Part shown: piece by piece, positions 1 through 47,873 of the stretch
How positions within the stretch are numbered: the first letter of the stretch is position 1
Layout of the letters: each line of letters begins with the position of its first letter
Origin: Verrucomicrobiota bacterium
GTDB lineage: Bacteria > Verrucomicrobiota > Verrucomicrobiia > Chthoniobacterales > UBA10450
Assembly (NCBI GenBank): GCA_003219695.1
Contig: QHQA01000109.1
Span: 1-47,873 of the forward strand
Reading direction: 5' to 3'
Length of the DNA stretch: 47,873 nucleotides
Notes under the pieces: generated by a model
The model's input: only the letters and a program-made list of their open reading frames with translations
Databases searched by the model: none
What the model was told of the DNA's origin: nothing
Program-made: the position numbers and the translations under genes

Positions 1-1703
1 CAGTGAAGGCGCGCGTAGAGATAAGCCAGCCTGACCTCAGCCAAAACAAAGTTCCGATCCAGCGATAACGCTCGCTCGTATAGATCAGCTGCTTTGCGCG
101 CATTTGTTCCCATTTCGTTCTCCGGCTGTCGCTCGACTTCGCGGGCTTGGAGATACAATTCGTACGCGCGGATGTTTTCGGTGGGTGCAGTTTCGTGCTC
201 CTGTTCCTCGCTCCGCAAACCTAATGCTTCGGTCATGCCGCGGGCAACGCGACTTTGCAGACCAAATAGATCGTCATCGCCAGCTTGATAGGTTTCCGCG
301 TGGAGCGTTCTGCCGGTTGGCGCATGGACCAAGTGAGTGTTTACGCGGTATTCGTTGCCCACGTGCTGGAGACTTCCTTCGAGCAATGTTTTAACGCCGA
401 GGGTTTCGCCTTTCTGGGCTGGGGACATGTTGACTAATCGTGGATCAACCACCGAGCCATAAGAGATGACTTTCAAATTAGGATGTCGCGCCAGGCTGGC
501 CAGGACTTCGTCGTGAATACCCTCGCCTACCAGCGCGGTCTGCGCGGCGCCATCGAGCGCGTGAAAAGGAAGGACGGCAATCGACTGCACAGAGGGCCCA
601 CTCGGACTGCGGTTCACATACAGAAGCTTGTAAGTCCCTGCCACGACAAGAAGCGCGGCTACGACTCCAGTCGCGATAAGCGTGTTGCGGCGGAGTTTTT
701 TACCAGGGGTAGCAGTCTGCCGCGTCGGGCCGAGCAGGTCGAGGCATTCAGCGATGGCACGTTGCACTTCGGCGGAAGTGCTAAATCGTCTGCCCGGATC
801 TTTTTCCAGCGTCCGTTCCAGCAGACGGAGAACGCACAGTGGCGCTGATAACTGATCAAAAGGGGGCCGAGACGTGAGCTGACCGTTGATGATCTGGCTC
901 TTCGAGCCGGTAAATGCGGGACGACCAGCGAGCATATACCAGAGCGTCATGCCTAACGAGTAAATGTCGGATCGAACATCGACCGGCTGGTGACGCAACT
1001 GCTCCGGACTGGCGAATTGCAAGGTGCCAGTTGTGCCTTTGCGCGTTGCATCTTCTTCGACCATTTTATTGTCCAACGACACTGCGATGCCGAAGTCGAT
1101 TACCTTGACGAGTAGCTCGCCGGCTTCGGTCCGAACCAGCATAAGATTGCTCGGCTTGATGTCGCGATGAACGAGGCGAAGCTTTGCCGCCGCAGTGAGC
1201 GCAGCGGCGACTTGCGACACGATACGCAGCGCCAATACCGGTTCCAGGGGACCAGCGCGTTGGACCAGTTGCTCCACATTTTCACCTTCGATCAATTCCA
1301 TTGTATAGAAGCACTGCTCGGCACTGGTTCCAAGGTGAAGCACGGAGGCAATGTTTGGATGTCGTAATTGCGCGGCATGCCTGGCTTCGCGCAGAAATCG
1401 CTCGCGCATCGATGAATCCGCGAGCAGCCGCTGATGAATTACTTTCAGGGCAACATAACGGCGCAGGTCCTTATCGAATGCTTTGTATGTCACTCCCATC
1501 CCACCGCGTCCGATCTCAGCCGGCGATCCATCGCTGTGAGTGACAATACGGTAGTGGTCATAGGGCGTGGCCGAGCCAAACGAGGTGGAATCATTTGCGT
1601 TTTTCCCCAGTTGAAGAAGGCAGTGAACGCATCCACTGGCTGGATCGACCGGCCGGCCGCATCCCGGACACCTTTCAGCTGCGTTTCCTGTAGTTGACGT
1701 CAT
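1..1703 (-). CDS. Ser/Thr protein kinase with TolB-like and TPR tail (partial, runs off left edge)
   Basis: The reading frame is open from an ATG at 1703 to the window edge (about 567 codons, C-terminus missing). Residues 12-28 form a Cys4 zinc ribbon (CPGC and CVHC). A Hanks-type kinase domain follows: glycine loop GRGGMG near 65-70, VALK lysine at 87, HRDIKPSN with the catalytic Asp near 181, then DFG and the SPEQ activation-segment end. A single TM helix near 335-355 leads to a TolB-like domain starting SIAVLPF (about residue 372), then TPR-like helices. Known family role: membrane-anchored phosphorylation of Ser/Thr on unknown targets. It lies downstream of an ECF sigma gene on the same strand, separated by a repeat element, a pairing common in Verrucomicrobiota and Planctomycetota. 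The tail is the same module found on the six cyclases at 19-35 kb. Confidence 0.88.
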   Translation of the reverse strand, partial: MTSTTGNAAERCPGCGRPVDPASGCVHCLLQLGKNANDSTSFGSATPYDHYRIVTHSDGSPAEIGRGGMGVTYKAFDKDLRRYVALKVIHQRLLADSSMRERFLREARHAAQLRHPNIASVLHLGTSAEQCFYTMELIEGENVEQLVQRAGPLEPVLALRIVSQVAAALTAAAKLRLVHRDIKPSNLMLVRTEAGELLVKVIDFGIAVSLDNKMVEEDATRKGTTGTLQFASPEQLRHQPVDVRSDIYSLGMTLWYMLAGRPAFTGSKSQIINGQLTSRPPFDQLSAPLCVLRLLERTLEKDPGRRFSTSAEVQRAIAECLDLLGPTRQTATPGKKLRRNTLIATGVVAALLVVAGTYKLLYVNRSPSGPSVQSIAVLPFHALDGAAQTALVGEGIHDEVLASLARHPNLKVISYGSVVDPRLVNMSPAQKGETLGVKTLLEGSLQHVGNEYRVNTHLVHAPTGRTLHAETYQAGDDDLFGLQSRVARGMTEALGLRSEEQEHETAPTENIRAYELYLQAREVERQPENEMGTNARKAADLYERALSLDRNFVLAEVRLAYLYARLH

Positions 1704-1739
1704 TCTCTATGCTTTATTAGGCCGATAGCATTAGAAGCT

Positions 1740-1839
1740 ATCTCATAAATGGTAGGGACGGACCGCCGGGCCGTCCGCCCCATGCGGCGCGCCCGGCTGT
1801 CGCGCCCTACCAAAACCCGCATTTTTTTGTTTATGAGAT
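1740..1839. repeat. MITE-like palindromic element between sigma factor and kinase
   Basis: Ten-base terminal inverted repeats, ATCTCATAAA at 1740-1749 and TTTATGAGAT at 1830-1839, enclose an inner palindrome starting TGGTAGGG (1750) and ending CCCTACCA (1812). The inner unit recurs at 7346, 13976 and 43138; the outer arms do not. It has no coding capacity. It could form a hairpin in the sigma-kinase transcript. Confidence 0.7.
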
Positions 1840-1844
1840 GGCTT

Positions 1845-2579
1845 TTAGACAATCGAACAGAGGTAGCTGATTTCCGCGTCAACGTCGTTTGGGTCGGTCA
1901 GTGTCCTTGCCACTTCGTCGCGCAGCAGTTCGCCGTAGCGCTGGCGCATTCGGTAAAGAAGTGTCTTCACCGCAGAAGCAGCGAGTCCGAGTGAATTAGC
2001 CAGCTGGTTCGTTGACATTCCCACTTCTCCGGCAAGGAACGGTTTCAGAGCGCGGAAAATCGATTCTTTACCTTCGCTTTGGTACCTTTCGCCCAATCGC
2101 TTCAGCGCTTCCCGAACGACGGAAGCCGCCCAATGCGCGTCGAAAGTCGCTTCGGGACTAGGCTGGTTTCTCTCGCCTGCAATGTATTGTAGCTCCGCGG
2201 TTACTTCGTCAAATGGAATGAAAGCAACGGAACCGCCGCGTTTCTGCCTTTTCGCGCGTTCATTTGCATCAACCAGGAAGCGTTTGAGCGAAGTCAGAAG
2301 GAACGCACGAAACTTACCGCGCTTTGGATCAGCGCGATCGAGCCACTGCTTCGACAGAATGTGAGCGAAAAAATCCTGGGTCAAATCTTCGGCATCTTCG
2401 ACGCCATAGCCGCGGCGCCGAATGTAGAAATAGATCGGGCGCCAGTAAATTTTGCAGAGTTCGGCTAGCGCTGCTTCTGCTACTGGAGAGTCGGCTTCGC
2501 AACAATCCAATACCAACTGCCACTGTGTGGTCGCGAATACTTCCGTGCGGTCCACCTCGCTAGTTTGCCGGTTATACAT
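1845..2579 (-). CDS. ECF-type RNA polymerase sigma factor
   Basis: A 244-residue sigma-70 family protein. The region-2 part contains the DAEDLTQDFFAHIL segment (about 65-80) used for core binding and -10 recognition. A second helical block, KFRAFLLTSLKRFL, follows, then a region-4 HTH near 195-225 (MSTNQLANSLGLAASAVKTLLYRMR read as two helices). Its length, about 240 rather than 180 residues, with a long linker, matches the sigma group often encoded beside Ser/Thr kinases in Planctomycetota/Verrucomicrobiota. The kinase gene starts 141 bases downstream on the same strand, so co-transcription is likely. No anti-sigma gene is adjacent; the kinase may be the control partner (inference). Its upstream DNA is a duplicate of the promoter and first codons of the response regulator at 5373-6089. 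Confidence 0.87.
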   Translation of the reverse strand: MYNRQTSEVDRTEVFATTQWQLVLDCCEADSPVAEAALAELCKIYWRPIYFYIRRRGYGVEDAEDLTQDFFAHILSKQWLDRADPKRGKFRAFLLTSLKRFLVDANERAKRQKRGGSVAFIPFDEVTAELQYIAGERNQPSPEATFDAHWAASVVREALKRLGERYQSEGKESIFRALKPFLAGEVGMSTNQLANSLGLAASAVKTLLYRMRQRYGELLRDEVARTLTDPNDVDAEISYLCSIV

Positions 2580-2590
2580 GTATCGCTCGA

Positions 2591-2737
2591 TTACCGCTTG
2601 TCGCGCCCGATCGCGGCCATTCCCTGCTCACCGACACACGTGTCCCCCACCACAAAGACCCTGCATGGTTCTCTGCCCACTCGAACTGGCGCGCCGTTTT
2701 TCACCGGTCGCGAACATAACAACTTTGCCTGGGCCAT
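2591..2737 (-). pseudogene. Truncated 5' copy of the response regulator gene (48 codons)
   Basis: Starting at an ATG at 2737, this frame encodes 48 residues that match the N-terminus of the complete response regulator at 5373-6089: MAQAKLLCSR against MAKAKLLCSR, then GDTCVGEQGM against ADTCVSEQGM. A lost codon and a TAA at 2591-2593 end it just after RDKR. Homology continues upstream through the non-coding region to about 2845. It ends 12 bases before the ECF sigma start codon. It is a relic of a partial duplication and may still act as a short translated leader. Confidence 0.8.
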
Positions 2738-2845
2738 TGCAATCGCTTAATTGCGTATTTTACGAAAATATTTGTAGGACATAACCCACACGATCGGCCG
2801 CGCATCTTTTTCTACGGAAATGGCGTAGCGAAGTTCGCGACAAAA
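2738..2845 (-). promoter_or_regulatory. Duplicated response-regulator upstream region now in front of the sigma factor
   Basis: About 108 bases closely match 6090-6188, the region upstream of the complete response regulator. The match includes the inverted repeat GCAATCGCTTAATTGC (2739-2754 here, 6091-6106 there), an A/T-rich stretch TTTTACGAAAATATTTG and the block TTCTACGGAAA near 2812. The conserved A/T-rich part and hairpin suggest a promoter or operator, but no transcription start can be read from sequence alone. Confidence 0.55.
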
Positions 2846-2879
2846 GAAGAGAATTTTCAGGAGCCGCGATCATCCCCGC

Positions 2880-2999
2880 CGATTGCAAAATTCCACCACA
2901 CGGAGCCTGATTTACGGGCAGTCCCTGTTCACTCACACACGTTTCCCCGACTATCACCGCGCGAACTGGCTTCGGCGCGGCACGAGCCGGCTTTGTCAT
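2880..2999 (-). pseudogene. Second, more diverged relic of a response-regulator N-terminus
   Basis: From ATG 2999 the minus strand reads MTKPARAAPKPVRAVIVGETCVSEQG, split here as a basic leader plus VIVGETCVSEQG. The latter matches VVVADTCVSEQG of the complete regulator at 5373-6089. The frame then loses similarity. This appears to be an older copy of the same 5' fragment, so the locus has captured the leader at least twice. A frame running on to 2760 exists, but nothing supports it as a gene. Confidence 0.45.
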
Positions 3000-3092
3000 G
3001 GGCAACAGCATGCGAGCCCCACGCCGTGCCAGTAAATACGCAGTATTACGTAGGTAGCGCCAATTGTCGGCTAGCGCTGCGTTAAATATTCA

Positions 3093-3746
3093 GCGCCAAC
3101 GGCGCAGCATAGCCATCAGCCTGGGGCAGCGCCCCAGGATTCATGGCAACAGGAAAGCGCGATTCAGTGTCTCAATCCCACACGTATGGCTCGTCGAAAT
3201 CGATGCCATGCCTGCGCAGCAACTCCCGGTATTCCTCCTGAAAGCTGCGAGTGCGATGATGCTGTGGTTGCATCTCGATATATTGCAGCAGGGCCTCGAG
3301 TTGACTCGGGCTTACTGAAAACGCACCATATCCGCGCTGCCAGAAAAAGCCGCGATAGCGAGCGCCAAGTGCCTTGATCCATTTGGAGGAGGTTTTCTTT
3401 ATCTGTTCGGTCAATTGAGCCTGAGAAAAAGTTCGCGGCAGCGTCGTCACAACGTGAACGTGATCAGCAACACCGCCGACGTGCACAAGTTCGGCGCCAA
3501 CATCGCGGCAGATCGTCGCCAGATAAGCATGCATGCGGGGCCCCACGTCGGAACCGAGCCAAGGCTCGCGATTCTTAGTGCTAAAGACAATGTGAAGGAT
3601 GACTTTGCTGAGTGATTGGGGCATGGCCAATCATGCATCGAATTGGCCCAGAAAGTGAATCGCGCTTTCAGCGCTGGCGGTTTTTCTTCGTTTCACGAGT
3701 CCTGGGGCGTTGCCCTAGGCTAGTGGTGAGAGCGCGCCTTCGGCGC
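3093..3746. mobile_element. REP-flanked IS200-like (RAYT) element
   Basis: A Y1 transposase gene is bracketed by mirror-image palindromes: GCGCCAACGGCGC (3093-3105) and CCTGGGGCAGCGCCCCAGG (3120-3138) on the left, CCTGGGGCGTTGCCCTAGG (3701-3719) and GCGCCTTCGGCGC (3734-3746) on the right. A perfect 13-base inverted repeat, GAAAGCGCGATTC (3153-3165) and GAATCGCGCTTTC (3657-3669), lies closest to the gene. Palindrome-flanked single-copy transposases of this sort are RAYTs, which are linked to the spread of REP sequences. The exact element ends are not certain. Confidence 0.75.
3172..3624 (-). CDS. REP-associated tyrosine transposase (IS200/IS605 TnpA-like)
   Basis: About 150 residues from ATG 3624; a TTG two codons upstream is an alternative. 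The N-terminus KVILHIVFSTKNREPWL and the metal-binding DHVHVV (HUH) motif near 60 define a Y1 transposase. The candidate nucleophile is the Tyr in LLQYIEMQ near residue 117, in the usual helix spacing. Such enzymes cut and rejoin single-stranded DNA at hairpins, here probably the flanking REP palindromes. Length is typical for the family and no frameshift is seen, so it may be active. It lies alone between the sigma/kinase unit and the LuxR regulator. Confidence 0.87.
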   Translation of the reverse strand: MPQSLSKVILHIVFSTKNREPWLGSDVGPRMHAYLATICRDVGAELVHVGGVADHVHVVTTLPRTFSQAQLTEQIKKTSSKWIKALGARYRGFFWQRGYGAFSVSPSQLEALLQYIEMQPQHHRTRSFQEEYRELLRRHGIDFDEPYVWD

Positions 3747-3837
3747 TAAAGGCACGAGATGCCCGTAATGACGCATCCGGGCGCAATCTTTTACTCGCCT
3801 GGCGGAGGATACTCGGCTACGATGGGCGGCCTCGAGT

Positions 3838-4887
3838 ATGGCGCGTCGGCTCAGACATAAAGATCTGCGGGCGTTTTCAAACAGCATTCAGTTGCTTTAC
3901 CGAGTGAGCGACCTTGATAGCTTTCCGCGCCGCGTGTTCGAAGCGCTTGGTTCACTCGTCAGGTGCGACTGTTTTGCCTACAACGAGTTCGGACCGGACG
4001 GAGTGCTAAAGCTGCTCCATTGCGAGCCGGAACTGCCCGCAGAATCGACTAACTTTCTGTTGTCGCTCGGACTGGAATTTACCCATGAGCATCCAGCCGT
4101 TGAGTACGTGACGCGCACCGGCTCGGCGGAGCCACTGAAGATCACGGATTTCACCAGCCAACAGAAGTGGCGTCGCACCACGCTCTACAACGAGTTTTTT
4201 CACCCGCTGCGATGCGAACATCAAATAGGCTTTGCGTTTCCGCTTCCTAAGGGGCAGATCGCTCTTGGGTGGAACTGCGCCGGGCGAGATTACTCGGAAG
4301 ATGATCGGCAGTTGCTCACTCTGCTGCGTCCGCACCTGATGCAGGCGTATGCGAACGCGCTGACGCTCGCGCGGATTACCAGCGCCATGACGGGGATGAC
4401 CCGAGCCTGTATCATCGCGGGCGAGGACGGTGCGATCGAATACGCAAGCGCCGCTGCTGTTCACCTTCTTCAGAAGTATTTCGATCTCTCCGCGGAGCCG
4501 ACTCAGTTGCCGCCACAACTTACTCATTGGTTGCTGAAGCCCGCTGGTGTAGGTCAGAAAACCGGTCCGTTCGAAATCGAACGTGACGCCGTGCGCCTCG
4601 TTGTGAGCCTCGCCCGGCGCGACGCCGATGGCACTTGTAGTCTTCTGTTGGAAGAAACGAGCGACACAATTTTGAAAACGCGATTAGTTTCCGCGGGCCT
4701 GACCTTGAGAGAAGCTGAAGTTCTGTTGTGGGTAACGCGCGGTAAGGCGAGCAGCGAAATCGCAGTGATCCTGGGTTCCAAGACGGCGACGGTAAGCAAG
4801 CATCTCGAGCATGTTTACCAGAAACTGGGTGTTGAGAACCGCACAGCCGCAGCGAACGCCGCGTCAAAGCTAATTGCGTCCACTTAG
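3838..4887 (+). CDS. LuxR-family transcriptional regulator with GAF-like sensor
   Basis: 349 residues. The C-terminal 60 residues hold a LuxR/GerE helix-turn-helix: LTLREAEVLLWVTRGKASSE opens it, followed by IAVILGSKTATVSKHLEHVY and KLGVENRTAA. The N-terminal 280 residues look like a GAF/PAS-type sensor (FDLSAE, HPLRCEHQIGFAFPLP, RQLLTLLRPHLMQAY), with no receiver domain or TM segment, so it is a soluble one-component regulator. The same layout is common in Verrucomicrobiota and actinobacterial GAF-LuxR proteins. The ligand is unknown. The ATG at 3838 has only a weak purine-rich stretch (GGAGG near 3805) upstream, so the start is uncertain. It stands alone, flanked by the RAYT element and a dead toxin-antitoxin locus. 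Confidence 0.82.
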   Translation: MARRLRHKDLRAFSNSIQLLYRVSDLDSFPRRVFEALGSLVRCDCFAYNEFGPDGVLKLLHCEPELPAESTNFLLSLGLEFTHEHPAVEYVTRTGSAEPLKITDFTSQQKWRRTTLYNEFFHPLRCEHQIGFAFPLPKGQIALGWNCAGRDYSEDDRQLLTLLRPHLMQAYANALTLARITSAMTGMTRACIIAGEDGAIEYASAAAVHLLQKYFDLSAEPTQLPPQLTHWLLKPAGVGQKTGPFEIERDAVRLVVSLARRDADGTCSLLLEETSDTILKTRLVSAGLTLREAEVLLWVTRGKASSEIAVILGSKTATVSKHLEHVYQKLGVENRTAAANAASKLIAST

Positions 4888-5039
4888 CTCGTAGGAACTT
4901 TGCCTCGTACTGGTACTTGCGCCTAACAATTGGCTCGCGCCGTGCAGAAACGATGAAGCCGGTGGTGAAGAGCGTACGCTTGCCATGACGAGTTCGAGGT
5001 TTATCGGCATTTCATGTCAATTGTTCTCCTCTAAAACGG

Positions 5040-5241
5040 ATGTCCCGCGACGAGAAACTCCGCGCGATGGAGGCGATCTGGGCGGACCTCTCGCAAGACG
5101 AAGATCGATTTGAATCTCCGGCTTGGGCACGAGCAGGCGCTGCGCGAGGCGGCGCACGCCGCGAAGTTTGGAAGGGCGTAGTTTAGCGATTGGGAGGACG
5201 CAAAGAAACGAGTTCGCGAAAAGGCAGCGAAGCTTGCGTGA
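5040..5241 (+). pseudogene. Broken antitoxin (addiction module component family)
   Basis: ATG at 5040 starts MSRDEKLRAMEAIWADLSQD and then ESPAW, the typical opening of the small RelB/ParD-like addiction-module antitoxins. After ESPAW the frame is lost by an extra base (near 5124-5128). The downstream frame continues as HEQALREAAH and then SDWEDAKKRVREKAAKLA, but with an in-frame TAG near 5178. The TGA at 5239-5241 overlaps the GTG start of the toxin relic, the usual four-base overlap of such operons. It is non-functional as written. Confidence 0.72.
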
Positions 5242-5384
5242 GGCTTCGAATACTTAGCCTGGCCGAATCCGATCTTCTCGCCCGTTTCCGGTTCTACGAA
5301 CGGCAAAGCAGCGGTGTCGGTTGGTATTTTCTGGAGACGCTGAGGCCAGTCGCAGCCGGGCAAACTGTTCACTCACATCGATGA
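5238..5384 (+). pseudogene. Truncated RelE/ParE-like toxin
   Basis: From GTG 5238 the frame gives RLRILSLAESDLLARFRFYE and RQSSGVGWYFLETL, matching the N-terminal third of plasmid-stabilisation (RelE/ParE) toxins. It then runs into unrelated codons and stops at 5384 after 48 residues, about half the normal 95. The 3' end overlaps the end of the convergent response regulator gene by 12 bases. With the broken antitoxin before it, this is a dead type II toxin-antitoxin locus. Confidence 0.7.
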
Positions 5385-6089
5385 GGTTGCTGCGCCTAAC
5401 AACTCGCGCGCGCCGCGCTTGAGCGCTTGAGCGTCAGGATAGCGGAGTTTCAATTTGATATGCTCAAAATGCGTCTCCACTGTCCTGCGGCTAATCCCGA
5501 GCTTTTTCGCGATCTCTCCCGGCCTGCGTCCAGCAGCAATCAGTGCAAACACCGCCATCTCGCGATCGCTGAGCGCGTCCACACCATGTGGCAGATCGGC
5601 GCGACGGGCGAACCTCTGGACGGCCAGCGACGTAATCAATGGGCTTATGTAGATCTCACCCCTGGCAACAGTTTCCACTGCACGCAATAGTTCAACTGCC
5701 GATCCGTTTTTCATCCAGTAACCGGCCGCGCCCGCTTGTAGTGCGCGCTCCGAATAGACGCGTTCAGATTGACGCGATACAATCAGGATACGAGTGCGGG
5801 GAAATTCCGTCGCCAGATCTTTGATCCAGCGGATGCCGTCACGATCTTCCAGGAATGGCTCAATCAGGAGAACATCGGGCTGATGTTTCCGGATCAGTTC
5901 GCCGGCGTCAAAGAAACCATGCGCGCCGCCGCAAACTTGATAGCGCTTGTCGCGTCCGACGATTGCGGCCATTCCCTGCTCACTGACACAAGTGTCTGCA
6001 ACCACAACGACCCTGCAGGGTTTTCTCCCCGCTCGAACTGCCGCGCCGTTTTTCACCGGTCGCGAGCATAACAACTTTGCCTTGGCCAT
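5373..6089 (-). CDS. NarL/LuxR-type response regulator with degenerate receiver
   Basis: 238 residues. The receiver domain spans about 24-145 and a LuxR/GerE HTH about 170-232 (LSDREMAVFALIAAGRRPGE, then IAKKLGISRRTVETHFEHIK). In a normal receiver the phosphorylated Asp sits in a DVLLLD segment; here it reads DVLLIE, with Glu77 in its place. The acidic pair near the N-terminus is reduced to AD (Asp32), while Ser105 and Lys127 are kept. The protein may therefore be constitutively active or respond to something other than phosphorylation (inference). A 22-residue Cys-containing N-terminal extension (MAKAKLLCSR...) is unusual. No histidine kinase gene is adjacent. The gene's first codons and promoter were copied upstream of the sigma factor at 1845-2579. 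Confidence 0.85.
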   Translation of the reverse strand: MAKAKLLCSRPVKNGAAVRAGRKPCRVVVVADTCVSEQGMAAIVGRDKRYQVCGGAHGFFDAGELIRKHQPDVLLIEPFLEDRDGIRWIKDLATEFPRTRILIVSRQSERVYSERALQAGAAGYWMKNGSAVELLRAVETVARGEIYISPLITSLAVQRFARRADLPHGVDALSDREMAVFALIAAGRRPGEIAKKLGISRRTVETHFEHIKLKLRYPDAQALKRGARELLGAATSSM

Positions 6090-6188
6090 TGCAATCGCTT
6101 AATTGCGTGTTTTACGAAAATATTTGCAGGACATAACCTCGCACGATCGGCGTATCTTTTTCTACGGAAATCGCGTAGCGAAGTTCCC
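6090..6188 (-). promoter_or_regulatory. Upstream region of the response regulator with conserved inverted repeat
   Basis: The 5' leader carries GCAATCGCTTAATTGC (6091-6106; arms GCAAT/ATTGC) directly before the start codon, then an A/T-rich stretch TTTTACGAAAATATTTG. At 6159-6188 lies TTCTACGGAAATCGCGTAGC followed by GAAGTTCCC. All of it is conserved in the copy at 2738-2845. The 6159 block also recurs near 28126, upstream of the MASE1 cyclase. There is no Shine-Dalgarno sequence, and the inverted repeat covers the position where one would be. Confidence 0.5.
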
Positions 6189-6371
6189 GAAAAGCTTATT
6201 AAAAATGCGGCTGGCCCGCCTCGATTTGAACGATTAATTCTTCCTCACAATTTGCCAGGTTAGGCCTGGAGCAAAGGTCTGAGGGACTGTTGTCGAAACT
6301 TCGGTGGCTCGCCCGATTCGAAACCAATGCGTGTTTGCGGAACGTGCCTTCACAGCGCATAACTTCCGCCG

Positions 6372-7346
6372 ATGAAATTCGTTTTGCTCGTTCTCGCATC
6401 CGCTTTCATGGTCGTGCTCGCATTTGCCCAGGAGCAATCTACTCCGCCGCCGAGAGTTTATCCTGTGGCGTTGCCTAACTACGACGAGGAGACGGCGACG
6501 CGGTTGCAGATTTTTTTGGACAACAGCGACTTCGGTCCGGGCAAGATCGACGGAAAGATGGGCGAATTTTTCCGGAAAGCGCTCATTTCGTACAAGCACG
6601 CGCAGGCGATGCCAAAGACTGGCGCAGTCGATCAGTGGATGCTCGATCAGGTGCCGGTCACCTATACAACGTACACAATCAAGGACGAAGACCTGAAATT
6701 GATCGGAGATGTCCCGAGCAGCCACGCCGAGCAGGCGAGATTGAAATGGCTGCCTTACACGTCGCTGCTGGAATTCGTGGCCGAACGCTTTCATTCTGCG
6801 GAGTCGTACATCCAAAAGCTGAATCCGGGGAAAAACTGGGAGCATCTTCAGCCAGGCGAAACTCTGAAGGTGCCGAACGTTTTACCCTTTGAAGTTGAGA
6901 AATTCACCGAGGGCAAGCTCCCTGAGAATCCTGCGTTCGCCACGCGCAAAGTTTTCGTGGACACGTATGAACATCTGCTCGAGGTCTTCGACCACGACCA
7001 GCTCGTCTGTGTGTTCCCAATTACGCCCGGATCGAAGACGCTGCCCGCGCCGGTGGGGACATGGAAAATTCTCGGCGCGACCGTCTGGCCGTGGTTCCGT
7101 TACGATGAAGGCATGCTCAATTACGGTGTGCGCACAGAAAACTATTACAATCTCCCGCCCGGTCCGAACAATCTGGTCGGCGTTCTCTGGATGGGGTTGA
7201 ACAAGCCGGGTATCGGCATTCACGGCACGAACAATCCCGAGACCATTGGCCGCGCCGCAAGCCACGGTTGCATTCGCCTTGCAAACTGGGACGCCGCGCG
7301 AGTGAAAGATCTCGTGAGCGTCGGGAATACGGTAATTATCTTCTAG
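6372..7346 (+). CDS. L,D-transpeptidase (YkuD family)
   Basis: 324 residues with an N-terminal signal peptide (MKFVLLVLASAFMVVLAFAQ). Residues about 38-95 form a peptidoglycan-binding-like domain (ETATRLQIFLDNSDFGPGKI, DGKMGEFFRKAL). Residues about 98-170 look LysM-like (TYTIKDEDL, NPGKNWEHLQPGETLKVPN). The C-terminal YkuD domain ends with IHGTNNPETIGRAASHGCIR, in which His284 and Cys300 are the catalytic pair. Known role: forming L,D cross-links in peptidoglycan or attaching proteins to it, in the periplasm. It is transcribed divergently from the response regulator. A palindromic repeat begins on the last base of its stop codon and may act as a 3' hairpin. Confidence 0.93.
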   Translation: MKFVLLVLASAFMVVLAFAQEQSTPPPRVYPVALPNYDEETATRLQIFLDNSDFGPGKIDGKMGEFFRKALISYKHAQAMPKTGAVDQWMLDQVPVTYTTYTIKDEDLKLIGDVPSSHAEQARLKWLPYTSLLEFVAERFHSAESYIQKLNPGKNWEHLQPGETLKVPNVLPFEVEKFTEGKLPENPAFATRKVFVDTYEHLLEVFDHDQLVCVFPITPGSKTLPAPVGTWKILGATVWPWFRYDEGMLNYGVRTENYYNLPPGPNNLVGVLWMGLNKPGIGIHGTNNPETIGRAASHGCIRLANWDAARVKDLVSVGNTVIIF

Positions 7347-7397
7347 GTAGGGACGGACCGCCGGGCCGTCCGGCGCGCTCGGCGAGCGGGCCCTACC
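7346..7397. repeat. GGTAGGG...CCCTACC palindromic repeat
   Basis: Starts in the stop codon of the L,D-transpeptidase gene and ends CCCTACC at 7391-7397. The inside (GGACGGACCGCCGGGCCGTC) closely matches the copy at 1750-1812. It can fold into a strong hairpin and may work as a terminator or RNA stabiliser. Confidence 0.7.
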
Positions 7398-7465
7398 AGA
7401 TTTTGCCAAAAAAAATTCGCGCGGAATCGCCTGTTCGAACGTCTAGGCTTTAGATCGACCAAACA

Positions 7466-7999
7466 ATGGATGCCAGCGAACGCGAACAATACCGGGCGGC
7501 CATTCACGGCGATCGAGAGGCATTTGAGATGATTATTCGCACGCATAGTCGAACACTTTTCGCAATCGGTTACGGCATTTTGCAAAATCGCGAAGAAGCC
7601 GAAGACGTCGTGCAAGACGCGCTGGTCAAAGCCTGGAAAACGCGCTGGCGCGTGCGCGAGCCGGAAAAATTCCCAGCCTGGCTGGCGGCCATTGCCCGAC
7701 ATCGCGCACATGACGTCTTGCGAAGACGCCGAACTGTTCCTTTCGCTCACGAAACAGTCGAAATAAGCGGAATGGAACCGATCGACACAACTGCTGTAGA
7801 TCAACAGCTGCATTCTGCACTTGCCGCGCTGCCGGAGCTCCATCGCGCTGCGCTTACCCTGCGCTATTTCGAAGAGATGGATTATCGCAGCATTGAAAAT
7901 ACGCTTGGCCTAACCAACGGCGCGCTGCGCGGCATTCTCGGCCGCGCTCTCGCTTCCATGCGCAAACAACTTCGTCCCGCTCTCGTTTCAATGGATTAA
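7466..7999 (+). CDS. ECF RNA polymerase sigma factor
   Basis: 177 residues, the normal length for ECF sigma factors. Region 2 is seen as YGILQNREEAEDVVQDALVK (about 33-52), followed by AWLAAIARHRAHDVLRRRR. Region 4 is ALAALPELHRAALTLRYFEE then MDYRSIENTLGLTNGALRGI. It is separated by four bases from the next gene, a zinc-finger anti-sigma-like membrane protein, so the two form an operon and probably a sigma/anti-sigma pair. The downstream genes it controls cannot be deduced from sequence. Confidence 0.92.
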   Translation: MDASEREQYRAAIHGDREAFEMIIRTHSRTLFAIGYGILQNREEAEDVVQDALVKAWKTRWRVREPEKFPAWLAAIARHRAHDVLRRRRTVPFAHETVEISGMEPIDTTAVDQQLHSALAALPELHRAALTLRYFEEMDYRSIENTLGLTNGALRGILGRALASMRKQLRPALVSMD

Positions 8000-8003
8000 A
8001 CGT

Positions 8004-9989
8004 ATGGCAACCGTTCACAACGAAATTGATAACTGGCTGGTCGCCGATCTTCACGGCGAGCTCTCAGCGGACGAACGCAGCGCGCTTCACACGCACCTCG
8101 TCGATTGCGCTGGTTGCCGAAAAACTCATCAGGCGACAAAGCTTATGAACAAAATCCTCGAAGAAACTCTCGCTCAGGAAAAACCGGATCCGGTGTTCGA
8201 ACAGCGCATGCTAGCTGAATTCCGTAATCGCATTCCGCAACGAAGCGGATTCGCGAAGTTGCTCGCCGATCTGATGCACATGCGCGCGGTGCAGATCGCA
8301 GCCGTCGCTGCAATCCTCCTGACGCTGGTTCAAGTGGGTCGCATGATCACCGGGGAAAACATGATCGCGGTGCGCGATCGCGAACGCTACGTCCAGGCAC
8401 AACCTGCCGCACCACAATCACGAGTCGCTCCGTCCCAACCGGCTCAAGCCGGGACCTTGGCGGAATCAGATGAACTAGCCGCGGGGCGAGCAAGAGGCTT
8501 CGCGCCCAGTACGCCAGCATCGTCATTAGCAAAGGAAGCCAAAAACAAAACTGAAAGTTTTGCTCAAGCTGAGCGGACGATTGTTACAGGATCGAATATT
8601 CCGACCGCTGCGGAGCCGGCACCGAAGCCGGCGGAAACGCCCGCTCCAGAGCTGGCAAATCGCAAACTGGTTCGCAACGCGACTGTCGAACTGGAGATCG
8701 TCAGCTTTGATAATGCAGTCCAGAAGATCACCGCGTTTGCGAATGAGGAACACGGCTATGTTGCAACGACAGATTCGCAGAAACAGGCAAATGGAAAATT
8801 ACGCGGTCAAGTGGTCGTCAAAGTCCTGCCCGAGAATCTGGATCACTTTCTCCAAAAAGTTCGCGGTCTTGGCGAACTGAAGAACCAGACACTCGGGACC
8901 GAGGACGTCACGAAGGCATATTTCGACACCGATGCGCGACTGAAGAATGCGCATGTGATGGAGCAACGGTTGATCGACATGCTGAAGACAAAGACCGGCA
9001 AGGTTTCCGATTTACTCCAGGTGGAGAGGGAACTCGGTCGCGTGCGCGAAGACATCGAGAAAATGCAGGGCGAATTGAAATACTGGGATTCGCAGGTGCA
9101 GTTCGCCACGGTGACAATTTCGCTCGCCGAGAAAGACATGGAGGAACCCGCTGCGTTCCTGCTCAAGGAGCGTTCCCAGCTAGCCCTTTATGCGCCGGAT
9201 GTGGAGAAGATTTATAATGACGTTAAAAGCCTGACGTCACAGAAAGTGCAGATTACAAACGCCCAACTGAACCGTGATTACTCAGGACGCATCTCAGCAC
9301 AAGTGAGCGTGTTAATCGCGCCGGAAGAAAGCGACGCTGTGATCGCTCGGGTAAAAGGCTTGGGACGGGTAGAAAATTTCCAAACGCAAACGGAACGCGT
9401 TGCGCAAGGCGGCACTGGCATGTCAGAAAATGCGAAGACCAAGCGCGATAAGGTGGAACTCAACATCACCATTTCGCGCGAAGAACAGGAGCAAGCCTTG
9501 CAGCAGACCAGTCTGCGCATCCGCACCTCTTCGGTGGATGAGAAGGCAAAGGAGCTTCGTGTTCTGGCTGAGAAAGAAGGCGGACGCATTCGCAACTCGA
9601 CTTTTAGCCGCGACCCCGATGGCCGCGAATTCGCCAACCTCTCACTGCGCATGCCGATGAAAAATTACTCGGTGCTGATGCAATCGCTCAACTCGCTCGG
9701 CAAAGTTGAAAACGTCAGTGTGCAACGCCAGGACCGCACCGGCGCACAGATCGACGAAGCCAACGCGCCTGCTGATATCTCCATCCAGGTTTACAGCCAG
9801 GGCAACATCGTTTCGCACGAGAGCGGTTTGCTCGCTACGCTGCGGCGCACACTTGCGCAAAGCGCAAGTGCCATCATGTGGAGTTTGCGCATGATCGGCG
9901 TGGCGATTGCGTTCCTCGCGCCGTGGGTGGTTGCGATTGTCGTGATCGTCTGGATCACGAAACGCGCAATTCGCGCACGAGGGAAGTAG
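8004..9989 (+). CDS. Membrane anti-sigma factor with DUF4349 domains
   Basis: 661 residues. The N-terminal cytoplasmic part has the zinc anti-sigma motif His31-x3-Cys35-x2-Cys38 (HLVDCAGC). A TM helix spans about 95-112. The large outside region has one clear DUF4349 block (about 225-400, NRKLVRNATVELEIVSFDNA, with a coiled-coil VSDLLQVERELGRVREDIEK). A second, related block lies at about 480-590 (KVELNITISREEQEQALQQT). A C-terminal TM helix is at about 628-652. Known logic: the zinc domain binds the cognate sigma (the gene four bases upstream) until a signal releases it. The two-TM DUF4349 part would be the envelope sensor (inference). Ala/Pro-rich, probably disordered linkers join the TM to the sensor. 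Confidence 0.82.
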   Translation: MATVHNEIDNWLVADLHGELSADERSALHTHLVDCAGCRKTHQATKLMNKILEETLAQEKPDPVFEQRMLAEFRNRIPQRSGFAKLLADLMHMRAVQIAAVAAILLTLVQVGRMITGENMIAVRDRERYVQAQPAAPQSRVAPSQPAQAGTLAESDELAAGRARGFAPSTPASSLAKEAKNKTESFAQAERTIVTGSNIPTAAEPAPKPAETPAPELANRKLVRNATVELEIVSFDNAVQKITAFANEEHGYVATTDSQKQANGKLRGQVVVKVLPENLDHFLQKVRGLGELKNQTLGTEDVTKAYFDTDARLKNAHVMEQRLIDMLKTKTGKVSDLLQVERELGRVREDIEKMQGELKYWDSQVQFATVTISLAEKDMEEPAAFLLKERSQLALYAPDVEKIYNDVKSLTSQKVQITNAQLNRDYSGRISAQVSVLIAPEESDAVIARVKGLGRVENFQTQTERVAQGGTGMSENAKTKRDKVELNITISREEQEQALQQTSLRIRTSSVDEKAKELRVLAEKEGGRIRNSTFSRDPDGREFANLSLRMPMKNYSVLMQSLNSLGKVENVSVQRQDRTGAQIDEANAPADISIQVYSQGNIVSHESGLLATLRRTLAQSASAIMWSLRMIGVAIAFLAPWVVAIVVIVWITKRAIRARGK

Positions 9990-10020
9990 CGCATGCGTCT
10001 CGCTTGGGTCGCCAAGGAGC

Positions 10021-10065
10021 GACGGCTTCCCAGCCGCCGAGGGACATGACGGCTGGGAAGCCGTC
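10021..10065. terminator. Long perfect hairpin after the anti-sigma gene
   Basis: Arms GACGGCTTCCCAGCCG (10021-10036) and CGGCTGGGAAGCCGTC (10050-10065) pair over 16 bases with a 13-base loop. A smaller stem, GCAAGCC/GGCTTGC, follows at 10083-10099. There is no U-tract, so it may be a dispersed repeat rather than a classic intrinsic terminator. Confidence 0.5.
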
Positions 10066-10151
10066 ATTCCTTGAAGGGATTCGCAAGCCGGAGGCTTGCG
10101 CTACTTTACGTGGAGCCATAAGTTATATTCGCCCAAGGAGGAGGTTGCCCG

Positions 10152-11954
10152 ATGAAAGATCAAAGCGGTATCAGCTATAGCAATGCGGCGGTCGCCGCGA
10201 CCCCAAAGCATCTTTTACAATTCGCGGTCGATCAGCGTTACGACGATTACACGCCGGTCGATCATGCCGTATGGAGGTTCATCATGCGGCAGAATATTTT
10301 TTTCCTGCGCGAGTACGCGCACAAAGTTTACTTCAAGGGTCTGCTTAACACCGGCATCTCGTTCGAACGCATCCCGCGCATCGAAGAGATGAACGATATT
10401 CTCGCAAAAATTGACTGGGGCGCGGTGGCCGTGGACGGGTTTATCCCGCCGGCTGCGTTCATGGAATTTCAGGCTTACAAAGTGCTGGTGATCGCGTGCG
10501 ACATGCGCCAGATCCACCACATCGAATATACGCCCGCGCCTGACATTGTGCATGAGGCCGCGGGTCACGCGCCGATCATTGTCGATCGCGAATACTCGAA
10601 GTATTTGCAGCGGTTCGGCGAAGTCGGCGCGAAGGCGATGTCATCCAAAAAAGATTTCGAGCTGTATCAAGCGATCCGGCACTTGTCGATTTTGAAGGAG
10701 CGGCCAAACGCGGATCCGGAAGAAGTCGAGGAAGCGCAAAAGCTGGTGGAGCACCGACAAAAAACCTTGGGCGAGCCTTCCGAAATGGCGCTGCTCTCGC
10801 GGTTGCACTGGTGGACGGTCGAATACGGTCTCATCGGCACACTCGAGAATCCAAAAATCTACGGCGCGGGATTGCTTTCATCGATCGGCGAATCGGTCTC
10901 GTGTCTCGAGCCGGCGGTGAAGAAGATCCCCTACTCCATCGACGCGCAGAATTACGCATTCGATATCACGACCCGCCAGCCGCAGCTCTTCGTGTGCCGC
11001 GACTTTCAGCACTTGAAGGACGTGCTGGAGGAATTTGCAAGCAAGATGGCCTATCAAGTCGGCGGACTCGAAGGGATCAACAAAGCCATCGAATGTAATA
11101 ACACCGCGACCTGTGAATATTCGTCCGGCCTGCAAGTCAGCGGCGTTTTCACTGAAGTTATCACGGACAAAAACAATTCTCCCATTTATCTGCGCACAAC
11201 TGGCAAGGCTGCGCTGGCTGTTTGCAACAAAGAACTCGAAGGCCACGGCATCGATTATCACAAGGAGGGGTTCGGTTCGCCCAGCGGGAAATGGAAACAA
11301 ACATCGACATCGCCCGAGTCGCTCACCAACGATCAATTGCATGCGCTCGGAATTGTCGAGGGCAAGAAAGCGAAGGTCGAGTTCGTCAGCGGCATCGTAG
11401 TTTCAGGCAAGGTCGAGAAAATCTTGCGTCGCGACGGGAAATTACTGCTGATCACATTCTCAAATTGCAGCGCGAAATACGGCGAGTGCGTTTTGTTCGA
11501 TCCCGATTGGGGCACGTATGACATGGCAGTCGGCGAACGAATCAGTTCGGTCTTTAACGGCGCGGCAGACAAGGACGCCTACAACCAGGTGGCGCTCGTT
11601 CCCAAAGAGCGAACGATCAAGGTTCCATCCGACGCAAAACGGAAGCGCCTGGAGAATCTCTACGCGCAAGTGCGCAAGATTCGCGAGAGCAAAACCGGCT
11701 ACGAACGGCTCGGTGAGATTTGGGAAACGCAGCAGGCCGAACATCCCGAAGACTGGTTGTTGTCGATGGAAATCTTTGAGATCCTCGACACAACCGACAA
11801 ACAGCCGGAATTAAAGGCCAGGATCGAAAAGTTCCTAAACGAGAAGAAGGCCAAGACCAAGGACCTCTCAACACTGATTAGCTGGGGATTCCGTTTAGTC
11901 GAGTACCACAAGAGGCCCGAATACCAAGCGGCGCTGCACGCCTCGCCAAAATAG
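10152..11954 (+). CDS. Aromatic amino acid (phenylalanine-4-)hydroxylase, long form
   Basis: 600 residues from ATG 10152, with a strong AAGGAGGAGG ribosome site at 10135-10144. The catalytic domain covers about 20-310. Iron ligands are His134 and His139 in HEAAGH, and Glu224 in HWWTVEYGLIG. Reaction: pterin- and O2-dependent hydroxylation of Phe to Tyr. Ordinary bacterial enzymes have about 270-300 residues; this one carries a further 290-residue C-terminal part (VSGVFTEVITDKNNSPIYLR, GFGSPSGKWK, then a charged helical end), known in long homologues from Bacteroidota but of no assigned function. It faces a cluster for pterin synthesis and homogentisate catabolism, which fits Phe degradation. 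No regulatory ACT domain precedes the catalytic domain. Confidence 0.93.
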   Translation: MKDQSGISYSNAAVAATPKHLLQFAVDQRYDDYTPVDHAVWRFIMRQNIFFLREYAHKVYFKGLLNTGISFERIPRIEEMNDILAKIDWGAVAVDGFIPPAAFMEFQAYKVLVIACDMRQIHHIEYTPAPDIVHEAAGHAPIIVDREYSKYLQRFGEVGAKAMSSKKDFELYQAIRHLSILKERPNADPEEVEEAQKLVEHRQKTLGEPSEMALLSRLHWWTVEYGLIGTLENPKIYGAGLLSSIGESVSCLEPAVKKIPYSIDAQNYAFDITTRQPQLFVCRDFQHLKDVLEEFASKMAYQVGGLEGINKAIECNNTATCEYSSGLQVSGVFTEVITDKNNSPIYLRTTGKAALAVCNKELEGHGIDYHKEGFGSPSGKWKQTSTSPESLTNDQLHALGIVEGKKAKVEFVSGIVVSGKVEKILRRDGKLLLITFSNCSAKYGECVLFDPDWGTYDMAVGERISSVFNGAADKDAYNQVALVPKERTIKVPSDAKRKRLENLYAQVRKIRESKTGYERLGEIWETQQAEHPEDWLLSMEIFEILDTTDKQPELKARIEKFLNEKKAKTKDLSTLISWGFRLVEYHKRPEYQAALHASPK

Positions 11955-11957
11955 TTG

Positions 11958-11992
11958 GAACCCTCACCCGCGCTTCGCGATGGTGAGGGTTC
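11958..11992. terminator. Intrinsic-terminator-like hairpin
   Basis: GAACCCTCAC (11958-11967) and GTGAGGGTTC (11983-11992) pair across a GC-rich loop three bases after the hydroxylase stop. No T-run follows, but the position between converging genes suits a bidirectional terminator. Confidence 0.6.
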
Positions 11993-11993
11993 A

Positions 11994-12054
11994 TCACGCA
12001 TCTTTGAAGTGGCGTTTCCCCTTGAGCGCCTTGGCGTATTCATCCCTGCCTTTT
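11994..12054 (-). pseudogene. Duplicate of the 3' end of the YheO-PAS gene
   Basis: Read on the minus strand this gives GRDEYAKALKGKRHFKDA and a TGA, almost the same as the last residues of the neighbouring gene at 12216-13064 (SKDEYAKALKGKRHFKDETV). Codons differ at several third positions. A palindromic repeat (12055-12195) lies between the relic and the real gene end. Confidence 0.72.
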
Positions 12055-12195
12055 GTCATGTCGAGCGGAGTCGAGACATCTCTCGAATTCATTTGAGAGA
12101 TTTATTCGCTCATCTCCCGTTCGCTCAACCTCCGTTCTTCCCGTCTATGTCGCGGCTTCCCCAACCGTTCCATTCTCGACTTCGCTCGGAATGAC
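12055..12195. repeat. GTCATGTCGAGC...GGAATGAC inverted dispersed repeat
   Basis: Starts GTCATGTCGAGCGGAGTCGA and ends TCGACTTCGCTCGGAATGAC. The two ends are inverted copies of each other. Related units occur at 16012-16117 and 17333-17396. It lies exactly between a duplicated gene end and the authentic gene end. Confidence 0.65.
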
Positions 12196-12215
12196 ACGTT
12201 TAAGCGCGATTGATT

Positions 12216-13064
12216 TCAAACCGTTTCATCTTTGAAATGGCGTTTGCCCTTCAACGCCTTGGCGTATTCGTCCTTACTCAGAATGTTCTCGTCCACTTGC
12301 ATATCGGTACGGCAAAAGTTTGCGAACCAATTCTCGATGCGCTGCCGATCTTTCAAGACTTCCTCGGTGATATAGTTCGCATCTACGTTGATGCAGATCG
12401 CGCCGACGATCCCAAATTCTTTCCGCTTGATGGGGATCGTGGTGCATTTGAATCTGCGCGCGCCGATGTTGAGCTCGTAGTTCAGTTTCTCTTCGCTCAG
12501 AAGTTGCCGGCGTTTGAGATCGATGAGCAGATTCGTTGTGCCGTCGCGCAAATGCCGGCCGGTCACGTCGTTTTCGAGCGCGATAAGCGAGTGCGCGGGG
12601 TCAGCCAGGTTATGCAGCAAAATTTCCATGCCCGTGTTTGGGAATGATTTGCCGATCAGCCGCACAATGCGCCCGTAGTTTTCGAGGAATTCATGCGTGT
12701 CGTCGGCGATCGTTTTGCCGTGATATTTCTCGAATAGCTGCACGTAAACTTTTTGCTCAGCCGGCTCGAGCTGACTGCGCACGTTGTTTTGTTCGCCAAT
12801 GAAAATGAGCTGCCGCGCTGCGGTATGATCTTCATTTTTGAGGAAGTAATGCATGCCCAGCCGAAAATCTTTCAGGCTGAATTCGCCGAAATTTTCCCGC
12901 GTAACTGTGAACGGATAGAAATCGTACTCTTCCAGGTTTCTGCCGTACTTGCGCCGCCGCTCCTTGTATTTTCCCCACACAAATCCAGTCGCCAGGAAGA
13001 TCAGCGATACGATGATCGAAGCGACAACGTTGATGGTGAGTTCGCTTTGCAGCGCTTTGATCAT
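12216..13064 (-). CDS. Membrane-anchored protein with YheO-like PAS domain
   Basis: About 282 residues from ATG 13064; a GTG at 13091 would add nine residues but lies in repeat-like sequence. An N-terminal TM helix (VVASIIVSLIFLATGFVWG, about 12-32) is followed by a basic KYKERRRKYGR stretch. A helical region follows, then a C-terminal domain (about 135-235) with GMEILLHNLADPAHSLIALE, DVTGRHLRDGTTNLL and VGAICINVDANYI, the signature of the YheO/DauR-type PAS domain. YheO proteins carry a C-terminal DNA-binding HTH; none is visible here, so this looks like a membrane sensor or scaffold rather than a DNA-binding regulator. It is last in the minus-strand pterin/aromatic run, 160 bases after the SDR gene. 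Its 3' end is duplicated at 11994-12054. Confidence 0.68.
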   Translation of the reverse strand: MIKALQSELTINVVASIIVSLIFLATGFVWGKYKERRRKYGRNLEEYDFYPFTVTRENFGEFSLKDFRLGMHYFLKNEDHTAARQLIFIGEQNNVRSQLEPAEQKVYVQLFEKYHGKTIADDTHEFLENYGRIVRLIGKSFPNTGMEILLHNLADPAHSLIALENDVTGRHLRDGTTNLLIDLKRRQLLSEEKLNYELNIGARRFKCTTIPIKRKEFGIVGAICINVDANYITEEVLKDRQRIENWFANFCRTDMQVDENILSKDEYAKALKGKRHFKDETV

Positions 13065-13223
13065 GGGAATTATTCTGAGCTCTGTAGCCACCGGTTCGCC
13101 GCGGGACGAATCCGTCCGAGGTGCGGACCTGCGGCCGGTCTCTTCTTGCTGGTGGTCACTCTAGAAAAACGGCTCACAAAGCCGTGGCTACAACGCATTT
13201 CCGACGGCAACTTGCGCCAGGAA

Positions 13224-13916
13224 TCACAGATTTCCAGCCAGACTCGAGAGCATGATACTCTCGACCAGCGTGTCCGTCGGGCGCGCCAGGGCGAAGGCGA
13301 CTGCATCGGCCACTTGCGTCGCGCTCATCATTTTTTCGCGGGGCCATCTGCCCTCGACCCGGTCCCAGATTTCGGTGTCGGTCGCGGCGGGATAAACGTT
13401 GATCACGCGAATTTTGCGGTCCCGCAATTCTTCGCGCACGCATCGCGAGAAGCCTTCGAGCGCGAACTTGCTCATGCAATAAGCGCTCCAGTTTGGAAAG
13501 GCGGTTTTCGCTGCGACCGAAAGGATGTTGACGACGCTCGACCCCGGCGGCATCCGCGGAACAAAGCGCTGCGTTAATAGAAACGGCGCCGTAATATTCA
13601 CGCCGACGGTTTGCTCCCATTCGATTGGCGTGATCTCGGTAAACGGTTTCACTACCGCGACACCGGCATTGTTCACGAGCAAATCGATCGGTCCGCTGCC
13701 GACTTGCGCGATCAAGTCGGAGACGCCTGAGACCTTGGCCAGGTCGTGGACCAGGAGGATTACTTTCGCACAACGTGGCTCCACGGCTTTTCGCGTCTGC
13801 GCCAGAGCAACCGTATCGCGTCCGTGCAAAAGCAACACCGTATCTTCTACAGCGAGCTTCTCGGCAATTGCCCGGCCGATTCCGCGACTCGCGCCGGTAA
13901 TGAGATAACGCTTCAT
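13224..13916 (-). CDS. Short-chain dehydrogenase/reductase (candidate sepiapterin reductase)
   Basis: 230 residues from ATG 13916 (MKRYLITGASRGIGRA). The upstream extension to 14030 falls in a palindromic repeat and is rejected. The NAD(P) loop is Gly8-x3-Gly12-x-Gly14, NNAG is at 82-85, and the catalytic Asn107, Ser133, Tyr146 and Lys150 are all present. SDR specificity cannot be read from these motifs. Its place downstream of GTP cyclohydrolase I and the fused PTPS gene, and the need for a reductase to turn 6-pyruvoyl-tetrahydropterin into tetrahydrobiopterin, make sepiapterin reductase the best guess (inference). A general oxidoreductase is the alternative. Confidence 0.85.
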   Translation of the reverse strand: MKRYLITGASRGIGRAIAEKLAVEDTVLLLHGRDTVALAQTRKAVEPRCAKVILLVHDLAKVSGVSDLIAQVGSGPIDLLVNNAGVAVVKPFTEITPIEWEQTVGVNITAPFLLTQRFVPRMPPGSSVVNILSVAAKTAFPNWSAYCMSKFALEGFSRCVREELRDRKIRVINVYPAATDTEIWDRVEGRWPREKMMSATQVADAVAFALARPTDTLVESIMLSSLAGNL

Positions 13917-13929
13917 TCTGTGCTTACCG

Positions 13930-14029
13930 AAAACGTCGAACGTCCAACGCTCAACGTCCAACGCCGAATTGAAAATGGTAGGGCGCGACCGCCGGGCGCG
14001 CCGGACGGCTCGGCGATCCGTCCCTGCCA
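13930..14029. repeat. AACGTCCAACG unit followed by TGGTAGGG palindrome
   Basis: 13930-13968 holds tandem AACGTC(G/C)AACG-type units, the same family as 45952-46071. Directly after it, 13976-14029 is a TGGTAGGG...CCCTGCCA palindrome of the family seen at 1750, 7346 and 43138. The pair fills the space between the SDR and PTPS genes. Confidence 0.65.
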
Positions 14030-14034
14030 TGGCG

Positions 14035-15246
14035 TCATGCTCGTCTCAACGTAAATCGGTTATTCGCCGTTTCCCACAAACGTAATCTAACGAGCCGTTG
14101 CCCTACACGATTGTCGATCTTCTGCCAGAGCGCCCGGACGATATTTTCTCCGGTGGACGGCGCATCACGAAAATCCTCCGTCTCGAGATCGAGATGACGA
14201 TCCTGCCACGGCCGAAGCGATTCTGTGATCGCATTCCGCAACGCGACAAAATCGTAAAGCGTTCCGCTGCGCGCATCGTACTCGCCGCCCACAGTGGTTT
14301 CGGTCAAATAACCGTGCCCATGGCCGCGCGGATTGTTGCACTTGCCGTAAAGACGCGCGTTTTCTGCATCGGAGAGCGTAGCGGCATGCAGCCGATGTGC
14401 CGCATGAAATCCGACCTGCAATCCGAGAAAAATGATTTTATCTCCCCGTGCTTCGGAAAAAAAATCGGCGCGTTCGTGCAAACGCACGCGATGAAGCGGT
14501 ATCATCGCATTGACGCGCTCGTAGATGTATAATGCCAGGCTCTCGGTTGTGATGGGACGGTCCTGCAATCCAACGACGTCTTCGTTCAAGTACCGGTGAT
14601 CGAGTTCGGCGCGCAGCGCGCGGATACAAGCGTCGATTGCATCGTGGGAGACTGCCGGCGTTTTGCCGTCGAATCGTTCCGCGCGAAAGGTGAGACGCAC
14701 GCGGTAATTGTGTCCGTGAGCTCCAGTCGCCGGCCCGAACAGCCGCGCGTTCTCTTCCGCGCTCAAAAACGGCGAAATCGTTTTGCGCGCCGCCGAGAAT
14801 TCGAACCAGTAATTCGCCTCACTTGCTCCGGTTGAATAGTACGTGGCGCTGCGATCAGGCGACTCGGTCAGGTGACAGGCGCACAGTTTTGCTTCGACAT
14901 CGGAGAACAGAGGCGCAACACCGGCGTAGAGTTCGTGCGCGATGTTCTCCGCGGTGGGCGCAAGATCGCGGAACGCAGGATTGTCCTCGTTCAGAAACTT
15001 GTGATCGAAACGTTCGCGCAGGATTTTGCCAGCGCGCTCTTTGATTTCGCTGATGTTGATCAGCATTCCGGTCGTCGGGTCCACGGACCCGCTGAAAATA
15101 AAGTAGGCGACGTAGTTACGGCCGCTGCCATAACGCGCGTTCGTCTCCGGACCAAAAGCGGCGACGTTTTCCTGATCGCTCCAACTGTCAACGTTCAGCC
15201 GGCGCGAAGCGGAGAATTCCAGACGCTTGCTGACGGTCAGAAGCAT
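14035..15246 (-). CDS. Triple-domain 6-pyruvoyl-tetrahydropterin synthase/QueD-like protein
   Basis: 403 residues formed by three PTPS/QueD domains in tandem (about 9-138, 148-265, 277-403); single-domain enzymes have about 120-150. Domain 3 keeps the full zinc site (His284, His309, His311) and the catalytic Cys303, but its Asp-His pair is replaced (Gln348, Asp349). Domain 1 keeps Asp81-His82 and Glu128 but has lost all three zinc His (Arg15, Ser41, Arg43). Domain 2 keeps HGHNY (His177, His179) and Asp216-His217 but lacks the first zinc His (Arg154) and the Cys. Known enzymes are dimers of trimers with shared active sites, so this chain may be a built-in trimer with divided residues (inference). 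It lies between folE and the SDR gene, which favours PTPS for biopterin over QueD for queuosine. Confidence 0.87.
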   Translation of the reverse strand: MLLTVSKRLEFSASRRLNVDSWSDQENVAAFGPETNARYGSGRNYVAYFIFSGSVDPTTGMLINISEIKERAGKILRERFDHKFLNEDNPAFRDLAPTAENIAHELYAGVAPLFSDVEAKLCACHLTESPDRSATYYSTGASEANYWFEFSAARKTISPFLSAEENARLFGPATGAHGHNYRVRLTFRAERFDGKTPAVSHDAIDACIRALRAELDHRYLNEDVVGLQDRPITTESLALYIYERVNAMIPLHRVRLHERADFFSEARGDKIIFLGLQVGFHAAHRLHAATLSDAENARLYGKCNNPRGHGHGYLTETTVGGEYDARSGTLYDFVALRNAITESLRPWQDRHLDLETEDFRDAPSTGENIVRALWQKIDNRVGQRLVRLRLWETANNRFTLRRA

Positions 15247-15287
15247 CCAGAAACATACTACAATCGCGCCGCGATTTCTTTTGCAGT

Positions 15288-15318
15288 TGTAGCCGCTTCG
15301 CTGTGCGAAGCGGCTACA
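15288..15318. terminator. Perfect hairpin between folE and PTPS genes
   Basis: TGTAGCCGCTTCGC (15288-15301) and GCGAAGCGGCTACA (15305-15318) pair perfectly over 14 bases with a 3-base loop, one base past the folE stop. It could attenuate read-through from folE into the PTPS gene. Similar TAGCCGC units are common repeats in this genome type. Confidence 0.5.
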
Positions 15319-15319
15319 G

Positions 15320-15949
15320 TTAATCCTTCAGTAGCGAGAGGAACTCGGAGCGCGTTCGCGCATCGTCCTTGAAGACGCCGAGCAAACACGACGTTTTCAT
15401 CACCGAGTTTTGCTTTTCGACGCCGCGCATCATCATGCAGAGATGTTTCGCTTCCACCACCACCGCTACGCCGGATGGCTCGAGGCACCTCATGAGCGAC
15501 TCAGCGATTTGCGTCGTAAGATTTTCCTGAATTTGCAAACGGCGCGCAAACACATCGACGATACGCGCCACTTTCGAGAGGCCAATCACTTTTCCATTTG
15601 GAATGTAAGCGATGTGCGCCCGGCCGATGAAAGGGAGAAGATGATGCTCGCACAACGAATACAGCTCGATGTCCTTGACCAGAATGATCTCGCTCGCATC
15701 GGATTCGAAAACGGCATCGTTGATGATTTCGTCGAGGTCCTGCCGGTAACCTTGCGTGAGAAATTCCAGGGCGCGCGCCGCGCGGTCCGGGGTGCGCCGC
15801 AGACCTTCCCGATCTACGTCCTCGCCGATGCTCTGAAGCAGTTCGCGGTACGCATTTGCGATTCGGTCGAGCTCTTTCCCGGGCAAACGATTGCTCTCAC
15901 GCGTGAATCGCTCTTCAAGGTCAAGATCGGAATTGCGCCGTTGAATCAT
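15320..15949 (-). CDS. folE: GTP cyclohydrolase I
   Basis: 209 residues, standard size for the type I enzyme. The zinc ligands are Cys100 and His103 in [10 protein letters not shown] and Cys171 in HLCMMMRG. The GREGLRRTP-like segment ([13 protein letters not shown], about 46-58) and the C-terminal [12 protein letters not shown] are also typical. Reaction: GTP to 7,8-dihydroneopterin triphosphate, the first step of folate, biopterin and queuosine synthesis. It is followed on the same strand by the triple PTPS gene (73-base gap with a hairpin) and then the SDR gene. That order mirrors the de novo biopterin pathway, so a role in supplying the phenylalanine hydroxylase cofactor is likely. Confidence 0.96.
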
Positions 15950-16011
15950 GGGCTGTGTTTGAATTCAGCTTAGCACCAAGGAGCGGCGGTCTCCAGTCCG
16001 CCGCATCGCCC

Positions 16012-16117
16012 GTCATGTCCAGCGAAGTCGAGACAGCCCGTGGAGTTACCCGTGAGTGGCGCTACGGGATTCCTCGACGGAGCCTGTCCTGAGCGTAGTC
16101 GAAGGGCTCGGAATGAC
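16012..16117. repeat. GTCATGTCCAGC...GGAATGAC dispersed repeat
   Basis: Begins GTCATGTCCAGCGAAGTCGA and ends GGGCTCGGAATGAC, with a CCTGTCCTGAGCGTAGTCGA unit inside. It belongs to the family at 12055-12195 and 17333-17396, and sits between folE and the homogentisate dioxygenase gene. Confidence 0.6.
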
Positions 16118-16125
16118 ATTTGTGG

Positions 16126-17310
16126 CTACTCGAGCCAGCTCTGGGGATATTTCGGATCGTCAAGCGCGAGCGATTCCTCTGTCAGCTCAAGTGTGTGTTG
16201 CGTATCAAACATCACCGCGAGCTCTTCGGTGCGCGTGGCGTTCTTGCTCGCCATGATCGTTCCCGGATGGGGGCCGTGCGGAATCCCACGCGGGTGCAAC
16301 GTAATCGAACCGCTCTCGATTCCGCGCCGCGAACCAAAATTCCCGCGCACATAGAAGAGCACTTCATCTGCTTCGACGTTATCGTGCACCCACGGAATTT
16401 TGACTGCTTCAGGATGAGTATCGAGCATGCGCGGCGCAAACGTGCACACGACGTAACCGCGAATCTCAAAGGTCTGATGGATGGGCGGCGGCTGATGCAC
16501 TGTGCCTGTGATCGGCTCGAAATCCTGCGCGTTAAATGTGAACGGATAGAGATAGCCGTCCCAGCCCACCGCATCAAAGGGGTGATGCGCCAGTGTCACT
16601 CGCGTGAGTCGTGGCCCGTCTTTCACGAGAACATCGACATCTTCCTCCTTATCGATCGTGATTAATCCGCGAGGAGCATGGAGATCGCGCTCCGAATAGG
16701 GCGCGCCCATTTTGATCTGGCCTTCATGATTTAAGTAACGCTGTGGAATTCGCACTGGCCCGACCGATTCCAAAATCAGATAATCTTCCTCCTCGATGTT
16801 GTCCGGCACGAGTCGGTAGGTCATTCCCCGGGGAATGACGATGTAATCCTCCGCGCGATAAGGCAGCTTGCCGAAAACAGATTCCATTACGCCGCCGCCG
16901 TGAAACACAAAAATGATCTCATCGGCGCCGCCGTTCTTGTAATATTCAAATTTATTGTATGCTTTCGCCGGCTTCGCGCGGTAGGCGATCACATCCTGGT
17001 TAAACAACATCGGGACGCGGCCGGTGTAGAGATCGCCGCGACGCGGGATGTTGGCGGTCTTCAAATGATGATGTCGCAATGGGCTGTCGGTCACTTTTTT
17101 CGGTTCCCAATGTTTGAGTAACTCCACGTTGCGCACGCGGGTTGGCGGACGCAGGTGATACATGATCGAGTACGCCTCATCGAATCCCTGCGTGGTGAAA
17201 ACGTGCTCATAAGCAATCCCTTCATTCTTGTAAGTCGGTCCCTGCCCGTTGCGATGAAACCAGATGTGATGTTTTCTCGGGATTTCCCCCAGTTTTTGAT
17301 AGTATGGCAT
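16126..17310 (-). CDS. hmgA: Homogentisate 1,2-dioxygenase
   Basis: 394 residues from ATG 17310, with GAGGAGG at 17318-17324 as ribosome site. Homogentisate dioxygenase features include FHRNGQGPTYKNEG near the N-terminus, FEYYKNGGADEIIFVFHGGG and HHPFDAVGWDGYLYPFTFN. The likely iron ligands are His309 (VHDN), Glu316 (ADEVLFY) and His345 (IPHGPHPG). Reaction: ring opening of homogentisate to maleylacetoacetate. The spacing between the first His and the Glu is one residue longer than in the human enzyme; the chain is also shorter than the 430-445 residues of proteobacterial and animal forms, which fits the shorter bacterial branch. It follows the HPPD gene on the same strand. Confidence 0.92.
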   Translation of the reverse strand: MPYYQKLGEIPRKHHIWFHRNGQGPTYKNEGIAYEHVFTTQGFDEAYSIMYHLRPPTRVRNVELLKHWEPKKVTDSPLRHHHLKTANIPRRGDLYTGRVPMLFNQDVIAYRAKPAKAYNKFEYYKNGGADEIIFVFHGGGVMESVFGKLPYRAEDYIVIPRGMTYRLVPDNIEEEDYLILESVGPVRIPQRYLNHEGQIKMGAPYSERDLHAPRGLITIDKEEDVDVLVKDGPRLTRVTLAHHPFDAVGWDGYLYPFTFNAQDFEPITGTVHQPPPIHQTFEIRGYVVCTFAPRMLDTHPEAVKIPWVHDNVEADEVLFYVRGNFGSRRGIESGSITLHPRGIPHGPHPGTIMASKNATRTEELAVMFDTQHTLELTEESLALDDPKYPQSWLE

Positions 17311-17332
17311 TGTCGATCCTCCTCTTTATTCC

Positions 17333-17396
17333 GTCATTCTGAGCCCAGCGAAGAATCTCTGGTCAATCTGAGATGTTTCGCTTAGCTCAACATGAC
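17333..17396. repeat. GTCATTCTGAGC...GCTCAACATGAC repeat
   Basis: Starts GTCATTCTGAGCCCAGCGAA and ends CTTAGCTCAACATGAC, forming an imperfect inverted repeat. It occupies the gap between the HPPD and homogentisate dioxygenase genes and may form a hairpin in their joint transcript. Confidence 0.65.
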
Positions 17397-17403
17397 AACA
17401 ACG

Positions 17404-18543
17404 TTACAAATTTCCTCGCGCGGCTTGCTCGCGCTCGATGGCCTCGAACAGCGCCTTGAAATTACCTTTGCCAAAGCTTTTCGCGCCCTTGCGCTGGATG
17501 ATCTCGTAAAAGAGCGTCGGCCGGTCCTCCACTGGCTTGCTAAAAATTTGCAACAGATAACCTTCGTCATCGCGATCGACCAGAATGCCCAGTCCCTTCA
17601 GCGCGTTCAGCTCTTCGTCGATGTGCCCAACGCGATCCAGCAGCGTGTCATAATAGGTCGAAGGAATGTGCAGGAACTCGACTCCGCGCTTTTGCAAATC
17701 AGTCACCGTCTCGATGATGTTGTTCGTGGCCATAGCGATGTGTTGCACGCCTTCGCCATCGTAAAATTCCAGATATTCTTCCACCTGCGATTTCTTTTTA
17801 CCCTCGGCCGGCTCGTTGATCGGAAATTTCACGAAACCATTTCCGTTGCTCATCACCTTGCTCATCAGCGCCGAGTATTCGGTGGAAATATCCTTGTCGT
17901 CGAAGGTTAGGATGTTGCGGAAGCCCATCACGTCCTCGTAAAATTTCACCCACGGATTCATCTGGCCCCAGCCGACGTTGCCCACGCAATGATCGACGTG
18001 TTGCAGACCGGTCCCGGGCGGATTGTAATTCGACTCCCACTTGCGGAACCCCGGCATAAACGGACCATGATAATTCTGTCTCTCGATAAAAAGGTGAACA
18101 ACCTCGCCATAGGTATGGATTCCGCTCATCACGACGTCACCGTCCTCATCCGATAACCTTTTCGGTTCCAGGTAGCTCTTTCCGCCGCGCTTGGTCGTTT
18201 CTTCCCAGGCTGATGTCGCGTCATCAACTGTGAGCGCCAGCACCTTTACGCCGTCGCCGTGTTTGTGATGGTGCTCCGCGACCGGATGGTTCGACCGAAT
18301 CGGCGTTGTAAGCACAAACGTGATTTTATTCTGACAAATCGCATAACTCGCTCGACCCTTCGTTCCCGTTTCCGGTCCGGAATAAGCGAGCGAGTGAAAA
18401 CCAAAGGCCGTCTTGTAGAAATGCGCCGCCTGTTTGGCGTTACCGACATAAAATTCGACGTAATCAGTGCCTTGCAGCGGCAAAAAATCCTTCTCCGCTG
18501 CCGGAGCCCTCTTTGTTTCTGGAGTCGCAATTGTTGTTGGCAT
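17404..18543 (-). CDS. hpd: 4-Hydroxyphenylpyruvate dioxygenase
   Basis: 379 residues from ATG 18543, with AGGAGG at 18549-18554. It has two vicinal-oxygen-chelate halves. The iron ligands are His185 (LQHVDHCVGNV), His268 (GVQHIAM) and Glu347 (LFYEIIQRKGA), and the C-terminal helix FGKGNFKALFEAIE closes the active site. Reaction: 4-hydroxyphenylpyruvate plus O2 to homogentisate and CO2. It is first in the minus-strand run, directly before homogentisate dioxygenase, so the two probably share a transcript. No tyrosine aminotransferase, which would make its substrate, is in the window. Confidence 0.96.
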   Translation of the reverse strand: MPTTIATPETKRAPAAEKDFLPLQGTDYVEFYVGNAKQAAHFYKTAFGFHSLAYSGPETGTKGRASYAICQNKITFVLTTPIRSNHPVAEHHHKHGDGVKVLALTVDDATSAWEETTKRGGKSYLEPKRLSDEDGDVVMSGIHTYGEVVHLFIERQNYHGPFMPGFRKWESNYNPPGTGLQHVDHCVGNVGWGQMNPWVKFYEDVMGFRNILTFDDKDISTEYSALMSKVMSNGNGFVKFPINEPAEGKKKSQVEEYLEFYDGEGVQHIAMATNNIIETVTDLQKRGVEFLHIPSTYYDTLLDRVGHIDEELNALKGLGILVDRDDEGYLLQIFSKPVEDRPTLFYEIIQRKGAKSFGKGNFKALFEAIEREQAARGNL

Positions 18544-18632
18544 AATGACCTCCTAACTCTGTCGCGCTCAGCGCGCCTCTTAAATATACGAGCGACAACA
18601 GCCTGTCGCAAGGATGCGCGCGCCGATCCCGA

Positions 18633-18692
18633 TTGTAGGGCAGGCGCTCCGCCTGCCGACGTCGCCTGGCAAGCGGAGCGCTTGCCCTACAA
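18633..18692. repeat. TTGTAGGGC...GCCCTACAA palindrome
   Basis: A 60-base inverted repeat with ends TTGTAGGG (18633-18640) and CCCTACAA (18685-18692), and internal GCGCTCCGCCTGCC/GGCAAGCGGAGCGC stems. A right-hand half copy (GGCGCTTGCCCTACAATTT) lies at about 36043-36062. Confidence 0.65.
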
Positions 18693-18755
18693 TATTCATC
18701 GGCGCCGCATGCGCAGTCTTTGACATACCGCCATACATTCGATATGGTTTGGCAT

Positions 18756-18992
18756 ATGAAGACGACGCTGAACATCGACGATACAGTCATGGCGCGGCTG
18801 CGCCAGGAAGCTGCGCGTCAGCGAAAAACTATGTCCGAACTGGTTGAGGCCGCGCTACGGCTGCTTTTTCAGACTCGAGGACGCAAATCGAAACCAAAGC
18901 TTCGGCCCCTGCCGACCTGGGATGGCGGCAAGCCGCGTGTGGACATAGCTGATCGCAACGCGCTGTATGATTTCATGGAGGGGCGGCGTTGA
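18756..18992 (+). CDS. vapB: VapB-like antitoxin
   Basis: 78 residues from ATG 18756 (MKTTLNIDDTVMARLRQEAA). A ribbon-helix-helix DNA-binding fold is predicted from TTLNIDDTVMARL and RKTMSELVEAALRLLF. The basic middle (RGRKSKPKLRP) and the C-terminal DIADRNALYDFMEGRR would be the part that blocks the toxin. Its TGA is immediately followed by the ATG of the PIN-domain toxin, the standard operon layout. The complex usually represses its own promoter; the palindromic repeat upstream (18633-18692) is a separate element. Unlike the TA locus at 5.0-5.4 kb, this one is intact. Confidence 0.9.
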   Translation: MKTTLNIDDTVMARLRQEAARQRKTMSELVEAALRLLFQTRGRKSKPKLRPLPTWDGGKPRVDIADRNALYDFMEGRR

Positions 18993-19430
18993 ATGTTTGT
19001 TGTCGATTCAAACATTCTTATTGATGCTGCCAATCGTGCATCGGACTTTCACGAGCCGTGCCGGCGAACCATCGAACGCTGTCGGGTCCAAGCTTCACCT
19101 TGGTACATTTCCTGGCCAATATGCTATGAGTTTCTGCGCGTCTGCACCCATCCGCACGTTTTCCCGAGACCGTTATCCCTCAGCGCAGCCTGGCAATTTA
19201 TGGATAACCTTCTCGCCTCCCAGTCTGCCGGTGTTCTTGTAGCTGGCAATCGTCATGCGGAATTGTTGAGTAGATTGGTTGCCGAAATTCCACATCTCCG
19301 CGGGAACATTCTGCACGATGCTCACACGGCGGTGCTTATGCGCGAGCACGGGATTCGAGAAATCTATACACGCGACACCGACTTCCATCGGTTCCCGTTT
19401 CTAAAGGTGATCGATCCCGTAGCCAGCTAA
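18993..19430 (+). CDS. vapC: VapC-like PIN-domain toxin ribonuclease
   Basis: 145 residues. The acidic PIN residues are present: Asp5 (VVDSNILI), Glu46 (CYEFLRV), Asp109 (LHDAHTAVL) and Asp128/Asp130 (TRDTDF). Such enzymes are Mg-dependent ribonucleases that cut tRNA or rRNA when not bound by the antitoxin. The start directly abuts the antitoxin stop, which supports translational coupling. Convergent to the cyclase array, its stop is only 29 bases from the end of the last cyclase gene. Confidence 0.92.
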   Translation: MFVVDSNILIDAANRASDFHEPCRRTIERCRVQASPWYISWPICYEFLRVCTHPHVFPRPLSLSAAWQFMDNLLASQSAGVLVAGNRHAELLSRLVAEIPHLRGNILHDAHTAVLMREHGIREIYTRDTDFHRFPFLKVIDPVAS

Positions 19431-19459
19431 TCGCTGCTGACCGCCGAAAAATATCGCGC

Positions 19460-21937
19460 TTATTTGTTGGCAGTCTTCGGCTCGGAATCAGAAGCGAGTT
19501 TTTGGAAGCGCGGATCATTCCGGAGCGGATCAAACATTGGATCGAGCCGGAGCAGCGCAGGGGTGAGCGGCAGATCTTGTGTAGCCAGCGGACCAGCATA
19601 GGTTACGGAGAGCACTTTCTGTAAGGACGCGATGGCCCGGTCGGGCTCCCCTATGCGCGCCGCCACTCGGGCGAGGATCTCGATTGGACCGGGACCAGTT
19701 ATCGCGTCTTTTTCGACCGGATTCACGGCCATCGCGTGTTCGGCGAGAGTCAATGCGGCGGCTTTGTCACCGAGGCCCATGTTAATCAGCGCGAGATCTC
19801 CAATCAGGACATAATTTTTCGGCTGTTCTTTAAGGAAATATTCCAGCTCAGTGCGGGCCTGCCGCCAAGTTTCCTGAGCGGGGACATGGTCGCCGGCCAT
19901 TTCTTGCGCCCAGCCTAACCAAAAATGCAGTTCGCCATTGTAAAAACCCAACGCCGGATCAGGCTTGGCCAGTATTTCCTTTAACCGGGGGATAATTGGT
20001 GCAGGGCGGCGTTCCAGGATCGCCTGGTAAACTTGTGTTTCTAACGCGGCGGTGTTGGCGGCAGCGGGGTGGAGCGGAGCGAGCAGCGCCGAGGCCCGTG
20101 GTAGATCGCCTTCCGCTTGTGCAATAGCGGCTTTTATCGCAAGGGTGTCGGCGTCGTCCGGTGTGATATTCAGAACCTGATCAAGCTTACGTAGCGCCTC
20201 GGGAAAATGACGGAGTGCGATATCCAAAAGCGCGTGCTGTGTGAGTATGGAAACGTTGCGCGGGTCGAGCCGCTCGGCTTCGTTGAAGTACGCCTTGGCC
20301 CGTTCCCACTCGCCTTTCCTGCGCGCAACGTAAGCAAGCGATTCAGGAATCTGGCTGCTATTCGGCAAAAACTGACGCGCCTCCTCAAAGTAACGCATCG
20401 CAATCTCGTAGTCCTTCTCACACGCATAATGATATTCGCCCTTGGCTAAGATGGCTTCACCCAGATTGGGTTGAAGTTTGAGTGCGGTTTCGGCTGCTTG
20501 TCGTGCCTCTTCACGGAGAGCAACCGTTGGTTGAAGACTCTGTGTGAGGTAGCCGCGCGCTTCGAGGTTAGACAAGAGCGCCCAACTAAGGGCGAACTTC
20601 GGATCTAAGGTCACCGCTTCTCTGAGATATTTCTGTGCACCAAGGGCGTTCGCAGCTGTGTTTACCGCTTTCAGCATATAAGCCAGCCCCCGCAGATACG
20701 CATCGTAGGCCTCGATATTGTCCGTCGGTTTGGTGGCGATGACTTGCTCTTCCTGGCCGCTGAGTTTCGCGCGCAATTGGTCAGCGATGGCTTTTGCCAC
20801 TTCACTCTCGACTGAAAAGATGTCGCTCAGTTTGCGATCGAACGTATCGGCCCAAAGATGGGAATCGCTAGCTGCTTTGATCAGCTGCACGTTCACCCGC
20901 ACCGCGTCGCCGCTCTTCTGCACGCTGCCTTCCAGGATGTGTGCAACGCCAAGTTGCCTAGCGATCTCAGGCAAGTTTTCAGGTGTGCTCTCGTAATGCT
21001 GCGTGGATGTGCGCGAGATGACCTTCAGGTTTGCGATCTTCGCTAAACGCGTGAGAATCTCGTCCTGAATGCCCTCTGCAAAATAGGCGTTGGCCTTTTC
21101 TTCACTGCGGTTTTCGAATGGAAGCACCGCTATGCTTTTTTCGGGGATGGCCGCCAACCCTGTAGTGGCTGCTGCCTCCGAGGCGGGCGCTCTGGCCAGC
21201 GGCGTTGCCGCTCGACGGAAAAAGAACAGAGAACCGATTGCCAGGCCAATTGCTGCCACGAGCAAACCAGCAATAAGCATCGGCTTGGGCGAACGCGGAG
21301 CACTGATTTGCCGAAGCGCCGACGCCTGTTTCCATCCTTTACTTTGCTTGAGTTTCCCAGGTACCTCTGGATTGCCCAGGCCATCCTTGTAGAGGTTAAA
21401 CACATGGACGCGCAGCCCGTGCTTCACCTCACACTCGCCCAGATCGTGCAGATACGGTCGCCAGTGGCGATATTCAGCCAGGTCGTCAGCCACATGCTGT
21501 GACAAAAGAATGTGCCCGGCATCGCCGCAATCCATTACTCGCTGGGCGACATTGATCCCTGTTCCGGCGATGTTCGTTTTGTCGTTCACGTCCGTGACCC
21601 GATTGACCGGCCCGCTGTGCACCCCCATCCGCAACCGGATAACCCGATGCTCCCGCAACGCTCTGCTAATATCGAGCGCACATCGCACCGGCTCTTCCGG
21701 ACTGTGAAAGAAAGCGAGCGCCATCCCGTCGCCGGTCGCCACTCGGATCAGTTTGCCGCTTGCTTCCGCCCCGCGGAAACATTCGGTATTTCGGACGATT
21801 TGGTTGAGTTCCTCGAGCGCTTCGATCTGCTCGTTGACGAGCAGTTTTGAATAGCCGACCACGTCGATTAACAAGAGGTGCGCAATCTCGAGCTGGAGAT
21901 CAGGCGTCGGTTCCGCAGACGTGTCTTGCGCGTTCAC
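19460..21937 (-). CDS. Class III cyclase-TolB-TPR protein (array member 6)
   Basis: 825 residues from a GTG at 21937; no ATG precedes the cyclase core. The cyclase domain spans about 18-180: metal-binding Asp25 (LLIDVVGYS) and Asp70 (ATGDGMALAF), with Asn129 and Arg133 (INVAQR) for transition-state binding. The residues that usually set ATP or GTP choice are atypical (Val66 in place of Lys, Thr126 in place of Asp). A TM helix is at about 219-240. A TolB-like domain begins SIAVLPFENRS (about 268-400), and a TPR array fills about 410-790. The end reads LLRLDPMFDPLRNDPRFQKLA, shared by array members 2-6. The cyclase half is closest to member 4 (TDVNDKTN, LHDLGECEVKHGL), not to members 1, 2, 3 and 5. 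The signal and product are unknown. Confidence 0.85.
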   Translation of the reverse strand: MNAQDTSAEPTPDLQLEIAHLLLIDVVGYSKLLVNEQIEALEELNQIVRNTECFRGAEASGKLIRVATGDGMALAFFHSPEEPVRCALDISRALREHRVIRLRMGVHSGPVNRVTDVNDKTNIAGTGINVAQRVMDCGDAGHILLSQHVADDLAEYRHWRPYLHDLGECEVKHGLRVHVFNLYKDGLGNPEVPGKLKQSKGWKQASALRQISAPRSPKPMLIAGLLVAAIGLAIGSLFFFRRAATPLARAPASEAAATTGLAAIPEKSIAVLPFENRSEEKANAYFAEGIQDEILTRLAKIANLKVISRTSTQHYESTPENLPEIARQLGVAHILEGSVQKSGDAVRVNVQLIKAASDSHLWADTFDRKLSDIFSVESEVAKAIADQLRAKLSGQEEQVIATKPTDNIEAYDAYLRGLAYMLKAVNTAANALGAQKYLREAVTLDPKFALSWALLSNLEARGYLTQSLQPTVALREEARQAAETALKLQPNLGEAILAKGEYHYACEKDYEIAMRYFEEARQFLPNSSQIPESLAYVARRKGEWERAKAYFNEAERLDPRNVSILTQHALLDIALRHFPEALRKLDQVLNITPDDADTLAIKAAIAQAEGDLPRASALLAPLHPAAANTAALETQVYQAILERRPAPIIPRLKEILAKPDPALGFYNGELHFWLGWAQEMAGDHVPAQETWRQARTELEYFLKEQPKNYVLIGDLALINMGLGDKAAALTLAEHAMAVNPVEKDAITGPGPIEILARVAARIGEPDRAIASLQKVLSVTYAGPLATQDLPLTPALLRLDPMFDPLRNDPRFQKLASDSEPKTANK

Positions 21938-22064
21938 CCTTTGGAAACTTCAACAATATCGGCAGCGATGGTCGAGAGCAAACGACCCCATCAGAGGCGA
22001 AGCCAACTCAGCTAACCCCGAAAGCGATTGGCGATTGCAGTGCTCCTTCTCCAGACGCAGGTAT

Positions 22065-24452
22065 CTACTCCCGCGCGGGCGTGGCGGCGAGTTTTTGGAA
22101 GCGCGGATCATTTCGGAGCGGATCGAACATCGGATCGAGCCGGAGCAGCGCTGGAGTGAGCGACACGTTTGAAGCCAGTGGGCCAACCCCCGGCACCGAG
22201 AGCAGTTTCCGTAAAGCGGCAATGGCGCGGTCGGCGTCTCCTATCTGCGCCGCCACCCGGGCGAGGACCTCGATCGCATCGGGACCGTCTATCGCGTCTT
22301 TCTGCATCGGGATCACGGCCATGGCCCGTTCGGCCAGAGTCAACGCAGCGGCTTGGTCACCAAGGCCCATGTTGGTCAGCGCGAGATCGCCAATCAGCTG
22401 ATCGTTTTCCGGCTGTTCCTTGAGGAAAGATTCCAGTTCGCTGCGCGCCTGGCGCCAACTTTCCTGAGCGGCGGTATGATCGCCGGCGACTTCTTGCGCC
22501 CAGCCTAACCAAAAGCGCAGTTCGCCATTGTAAAAACCCAACGCTGGATCAGGCTTAGCAAGTATTTCCTTTAACCGAGGGATGGTTTGTACAGGGTGGC
22601 GCTCCAGGATCGCTTGGTAAACTTGTGTTTCCAACGCGCGGACGTCGACGGTCGCCGGGCGGAGCGGAGCAAGGAGCGCCGAGGCCAGCGGCAGGTCGCC
22701 TTCGGCTTGTGCGATAGCCGCCTTTTGCACGAGGGTATCCAGGTCGTCCGGTGTGATATTGAGAACCTGATCAAGCTTTTGCAGCGCTTCGGGAAAACGA
22801 CGAAGACAGATATAGGAAAACGCGCGTTCGGTGAGTAGGAAAACGTTGCGCGGGTCGAGCCGCTCGGCTTCGTTGAAATACGCTTCGCTCCGGTTCCACT
22901 GGCCTCGCCTCCGCGCGACAAAGGCTAGCGATTCAGGAATCCGGCTGCTATTCGGCAGGAACTGACGTGCTTGCTCAAAGTAGCGCACTGCCGTGTCGTA
23001 ATCCTTTAGGCAGGCGTAGTGGTAAAATCCCTTGGCCAGTACCGCCTCGCCAAGATTGGGCTGAAGAGTAAGCGCGGTTTCGGCTGCCTGCCGTGCCTCT
23101 TCGCGGAGGGCGACCGTTGGTTGAAGAGTCTGTGTGCGGTAGCCGACCGCATCAACGTATGACAGCAGCGCCCAACCAAGGGCGAACTTCGGATCTAAGC
23201 GCACCGCTTCCCTGAGATATTTCTGCGCGCCAAGGATGGTGGCGGGGTTGGTTGCAGCCTTGAGTGCGTAAGCCAAACCGCGCAGATAGGCATCGTAGGC
23301 CTCAGGGTTGTCTGTCGGTTTGGCGGCGATGACTTGCTCCTCCTGACCAGTGAGGTGCGCTCGCAACTGCTCGGCGATGGCTTTGGCCACCTCGCTCTCG
23401 ACCGAAAAGATGTCGGTCAGTTTGCGATCAAAGGTATCGGCCCACAAATGGGAATCATTGGCTGCTTTGATTAGCTGCACATTGACGCGAACGGCGTCGC
23501 CGCTCTTCTGCACGCTTCCTTCCAGGATGTTTGCCACTCCAAGTTGCCTGGCGATCTCAGGCAAATTTTCAGGCACGCTCTTGTAATGCTGCGTGGAGGT
23601 GCGCGAGATCACCTTCAGATCGGCGATCTTAGCTAAGCGCGTCAGAATCTCGTCCTGGATGCCGTCGGCAAAGTAAGCGTTGGCTTTGTCTTCGCTGCGG
23701 TTTTCAAAGGGTAAGGCAGCGATCGATTTTTCCGGGATCACTGATGCGGGCGCAGGTAGCGTCGATCCCACGCGATGATGAGAAAACGTTGCGATCTCAG
23801 CAACGACTACCGCCAGCGCCAGCAACACTGCCGCGATTGCCGCCCAGCGCAGATGCGTCCAACGCCTGTGCACGGTCTCGAATCTCTGCGGCAGCTTCGC
23901 ATTGCCGAATTGATCGTCATACAGGTTCACGACCGAGACGCGCACGCCATGCTTCACTTCGCACGAACCAAGATCGTGCAAGAGCGGTCGCCACCTCTGG
24001 TATCCTTCCAGATCTTCAGCGACGTGTTTGGAGAGAAGAATGTGCCCGGCGTCGCCGCAATCCATCACCCGTTGCGCCATGTTAAGGCCAGCGCCCGCGA
24101 GATTGGCTCCTTCGTTTACATCGACCATCCCGCCAACCGGCCCGCTGTGGATTCCCATCCGAAGTTGCAGCTGCGAATGTTCCTTGAGCGCGCAACTGAT
24201 CTCCACCGCGCATTGCACAGGCGCTTCCGGACTCGTGTAAAATGCCAGCGCCATCCCGTCGCCAGTTGGAATCCTAGTCAAACGGTTCACAGCTTCGGCT
24301 CGTTGAAATTGCTCCGACGCCCGAACAATCTGAGTCAGCTCATCGACGGCTGCGTGTTGCTCATTAATGGAAAGCTTCGAATAGCCGACGATGTCGATGG
24401 ACAGAACATGCGCGATTTCCAGCTGGACCTCTTTTTTAACTTCGGCGGCCAT
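22065..24452 (-). CDS. Class III cyclase-TolB-TPR protein (array member 5)
   Basis: 795 residues. Cyclase domain about 10-175 with Asp20 (LSIDIVGYS), Asp65 (IPTGDGMALAF), Asn124 and Arg128 (LNMAQR). TM helix about 202-222, TolB-like domain from SIAALPFENRS (about 243), then TPR helices and the shared end LTPALLRLDPMFDPLRNDPR. The start codon lies two bases after the stop of the MASE1 member, so the two are co-transcribed and probably translationally coupled. Its first 240 residues are nearly the same as those of members 1, 2 and 3, while the TolB/TPR half is closest to members 2 and 3. A 127-base gap without recognisable content separates it from member 6. Confidence 0.85.
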   Translation of the reverse strand: MAAEVKKEVQLEIAHVLSIDIVGYSKLSINEQHAAVDELTQIVRASEQFQRAEAVNRLTRIPTGDGMALAFYTSPEAPVQCAVEISCALKEHSQLQLRMGIHSGPVGGMVDVNEGANLAGAGLNMAQRVMDCGDAGHILLSKHVAEDLEGYQRWRPLLHDLGSCEVKHGVRVSVVNLYDDQFGNAKLPQRFETVHRRWTHLRWAAIAAVLLALAVVVAEIATFSHHRVGSTLPAPASVIPEKSIAALPFENRSEDKANAYFADGIQDEILTRLAKIADLKVISRTSTQHYKSVPENLPEIARQLGVANILEGSVQKSGDAVRVNVQLIKAANDSHLWADTFDRKLTDIFSVESEVAKAIAEQLRAHLTGQEEQVIAAKPTDNPEAYDAYLRGLAYALKAATNPATILGAQKYLREAVRLDPKFALGWALLSYVDAVGYRTQTLQPTVALREEARQAAETALTLQPNLGEAVLAKGFYHYACLKDYDTAVRYFEQARQFLPNSSRIPESLAFVARRRGQWNRSEAYFNEAERLDPRNVFLLTERAFSYICLRRFPEALQKLDQVLNITPDDLDTLVQKAAIAQAEGDLPLASALLAPLRPATVDVRALETQVYQAILERHPVQTIPRLKEILAKPDPALGFYNGELRFWLGWAQEVAGDHTAAQESWRQARSELESFLKEQPENDQLIGDLALTNMGLGDQAAALTLAERAMAVIPMQKDAIDGPDAIEVLARVAAQIGDADRAIAALRKLLSVPGVGPLASNVSLTPALLRLDPMFDPLRNDPRFQKLAATPARE

Positions 24453-24454
24453 AT

Positions 24455-27400
24455 TTATTTCGGTGCGGGCGAGGCAGCGAGTTTTTGGAAGCGCGGATCA
24501 TTTCGGAGCGGATCGAACATCGGATCGAGCCGGAGCAGCGCAGGAGTGAGCGGCATGTATTTGTCCAGTGCGCCCGTGCCCGGTATCGAGAGCACTTGCT
24601 GTAAAGCGGCAATGGCGCGGTCTGGCTCTCCCGTCTGCGCCGCAACCCGAGCGAGGGTCTCGATCGGAGCGGCACCGGTTACCACGTCTTTCTCAATCGG
24701 CAGCGCGGCTATCCCCCGTTCCGACAGAGCCAGAGCCGCCGTTTTGTCGCCAAGGCCCATATTGGTCAGCGCGAGATCTCCGATGAGATCATAATTTTCC
24801 GGCTGCTCCTTGAGGAAAGATTCCAGTTCGCTGCGCGCTTGGCGCCAACTTTCCTGGGCGGCGGCATGATCGCCAGCGACATCTTGAGCCCAACCTAACC
24901 AAAACCGCAGTCCGCCATTAATATAACCTAACGCTGGATCAGGCTTGGCTAGTATTTCCTTTAGCCGAGAAATGATTTGTGCAGGGCGACGCTCCAAGAT
25001 CGCCTGGTAAACTTGTGTTTCCAACGCACTGGTATGGTCGGCATTCGGACGCAGCGGAGCGAGTAGCGCAGCAGCACGCGGCAGATCACCCTCGGCTTGT
25101 AAGATAGCCGCCTTGAACGCGAGCGTATCCACGTCGTCCGGCGTGATGTCGAGGACCTGATCAAACTTTCGCAGCGCTTCGGGGAAACGACGAAGTGCGG
25201 AATACGAAAACGCCTGGTTAGTAAGCAGCCGAACATTGCGCGGGTCAAGCCGCTCGGCTTCGTTAAAATAGGACTCGCTCCGGCCCCATTCACCTTGCCT
25301 CCGCGTAACATAGGCTAGGGATTCAGGGATCTGGCTGCTATTCGGCAGGAACTGACGTGCCTGCTCAAAGTAACGCAGCGCGGCGTCGTAATCCTTTAGA
25401 CAAGCGTAATGGTAATAGCCCTTGGCCAAGATGGCTTCGCCGAGATTGGGCTGAAGGGTAAAGGCGGTCTCGGCCGCCTGTCGCGCCTCTTCGCGGAGGG
25501 CGACCGTTGGTTGAAGACTCCCTACGAGGTAGCCGCGCGCATCAACGATTGACAGCAGCGCCCAAGCAAGCACGAACTTCGGATCTAACCGCACCGCTTC
25601 TCTAAGATATTTCTGCGCGGTAAGAGCGTTCGCGGTGTTGTTGCCAGTTTTGAGCGTATAAGCCAGGCCACGCAGATAAGCGTCGTAAGCCTCAGCGTTG
25701 TCCGTCGGTTTGGCGGCGATAACTTGCTCTTCGCGACCGGTGAGCTTGGCTTGCAACACCTCGGCGATTCTTTTGGCAATCTCGCTCTCCACGGCAAAGA
25801 TGTCAGTCAGTTTGCGATCAAACGTATCGGCCCAAAGATCGGAGTCATTGGCTGCTTTGATCAGATGCACGTTCACGCGCACTGCGTCTCCGATCTTCTG
25901 CACGCTGCCTTCAAGGATGTGGGCTACTCCCAGTTGTTTTGCGATCTCAGGCAGGTTTTCCGGCGCGCTTTTGTAATGCTGTGTCGATGTGCGCGAGACG
26001 ACCTTCAAATCGGCAATCTTGGATAAGCGCATCAGAATCTCGTCCTGGATGCCGTCCGCGAAGTAGGCATTGGCCTTGTCGCCGCTCAAATTCTCGAAGG
26101 GAAGAATGGCGATGCTCTTCTCGGGAATCAAAACCGTGCCGTTGCTAGCCGTCTCCTCGGGAGGAGTCGATGGGGTCATCCTCAGTGATACTCGCTGGAA
26201 AAAGGTCAAAGAACCAATCACCATAGCGAGGGCGGCGACTACTAAAGCAAGTATCAGCAGGGACCTTGGCCGCCGGGGCAGGCTAACTGGGCGAACTATG
26301 TCCGATCCTTGCTTCCACCTCCTTCTGCGCCTGAGTTTCTCAGGGACCTGTGGATTACCGAGATTCTCTTTGTAGAGATTGAAAAGGTGCAGGTGTAGTC
26401 CGTGCTTCACCTCACACTCGCCCAGGTCGTGCAGGCACGGTTGCCACTGGCGGTATTGCGCTAAATCTTCCGCGACATGCGCCGACAAGAGAATGTGTCC
26501 GGCATCACCGCAATCAAGCACTCGCTGCGCGACATTGATTCCCGATCCTGCAAAGTTCGTTTTATCATTAACGTCGGTGATTCTATTGACAGGGCCACTG
26601 TGAACCCCCATTCGCAGCCGAATATGCGGACGATTTCGCAAGGCTCCGCTTATTTGCAGCGCGCATCGCACCGGCTCCTCCGGACTGCGGAAAAAAAGGA
26701 GTGCCATCCCGTCTCCAGTCGGCACTCGGCTGACTTTGCCCGTTGTTTCTGCAGCCCGAAAACATTCGGTGCTGCGCACGATGTGATTGAGGTCTTGCAG
26801 CAATTCAATCTGCTCATTGATCGATAGCTTGGAATAACCAGCCACGTCGATTGAGAGAAGGTGCGCGATCTCGGGTTCCAGATCGGACTTCGGCTCCACG
26901 AACCTGTCTTCCTCAGTTTGGGCCGGCCCTGTCTCGAGCGATTCCAATGCGGAAATGACCGGAGTGAGTGGAGTACGAAGTTCGTTCGAAAGCATGGCCG
27001 GGAAATGGTCTTTGGTCCTGTTGGCGGTCTCCACAACTACCTTTTGTTGCTGAAGCTCTTCCTCAACGCGCCGGCGTTCGGTCATACCGGCGGAAAGCGC
27101 CATCGCCGTAATTGACAGCACGGCTGTCCACCATTGCACAGCGAGAAGCGACTGATTTTCCGTTCCCCTGACGAATGGGCCGAAGCCATGCAGCGTCCCC
27201 CACACCGCGATCGCCGACAGGATGAAAATTCCCGTGGCAGTTTCGCGTTGCGTAAAGCGGAAGGCGGTCCAAATCACAACCAGTCCGCAAATTAAAACGA
27301 TTGGATAATTTCGGGCGGAAACGGCAGGCCATCCGCCAAAGACCACCCCGCTCAACAGCACCAGCAACAGGAGGAGCGCGCCGACTTCGGCGGCTTCCTT

Positions 27401-27943
27401 TTTATTCCAACGTCGTTTTGAGGCAACACTCCACAGGAGAACTAAGGGAGTGAAAACAAGATCGCCAACTACATCGCCGAGCCACCATGTCAGCCAAATC
27501 GCGCCGTAGTTTGCCCAATCGGCAAAGCCGGCGACTCCAAGACTCGTCACGCCGAAAGCAGAGCTAATAATGGTGCTGATCCCTGCTGCGAGCGCAAATT
27601 TGAAAACGCCTTGTGAACGATCAAAGACATTTGTGCCGCCGACGAATCGATTCACCAGCCAGGCGCCCACGAGCGCCTCGAGCGTGTTGCCGGTGGCAAT
27701 GGCAAATGATGTAGCGACATTTCCCGCAGTCGTGACGTTCACCAGAAATGCACCGATAAAGATGGCCGGCCACGCGCGATAACCGAGTAAGAGTGATGCG
27801 GCAAGCGCGATTCCAGCCGGCGGCCATACCGGCGATGCACTCGCGTGCAACGACGCCAGCATCAAACCGAGTTTCCCGGCGATGAAGTAGATGACGGTCA
27901 AGATGCCGATGAGCGGCAGCCCAGAGAAACGTCGCGATTGCAT
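24455..27943 (-). CDS. MASE1-class III cyclase-TolB-TPR protein with vestigial HisKA helix (array member 4)
   Basis: 1162 residues from ATG 27943 (MQSRRFSGLPLIGIL); the open frame reaches 28120, but that stretch is basic and unlike the family. Residues about 10-288 are a MASE1 multi-TM sensor (SASPVWPPAGIALAASLLLG, WWLGDVVGDLVFTPLVLL). Residues about 291-335 match a histidine-kinase dimerisation helix (ETANRTKDHF, AMLSNELRTPLTPV), but the phosphoacceptor His is Asn320 (codon AAC, 26984-26986). The cyclase domain follows (Asp366 in LSIDVAGYS, then PTGDGMALLFF and INVAQR), then a TM helix, TolB-like domain and TPRs. The HisKA remnant shows that a MASE1 histidine kinase was fused in front of a cyclase. 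MASE1 ligands are generally unknown. Confidence 0.85.
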   Translation of the reverse strand: MQSRRFSGLPLIGILTVIYFIAGKLGLMLASLHASASPVWPPAGIALAASLLLGYRAWPAIFIGAFLVNVTTAGNVATSFAIATGNTLEALVGAWLVNRFVGGTNVFDRSQGVFKFALAAGISTIISSAFGVTSLGVAGFADWANYGAIWLTWWLGDVVGDLVFTPLVLLWSVASKRRWNKKEAAEVGALLLLLVLLSGVVFGGWPAVSARNYPIVLICGLVVIWTAFRFTQRETATGIFILSAIAVWGTLHGFGPFVRGTENQSLLAVQWWTAVLSITAMALSAGMTERRRVEEELQQQKVVVETANRTKDHFPAMLSNELRTPLTPVISALESLETGPAQTEEDRFVEPKSDLEPEIAHLLSIDVAGYSKLSINEQIELLQDLNHIVRSTECFRAAETTGKVSRVPTGDGMALLFFRSPEEPVRCALQISGALRNRPHIRLRMGVHSGPVNRITDVNDKTNFAGSGINVAQRVLDCGDAGHILLSAHVAEDLAQYRQWQPCLHDLGECEVKHGLHLHLFNLYKENLGNPQVPEKLRRRRRWKQGSDIVRPVSLPRRPRSLLILALVVAALAMVIGSLTFFQRVSLRMTPSTPPEETASNGTVLIPEKSIAILPFENLSGDKANAYFADGIQDEILMRLSKIADLKVVSRTSTQHYKSAPENLPEIAKQLGVAHILEGSVQKIGDAVRVNVHLIKAANDSDLWADTFDRKLTDIFAVESEIAKRIAEVLQAKLTGREEQVIAAKPTDNAEAYDAYLRGLAYTLKTGNNTANALTAQKYLREAVRLDPKFVLAWALLSIVDARGYLVGSLQPTVALREEARQAAETAFTLQPNLGEAILAKGYYHYACLKDYDAALRYFEQARQFLPNSSQIPESLAYVTRRQGEWGRSESYFNEAERLDPRNVRLLTNQAFSYSALRRFPEALRKFDQVLDITPDDVDTLAFKAAILQAEGDLPRAAALLAPLRPNADHTSALETQVYQAILERRPAQIISRLKEILAKPDPALGYINGGLRFWLGWAQDVAGDHAAAQESWRQARSELESFLKEQPENYDLIGDLALTNMGLGDKTAALALSERGIAALPIEKDVVTGAAPIETLARVAAQTGEPDRAIAALQQVLSIPGTGALDKYMPLTPALLRLDPMFDPLRNDPRFQKLAASPAPK

Positions 27944-28308
27944 CACCCAACTTGCTTTACGGTCGCCTATTTTTAGGCTCGCGTTAAACTCCGTCACTAC
28001 GCTGATTCGTCTTCGGCAACGACTGCGCAATTGGGGGGATGCGCCCCTGCCGTGCCCTCTTGACGCGCGGCCAAGCTCCAAGCACCAACGCCGCGCTGGA
28101 AGGAAAACACGTCCTTCCAAACTCGTTCTACGGAAACGGCGGAACGAAGTTCCCGAAAACAGCTGAACGGCGATTGAGCCTAGGCTTAAGCAGCCCAGCT
28201 AGAACGGCAATATGGAACAAGCAACCACGCAGCGAGGATTCAAGTGCATTCACGATGCGAGCCGAGGATGCAGCCGTTCTACCCTTCAGTTCAGCAACTC
28301 GCCTTGGT
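27944..28308. other. Intergenic region between array members 3 and 4
   Basis: No gene is recognisable. It contains an inverted repeat, TGGAAGG/CCTTCCA (near 28097-28120), and at about 28126-28158 a copy of the block TTCTACGGAAA...GAAGTTCCCGAAAA that also lies upstream of the response regulator (6159) and of the sigma factor (2812). This gap divides the array into two probable transcripts: members 1-3, and members 4-5 with or without 6. Confidence 0.5.
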
Positions 28309-30684
28309 TCACTGCTGCTTTTCCTCGCAGAGTTTTTGGAAGCGCGGATCATTCCGGAGCGGATCAAACATTGGATCCAGCCGGAGCAGCGCTGGAGTGA
28401 GCGGTATATTTTCAGCCAGCGCCCCCTGGCCCGGCATCGAGAGTAGTTTCCGCAAAGCGGCGATCGAGCGGTCGGGTTCCCCCATGCGGGCGCCCACTCG
28501 GGCAAGGATCTCCAGCGGTTGTGGACCAGAAAACGCGTCTTTCTCGATCGGATTCGCGGTGATGGCCCGCTCCGACAGAACCAACGCGGCGGCTTTGTCA
28601 CCAAGACCCATGTTGGTCAGCGCGAGATCACCAATCAGCTGAAAATTTTCCGGTTGTTCTTTGACAAAAGATTCCAGCTCGCTGCGTGCCTGGCGCCAAC
28701 TTTCCTGGGCAGCGTGCTGGTCGCCGGCCACTTCTTGCGCCCAGCCTAACCAAAAGCGCAGTTCGCCATTAAAGTAACCCAACGCTGGATCAGGTTTGGC
28801 CAATATTTCCTTTAGCCGAGGGATGATTTGTCCAGGGCGATGCTCCAGGATCGCTTGGTAAACTTGTTGTTCCAAAGCCTGATTGAGATCGGCGGCGGGG
28901 CGAGCCGGAGCGAGGAGCGCCGAGGCGCGTGGCAGATCGCCCTCGGCTTGTGCGATACCCGCCTTAAGCACGAGTGTATCGACGTCGTCTGGTGTGATAT
29001 TAAGAATCTGATCGAGCTTTCGCAGAGCGTCGGGGAAACGACGAAGAGCCTTATAGGAAATCGCGTGCTGGAAGAATAGGTTAACGTTGCGGGGGTCGAG
29101 CCGCTCGGCTTCGTTGAAGTACGACTCACTCCGGTCCCACTCGCCGCGCCGCCGCGCGACATAAGCCAGCGACTCAGGAATACGGGTGCTATTGGGCAGG
29201 AACTGACGCGCTTGCTCAAAGTAACGCACCGCCGTGTCGTAATCCTTTAGACAAGCGTAGTGGTAGTATCCCTTGGCCAATATGGCTTCGCCCAGATTGG
29301 GCTGAAGAGTGAGCGCGGTTTCGGCTGCCTGCCGCACCTCTTCACGCAAGGCCACCGTTGGTTGAAGATTCGCTGTGATGTAGCCGAGAGCATCCACGTG
29401 TGACAGCAGCGCCCAGGCCAGGGCGAACTTCGGGTCCAACCTCACCGCTTCCCTGAGATGTGTCTGGGCGCCAAGATAGTTGGCTAGATGTTTCAAGCTG
29501 TAAGCCAGGCCGCGCAGGTAGGCATCGTAGGCCTCGGTATTGTCTGTCGGTTTAGCAGCGATAACTTGCTCTTCCTGACCTGTGAGTTTCGCCTGTAACC
29601 GCTCGGCGATGGCTTTGGCTATCTCGCTCTCGACCGAAAAGATGTCGATCAGTTTGCGATCAAAGGTATCGGCCCACAGATGGGAATCATTGGCCGCTTT
29701 GATCAGCCGCACGTTCACCCGCACCGAGTTGCCGCTCTTCTGCACACTTCCTTCCAGGATGTGGGCGACCCCAAGTTGCTTCGCAATCTCGCGCAGGTTC
29801 GTCGGCGCGCTTTTGTAATGCTGCGTCGAAGTGCGCGAGATGACTTTCAGATCAGCGATCTTTGATAAGCGCGTCAGAATCTCGTCCTGAATGCCATCAG
29901 CAAAGTAGGCGTTAGCTTTGTCTTCGCTGCGGTTTTCAAAGGGTAAGACAGCGATCGATTTTTCCGGGATCACTGATGTGGCCGCAGGTAGCGTCGATCC
30001 CACGCGATGATGAGAAAACGTTGCGATCTCAGCAACGACTACCGCCAGCGCCAGCAACACTGCCACGATTGCCGCCCAGCGCAGATGCGTCCGGCGTTTC
30101 TGCACGGTCTCAAATCTCTGCGGCAGCTTCGCATTGCCGAATTGATCATCATACAGGTTCACGACCGAGACGCGCACGCCATGCTTCACTTCGCACGAAC
30201 CAAGGTCGTGCAAGAGCGGTCGCCACCTCTGGTATCCTTCCAGATCTTCTGCGACGTGTTTGGAGAGAAGAATGTGCCCGGCGTCGCCGCAATCCATCAC
30301 GCGCTGCGCCACATTGATTCCAGCGCCAGCGAGATTGGCCCCTTCGTTTACATCGACCATCCCGCCAACCGGCCCGCTGTGGATTCCCATCCGAAGTTGC
30401 AGCCGCGGATGTTCCTTGAGCGCGCGGCTGATTTCCACCGCACACCGTACAGGCGCATCAGGACTGGTGTAAAATACCAGCGCCATCCCGTCGCCAGTTG
30501 GGATTCTAGTCAAACGGTCCACAGCTTCGGCTCGTTGAAATTGCTCGGACGCGCGAACAATCCGGTTTAATTCATCAACCGCCGCGTGCTGGTCGTTAAT
30601 CGAAACCCTGGAATAGCCAACGATGTCGATGAACAAAACATGCGCGATCTCTAGCTGGATCTCCTTTTTAATTTCGGCCGGCAT
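28309..30684 (-). CDS. Class III cyclase-TolB-TPR protein (array member 3)
   Basis: 791 residues from ATG 30684. Cyclase domain about 10-175 (Asp20 in LFIDIVGYS, Asp65 in IPTGDGMALVF, Asn124/Arg128 in INVAQR). TM helix about 203-222 (LRWAAIVAVLLALAVVVAEI), TolB-like domain from SIAVLPFENRS with the LWADTFDRKL segment intact, then about ten TPR-like repeats. The TPR entry reads AYDAYLRGLAYSLKHLANYL, four residues shorter than in members 5 and 6. It starts nine bases after the stop of member 2, so members 1-3 form a tight operon. The protein ends in KLCEEKQQ, unlike the usual LAAS. Confidence 0.85.
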   Translation of the reverse strand: MPAEIKKEIQLEIAHVLFIDIVGYSRVSINDQHAAVDELNRIVRASEQFQRAEAVDRLTRIPTGDGMALVFYTSPDAPVRCAVEISRALKEHPRLQLRMGIHSGPVGGMVDVNEGANLAGAGINVAQRVMDCGDAGHILLSKHVAEDLEGYQRWRPLLHDLGSCEVKHGVRVSVVNLYDDQFGNAKLPQRFETVQKRRTHLRWAAIVAVLLALAVVVAEIATFSHHRVGSTLPAATSVIPEKSIAVLPFENRSEDKANAYFADGIQDEILTRLSKIADLKVISRTSTQHYKSAPTNLREIAKQLGVAHILEGSVQKSGNSVRVNVRLIKAANDSHLWADTFDRKLIDIFSVESEIAKAIAERLQAKLTGQEEQVIAAKPTDNTEAYDAYLRGLAYSLKHLANYLGAQTHLREAVRLDPKFALAWALLSHVDALGYITANLQPTVALREEVRQAAETALTLQPNLGEAILAKGYYHYACLKDYDTAVRYFEQARQFLPNSTRIPESLAYVARRRGEWDRSESYFNEAERLDPRNVNLFFQHAISYKALRRFPDALRKLDQILNITPDDVDTLVLKAGIAQAEGDLPRASALLAPARPAADLNQALEQQVYQAILEHRPGQIIPRLKEILAKPDPALGYFNGELRFWLGWAQEVAGDQHAAQESWRQARSELESFVKEQPENFQLIGDLALTNMGLGDKAAALVLSERAITANPIEKDAFSGPQPLEILARVGARMGEPDRSIAALRKLLSMPGQGALAENIPLTPALLRLDPMFDPLRNDPRFQKLCEEKQQ

Positions 30685-30693
30685 ACGAGAAAA

Positions 30694-33054
30694 CTATTTC
30701 CACCTTGTTGACGCGAGTTTTTGGAAGCGCGGATCGTTCCGGAGCGGATCGAACATCGGATCGAGCCGGAGCAGCGCGGGAGTGAGCGGTACGTTTTGTG
30801 TAGCCAGCGGACCAGCGTACGATATCGAGAGTAGTTTCTGTAAAGCGGCGATGGCGCGGTCTGGCTCTCCCATACGCGCCGCCACCCGCGCGAGGATCTC
30901 GATCGCCCCGGGACCAGACAAGGGGTCCTTCTCAATCGGGATGACGGCCATGGCCTGTTCCGCCAGAGCCAACGCGGCGGCTTTATCACCAAGGCCCATG
31001 TTAATCAGCGCGAGATCACCAAGCAGCTGATGATTTTCCGGCTGTTCTTTGAGAAAAAGTTCCAGTTCGCTGCGCGCTTGTCGCCAACTTTCCTGCGCGG
31101 CGGCGCGGTCGCGGGCGACTTCTTGCGCCCAGCCTAACCAAAAGCGCAGTTCCCCATTGAAATAACCCAACGCTGGATCAGGCTTGGCCAATATCTCCTT
31201 TAGCCGGAGGATGATTTGTGCAGGGCGGCGTTCCAAGATCGCTTGGTAAAATTGCGTTTCCAAGGCCTGGATGTCGTCGCCGGCGGGATGCAGCGGGGCG
31301 AGCAGCGCGGAGGCACGCGGTAGGTCGCCCTCGGCTTGTGCGATACTGGCCTTTACAGCCAGGGTATTGATGTCGTCCGGTGTGATATTGAGAACCTGGT
31401 CAAGCTTTCGCAGCGCTTCGGGAAAACGACGAAGACAGATATAGGCAAACGCGCGCTCGGTGAGTAGGAGAACGTTGCGCGGGTCGAGCCGCTCGGCTTC
31501 ATTGAAATACGATTCGCTCCGGTCCCACTGGCCTCGCCTCCGTTCCAAATACGCCAGCGATTCAGGAATCCGGCTGCTATTGGGCAGGAGCTGACGTGCT
31601 TGCTCAAAGTAACGCACCGCCGTGTCGTAATCCTTTAGACAAGCGTAGTGGTAGTATCCCTTGGCCAATATGGCTTCGCCCAGATTGGGCTGGAGAGTGA
31701 GCGCGGTTTCGGCTGCCTGCCGTGCCTCTTCACGGAGGGCGACCGTTGGTTGGAGAGTCTCTGTGCGGTAGCCGACCGCATCAACGTAGGACAGCAGCGC
31801 CCAACTCAGCGCGAACTTCGGGTCCAACCGCACCGCTTCTCTGAGATATTTCTGTGCGCCAAGAGCGCTGGCGGGAGTGAAGTAAGTTTTCAGCGTGTAC
31901 GCAAGACCACGCAGGTAAGCATCGTAGGCTTCCGGATCGTCCGTTGGTTTGGCGGCGATGACTTGCTCTTCCTTGCCGGTAAGTTTCGCTCGCAACTGAT
32001 CGGCGATCGCTTTGGCCACCTCACTCTCAACTGAAAAGATGTCGGTGTCATTGGCTGCTTTGATCAGCTTCACGTTCACCCGCACCGAGTTGCCGCTCTT
32101 CTGCACACTTCCTTCCAGGATGTGGGCGACCCCAAGTTGCTTCGCAATCTCACGCAGGTTTTCAGGCGCGCTTTTGTAACGCTGCGTCGAAGTACGCGAG
32201 ATGACTTTCAGATCGGCGATCTTTGATAAGCGCGTCAGAATCTCGTCCTGAATGCCCTCGGCAAAGTAGGCGTTCGCTTTGTCTTCGCTGCGGTTTTCGA
32301 ATGGAAGCACCGCAATACTTTTTTCCGGTGCAGCCAACACTGATTGCTCGCGATCAGCCGACACTGATCGCTCGCGATAACCGAAAAACAATGTGATAAC
32401 GGCGACAATTGCCGCAACAGCGAGCAACACTGCCGCGATTGTGGCCCAGTGGAGATGCGTCCAACGCCTGTGTACGGTCTCGAATTTCCGCGGCAGCTTC
32501 GCATTGCCGAATCGATCGTCATAGAGGTTGACGACCGAGACGCGCACACCATGCTTCACTTCGTACGAACCAAGGTCGTGCAAGAGCGGCCGCCACCTCT
32601 GGTATCCTTCCAGATCCTCGGCGACGTGTTTGGAAACAAGAATATGCCCGGCGTCGCCGCAATCCATCACTCGCTGCGCCACGTTGATTCCAGCGCCCGC
32701 GAGATTGGCCCGTTCGTTTACATCGACCAGCCCGCCAACTGGCCCGCTGTGGATCCCCATCCGAAGTTGAAGACGCGGATGTTCCTTGAGCGCACGACTG
32801 ATCTCCACCGCGCATTGCACAGGCGCTTCCGGACTGGTATAAAATGCCAACGCCATGCCGTCGCCGGTTGGGATCCTAGTCAAGCGGTCCACAGCTTCGG
32901 CTCGTTGAAATTGCTCCGACGCGCGAACAATCCGGGTTAGTTCGTTGAGGGCCGCGTGCTGGTCGTTAATTGAAAGCTTTGAATAACCTACAACGTCGAT
33001 GAACAAAACATGCGCGATCTCCAGCTGAATTTCTTTCTTAATCTCGGCAGCCAT
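30694..33054 (-). CDS. Class III cyclase-TolB-TPR protein with internal deletion (array member 2)
   Basis: 786 residues from ATG 33054. The cyclase domain has Asp20, Asp65, Asn124 and Arg128 in place. The linker after the TM helix differs from its sisters (FFGYRERSVSADREQSVLAA). In the TolB-like domain a net 12 residues (the SHLWADTFDRKL segment of the sisters) are missing, and the chain reads LIKAANDTDIFSVE. The join is at about 32045-32050 and keeps the frame. As that segment is conserved in all the sisters, the TolB-like fold may be damaged here. The TPR tail and the DPMFDPLRNDPRFQKLA ending are normal. It starts ten bases after member 1 ends. Confidence 0.84.
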   Translation of the reverse strand: MAAEIKKEIQLEIAHVLFIDVVGYSKLSINDQHAALNELTRIVRASEQFQRAEAVDRLTRIPTGDGMALAFYTSPEAPVQCAVEISRALKEHPRLQLRMGIHSGPVGGLVDVNERANLAGAGINVAQRVMDCGDAGHILVSKHVAEDLEGYQRWRPLLHDLGSYEVKHGVRVSVVNLYDDRFGNAKLPRKFETVHRRWTHLHWATIAAVLLAVAAIVAVITLFFGYRERSVSADREQSVLAAPEKSIAVLPFENRSEDKANAYFAEGIQDEILTRLSKIADLKVISRTSTQRYKSAPENLREIAKQLGVAHILEGSVQKSGNSVRVNVKLIKAANDTDIFSVESEVAKAIADQLRAKLTGKEEQVIAAKPTDDPEAYDAYLRGLAYTLKTYFTPASALGAQKYLREAVRLDPKFALSWALLSYVDAVGYRTETLQPTVALREEARQAAETALTLQPNLGEAILAKGYYHYACLKDYDTAVRYFEQARQLLPNSSRIPESLAYLERRRGQWDRSESYFNEAERLDPRNVLLLTERAFAYICLRRFPEALRKLDQVLNITPDDINTLAVKASIAQAEGDLPRASALLAPLHPAGDDIQALETQFYQAILERRPAQIILRLKEILAKPDPALGYFNGELRFWLGWAQEVARDRAAAQESWRQARSELELFLKEQPENHQLLGDLALINMGLGDKAAALALAEQAMAVIPIEKDPLSGPGAIEILARVAARMGEPDRAIAALQKLLSISYAGPLATQNVPLTPALLRLDPMFDPLRNDPRFQKLASTRWK

Positions 33055-33064
33055 GCGAGGCAGT

Positions 33065-35449
33065 TTACTTCGGTGCGAGCGAGGCGACGATTTTTTCGAA
33101 GCGCGGATCGCCGCGCAGCGGGTCCCAGAATGGATGGAGCTTTAAGACGCCGTAGCTCAGCGCAAACGACGCGACTGGAGCGCGGAGTCCGAGTTCTAGT
33201 TGCTGCATGGCAAGGTCCTTCTCGCCCGTCCATGCCGCGATCAGCGCGAAATACTGGAGCATACGGCTGCCAATGAAGACGTCCTTTTCCATGGGAAGAA
33301 GCTCGATCGCGCGCCGTCCTTGCTTCAAGGCTGCCTCTTTGCGTCCTAAAGCAGCGTCGATCAAGCTCAGAACGCAGAGCGCCGGTCCGTAGTCCGGCTG
33401 CGCCTGCACGATCTTCTCCTGTTGCGCGCGCGCGGCTTCAAATGCAGCCCTTGCTCTTGGCTCGTCTTTCATCATTCGCGCGAGCAGACCTTCGCCGAAG
33501 CTGCGGCTCAGAACGATGTTGTCTTCGTCCCAGCAGGGATTGTCGCTGAGCGCGACCAGGGCCCGCTCGGCCGCAGCCGGATTGCGCTCGGCCAGCGCGC
33601 AAAGAAACCAGCCATCGGCAGCGGTGGCAATGCCGCCAGGGCCTTGCGCTAGGATTGAATCAATTGTCTGGTGGAGCGGACGAGTGTCCGCTTTCCAGAA
33701 GAGCTCAACCTGTGCACGAAAGGTCCTCGTCTCCACATTATCAGGAACGATGGTTAACGCGCGATCCAGCACCGTGATCTCCTCGGCAAAGCGGCGCAGG
33801 AACTGATAACTGATCGCGAGCTGTTGCAGCGTCTGAAAGTTGCGCGGATCAACTTCAATCGCGCGCTCCAGATTGCGCAGCCCTTCCTCCTGTTGGCCGC
33901 GGCGGCGCAAAATGTAGCCGGTCAATTCGAAGATGCGCGGATCATTCGGTAACGCGCGCCGCGCTGTCTCCAGTTCGCCGAGGGCACCGGCGTAGTCGCG
34001 CAGTCCGTAATACAGATATTCCGCCCGCGCCAAATGAGTTTCTCCAGCATCTGGCCGCAGCCGTGTCGCGGCTTGGACAGCAGCTTCGGCTCGGGCGAGT
34101 CGGGCAGGAGTATGATCCACTCCATAGACCCTTTCGTGCGCATTGGCCAGCTGGCAGTACGCGTCGAAAAATGATGGGTCGCGCTTCACTGCCTCCTCTA
34201 GAAGGTCGACTACCTGACGCACGTCTTGCTCGCCAGTGACACTGAAACCTTTTGTGAGGAGAAGAGTTTTGGCGCGGCTGTAAAGATCGAATGCCGTCAC
34301 ATCCGACGTGGGCGGTTTCTCGATTGCGGCCTTCTCGTTAGGCGAAAGTTTCGCCTGAAGCTGATCGGCAATCGCTTTCGCGATTTCGCTTTGGATCGCG
34401 AAAACATCCGCCAGATCACGATCGTAAGTTTGCGCCCAGAGATGCGCGTCATTGTGCGCGTCGATCAACTGCGCATTCACCCGCACGCGATTGGCGACGC
34501 GCTGAACGCTGCCCTCGACCAGTTGCGCGACCCCGAGTTGTTGCCCGATCTCGCGCAGATTGCGCGGCGCACCGCTCTTATATTGCATCACGCTCGTCCG
34601 GCTGATCACTTTCAGGTCCGCGATCTTCGCCAGGTCCGTCAGAATTTCATCCTGGATGCCGTCGGCAAAGTAGGCGTTGGCTTTTTCTTCGCTTCGATTT
34701 TCAAAGGGTAAGACAGCGATCGATTTTTCCGGAATTACTGATGCGGGCGCAGTGAGAGTCGATCCCACGCGATAACGAGGAAACGTTGTGATCTCAGCAA
34801 CGACTACCGCCAGCGCCAGCAACACTGCCGCGATTGCCGCCCAGCGCAGATGCGTCCGGCGTTTCCGCACGGTCTCGAATTTCCGCGGCAGCTTCGCATT
34901 GCCGAATTGATCGTCGTAGAGGTTCACGACCGAGACGCGCACGCCATGCTTCACTTCGCACGAACCAAGGTCGTGCAAGAGCGGTCGCCACCTCTGGTAT
35001 TCTTCTAGATCTTCAGCGACGTGTTTGGAGAGAAGAATGTGCCCGGCGTCGCCGCAATCCATCACCCGCTGCGCCATGTTAAGGCCAGCGCCCGCGAGAT
35101 TGGTCCCTTCGTTTACATCGACCATCCCGCCAACTGGCCCGCTGTGGATTCCCATCCGAAGTTGTAGGCGAGAGTGTTCCTTGAGAGCGCGACTGATCTC
35201 CACCGCGCATTGCACAGGCGCTTCCGGACTCGTGTAAAATGCCAGCGCCATCCCGTCGCCAGTTGGGATCCTAGTCAAACGGTTCACAGCTTCGGCTCGT
35301 TGAAATTGTTCGGACGCGCGAACGATCCGGGTTAGTTCGTTGAGGGCCGCGTGCTGGTCGTTAATCGAAAGCTTTGAATAACCGACGATGTCGGTGAACA
35401 AAACATGCGCGATCTTCAGCTGAATTTCCTTTTTAATTTCAGCCGACAT
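33065..35449 (-). CDS. Class III cyclase-TolB-TPR chimera (array member 1)
   Basis: 794 residues from ATG 35449. The first 270 residues are nearly identical to members 2, 3 and 5 (Asp20 in LFTDIVGYS, Asp65 in IPTGDGMALAF, LNMAQR with Asn124/Arg128, TM at about 203-222, SIAVLPFENRS). After GIQDEILT (near 34640) the sequence switches to a different TolB/TPR lineage: DLAKIADLKVISRTSVMQYK, GAPRNLREIGQQLGVAQLVE, then TPRs of another type (DPSFFDAYCQLANAHERVYG). It ends LHPFWDPLRGDPRFEKIVAS. The join falls inside the TolB-like domain, so this is a recombinant of two family lines. It is the promoter-proximal gene of the array. Confidence 0.85.
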   Translation of the reverse strand: MSAEIKKEIQLKIAHVLFTDIVGYSKLSINDQHAALNELTRIVRASEQFQRAEAVNRLTRIPTGDGMALAFYTSPEAPVQCAVEISRALKEHSRLQLRMGIHSGPVGGMVDVNEGTNLAGAGLNMAQRVMDCGDAGHILLSKHVAEDLEEYQRWRPLLHDLGSCEVKHGVRVSVVNLYDDQFGNAKLPRKFETVRKRRTHLRWAAIAAVLLALAVVVAEITTFPRYRVGSTLTAPASVIPEKSIAVLPFENRSEEKANAYFADGIQDEILTDLAKIADLKVISRTSVMQYKSGAPRNLREIGQQLGVAQLVEGSVQRVANRVRVNAQLIDAHNDAHLWAQTYDRDLADVFAIQSEIAKAIADQLQAKLSPNEKAAIEKPPTSDVTAFDLYSRAKTLLLTKGFSVTGEQDVRQVVDLLEEAVKRDPSFFDAYCQLANAHERVYGVDHTPARLARAEAAVQAATRLRPDAGETHLARAEYLYYGLRDYAGALGELETARRALPNDPRIFELTGYILRRRGQQEEGLRNLERAIEVDPRNFQTLQQLAISYQFLRRFAEEITVLDRALTIVPDNVETRTFRAQVELFWKADTRPLHQTIDSILAQGPGGIATAADGWFLCALAERNPAAAERALVALSDNPCWDEDNIVLSRSFGEGLLARMMKDEPRARAAFEAARAQQEKIVQAQPDYGPALCVLSLIDAALGRKEAALKQGRRAIELLPMEKDVFIGSRMLQYFALIAAWTGEKDLAMQQLELGLRAPVASFALSYGVLKLHPFWDPLRGDPRFEKIVASLAPK

Positions 35450-35468
35450 GTTCCAATGCAGACTTTGA

Positions 35469-35899
35469 ATCGCCGCAAATCATCTCATTTTTCCCGGCTT
35501 CGTCGAGCAGATAAGATTGGCGAGCAACAAAAGGAGCATCGGTGCCGCCGCATGGTTACAAAATCCGGCCGGCAAGACAATATGGACCGCCATCGGATTC
35601 GTTTCGATGTTTTTGTTGGCACTCAAGCCGGTTTTTCCGTTAACAGAGAAACGCATTAAGAAAGAACGCTTGCTAATAAGCTATCGAATCCTTGAGCACG
35701 ATCTCGATTGTATCGCATCGGAATCCGTGAGCGCAGTGCTTATGACGATCAGGCCAAACGTGAATTCCGAAGCGCATTGGCGCGAAAAGCAGAGCTCGTT
35801 TTGCATGGCGAGGGCACGTGCCCAAGGAGAATCCGCGCCAAATCTCAGGCGGAAGTACTTCAAGAGTTGCCGGAGTCCGATTTTTACATACCAAATTAG
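35469..35899 (+). pseudogene. N-truncated, frameshifted small membrane-protein relic (SLATT/DUF4231-like)
   Basis: The frame opens after a stop at 35466, without a proper start, as FVEQIRLASNKRSIGAAAWL, then a TM helix TIWTAIGFVSMFLLALKPVF and TEKRIKKERLLISYRILEHD. Near 35690-35710 the similarity moves to another frame, which gives RERSAYDDQAKREFRSALAR and ends QAEVLQELPESDFYIPN at 35899. A TM hairpin half followed by a charged helix and a final LPxxxFY-like motif resembles SLATT-type two-TM proteins; this is a recollection-based match, not a search. The missing N-terminal half coincides with the start of the divergent cyclase array. Confidence 0.5.
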
Positions 35900-35901
35900 A
35901 C

Positions 35902-36033
35902 ATGCCGGAGGAACCAGAACGCCCTCCTTCGCCTCCTCCGCGGCCCCCGCCACCGACACGACCCGCACGGAAAAGCGAACCAAGTCCGCTAACTGAACAT
36001 ATTGAGCCGGACCGCCCTTGGCCTCGGCGCTAA
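35902..36033 (+). CDS. Small proline-rich hypothetical protein
   Basis: 43 residues starting MPEEPERPPSPPPRPPPPTR and ending IEPDRPWPRR. It begins two bases after the stop of the membrane-protein relic, so it may have been its partner. It is very rich in Pro and Arg, with no known domain. No clear ribosome site is seen. It could be a remnant. Confidence 0.3.
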   Translation: MPEEPERPPSPPPRPPPPTRPARKSEPSPLTEHIEPDRPWPRR

Positions 36034-36056
36034 ATCGGCAAACGGGGCGCTTGCCC

Positions 36057-36244
36057 TACAATTTCTGATCTTTGAGCAGTGCGCGCAGTTTCAATCGTAG
36101 CGCCTTCAGCCGAACGAAGCCCGTAGCGTCACTCTGGTCGAACACGGAAGGCGTCGCCTTCCATTGTGGCGATCGTTGGATCGTAAAGATTCTTCGGACT
36201 TTTACGGCCGGCGACGATGATGTTGTCTTTCTGCTCCCCTTGCC
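36057..36244 (-). pseudogene. argG: 3' end relic of argininosuccinate synthase gene (copy b)
   Basis: The minus strand reads DNIIVAGRKSPKNLYDPTIA then TMEGD. After a frameshift it continues FDQSDATGFVRLKALRLKLR and ALLKDQKL before a stop. This follows the C-terminal ArgG pattern (KGNIIVAGRKSP, SLY, DAxGFIxLxxLxLKxRALL). Only the last 55 or so residues are present and they are out of frame with each other, so it is a dead fragment. It lies just downstream of the secreted-protein gene. Confidence 0.62.
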
Positions 36245-36251
36245 TGAATGA

Positions 36252-38570
36252 CTATCTCAACGAGACATCGTCTATGCGGAAGGTTGTTGAGAGCGAATAA
36301 TCGGTCGTACAGCGGAATTGCAGTCGTATAGTCTGCCCCTTGTAAGCAGCAAGGCTAAACGATTTCTGTGAGTAGTTGCCAGGCGTGGTTTTGTTCTTGT
36401 TGCTGTACGTCGCGAGGGTTTGAAGCAATGTGCCACTGGTGTTGCGGACCTCGACGTACAAGAAATCGTACGCCGTTGTGGTACCCTCTTGCGAACTGCA
36501 GTTGAACCAGAAAGTCAGACTTCCCGAGGCCGTCGTGGGAATCGTGACTGTTTGGTAAGTCTGTCCAGACACATTGTTATTCACACCGAAATAAATGTAA
36601 CCGGTCCCGCCGTGAGGATAGTTGCCGTTGTTGGTGTAAAAGGCGCCGGAACCAGACATAACCCAAGGCGACACGCTGCCTTCAAATCCACCATTTACGA
36701 TCAATTCAGTCGGCGTTGCTGTTGGAGTGGCTGTTGGTGTTGCAGTAGCCGTGGCCGTAGCGGTGGGCGTAGCCGTAGCTGTTGGTGTAGCCGTAGGCGT
36801 CGCAGTCGGAGTCGCGGCTGATGTTGCAGTTGGTGTTGCTGTTGCTGTTGCTGTTGCGGTGGCTGTCGGTGTTGGGGTCGGAGTTGCGCTGCCGGTTGCC
36901 AGCTTGAAACTGCCAATGCGGGTGCGCCAGTTAAACGAGGTGGTCGAAGAATAGTATTCATTGGTGTACCAGAACGTCGTGTCGTCCACGGGATCGATTG
37001 ACAACGCGCTGTAATCCCCCCAGCGATTGCCGCTGCCGGTTTGGCTGCCAGCGCCATCATAAAGATGGGCTTCGCCCTGGGCTAAAGTGTTCAGCGGATC
37101 TGTCGCCAATCGTCCGGCATAACGAAGCTGGGGATGAATACTCGAGCTTGAAGCGCTGAAGCCGACCGCGAGATTCCCCTGTCCGTCCATGGCCGCGCTT
37201 CCCATCCAGCGCCAGGTTGTGTCCGGCTGGTAAGTGCTCTCCTGATAGACAGTAACCGGTCCGGAAGTCACGTTGCGTAGTTCAAACCAGCGCACACCTG
37301 CGACACTGCCAGAGCTTACGGTGTAGTTTCCCACGACGGATTCGTGGTCGCCAAAATTGCGATAAGCCAGGCGAAACATCAAACGATCCCCGATCCCGTC
37401 GAGATAATTTGAGCTAGTGACTCCATTTTGAGGCACACAGGCGCGAGTCGTACGACAAAGGGCGGTGAAACCAGCCGCCGCCGGAGTGGCAAACGTCGTA
37501 AAGGTTGAATTTGCAGGAGTAACAAAATCCACATGGAAATGATATGAAGTGTAGTTTGGGCTACTGGCTTGACCGGGGAATCCTACGAAAGTGTTCGGAG
37601 CGCCAGTTGGCGGTAACGTCGGCCCATCGAGATCTGCGGGTAGAAACGGATCGACCGATCCACCGAGGGGTCCGACCGGACTGATAAAGGTAGCAGCTTG
37701 CCCGGCCAGCATCTTCGTGCGATCAAAGGCGAAAGGTTGAGGACCGAGATAGGTTGTGCCTGACGAGTTGAACACGTTCATGCTCATGTAATAGGCATCG
37801 GGCCACACGCTAAGGTGAGGATAATCAAAGAAATTCGACCCGAGGTGGAATCCGTAGCGGTAATAGCTGCCCGTGGCATCTGAAGTAGTAGAGATGGCCA
37901 CGCACTCGTCAGTTGTCGTGCTGACACCAGCAAACTGACTTATGAGCCAGCGGTTCGCCAGATGATCGTAGAGCACGACCGGATCACCGCTTCCGTTGTT
38001 TTGGCAGACACCACCGAAACCACTCCAAATGGAAGAAATGCTATTGGGTCCCAGAACTGAATTGCCGGTGGCCTTATCAAAGACCTGGTAAGCTTCGTTG
38101 ACGATTTGCACATACTGCGTTAGCCCGACGGCGCCGTTAGGGTCAGGCGGTGCGCAGCTACAGCCCACGCCCGGAAAGGGAATGCCGTCGAATGTGCGGA
38201 TGGGAACAGGTATGTTCACCCCCTGAAATCCGAAGGCTGAGACCTGCGCGTTTTGGACCACTGGATCAAAACTGTCCACGTGGCGATAAGGTATTTTCGG
38301 GTTTTCATTCGCCTCTCGGTCAGCTCCGCGCCTAAAATCGGACTCGTTCCAGGGAGGCATCTCGCGCAGTGGTGGGGAAACATCGTTGTGATAGGAGGCG
38401 CCCACTTGGACAGAATCGGCGTCAGCCTTGCCTGCCCCCTGGGCCAGAGATTTAGTACCGAATGAGCCACTGATCGCGAGCAGCGCCAGAAAAAGGCTGA
38501 TCAAACACAACAGGCAAGCGAGAAGACGCGAAAGAGAGAACGCAGATTTCCGGGGGGTTACTTTTTTCAT
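36252..38570 (-). CDS. Secreted protein: N-terminal propeller-like domain, Thr/Pro/Ala linker, C-terminal jelly-roll-like domain
   Basis: 772 residues from ATG 38570, with TCCTCC (GGAGGA on the coding strand) at 38578-38583. A signal peptide (basic MKKVTPRKSAF, hydrophobic 14-36, then SLAQG) leads to a large extracellular region (about 90-545). Its repeats resemble a beta-propeller (DPNGAVGLTQYVQIVNEAYQ, GDPVVLYDHLANRWLISQF, DYPHLSVWPDAYYMSMNVF, LDGIGDRLMFRLAYRNFGDH). A linker of about 60 residues made only of Thr, Pro, Ala and Ser follows (about 553-615). The C-terminal domain (LIVNGGFEGSVSPW, FRIDDVSLR) resembles carbohydrate-binding or MAM-like jelly rolls. The role may be surface adhesion or polymer binding (inference). 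Fragments resembling argG ends lie on both sides. Confidence 0.78.
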   Translation of the reverse strand: MKKVTPRKSAFSLSRLLACLLCLISLFLALLAISGSFGTKSLAQGAGKADADSVQVGASYHNDVSPPLREMPPWNESDFRRGADREANENPKIPYRHVDSFDPVVQNAQVSAFGFQGVNIPVPIRTFDGIPFPGVGCSCAPPDPNGAVGLTQYVQIVNEAYQVFDKATGNSVLGPNSISSIWSGFGGVCQNNGSGDPVVLYDHLANRWLISQFAGVSTTTDECVAISTTSDATGSYYRYGFHLGSNFFDYPHLSVWPDAYYMSMNVFNSSGTTYLGPQPFAFDRTKMLAGQAATFISPVGPLGGSVDPFLPADLDGPTLPPTGAPNTFVGFPGQASSPNYTSYHFHVDFVTPANSTFTTFATPAAAGFTALCRTTRACVPQNGVTSSNYLDGIGDRLMFRLAYRNFGDHESVVGNYTVSSGSVAGVRWFELRNVTSGPVTVYQESTYQPDTTWRWMGSAAMDGQGNLAVGFSASSSSIHPQLRYAGRLATDPLNTLAQGEAHLYDGAGSQTGSGNRWGDYSALSIDPVDDTTFWYTNEYYSSTTSFNWRTRIGSFKLATGSATPTPTPTATATATATATPTATSAATPTATPTATPTATATPTATATATATPTATPTATPTELIVNGGFEGSVSPWVMSGSGAFYTNNGNYPHGGTGYIYFGVNNNVSGQTYQTVTIPTTASGSLTFWFNCSSQEGTTTAYDFLYVEVRNTSGTLLQTLATYSNKNKTTPGNYSQKSFSLAAYKGQTIRLQFRCTTDYSLSTTFRIDDVSLR
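36709..36892. repeat. Low-complexity Thr-Pro/Thr-Ala coding minisatellite
   Basis: On the plus strand it is built of six-base units such as GTTGCT, GTTGGT, GTGGCT and GTAGCC, encoding alternating Thr-Ala and Thr-Pro on the minus strand. It forms the linker of the secreted protein and is the kind of tract that changes length by slippage. Plus-strand frames through it (for example 36727-36954) are artefacts of the repeat. Confidence 0.8.
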
Positions 38571-38699
38571 ATTATTTCCTCCATTTTGTTAGCCGACTTT
38601 TGCGGCAATGCTACGGAGGTCCGCCCGCGGTTGCCAAACTTTATTTCATTATTTTTTTGTAATGTTTCGGCACCAGACCGGGGCGTTGAGCCGGATCAA

Positions 38700-38850
38700 C
38701 GCAGTCACATCGCTGTGGCCAGATACCAAAGCGCGGCCTCCATCGTCTCGATCCTTGCATCATAAGGGCTCCCCCCGGGCTTTTGCGGCTGGCGACGACG
38801 ATGTTGCCTTTGTAGAAATTGGGCGCATAAGAAACCAGGCGAAAAATAGG
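38700..38850 (-). pseudogene. argG: 3'-proximal relic of argininosuccinate synthase gene (copy a)
   Basis: The minus strand reads NFYKGNIVVASRKSPG, then after a one-base shift YDARIETMEAALWYLATAM and a stop. The first part matches the KGNIVVAxRKSP segment of ArgG and also the relic at 36057-36244. It lies between the start of the secreted-protein gene and the divergent PLD gene. Only this short stretch is recognisable. Confidence 0.52.
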
Positions 38851-38876
38851 AAGTTTTCAGACATCAGGAGGTGAAG

Positions 38877-40613
38877 ATGTTTCAAGAATCTTCGAAAAAC
38901 GGTTTCTCGTTCAAGGTTTACCAGGGGGCGCAGATGAGTCTGCTGACGATGGACTTTGCCCAGCAGCCCGCGGCGGGCAGCTTCGCGGGTTTCACGCTGG
39001 AGTACACCGGCCCGAACTCGCCCCGAACGCCGATCAAAAATCTGCTCAATTTCGCTGGCACCGACACGATCACGTCATCGGTCGATTCGCCATTTCAGGC
39101 ATTCAAATGGGTGCACTTCCCAGGCAGCTATTCACAAAATCCAGTGCCCTTCGGCAATTGGGATTACCACGCCACGCCGCGGTTCTTCGATGTCAATCGA
39201 AAGCTCCTCCAGCTCGACGCTGGCAGGACCATCACGGTTACGATTCCGGTCGGTGATTTTTCGAAAGGCGGCCTCCAGATTGGTTTTACCCGAGCGTTTC
39301 TGAAATCCCAAGCCTACGCCACTCACTACGGCGCCGAGACAAAACTCAAACCCGCGGGCGACTGGCTTTTCGACACGATGAAGAAGGCCGGAGCAAAGAA
39401 CGGTCGTGATTTCACTTACGAAGACATGTACGTTTGGCTCGGCTACACAGCTCGACGCCAGGTTTACGAAATGCTCGACCAGGCATTGAATGACAACACT
39501 GTTGAGGTCGAGATGTTCGCCTACGATTTCAACGATCCCGTCGTCGCCCAGCGATGTCTCGATCTTGCTGCCGCGGGCCGGATCAGAATGATTCTCGATA
39601 ATGCCGCCCTCCACACGACGCAGGCTGGAAAGCCCACAACGGAAGAAGACGATTTCGAGGCCAGATTCAACGCTGTTGCCGCTGCGGGTGCTGAACTCTT
39701 CCGCTGCCGCTTCGGACGCTATTCGCACTGCAAGATTATCATCCTGAAAAAGAACGGCGCTGCATTTCGCGTCCTGACCGGCTCGACCAATTTTGCAATC
39801 ACCGGTCTCTGCGTGAACGCAAACCATGTCCTGCTTTTCGATCGGCCAAGCGTCGCAAAGTACTACTCCGATGTTTTCAATAACATCTGGCAAGTCGGTA
39901 AAGCCGAACCTTTCCGGACCACAGATTTCTCAACCAAGACAAAAAAATTCACGGATGCTGGGTTCCCGCATACCGAGGTCAACTTCTCGCCACACGATGA
40001 CGCACGCGCAGCCACGATTCTCGACCAGATTACGGAGCAGATACAGAAGCCTTCGACAAAGAGCGTCCTCTTTGCCGTGATGGAAATGGGCGATACCAGT
40101 ACCGGAACGCTCATCCGGGCGCTCCGCGACCTGCACAAGAACGATTCGATCTACACATACGGCGTCACGGACAATTCGAGCGGTGACATTTCACTCTATA
40201 AACCCGGCCGCAAAAACGGCCTGTTGATCGACGCCTCGCAGGCCAAACGCGAACTTCCACCGCCTTTCAAGACTGAGGCCTCGCTGCCCGGGCACGCTAT
40301 CCATCACAAATTCGTGATCACGAATTTCAATCGCTCGACGGCTCGCGTTTGGTGCGGTTCCTCTAACCTCGCCCTCGGCGGCGAAGAAGATAACGGCGAC
40401 AACCTGATCTGCATAAAAGATCAGGACGTCGCCACCGCTTTCGCTATCGAAGCGATGCGTCTGACGGACCATTACAACTTCCGGTCGGTCCGTGAAGTTG
40501 ATATCGGCCCGCCAAACAAAACGCCGAAGAAGCTCGACGACACCGGCACTTGGGTAAACAAATTCTTCGATCAGGACGACATCAGGTGCGTCGAAAGGAA
40601 GATATTGGCCTGA
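38877..40613 (+). CDS. Phospholipase D-like (HKD superfamily) protein
   Basis: 578 residues from ATG 38877, which has AGGAGG at 38866-38871; the GTG at 38871 overlaps that site and is rejected. Two HKD-like motifs are present: RYSHCKIIIL (His284, Lys286) with GSTNF after it, and AIHHKFVITN (His476, Lys478) with GSSNLALGGEE. In both, the Asp of HxKx4D is replaced (Lys and Asn). His and Lys, the nucleophile and phosphate-binding residues, remain, so activity is possible. The first 170 residues look like a beta-rich N-terminal domain. There is no signal peptide. The substrate could be phospholipid or nucleic acid; nothing nearby decides. Confidence 0.82.
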   Translation: MFQESSKNGFSFKVYQGAQMSLLTMDFAQQPAAGSFAGFTLEYTGPNSPRTPIKNLLNFAGTDTITSSVDSPFQAFKWVHFPGSYSQNPVPFGNWDYHATPRFFDVNRKLLQLDAGRTITVTIPVGDFSKGGLQIGFTRAFLKSQAYATHYGAETKLKPAGDWLFDTMKKAGAKNGRDFTYEDMYVWLGYTARRQVYEMLDQALNDNTVEVEMFAYDFNDPVVAQRCLDLAAAGRIRMILDNAALHTTQAGKPTTEEDDFEARFNAVAAAGAELFRCRFGRYSHCKIIILKKNGAAFRVLTGSTNFAITGLCVNANHVLLFDRPSVAKYYSDVFNNIWQVGKAEPFRTTDFSTKTKKFTDAGFPHTEVNFSPHDDARAATILDQITEQIQKPSTKSVLFAVMEMGDTSTGTLIRALRDLHKNDSIYTYGVTDNSSGDISLYKPGRKNGLLIDASQAKRELPPPFKTEASLPGHAIHHKFVITNFNRSTARVWCGSSNLALGGEEDNGDNLICIKDQDVATAFAIEAMRLTDHYNFRSVREVDIGPPNKTPKKLDDTGTWVNKFFDQDDIRCVERKILA

Positions 40614-40817
40614 ACGGATTTGTTACTCTGAGCGACCGCCACCGGTGATTGAACTCAACAAGAAGATATCAACCAGGTAGATTCGTGCCCGACGACGAGA
40701 GGCAGCAACGCGTGCTTGCAGCACCCCGCGTTCCGGCGAAAGCCAGAAGCCATTGTAAACTAACTCGCTGCATTTCCGAAATGAGCGTGTCGCTCGAACT
40801 GGATTCACAGAGCGCCG

Positions 40818-41756
40818 TCACAATCGCGGTGGCAGGTGAATGGTCGCGATCATGCAGCGCGCGCTCCCACCGCCAAGTTCAATGGTAGGGAGTTCAAGCG
40901 GTACGAGTCGCGAGTAGCGGCTCAATGTTTCGCGTTGGTCCTCAGCCAAGGCTCGATCGGCGCGGCTGGAAAGCACCAGCATTTTCGCTCCATCCTTATT
41001 GTGTAGTTCAATGGCATTGCCGGCGAAATTCGCGATCTGACCTGCCGATAACTCCACGATCTCCTTTCCGGTCTTCTCCAAGCGCGCTCGCACCTGTTGC
41101 CGCTCGGCTTTGTTCCGAATCATCTCCCAACCAACCATCGCGAAGGCCGTGCCGATACACATCATCACATTGGTGTGATAGACCGGCTGGCCATTAGATC
41201 CGATGCTAGTGAAAGTGACTGGCTCGTAGGCGAAATCGTCGGCAAAACGCTGGATCACCTTCGGGTTGGAGCGATTTGAGAGCGAGACGTACGCAATCTT
41301 GTTCAGGTGATCGAGCACAAGACTGCCTGTGCCTTCGAGGCAACAGCCTTCATCCTCGAACGCCGAGTAATCGATCACTTCAGTGACCCGATAGTGCTTA
41401 CGCAGTTCCTCGACGATATCCTGCCGGCGCTCGCGTCGCCGCAGGGCTGAATACATCGGAAAAAGGGCGATGCGCCCATCGTGATGCGTCGAGATCCAGT
41501 TGTTGGGGAAAACCGCGTCTGGTTTTTCCGGCTCAGCTGTGTCTTCAAAGACATGCACGTTTACCCCGGCAGCGCGCAGCATCTGCACGGCTGCGTCGAA
41601 TTCTTTTCTCGCCGCCAGCGTCAACGCATCTGGGCCGCGACCGGCATCACGCTGGAATGCATTGTCTGCCGCCGTTTCCGGATTGGGATAAAACCGGCCG
41701 GGGCGGATCATCAGCACCGAGTCGGTGCTTTGCGTGTGCGCGGCAGTTTGTGTCAT
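40818..41756 (-). CDS. ctlX: CtlX-type amidinotransferase-family hydrolase
   Basis: 312 residues from ATG 41756 (MTQTAAHTQSTDSVLMIRPG). A longer frame to 41852 runs into an argG relic and is rejected. Family signatures are MIRPGRFYPNPETAADNAFQ, AVFPNNWISTHHDGRIALFP, LEGTGSLVLDH and VYHTNVMMCIG. The nucleophile is Cys301 in GGGSARCMIA. These match the citrulline/dimethylarginine hydrolase branch of the amidinotransferase fold (CtlX). The exact substrate is not fixed by sequence. It lies in a stretch containing relics of argG, also an arginine/citrulline-pathway gene, which may be coincidence. Confidence 0.85.
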   Translation of the reverse strand: MTQTAAHTQSTDSVLMIRPGRFYPNPETAADNAFQRDAGRGPDALTLAARKEFDAAVQMLRAAGVNVHVFEDTAEPEKPDAVFPNNWISTHHDGRIALFPMYSALRRRERRQDIVEELRKHYRVTEVIDYSAFEDEGCCLEGTGSLVLDHLNKIAYVSLSNRSNPKVIQRFADDFAYEPVTFTSIGSNGQPVYHTNVMMCIGTAFAMVGWEMIRNKAERQQVRARLEKTGKEIVELSAGQIANFAGNAIELHNKDGAKMLVLSSRADRALAEDQRETLSRYSRLVPLELPTIELGGGSARCMIATIHLPPRL

Positions 41757-41811
41757 TGAGCAGCTGCATACTAGCCCACTTGCCCGGATGTCGCATGAGC
41801 CAGCAGAGAAC

Positions 41812-41859
41812 TTATCGATGTGTCGGGGCCCCGCCGGAATATGCGAGAACAATTTTCAT
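41812..41859 (-). pseudogene. argG: argG 5' end relic upstream of ctlX
   Basis: Minus strand from ATG 41859 reads MKIVLAYSGGAPTHR and stop. MKIVLAYSGG is the standard N-terminus of argininosuccinate synthase (ATP-binding SGG). The segment 41834-41862 is 27/29 identical to 43112-43140. It is directly preceded by a GTAGCGGCGGGC-type repeat. Confidence 0.5.
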
Positions 41860-41949
41860 TGGAGTCGGCGGTCACAGCCCGCCGCTACACAAGCTGCACG
41901 AATGATTTTCACAGATGTTTGATGGTCGATTGCAATCCCTCACGTCAAT

Positions 41950-42038
41950 CCTCTCCCTTGGCCAAGGGAGAGGCGGATGCGTAGTCTAATGCGCGCTGGT
42001 GCGCACGTTTCCTCTCCTTCTCGAACGAGGAGAGGACG
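41950..42038. repeat. Two hairpins downstream of the serine hydrolase
   Basis: A perfect 24-base palindrome (arms CCTCTCCCTTGG/CCAAGGGAGAGG, 41950-41973) is followed by a second stem (CCTCTCC near 42013 and GGAGAGG near 42031). They may terminate the minus-strand transcript of the serine hydrolase gene or be dispersed repeats. Confidence 0.5.
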
Positions 42039-42064
42039 AAGGTGAGGAGTCGATGGTGGACAAG

Positions 42065-42100
42065 TCAGTCGCCGAAAGAAACGTCCACGTCACGCGCGGT
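42065..42100 (-). pseudogene. pfkA: Second copy of the phosphofructokinase gene 3' end
   Basis: Minus strand reads TARDVDVSFGD and TGA. The complete phosphofructokinase at 43226 ends TARDVDISFGD and a stop. The two differ mostly at synonymous or conservative positions. The fragment sits five bases after the serine hydrolase stop codon. Confidence 0.6.
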
Positions 42101-42104
42101 AAAC

Positions 42105-43109
42105 TTACCAAAATAGTTCCATTAATTTTTCTATGATTGGAGAAATCTCAGCGTCGCGGCGATTGCTCAGCACGATCACGCTCAGTTTCTTTTGCGGAAA
42201 ACGTTCGACTCTTGTCGAAAATCCGCAGGTGCTGCCGTAATGCCAGATGCGTTCCGTATCGCGGAATTTTCCAACATACCAGCCATAACCATAACCGCTT
42301 CCTTCAAAGTCCGACTCGCGCGAATGCGCCGTAAACCCCTCGGCGAGCATCTTTGAGATGATCAGTTTTTCACTGTAAAGCGCCTCGTCCCATTTAAAAA
42401 GATCGGCAATCGAAGAATAAATACCGCCGTCGCCCAACACCGCGCTGGTGACACTTTGATCGCTCAATTCCCAGCCGCGTTTTCCATTAGTGTAACCATA
42501 GGCGCGATTCGGCACGAACGAGAGTCCTGCCACATACGCGACTGAGTTGGTCATGCCCAGCGGATCAAAAATCTTTTCCTTTACAAACGCTGGAAAAGTT
42601 TTCCCGGAAACATTCTCAATCACCAGCGCAAGCAAGGCATAGCCGGAATTGCTGTAATGAAATTGTGAGCCGGGCGGAAAATCAGCCTTGTTCTGCTGTC
42701 GCAAAATAAAAAGTACATCGCGATCGCTCAACGGAATCGTCGTCCCTTTGGGTATGTGATTTTCATAATCCGGGAGACCGGAAGTGTGGGTCAGCAAATG
42801 GCGGACGGTGATCGCCTTCCCGTACTTCGGAAACTCTGGAAAAAATTTCGGCAGATGATCTTCTAAAGAAAGCTTCCCCTGCTCCACCAGGATGACCACA
42901 GCCATGGCCGTGAATTGCTTCGTTAGCGAAGCGAGCCGGAAATTGGTGTTCGTCGTGCACGGGATTTTCTTTTCTAAATCGGCCATGCCATACCCTTTGG
43001 CGAAGACAGGTTTGCTCTCCTTGATCACGATGACAGCAGCACCGGGCGCATCCGCTTGGTCAAAGTCGTGAAACAATCCATCAATGATTTTTTCACTTGG
43101 CTGGATCAT
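42105..43109 (-). CDS. Serine hydrolase (beta-lactamase/DD-peptidase family, class C-like)
   Basis: 334 residues from ATG 43109. Catalytic motifs: Ser61-x-x-Lys64 (ASLTKQFTAMA), Tyr152-Ser-Asn (HYSNSGY) and WHYGSTCGF near 283 as the third motif. The class C/esterase-like fold cleaves peptides, beta-lactams or esters; the substrate is unknown. Relatives normally have a signal peptide, but here the protein starts MIQPSEKIIDGLFHDFDQAD, directly at the mature domain. The start codon is embedded in an argG-derived 14-codon frame (43093-43137), so the original N-terminus seems to have been replaced. A pfkA tail fragment follows it. Confidence 0.88.
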   Translation of the reverse strand: MIQPSEKIIDGLFHDFDQADAPGAAVIVIKESKPVFAKGYGMADLEKKIPCTTNTNFRLASLTKQFTAMAVVILVEQGKLSLEDHLPKFFPEFPKYGKAITVRHLLTHTSGLPDYENHIPKGTTIPLSDRDVLFILRQQNKADFPPGSQFHYSNSGYALLALVIENVSGKTFPAFVKEKIFDPLGMTNSVAYVAGLSFVPNRAYGYTNGKRGWELSDQSVTSAVLGDGGIYSSIADLFKWDEALYSEKLIISKMLAEGFTAHSRESDFEGSGYGYGWYVGKFRDTERIWHYGSTCGFSTRVERFPQKKLSVIVLSNRRDAEISPIIEKLMELFW

Positions 43110-43137
43110 CTCCGGAATACGCGAGAACGATTTTCAT
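43093..43137 (-). pseudogene. argG: argG 5' end relic overlapping the serine hydrolase start
   Basis: From ATG 43137 the minus strand reads MKIVLAYSGDDPAK and TGA. The first nine residues match the ArgG N-terminus. It is out of frame with the serine hydrolase and overlaps its first codons, so it could act as an upstream coupled mini-frame. A TGGTAGGG palindrome abuts the ATG. Confidence 0.5.
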
Positions 43138-43210
43138 TGGTAGGGATCCCGCAGTTGCGGGAGGCCGTCCGCTTCAAAACTTCGGCGCGCCCGGCGGTCG
43201 CGCCCTACCA
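43138..43210. repeat. TGGTAGGG...CCCTACCA palindromic repeat
   Basis: Left arm TGGTAGGG at 43138-43145, right arm CCCTACCA at 43203-43210, with GGCGCGCCCGGCGGTCGCG inside. It belongs to the same family as 1750-1812, 7346-7397 and 13976-14029. It fills the space between the phosphofructokinase stop and the argG start relic. Confidence 0.7.
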
Positions 43211-43225
43211 TCGCAAATTGCGCAA

Positions 43226-44302
43226 TCAATCGCCAAAGGAAATGTCCACGTCACGCGCAGTCTGCACCAGCTCGCCGTTGGGCGGGACCAGCTTCAGGCG
43301 ATTCACCGCTTCGGCGATCGGTACATGACGGACCTGGTAATTTTGATAACTCACCATTGATCCGAAGTGTCCTTCGTTAGCCAGCTGCACGGCTTTCACG
43401 CCGAAGCGCGTCGCCAGAATTCGATCCAGTGTGGTCGGTGCGCCGCCGCGCTGCAAATGGCCGAGTACGCAGCAACGCGTTTCTTTCCCGGTGCGTTGCC
43501 CGATCTCGCGCGCCATGATCTGGCCGATCCCACCCAAGCGAAATTCGCCGGCATCCACTTCACGTTTCACCTGTTCGCCGTGTTGTGGCCGCGCGCCTTC
43601 GGCAACCACCACCACAGTGCCGAGGTAGCCGGCTGCCTCGCGCGCTTTGATGACGCCCGCGATTTTGTCGTAATCGAACGGAATTTCTGGAATCAAAATA
43701 ATATCCGCGCCGCCAGCCAGTCCTCCGTGCAATGCAATCCACCCGGCATGCCGTCCCATGACTTCGACGACCATGACGCGCCGATGACTGGTCGCGGTTG
43801 TGTGCAACCGGTCGAGCGCATCGACCACTACGTCAACGGCGGAATCAAATCCGAAGGTCGTCGCTGTGGCTTCGAGGTCGTTGTCGATTGTTTTCGGAAC
43901 GCCGATGCAATTGATGCCAGCCTCCTGTAACTGCTGCGCCGTCACCATTGAGCCGTCGCCACCAACGATGATCAAGGTGTTTACCTGAAGCTCGCCCAGT
44001 ATTTTTTTTGCATCTGCAATTACCCGCGCGGGCACAACGGTGCGATCGCCCGCACCGACTTTGGCGACGAAATGGCCGCGATTGGTTGTGCCGATGATCG
44101 TGCCCCCGAGCGCCATGATTCCGCTAACGGTCGGCCGATCAAGAAGGACGTGATTGCCGGGCGGAAGAAGGCCTTCAAATCCGTCGCGAAAACCAATGAC
44201 TTCCCAGCCAAGTTTGTCGGCCGCCAGCACCACGCCGCGCAAGACCGCGTTGAGCCCTGGACAGTCGCCACCGCTGGTCAGCACACCAATGCGCGGCTTC
44301 AT
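43226..44302 (-). CDS. pfkA: 6-Phosphofructokinase
   Basis: 358 residues from ATG 44302 (MKPRIGVLTSGGDCPGLNAV); a longer frame to 44386 overlaps the dacA end and is rejected. Phosphoryl-donor loop GGDGSMVTA, then PKTIDNDLEAT, with the catalytic TIDND Asp, and VEVMGRHAGWIALHGGL. The Gly in GGDGS is typical of ATP users, whereas the Lys in PKTIDND is usual in PPi or mixed-donor enzymes, so ATP is likely but not certain. Reaction: fructose-6-phosphate to fructose-1,6-bisphosphate. It lies 16 bases after the D,D-carboxypeptidase gene in the same orientation. The last 11 codons are repeated at 42065-42100. Confidence 0.94.
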   Translation of the reverse strand: MKPRIGVLTSGGDCPGLNAVLRGVVLAADKLGWEVIGFRDGFEGLLPPGNHVLLDRPTVSGIMALGGTIIGTTNRGHFVAKVGAGDRTVVPARVIADAKKILGELQVNTLIIVGGDGSMVTAQQLQEAGINCIGVPKTIDNDLEATATTFGFDSAVDVVVDALDRLHTTATSHRRVMVVEVMGRHAGWIALHGGLAGGADIILIPEIPFDYDKIAGVIKAREAAGYLGTVVVVAEGARPQHGEQVKREVDAGEFRLGGIGQIMAREIGQRTGKETRCCVLGHLQRGGAPTTLDRILATRFGVKAVQLANEGHFGSMVSYQNYQVRHVPIAEAVNRLKLVPPNGELVQTARDVDISFGD

Positions 44303-44318
44303 TTTCGGAATCGAGGGA

Positions 44319-45272
44319 TCAGAGCATTTTCTTTGAATCGGCCACACGACCGCCGGCGGCCCATTGATCGTATAACTGCCAGCCACGTTGCAACAGGGCC
44401 AGACCTTCGTCGAATCGGTTCGTGCTGCCCAGGATCACCACCATTAAATGACGCGGATACACGGTTTCCATTTGACCCTGGCGAACAACTTCCGCTTCCC
44501 TGTTGGCATACAGGATCAAACAATCGCCAGCTCGCGCTGAGCGACCGGTCTTGACTCCGTCGATGCCCATTTTGCCCAGAAGTTCATTCGTATTGCGCAG
44601 CATGTAATTAAGTCGATGCCCGGCTCGGTCGAATGAAATCTGACGTTCCTTTTGTGATACATAGAAACGGAAGCTCGGTTTGTTCATGGCGTATCGAGTG
44701 AGACGCGCCATGTCTTCCGCTGTTGAGTACGGCACCGGCTTCACTTTCCAATCGATCCCGTGTGGATTAACAAAACGAGTGCGCTCCATTCTCAACTGCT
44801 TGGCCAGCGCATTCATCTGGGCGACAAACGCATCGACTGGCGTCAGCTTCGAATTCGTCTCAACGGGTAGCAGCGATTCCACTTGTGAGCCAACGTGGTG
44901 CGCCAGCGTGTAGGCCGCGATGTTGTCCGATTGCACAAGCGCGGCGTAAAGAAGATCGCGCAATGTGATGCTGTCGCCCGGTTGAAAACTGATTGGATTT
45001 TCGGTTATTCCCTGAAACGCCGATTGCGGAATAGTCACGACCTGATTCAGATCGCCGGACTTTCGCTCCGCCCAATCGAGCACAACGCTCGCCGTGGCGA
45101 TCTTGGTCAGGCTGCCGACTTGCAGTTTTTTCCTGGCGTCTTGTTCATCCAAAATGTAGCCGGTTTGGGCGTCGGCAATAAGATACGCCCGCGCCGCAAA
45201 CGCCGAGCGAACGACGGACGCGCTCGCAAGAAGCGTTAGAAAAACGATGAGAAATCGACATGACGAATGCAT
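44319..45272 (-). CDS. D-alanyl-D-alanine carboxypeptidase (peptidase S11)
   Basis: 317 residues with a signal peptide (MHSSCRFLIVFLTLLASASV, then AFAA). The active site has Ser54-x-x-Lys57 (GSLTKIATA), Ser115-x-Asn117 (QSDNIAA) and Lys241-Thr-Gly (VKTGRSARAG). These are the three motifs of penicillin-binding carboxypeptidases that trim the peptidoglycan stem peptide in the periplasm. The protein is shorter than E. coli DacA (about 400 residues), and lacks the C-terminal beta domain and amphipathic anchor. The phosphofructokinase gene follows at 16 bases, so co-transcription is likely. Confidence 0.93.
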   Translation of the reverse strand: MHSSCRFLIVFLTLLASASVVRSAFAARAYLIADAQTGYILDEQDARKKLQVGSLTKIATASVVLDWAERKSGDLNQVVTIPQSAFQGITENPISFQPGDSITLRDLLYAALVQSDNIAAYTLAHHVGSQVESLLPVETNSKLTPVDAFVAQMNALAKQLRMERTRFVNPHGIDWKVKPVPYSTAEDMARLTRYAMNKPSFRFYVSQKERQISFDRAGHRLNYMLRNTNELLGKMGIDGVKTGRSARAGDCLILYANREAEVVRQGQMETVYPRHLMVVILGSTNRFDEGLALLQRGWQLYDQWAAGGRVADSKKML

Positions 45273-45391
45273 AAAATACCCTGGAACGGCAGCACCTTAA
45301 TCGGCGCGACTTGATTCGCAAACGTTTCCCAACGCGTTGAGCCGCCTCCGCATCGCTACGGCGTGCCAGGGGGATAACGCGTTCCACCTCA

Positions 45392-45931
45392 TCAGCTTTG
45401 CCGCGAAGTGCGAGCGCGACTGATCAGCACTCGCATCAGAAAGTAAATGATTATCGCGGAAGGAATCGCTAGGAAGAGCGAGCCGACAAAGGCGGGCCAA
45501 AACGTGGGCCAAACGACCCGTGAAAATACGTGCCACTGCACATAATCGCGCAATCCAAATTGGCGAAAATGCACACGCTGGGCCGGCGGGCGATGCAGAG
45601 TCCAGCACCCCAGATGGTATTCAGCAAGATAGATCGCCGGCATCGCCCAGATCACCACGTCGTGCACCGTGACCGCGATCGCGGCCGCGATCTTATTACA
45701 GCGAGAAATCCACGCCACAGCAATTGAAAGCAATGTCTTCAGCGGATACAGCGGCGTGAACCCGAAAAAAATTCCAATGGCCGACCCGAGGGCGATCGAG
45801 TGCGGTGTGTCCGCGATCGCGATCAACGTCATGTGATGTGCGACCAGCCAGCGCTTCCACCGCGCCAATGGCCCCGGCAATCGTGATTCGTAAGCCGGCT
45901 CGGCTGTCACCTGTGGGTCCTCTGCTTTCAA
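45392..45931 (-). CDS. DUF2062 membrane protein
   Basis: 179 residues from a TTG at 45931; no ATG lies before residue 34. The DUF2062 core is HSIALGSAIGIFFGFTPLYP, LKTLLSIAVAWISRCNKIAA, then two further hydrophobic stretches (VHDVVIWAMPAIYLAEY, and WPTFWPAFVGSLFLAIPSAI with YFLMRVLIS). The function of the family is unknown; it is an inner-membrane protein. It stands alone, 119 bases upstream of the dacA-like gene on the same strand. Confidence 0.85.
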   Translation of the reverse strand: MKAEDPQVTAEPAYESRLPGPLARWKRWLVAHHMTLIAIADTPHSIALGSAIGIFFGFTPLYPLKTLLSIAVAWISRCNKIAAAIAVTVHDVVIWAMPAIYLAEYHLGCWTLHRPPAQRVHFRQFGLRDYVQWHVFSRVVWPTFWPAFVGSLFLAIPSAIIIYFLMRVLISRARTSRQS

Positions 45932-45951
45932 CGTTCACCAACTTGGCAGAA

Positions 45952-46071
45952 AAACGCCGAACGCCCAACGTCGAACGCCCAATATTCGAATTACGGAGCT
46001 GTCTCCGGTCTGGAGCAGCAAGAATGATCCTACTTCAGCATTGGACGTTGGACGTTGAGCGTTGGACGTTT
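45952..46071. repeat. GTTGGACGTT-type inverted repeat
   Basis: Left arm 45952-45990 with AACGCCGAACGCCCAACGTC units, right arm 46039-46071 with TTGGACGTTGGACGTTGAGC units, pairing as an inverted repeat. The same unit is at 13930-13968. Such tracts are common between genes of soil Verrucomicrobiota (from memory). Confidence 0.65.
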
Positions 46072-46114
46072 CTTTGCTGACCGCTCAGCACACGCAGTAA
46101 CGAGGTTGAGACAT

Positions 46115-47032
46115 CTAAAATAATTCCAGTGTCTCAGCCGGAGCCCTGACGATCTGGCCCAGCGCTTTGCGCAGACGAAGCGCAGCACGCGGCGCGTAAT
46201 CAAGATTGTTGTTGTTGAAAATCACATGAAGCTCGCGCGCTTTCTGCGCCAGTTTCTTGCTGCGCTCCGCCACCTCTGCGATTTCGTCGTCGCTGTAATC
46301 ATAATCGAAACGCGCGGCCACCGTTTTCCCGGTGATGTAAGCTTTCGCGTTGCGCCCATGCAGCCGAAGATACGCAGCCTTTGGGTTCGTCACTTCGTCT
46401 ATCTCCGACGGCATCATGGTGAAATGATCCGATGCCGGCGCGTCAACGTTCACAAAAATTGCGCGCTGCTCTCCCATGAAATCAAGCGTCGATTCCAATT
46501 GATCGCCGATTGCCCAATTGCGGTTTCGAAACTCAATCGCCAGATCGTAATCGCTCAGCATCCTGATGAGCGGCTCGAGCTCGCTAAGCTCATGTTTCCG
46601 CGGTGAAAATGCCGGGGAAAGTTGCAGAAGCAATACGCCTAGCTTTCCGACGTCGGCAAAAATCGACATCGAACGCAGAAAATTTTTCAGGAGCGCTTCC
46701 TGCACAACCGGCGTCGGTTTGACCCTCCCTTTCGCGTCCGTCTCTGCGCGCCTTTGCAAATCCGGTGGCAACAATTTTGCCGGCGTGGAGTGAAACGAAA
46801 ACAGTTGATGCATTTTCACATCAAACGTGAAAGCATCCGGCGTCGCTGCGCACCAGCGCTCGACCAATCGCGGTTCCGGCACGGAATAAAACGTCGAGTT
46901 TACCTCGACCAAATCGAAATGCTGCGCGTACCAACCGAGCCGCTCGCCCGCCAGCATCTTCTTCGGGTACCAACGCTCGACAAAACCAGGATCCGACCAG
47001 CTCGCCGTGCCGACAAGAATTTTTCCGCTCAC
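46115..47032 (-). CDS. DUF72 (YecE family) protein
   Basis: 305 residues. The TIM-barrel DUF72 signature is complete: ILVGTASWSDPGFVERWYPK at the start, YAQHFDLVEVNSTFYSVPEP, FTFDVKMHQLFSFHSTPAKL, LAIEFRNRNW, AAYLRLHGRN and LHVIFNNNNLDYAPRAALRL. It is a soluble protein of unknown function. It is a single gene, 285 bases from the initiator tRNA; that gap holds repeat-like sequence but no recognisable gene. Confidence 0.93.
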   Translation of the reverse strand: MSGKILVGTASWSDPGFVERWYPKKMLAGERLGWYAQHFDLVEVNSTFYSVPEPRLVERWCAATPDAFTFDVKMHQLFSFHSTPAKLLPPDLQRRAETDAKGRVKPTPVVQEALLKNFLRSMSIFADVGKLGVLLLQLSPAFSPRKHELSELEPLIRMLSDYDLAIEFRNRNWAIGDQLESTLDFMGEQRAIFVNVDAPASDHFTMMPSEIDEVTNPKAAYLRLHGRNAKAYITGKTVAARFDYDYSDDEIAEVAERSKKLAQKARELHVIFNNNNLDYAPRAALRLRKALGQIVRAPAETLELF

Positions 47033-47317
47033 ACCTCAACGAAGTCGTCGCGGCGGCGAAAAGCAAACGCAGCGCGAAATAAGAGAAAGCGACGCCGAGG
47101 ACGCCCGCACACGGGCGGGCAGGCTGTACGCCCTCGCAAAACTTCGCGAAACAGAAAAGCGATCTGGTGTGGATTTCGCGCGAAGTGCTTTGGAGTGCGA
47201 TGCGTCTTCGCATCGCTTTCAACCGTCCTACTTTGCCACGAGTATGCGCTCGTAGGCAGGTTGGTGTGCGACGGCAGAAAATTAAACAGCGATCAACCGT
47301 GCCAAGAAGCAGAAAAT

Positions 47318-47394
<77 letters not shown>

Positions 47395-47451
47395 TCTTGA
47401 GTATGTCAATAAAGATGGCGAAATCAAATCCAAAGTGCGAAGGTTGGCATT

Positions 47452-47873
47452 TCATTTGCCGAACATTCCCGCAAACCACCCTTTTCTCTGGGACTTCAAA
47501 GCTTTCTGGAACTCCTCCTTCACAAAATTGGGGTCCCTCGCGTGAGCCATAGCGTCCATTAGAGTGATGCGGTCAGCCAGAAGCAACTCGATAAGACTAT
47601 CGTCCACAGTATGCATGCCGTCCTTAGCGCCGATTTGGATCAGTCCCGGTATCTGCGAAAGCCGTCCGGCCCGGATACACGCCTCGATTCCCGAGTTCAC
47701 CGTCAATAATTCCGTGGCCAACACTAGGCCTGACTGGCCGCTCCGCGGCAGGAGATACTGACACACCACTCCTTTCAACGACCACGCAAGTTGCGCACTG
47801 ACGAACTGCTGACCCTCTTTTGGAACGGCATCAACAATTCGCCCAATGGCGGTTGGCGCGTCGTTGGTGTGCA
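47452..47873 (-). CDS. pilT: Type IV pilus twitching ATPase PilT (C-terminal part, runs off right edge)
   Basis: The frame is open to the window end; 140 C-terminal residues are visible. HTNDAPTAIGRIVDAVPKEG, QLAWSLKGVVCQYLLPR, IPGLIQIGAKDGMHTVDDSL and the final KGWFAGMFGK match the C-terminal half of PilT. PilT is the hexameric ATPase that retracts type IV pili, at the inner-membrane base. Some PilT relatives have PilU-like roles; without the Walker motifs, which lie outside the window, the two are hard to separate. Confidence 0.9.
   Translation of the reverse strand, partial: HTNDAPTAIGRIVDAVPKEGQQFVSAQLAWSLKGVVCQYLLPRSGQSGLVLATELLTVNSGIEACIRAGRLSQIPGLIQIGAKDGMHTVDDSLIELLLADRITLMDAMAHARDPNFVKEEFQKALKSQRKGWFAGMFGK

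Follow-up and report, generated by a model that had tools for sequence, protein, structure and literature searches.

A fused three-domain PTPS with catalytic residues divided among its domains: a probable single-chain pseudo-trimer in a tetrahydrobiopterin gene cluster of a Verrucomicrobiota bacterium

The window analyzed here, a stretch of 47,873 nucleotides (contig QHQA01000109.1) from a Verrucomicrobiota bacterium, encodes a chain of three fused PTPS domains among which the catalytic residues are divided. We consider it probable that this chain is a single-chain PTPS-II pseudo-trimer, which would hold one composite active site at the interface of domains 3 and 2 (D3/D2) and would serve in a tetrahydrobiopterin (BH4) pathway. 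The reading of the initial annotation, a pre-joined trimer with a composite site, is supported, and it is refined here as to the catalytic partner and a decayed interface.

The gene runs on the minus strand, from 15246 down to 14035, and the coordinates given for it earlier were right. Pfam PF01242 matched the 403-aa chain three times (207 bits in total, E 6.7e-62), and a genome search placed the PTPS copies at 15234-14836, 14805-14455 and 14412-14044 in a single frame. Both the sequence and the fold of the third copy match PTPS of rat, human and C. elegans. A pseudogene or an assembly fusion was ruled out, because the identical three-domain frame recurs in dozens of genomes. The gene and its domains are as follows.

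14035..15246, minus strand: three-domain PTPS gene (P0001), 403 aa; open reading frame with an ATG start, three Pfam PTPS matches, AF2 model
14830..15246, minus strand: domain 1 (D1), residues 1-139; Asp81-His82 and Glu128 kept, zinc triad and Cys lost
14440..14823, minus strand: domain 2 (D2), residues 142-269; Asp216-His217, His177, His179 and Glu258 kept, Arg154 for the first zinc His, Ala for Cys
14041..14433, minus strand: domain 3 (D3), residues 272-402; zinc triad and Cys303, motif CxxxxxHGH, Asp-His lost

Catalytic residues were assigned by alignment to rat PTPS (His23, Cys42, His48, His50, Asp88, His89 and Glu133). D1 carries R15, S41 and R43 at the zinc positions and lacks the Cys, with D81-H82 present. 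D2 reads R154-A-H177-H179, with D216-H217, and has the short CxxxHGH-type spacing, but without the Cys. D3 reads H-C-H-H in a CxxxxxHGH motif (CNNPRGHGH, i.e., C303-NNPRG-H309-G-H311), with Q348-D349 where Asp-His is expected. The pterin-anchor Glu is present in all three domains (E128, E258 and E392). This alignment bore out the residue numbers of the initial annotation and its statement that only D3 has the zinc triad (His284, His309 and His311) and Cys303, having lost Asp-His, and that D1 and D2 keep their pairs without a Cys. The accompanying claim that both D1 and D2 had lost the zinc site in part holds for D2, in which only the first His is missing, and not for D1, in which all three zinc His are gone. 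The Cys, Asp and His of the triad are all found, spread over different domains of one chain. Given that zinc ligands and Cys occur together only in D3 and Asp-His only in D1 and D2, the copies most likely must cooperate. The key positions are listed below, with counts among the 72 window-type chains described further on.

15001..15006, minus strand: Asp81-His82 (D1); invariant (72/72), would lie opposite the altered D2 site if the favoured pairing holds
14785..14787, minus strand: Arg154 (D2), in place of the first zinc His; Arg in 71/71 chains with the residue
14710..14718, minus strand: His177-Gly-His179 (D2); 72/72
14596..14601, minus strand: Asp216-His217 (D2), proposed catalytic partner of Cys303; Asp in 71/72 (one Asn), His in 72/72
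14395..14397, minus strand: His284, first zinc ligand of D3; 72/72
14338..14340, minus strand: Cys303 (D3), catalytic Cys equivalent; 72/72
14314..14322, minus strand: His309-Gly-His311, zinc ligands of D3; 72/72
14200..14205, minus strand: Gln348-Asp349 (D3), site of the lost Asp-His pair; variable

Free PTPS is a dimer of homotrimers, and in the rat enzyme the zinc ligands, Cys42 and Glu133 come from one subunit and His89 from its neighbour. Burgisser 1995, a paper cited by PMC7546909 and PMC2229834, terms the PTPS triad intersubunit in its title, and each zinc His is required (PMC10767420). An AF2 run on a 49-sequence alignment gave a confident fold for the fused chain (pLDDT 96.1, pTM 0.92). 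The chain passes from strand 4 of one domain (132-137; 262-267) to strand 1 of the following domain (142-155; 271-284) by way of a 3-4-residue loop, which implies a continuous sheet. D3 of the model matched human, rat and C. elegans PTPS with Z ~15, and D1-D2 aligned with urate oxidase across 225 residues (Z 11.4, rmsd 4.5 Å). Kinship to GTP cyclohydrolase IB or urate oxidase was not accepted from such fold matches, which were read as the common T-fold only.

To date, 74 distinct three-domain chains have been compared, 72 of which form a core of the window type, from Verrucomicrobiota, Zixiibacteriota, Acidobacteriota and Myxococcota. All 72 share the zinc triad and Cys of D3 and the Asp-His of D1. 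A complete D2 pair with none in D3 was found in 70; the two exceptions are one Asp-to-Asn change in D2 (L037, Asn-His) and one complete D3 pair (L085). This division of residues is common to orthologues down to ~42% identity, and wide variation is seen at the zinc positions of D1 and at the Asp-His positions of D3. L085, an Acidobacteria chain, is the only core member with a full D3 Asp-His, though its D1 has no zinc site or Cys, and L079 is the sole case with a Cys at the D1 position. The zinc His of D1 are often retained in the chains of Zixiibacteriota and Myxococcota, so the loss of the D1 zinc site was probably later. Pairwise dN/dS was 0.06-0.19 per domain in seven pairs, and 0.24-0.78 in at least one domain for three close pairs, mostly at low dS. 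All three domains are under purifying selection. Random degeneration among homologues was looked for and rejected, as the losses fall in the same domains of other three-domain chains and the division is the same in 70 of the 72. Together with the low dN/dS, this rules out random decay of D1 and D2 and agrees with the earlier proposal that the degenerate domains are not decaying.

A search for relatives returned 24 full-length chains, the window's included, at 60-82% identity to the window chain, and a scan of named genomes returned 63 loci. These loci belong to Chthoniobacterales (including Ca. Udaeobacter), Zixiibacteriota, one Acidobacteria and one Myxococcota, with two-domain chains in Chloroflexales and Acidimicrobiia. 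Counted over sampled genomes at the thresholds used, three-domain chains occurred in 22/98 Zixiibacteriota, 1/199 Acidobacteriota, 1/189 Myxococcota and 3/289 Verrucomicrobiota, where all three cases came from the family of the window's source. Chloroflexota have many two-domain chains and, in two genomes, a remote three-domain type.

These shorter and remote relatives inform the direction in which domains pair. Single-domain relatives keep nearly all catalytic residues, with Asp-His retained almost throughout. Eight of the 21 two-domain chains are intact in both domains, four lack only the last-domain Asp-His, one lacks only the first-domain Cys and eight lack both; in total, the first-domain Cys is missing in nine and the last-domain Asp-His in 12. 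Loss of the last-domain Cys or of the first-domain Asp-His was seen in 0/21 two-domain chains. The double losers are L146, L147, L148, L149 and L152 from Chloroflexota and L113, L114 and L116 from Acidobacteriota. In a tree, the double losers of Chloroflexota fall among half-losers, and those of Acidobacteriota are placed elsewhere; double loss therefore probably evolved repeatedly. L136 and L156, the remote three-domain chains of Chloroflexota, have Asp-His without Cys in D1, Cys and Asp-His in D2 and Cys without Asp-His in D3, and thus hold two complete Cys/Asp-His sets. The D2 of both has the short CxxxHGH spacing.

In domain trees, D3 clustered with the second domains of the majority of two-domain chains (100/96), and D1 with the two-domain D1 in one of two trees. 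The D2 domains formed a clade of their own (98/92), apart from QueD, which gives no support to a middle domain derived from QueD. The simplest reading of these trees is that a middle domain may have been added to a two-domain chain. In the Chloroflexota three-domain chains, D1 and D3 group with two-domain chains, and the D2 of L156 is a long branch.

Use by each domain of its own Asp-His pair fails, with three mismatches in the window type. The rule we favour has the Cys of each domain i act with the Asp-His pair of the preceding domain, i-1. Under it, invariant positions face invariant ones (the R/H/H of D2 and the Asp-His of D1) and variable positions face variable ones (the D1 zinc positions and the D3 Asp-His). 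The catalytic partner of Cys303 would thus most likely be Asp216-His217 of D2, where the initial annotation had left the choice between domain 1 and domain 2. The direction of pairing is based on one Chloroflexota lineage, on the contrast in conservation and on reasoning from strand topology.

From these sequence patterns, we infer one composite site per chain, the D3/D2 pairing, closure of the ring and activity. Three protomers joined head to tail would form a covalent pseudo-trimer ring, and two such chains would associate. At every interface, one domain would supply the zinc/Cys/Glu half and the preceding domain the Asp-His. At D3/D2 (His284, Cys303, His309, His311 and Glu392 with Asp216-His217), all residues are kept, and we propose this as the chain's only active site. 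D2/D1 (Arg154, His177, His179 and Glu258 with Asp81-His82) would be altered yet invariant, and the closing D1/D3 interface would have lost function on both sides. Two observations run against this explanation: the Asp-His of D1 is invariant although the Cys it would face is lost, and L085 keeps the D3 Asp-His though its D1 is dead.

A reading compatible with the D3/D2 site, which we regard as possible and a minority view, is that D2/D1 is no relic and would be a second, altered site with a role of its own, such as pterin or phosphate binding, product channelling or regulation. Its residues (Arg154, His177, His179, Glu258, Asp81 and His82) vary little or not at all, in contrast to the drifting zinc positions of D1 and Asp-His of D3, but such conservation could also be structural. 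Extending this, we tentatively suggest that three equivalent sites may have met three fates, with D3/D2 catalytic, D2/D1 a conserved non-catalytic site that binds pterin or phosphate or is regulatory, and D1/D3 abandoned. Fusion would then have set the direction of decay, such that only the closing interface dies, and would have done so repeatedly in two- and three-domain chains.

The opposite handedness, in which Cys303 would work with Asp81-His82 across D3/D1 and Asp216-His217 would face the dead pocket of D1, appears rather unlikely. Window-type chains alone leave one mismatched site in either direction, and Asp81-His82 is the most strictly kept pair (72/72). The atypical L037 (Asn-His in D2) and L079 (Cys in D1) fit this direction better, with zero mismatches. 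However, L136 and L156 would have two broken half-sites under it and have none under the favoured rule, and the variable D1 zinc positions would be paired with the invariant Asp-His of D2. The order of strands also suggests that the fused D2-D3 strands set the strand with the first zinc His of D3 beside D2.

We find it improbable that the other domains are scaffold only, with D3 catalyzing without Asp-His or with a substitute (Asp349/His351) and the kept pairs being structural. His351 is invariant in 54 aligned chains, and the D1 pair is invariant without any facing Cys. Asp349, on the other hand, is variable (D in 36, Y in 17 and N in 11 of 72), and the near-universal Asp-His of single-domain relatives argues against its being dispensable. 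Scaffold residues would not be expected to show the reciprocal losses seen in two-domain chains, where the Cys goes from the first domain and the Asp-His from the last.

The locus is a cluster for tetrahydrobiopterin synthesis and phenylalanine/tyrosine catabolism, with the following neighbours of the fused gene.

15320..15949, minus strand: folE, GTP cyclohydrolase I, first step of the BH4 pathway; TIGR00063 above cut-off
13224..13916, minus strand: SDR, probable sepiapterin reductase, 230 aa from M39 of the listed reading frame; adh_short
10152..11954, plus strand: phenylalanine 4-hydroxylase, BH4-dependent, 600 aa; PRK14056 806 bits, 7vgm E 1e-162
16126..17310, minus strand: homogentisate 1,2-dioxygenase-like
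17404..18543, minus strand: 4-hydroxyphenylpyruvate dioxygenase (HPPD); TIGR01263 454 bits, cut-off 277

On one strand, folE lies upstream of the fused PTPS gene and the SDR downstream, with the dioxygenase genes further upstream. FolE and SDR flank the fused gene in most sufficiently long loci, those of two-domain chains included, and an AAAH is nearby in Verrucomicrobiota and many Zixiibacteriota. Pterin-4a-carbinolamine dehydratase is encoded elsewhere in the source genome. Sepiapterin reductase 2bd0 is among the best PDB matches of the SDR (E 1.2e-24), with other SDRs scoring higher, and the homologues align over ~230 aa. The gap between SDR and PTPS (13917-14034) is an interspersed repeat with ~40 partial copies in the genome; the listed SDR reading frame begins within it, and the likely start is the ATG at 13916. 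The homogentisate dioxygenase-like protein (16126-17310) scores 58 bits, far below the hmgA cut-off of 510, and is found beside HPPD in relatives too, at 81-96% identity. A YheO-like PAS protein (12216-13091), possibly a regulator, adjoins the cassette in many Verrucomicrobiota relatives.

The FolE-PTPS-SDR cassette beside phenylalanine hydroxylase suggests that the fused chain is most likely a BH4 (PTPS-II) synthase, as a fused variant and not a standard member. The motif CxxxxxHGH is a mark of PTPS-II, the BH4 subfamily (PMC5041015). FolE would act first, the fused PTPS would make 6-pyruvoyltetrahydropterin as a PTPS-II, the SDR would follow as sepiapterin reductase, and BH4 would go to phenylalanine hydroxylase. 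A QueD-like (PTPS-I) role in queuosine synthesis, which automatic annotation would suggest, is highly improbable: the chain scores 108.6 against the QueD model TIGR03367 (cut-off 89.25) and a whole-genome search found no other PTPS gene in the source genome (assembly 93% complete), but D3 has CxxxxxHGH rather than the PTPS-I motif CxxxHGH, the neighbours are FolE, SDR, AAAH, HPPD and HGO, and most congeners with the fused chain have a separate QueD-like gene (~121-131 aa). The finding suggests that Ca. Udaeobacter-type bacteria, a group reported to be among the most abundant in soil (PMC7343977), have a tetrahydrobiopterin pathway; no description of a BH4 pathway in such bacteria was found in the literature searched.

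The chains form a natural series: one domain, two intact domains, two domains minus one site, three domains with two complete Cys/Asp-His sets and three domains with a single set. This series allows the passage from a symmetric oligomer to an asymmetric single chain to be followed, and it makes testable which PTPS contacts carry catalysis, how many sites the enzyme requires and for what reason dead half-sites persist. Within the limited coverage of the literature searched, no fused PTPS with split residues, three-domain version or graded series was found.

Among known systems, D3 aligns full-length with PTPS-II of rat (1b66/1gtq), human (3i2b) and C. elegans (2g64) at 33-36% identity (Z ~15), and shares their zinc triad, Cys, CxxxxxHGH motif and BH4-synthesis gene context. 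Known PTPS-II enzymes form homohexamers of single-domain subunits, each with the full set of residues, whereas the present chain joins three domains and distributes these residues among them. Plasmodium PTPS (PTPS-III type, PMC2229834) shares the PTPS fold and a changed active-site Cys, but it is a single domain in which a Cys-to-Glu change leads to a folate-pathway product (PMC2229834). Urate oxidase (5yja and others) has tandem T-folds in one chain, like D1-D2, but differs in identity (6-10%), chemistry and barrel size. Bimodular QueF of V. cholerae and E. coli consists of fused T-folds with the Cys in the C-terminal module only and an interdomain site (PMC5372742). It resembles the fused PTPS in its split T-fold site and in having a one-domain, multi-site relative, but it is a nitrile reductase with two domains, a homodimer without a central tunnel, and has no PTPS triad. 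Profile searches gave no QueF family match for the fused PTPS, so the likeness is one of evolutionary logic only. With bimodular QueF as a precedent, the split-site principle is already known in the superfamily.
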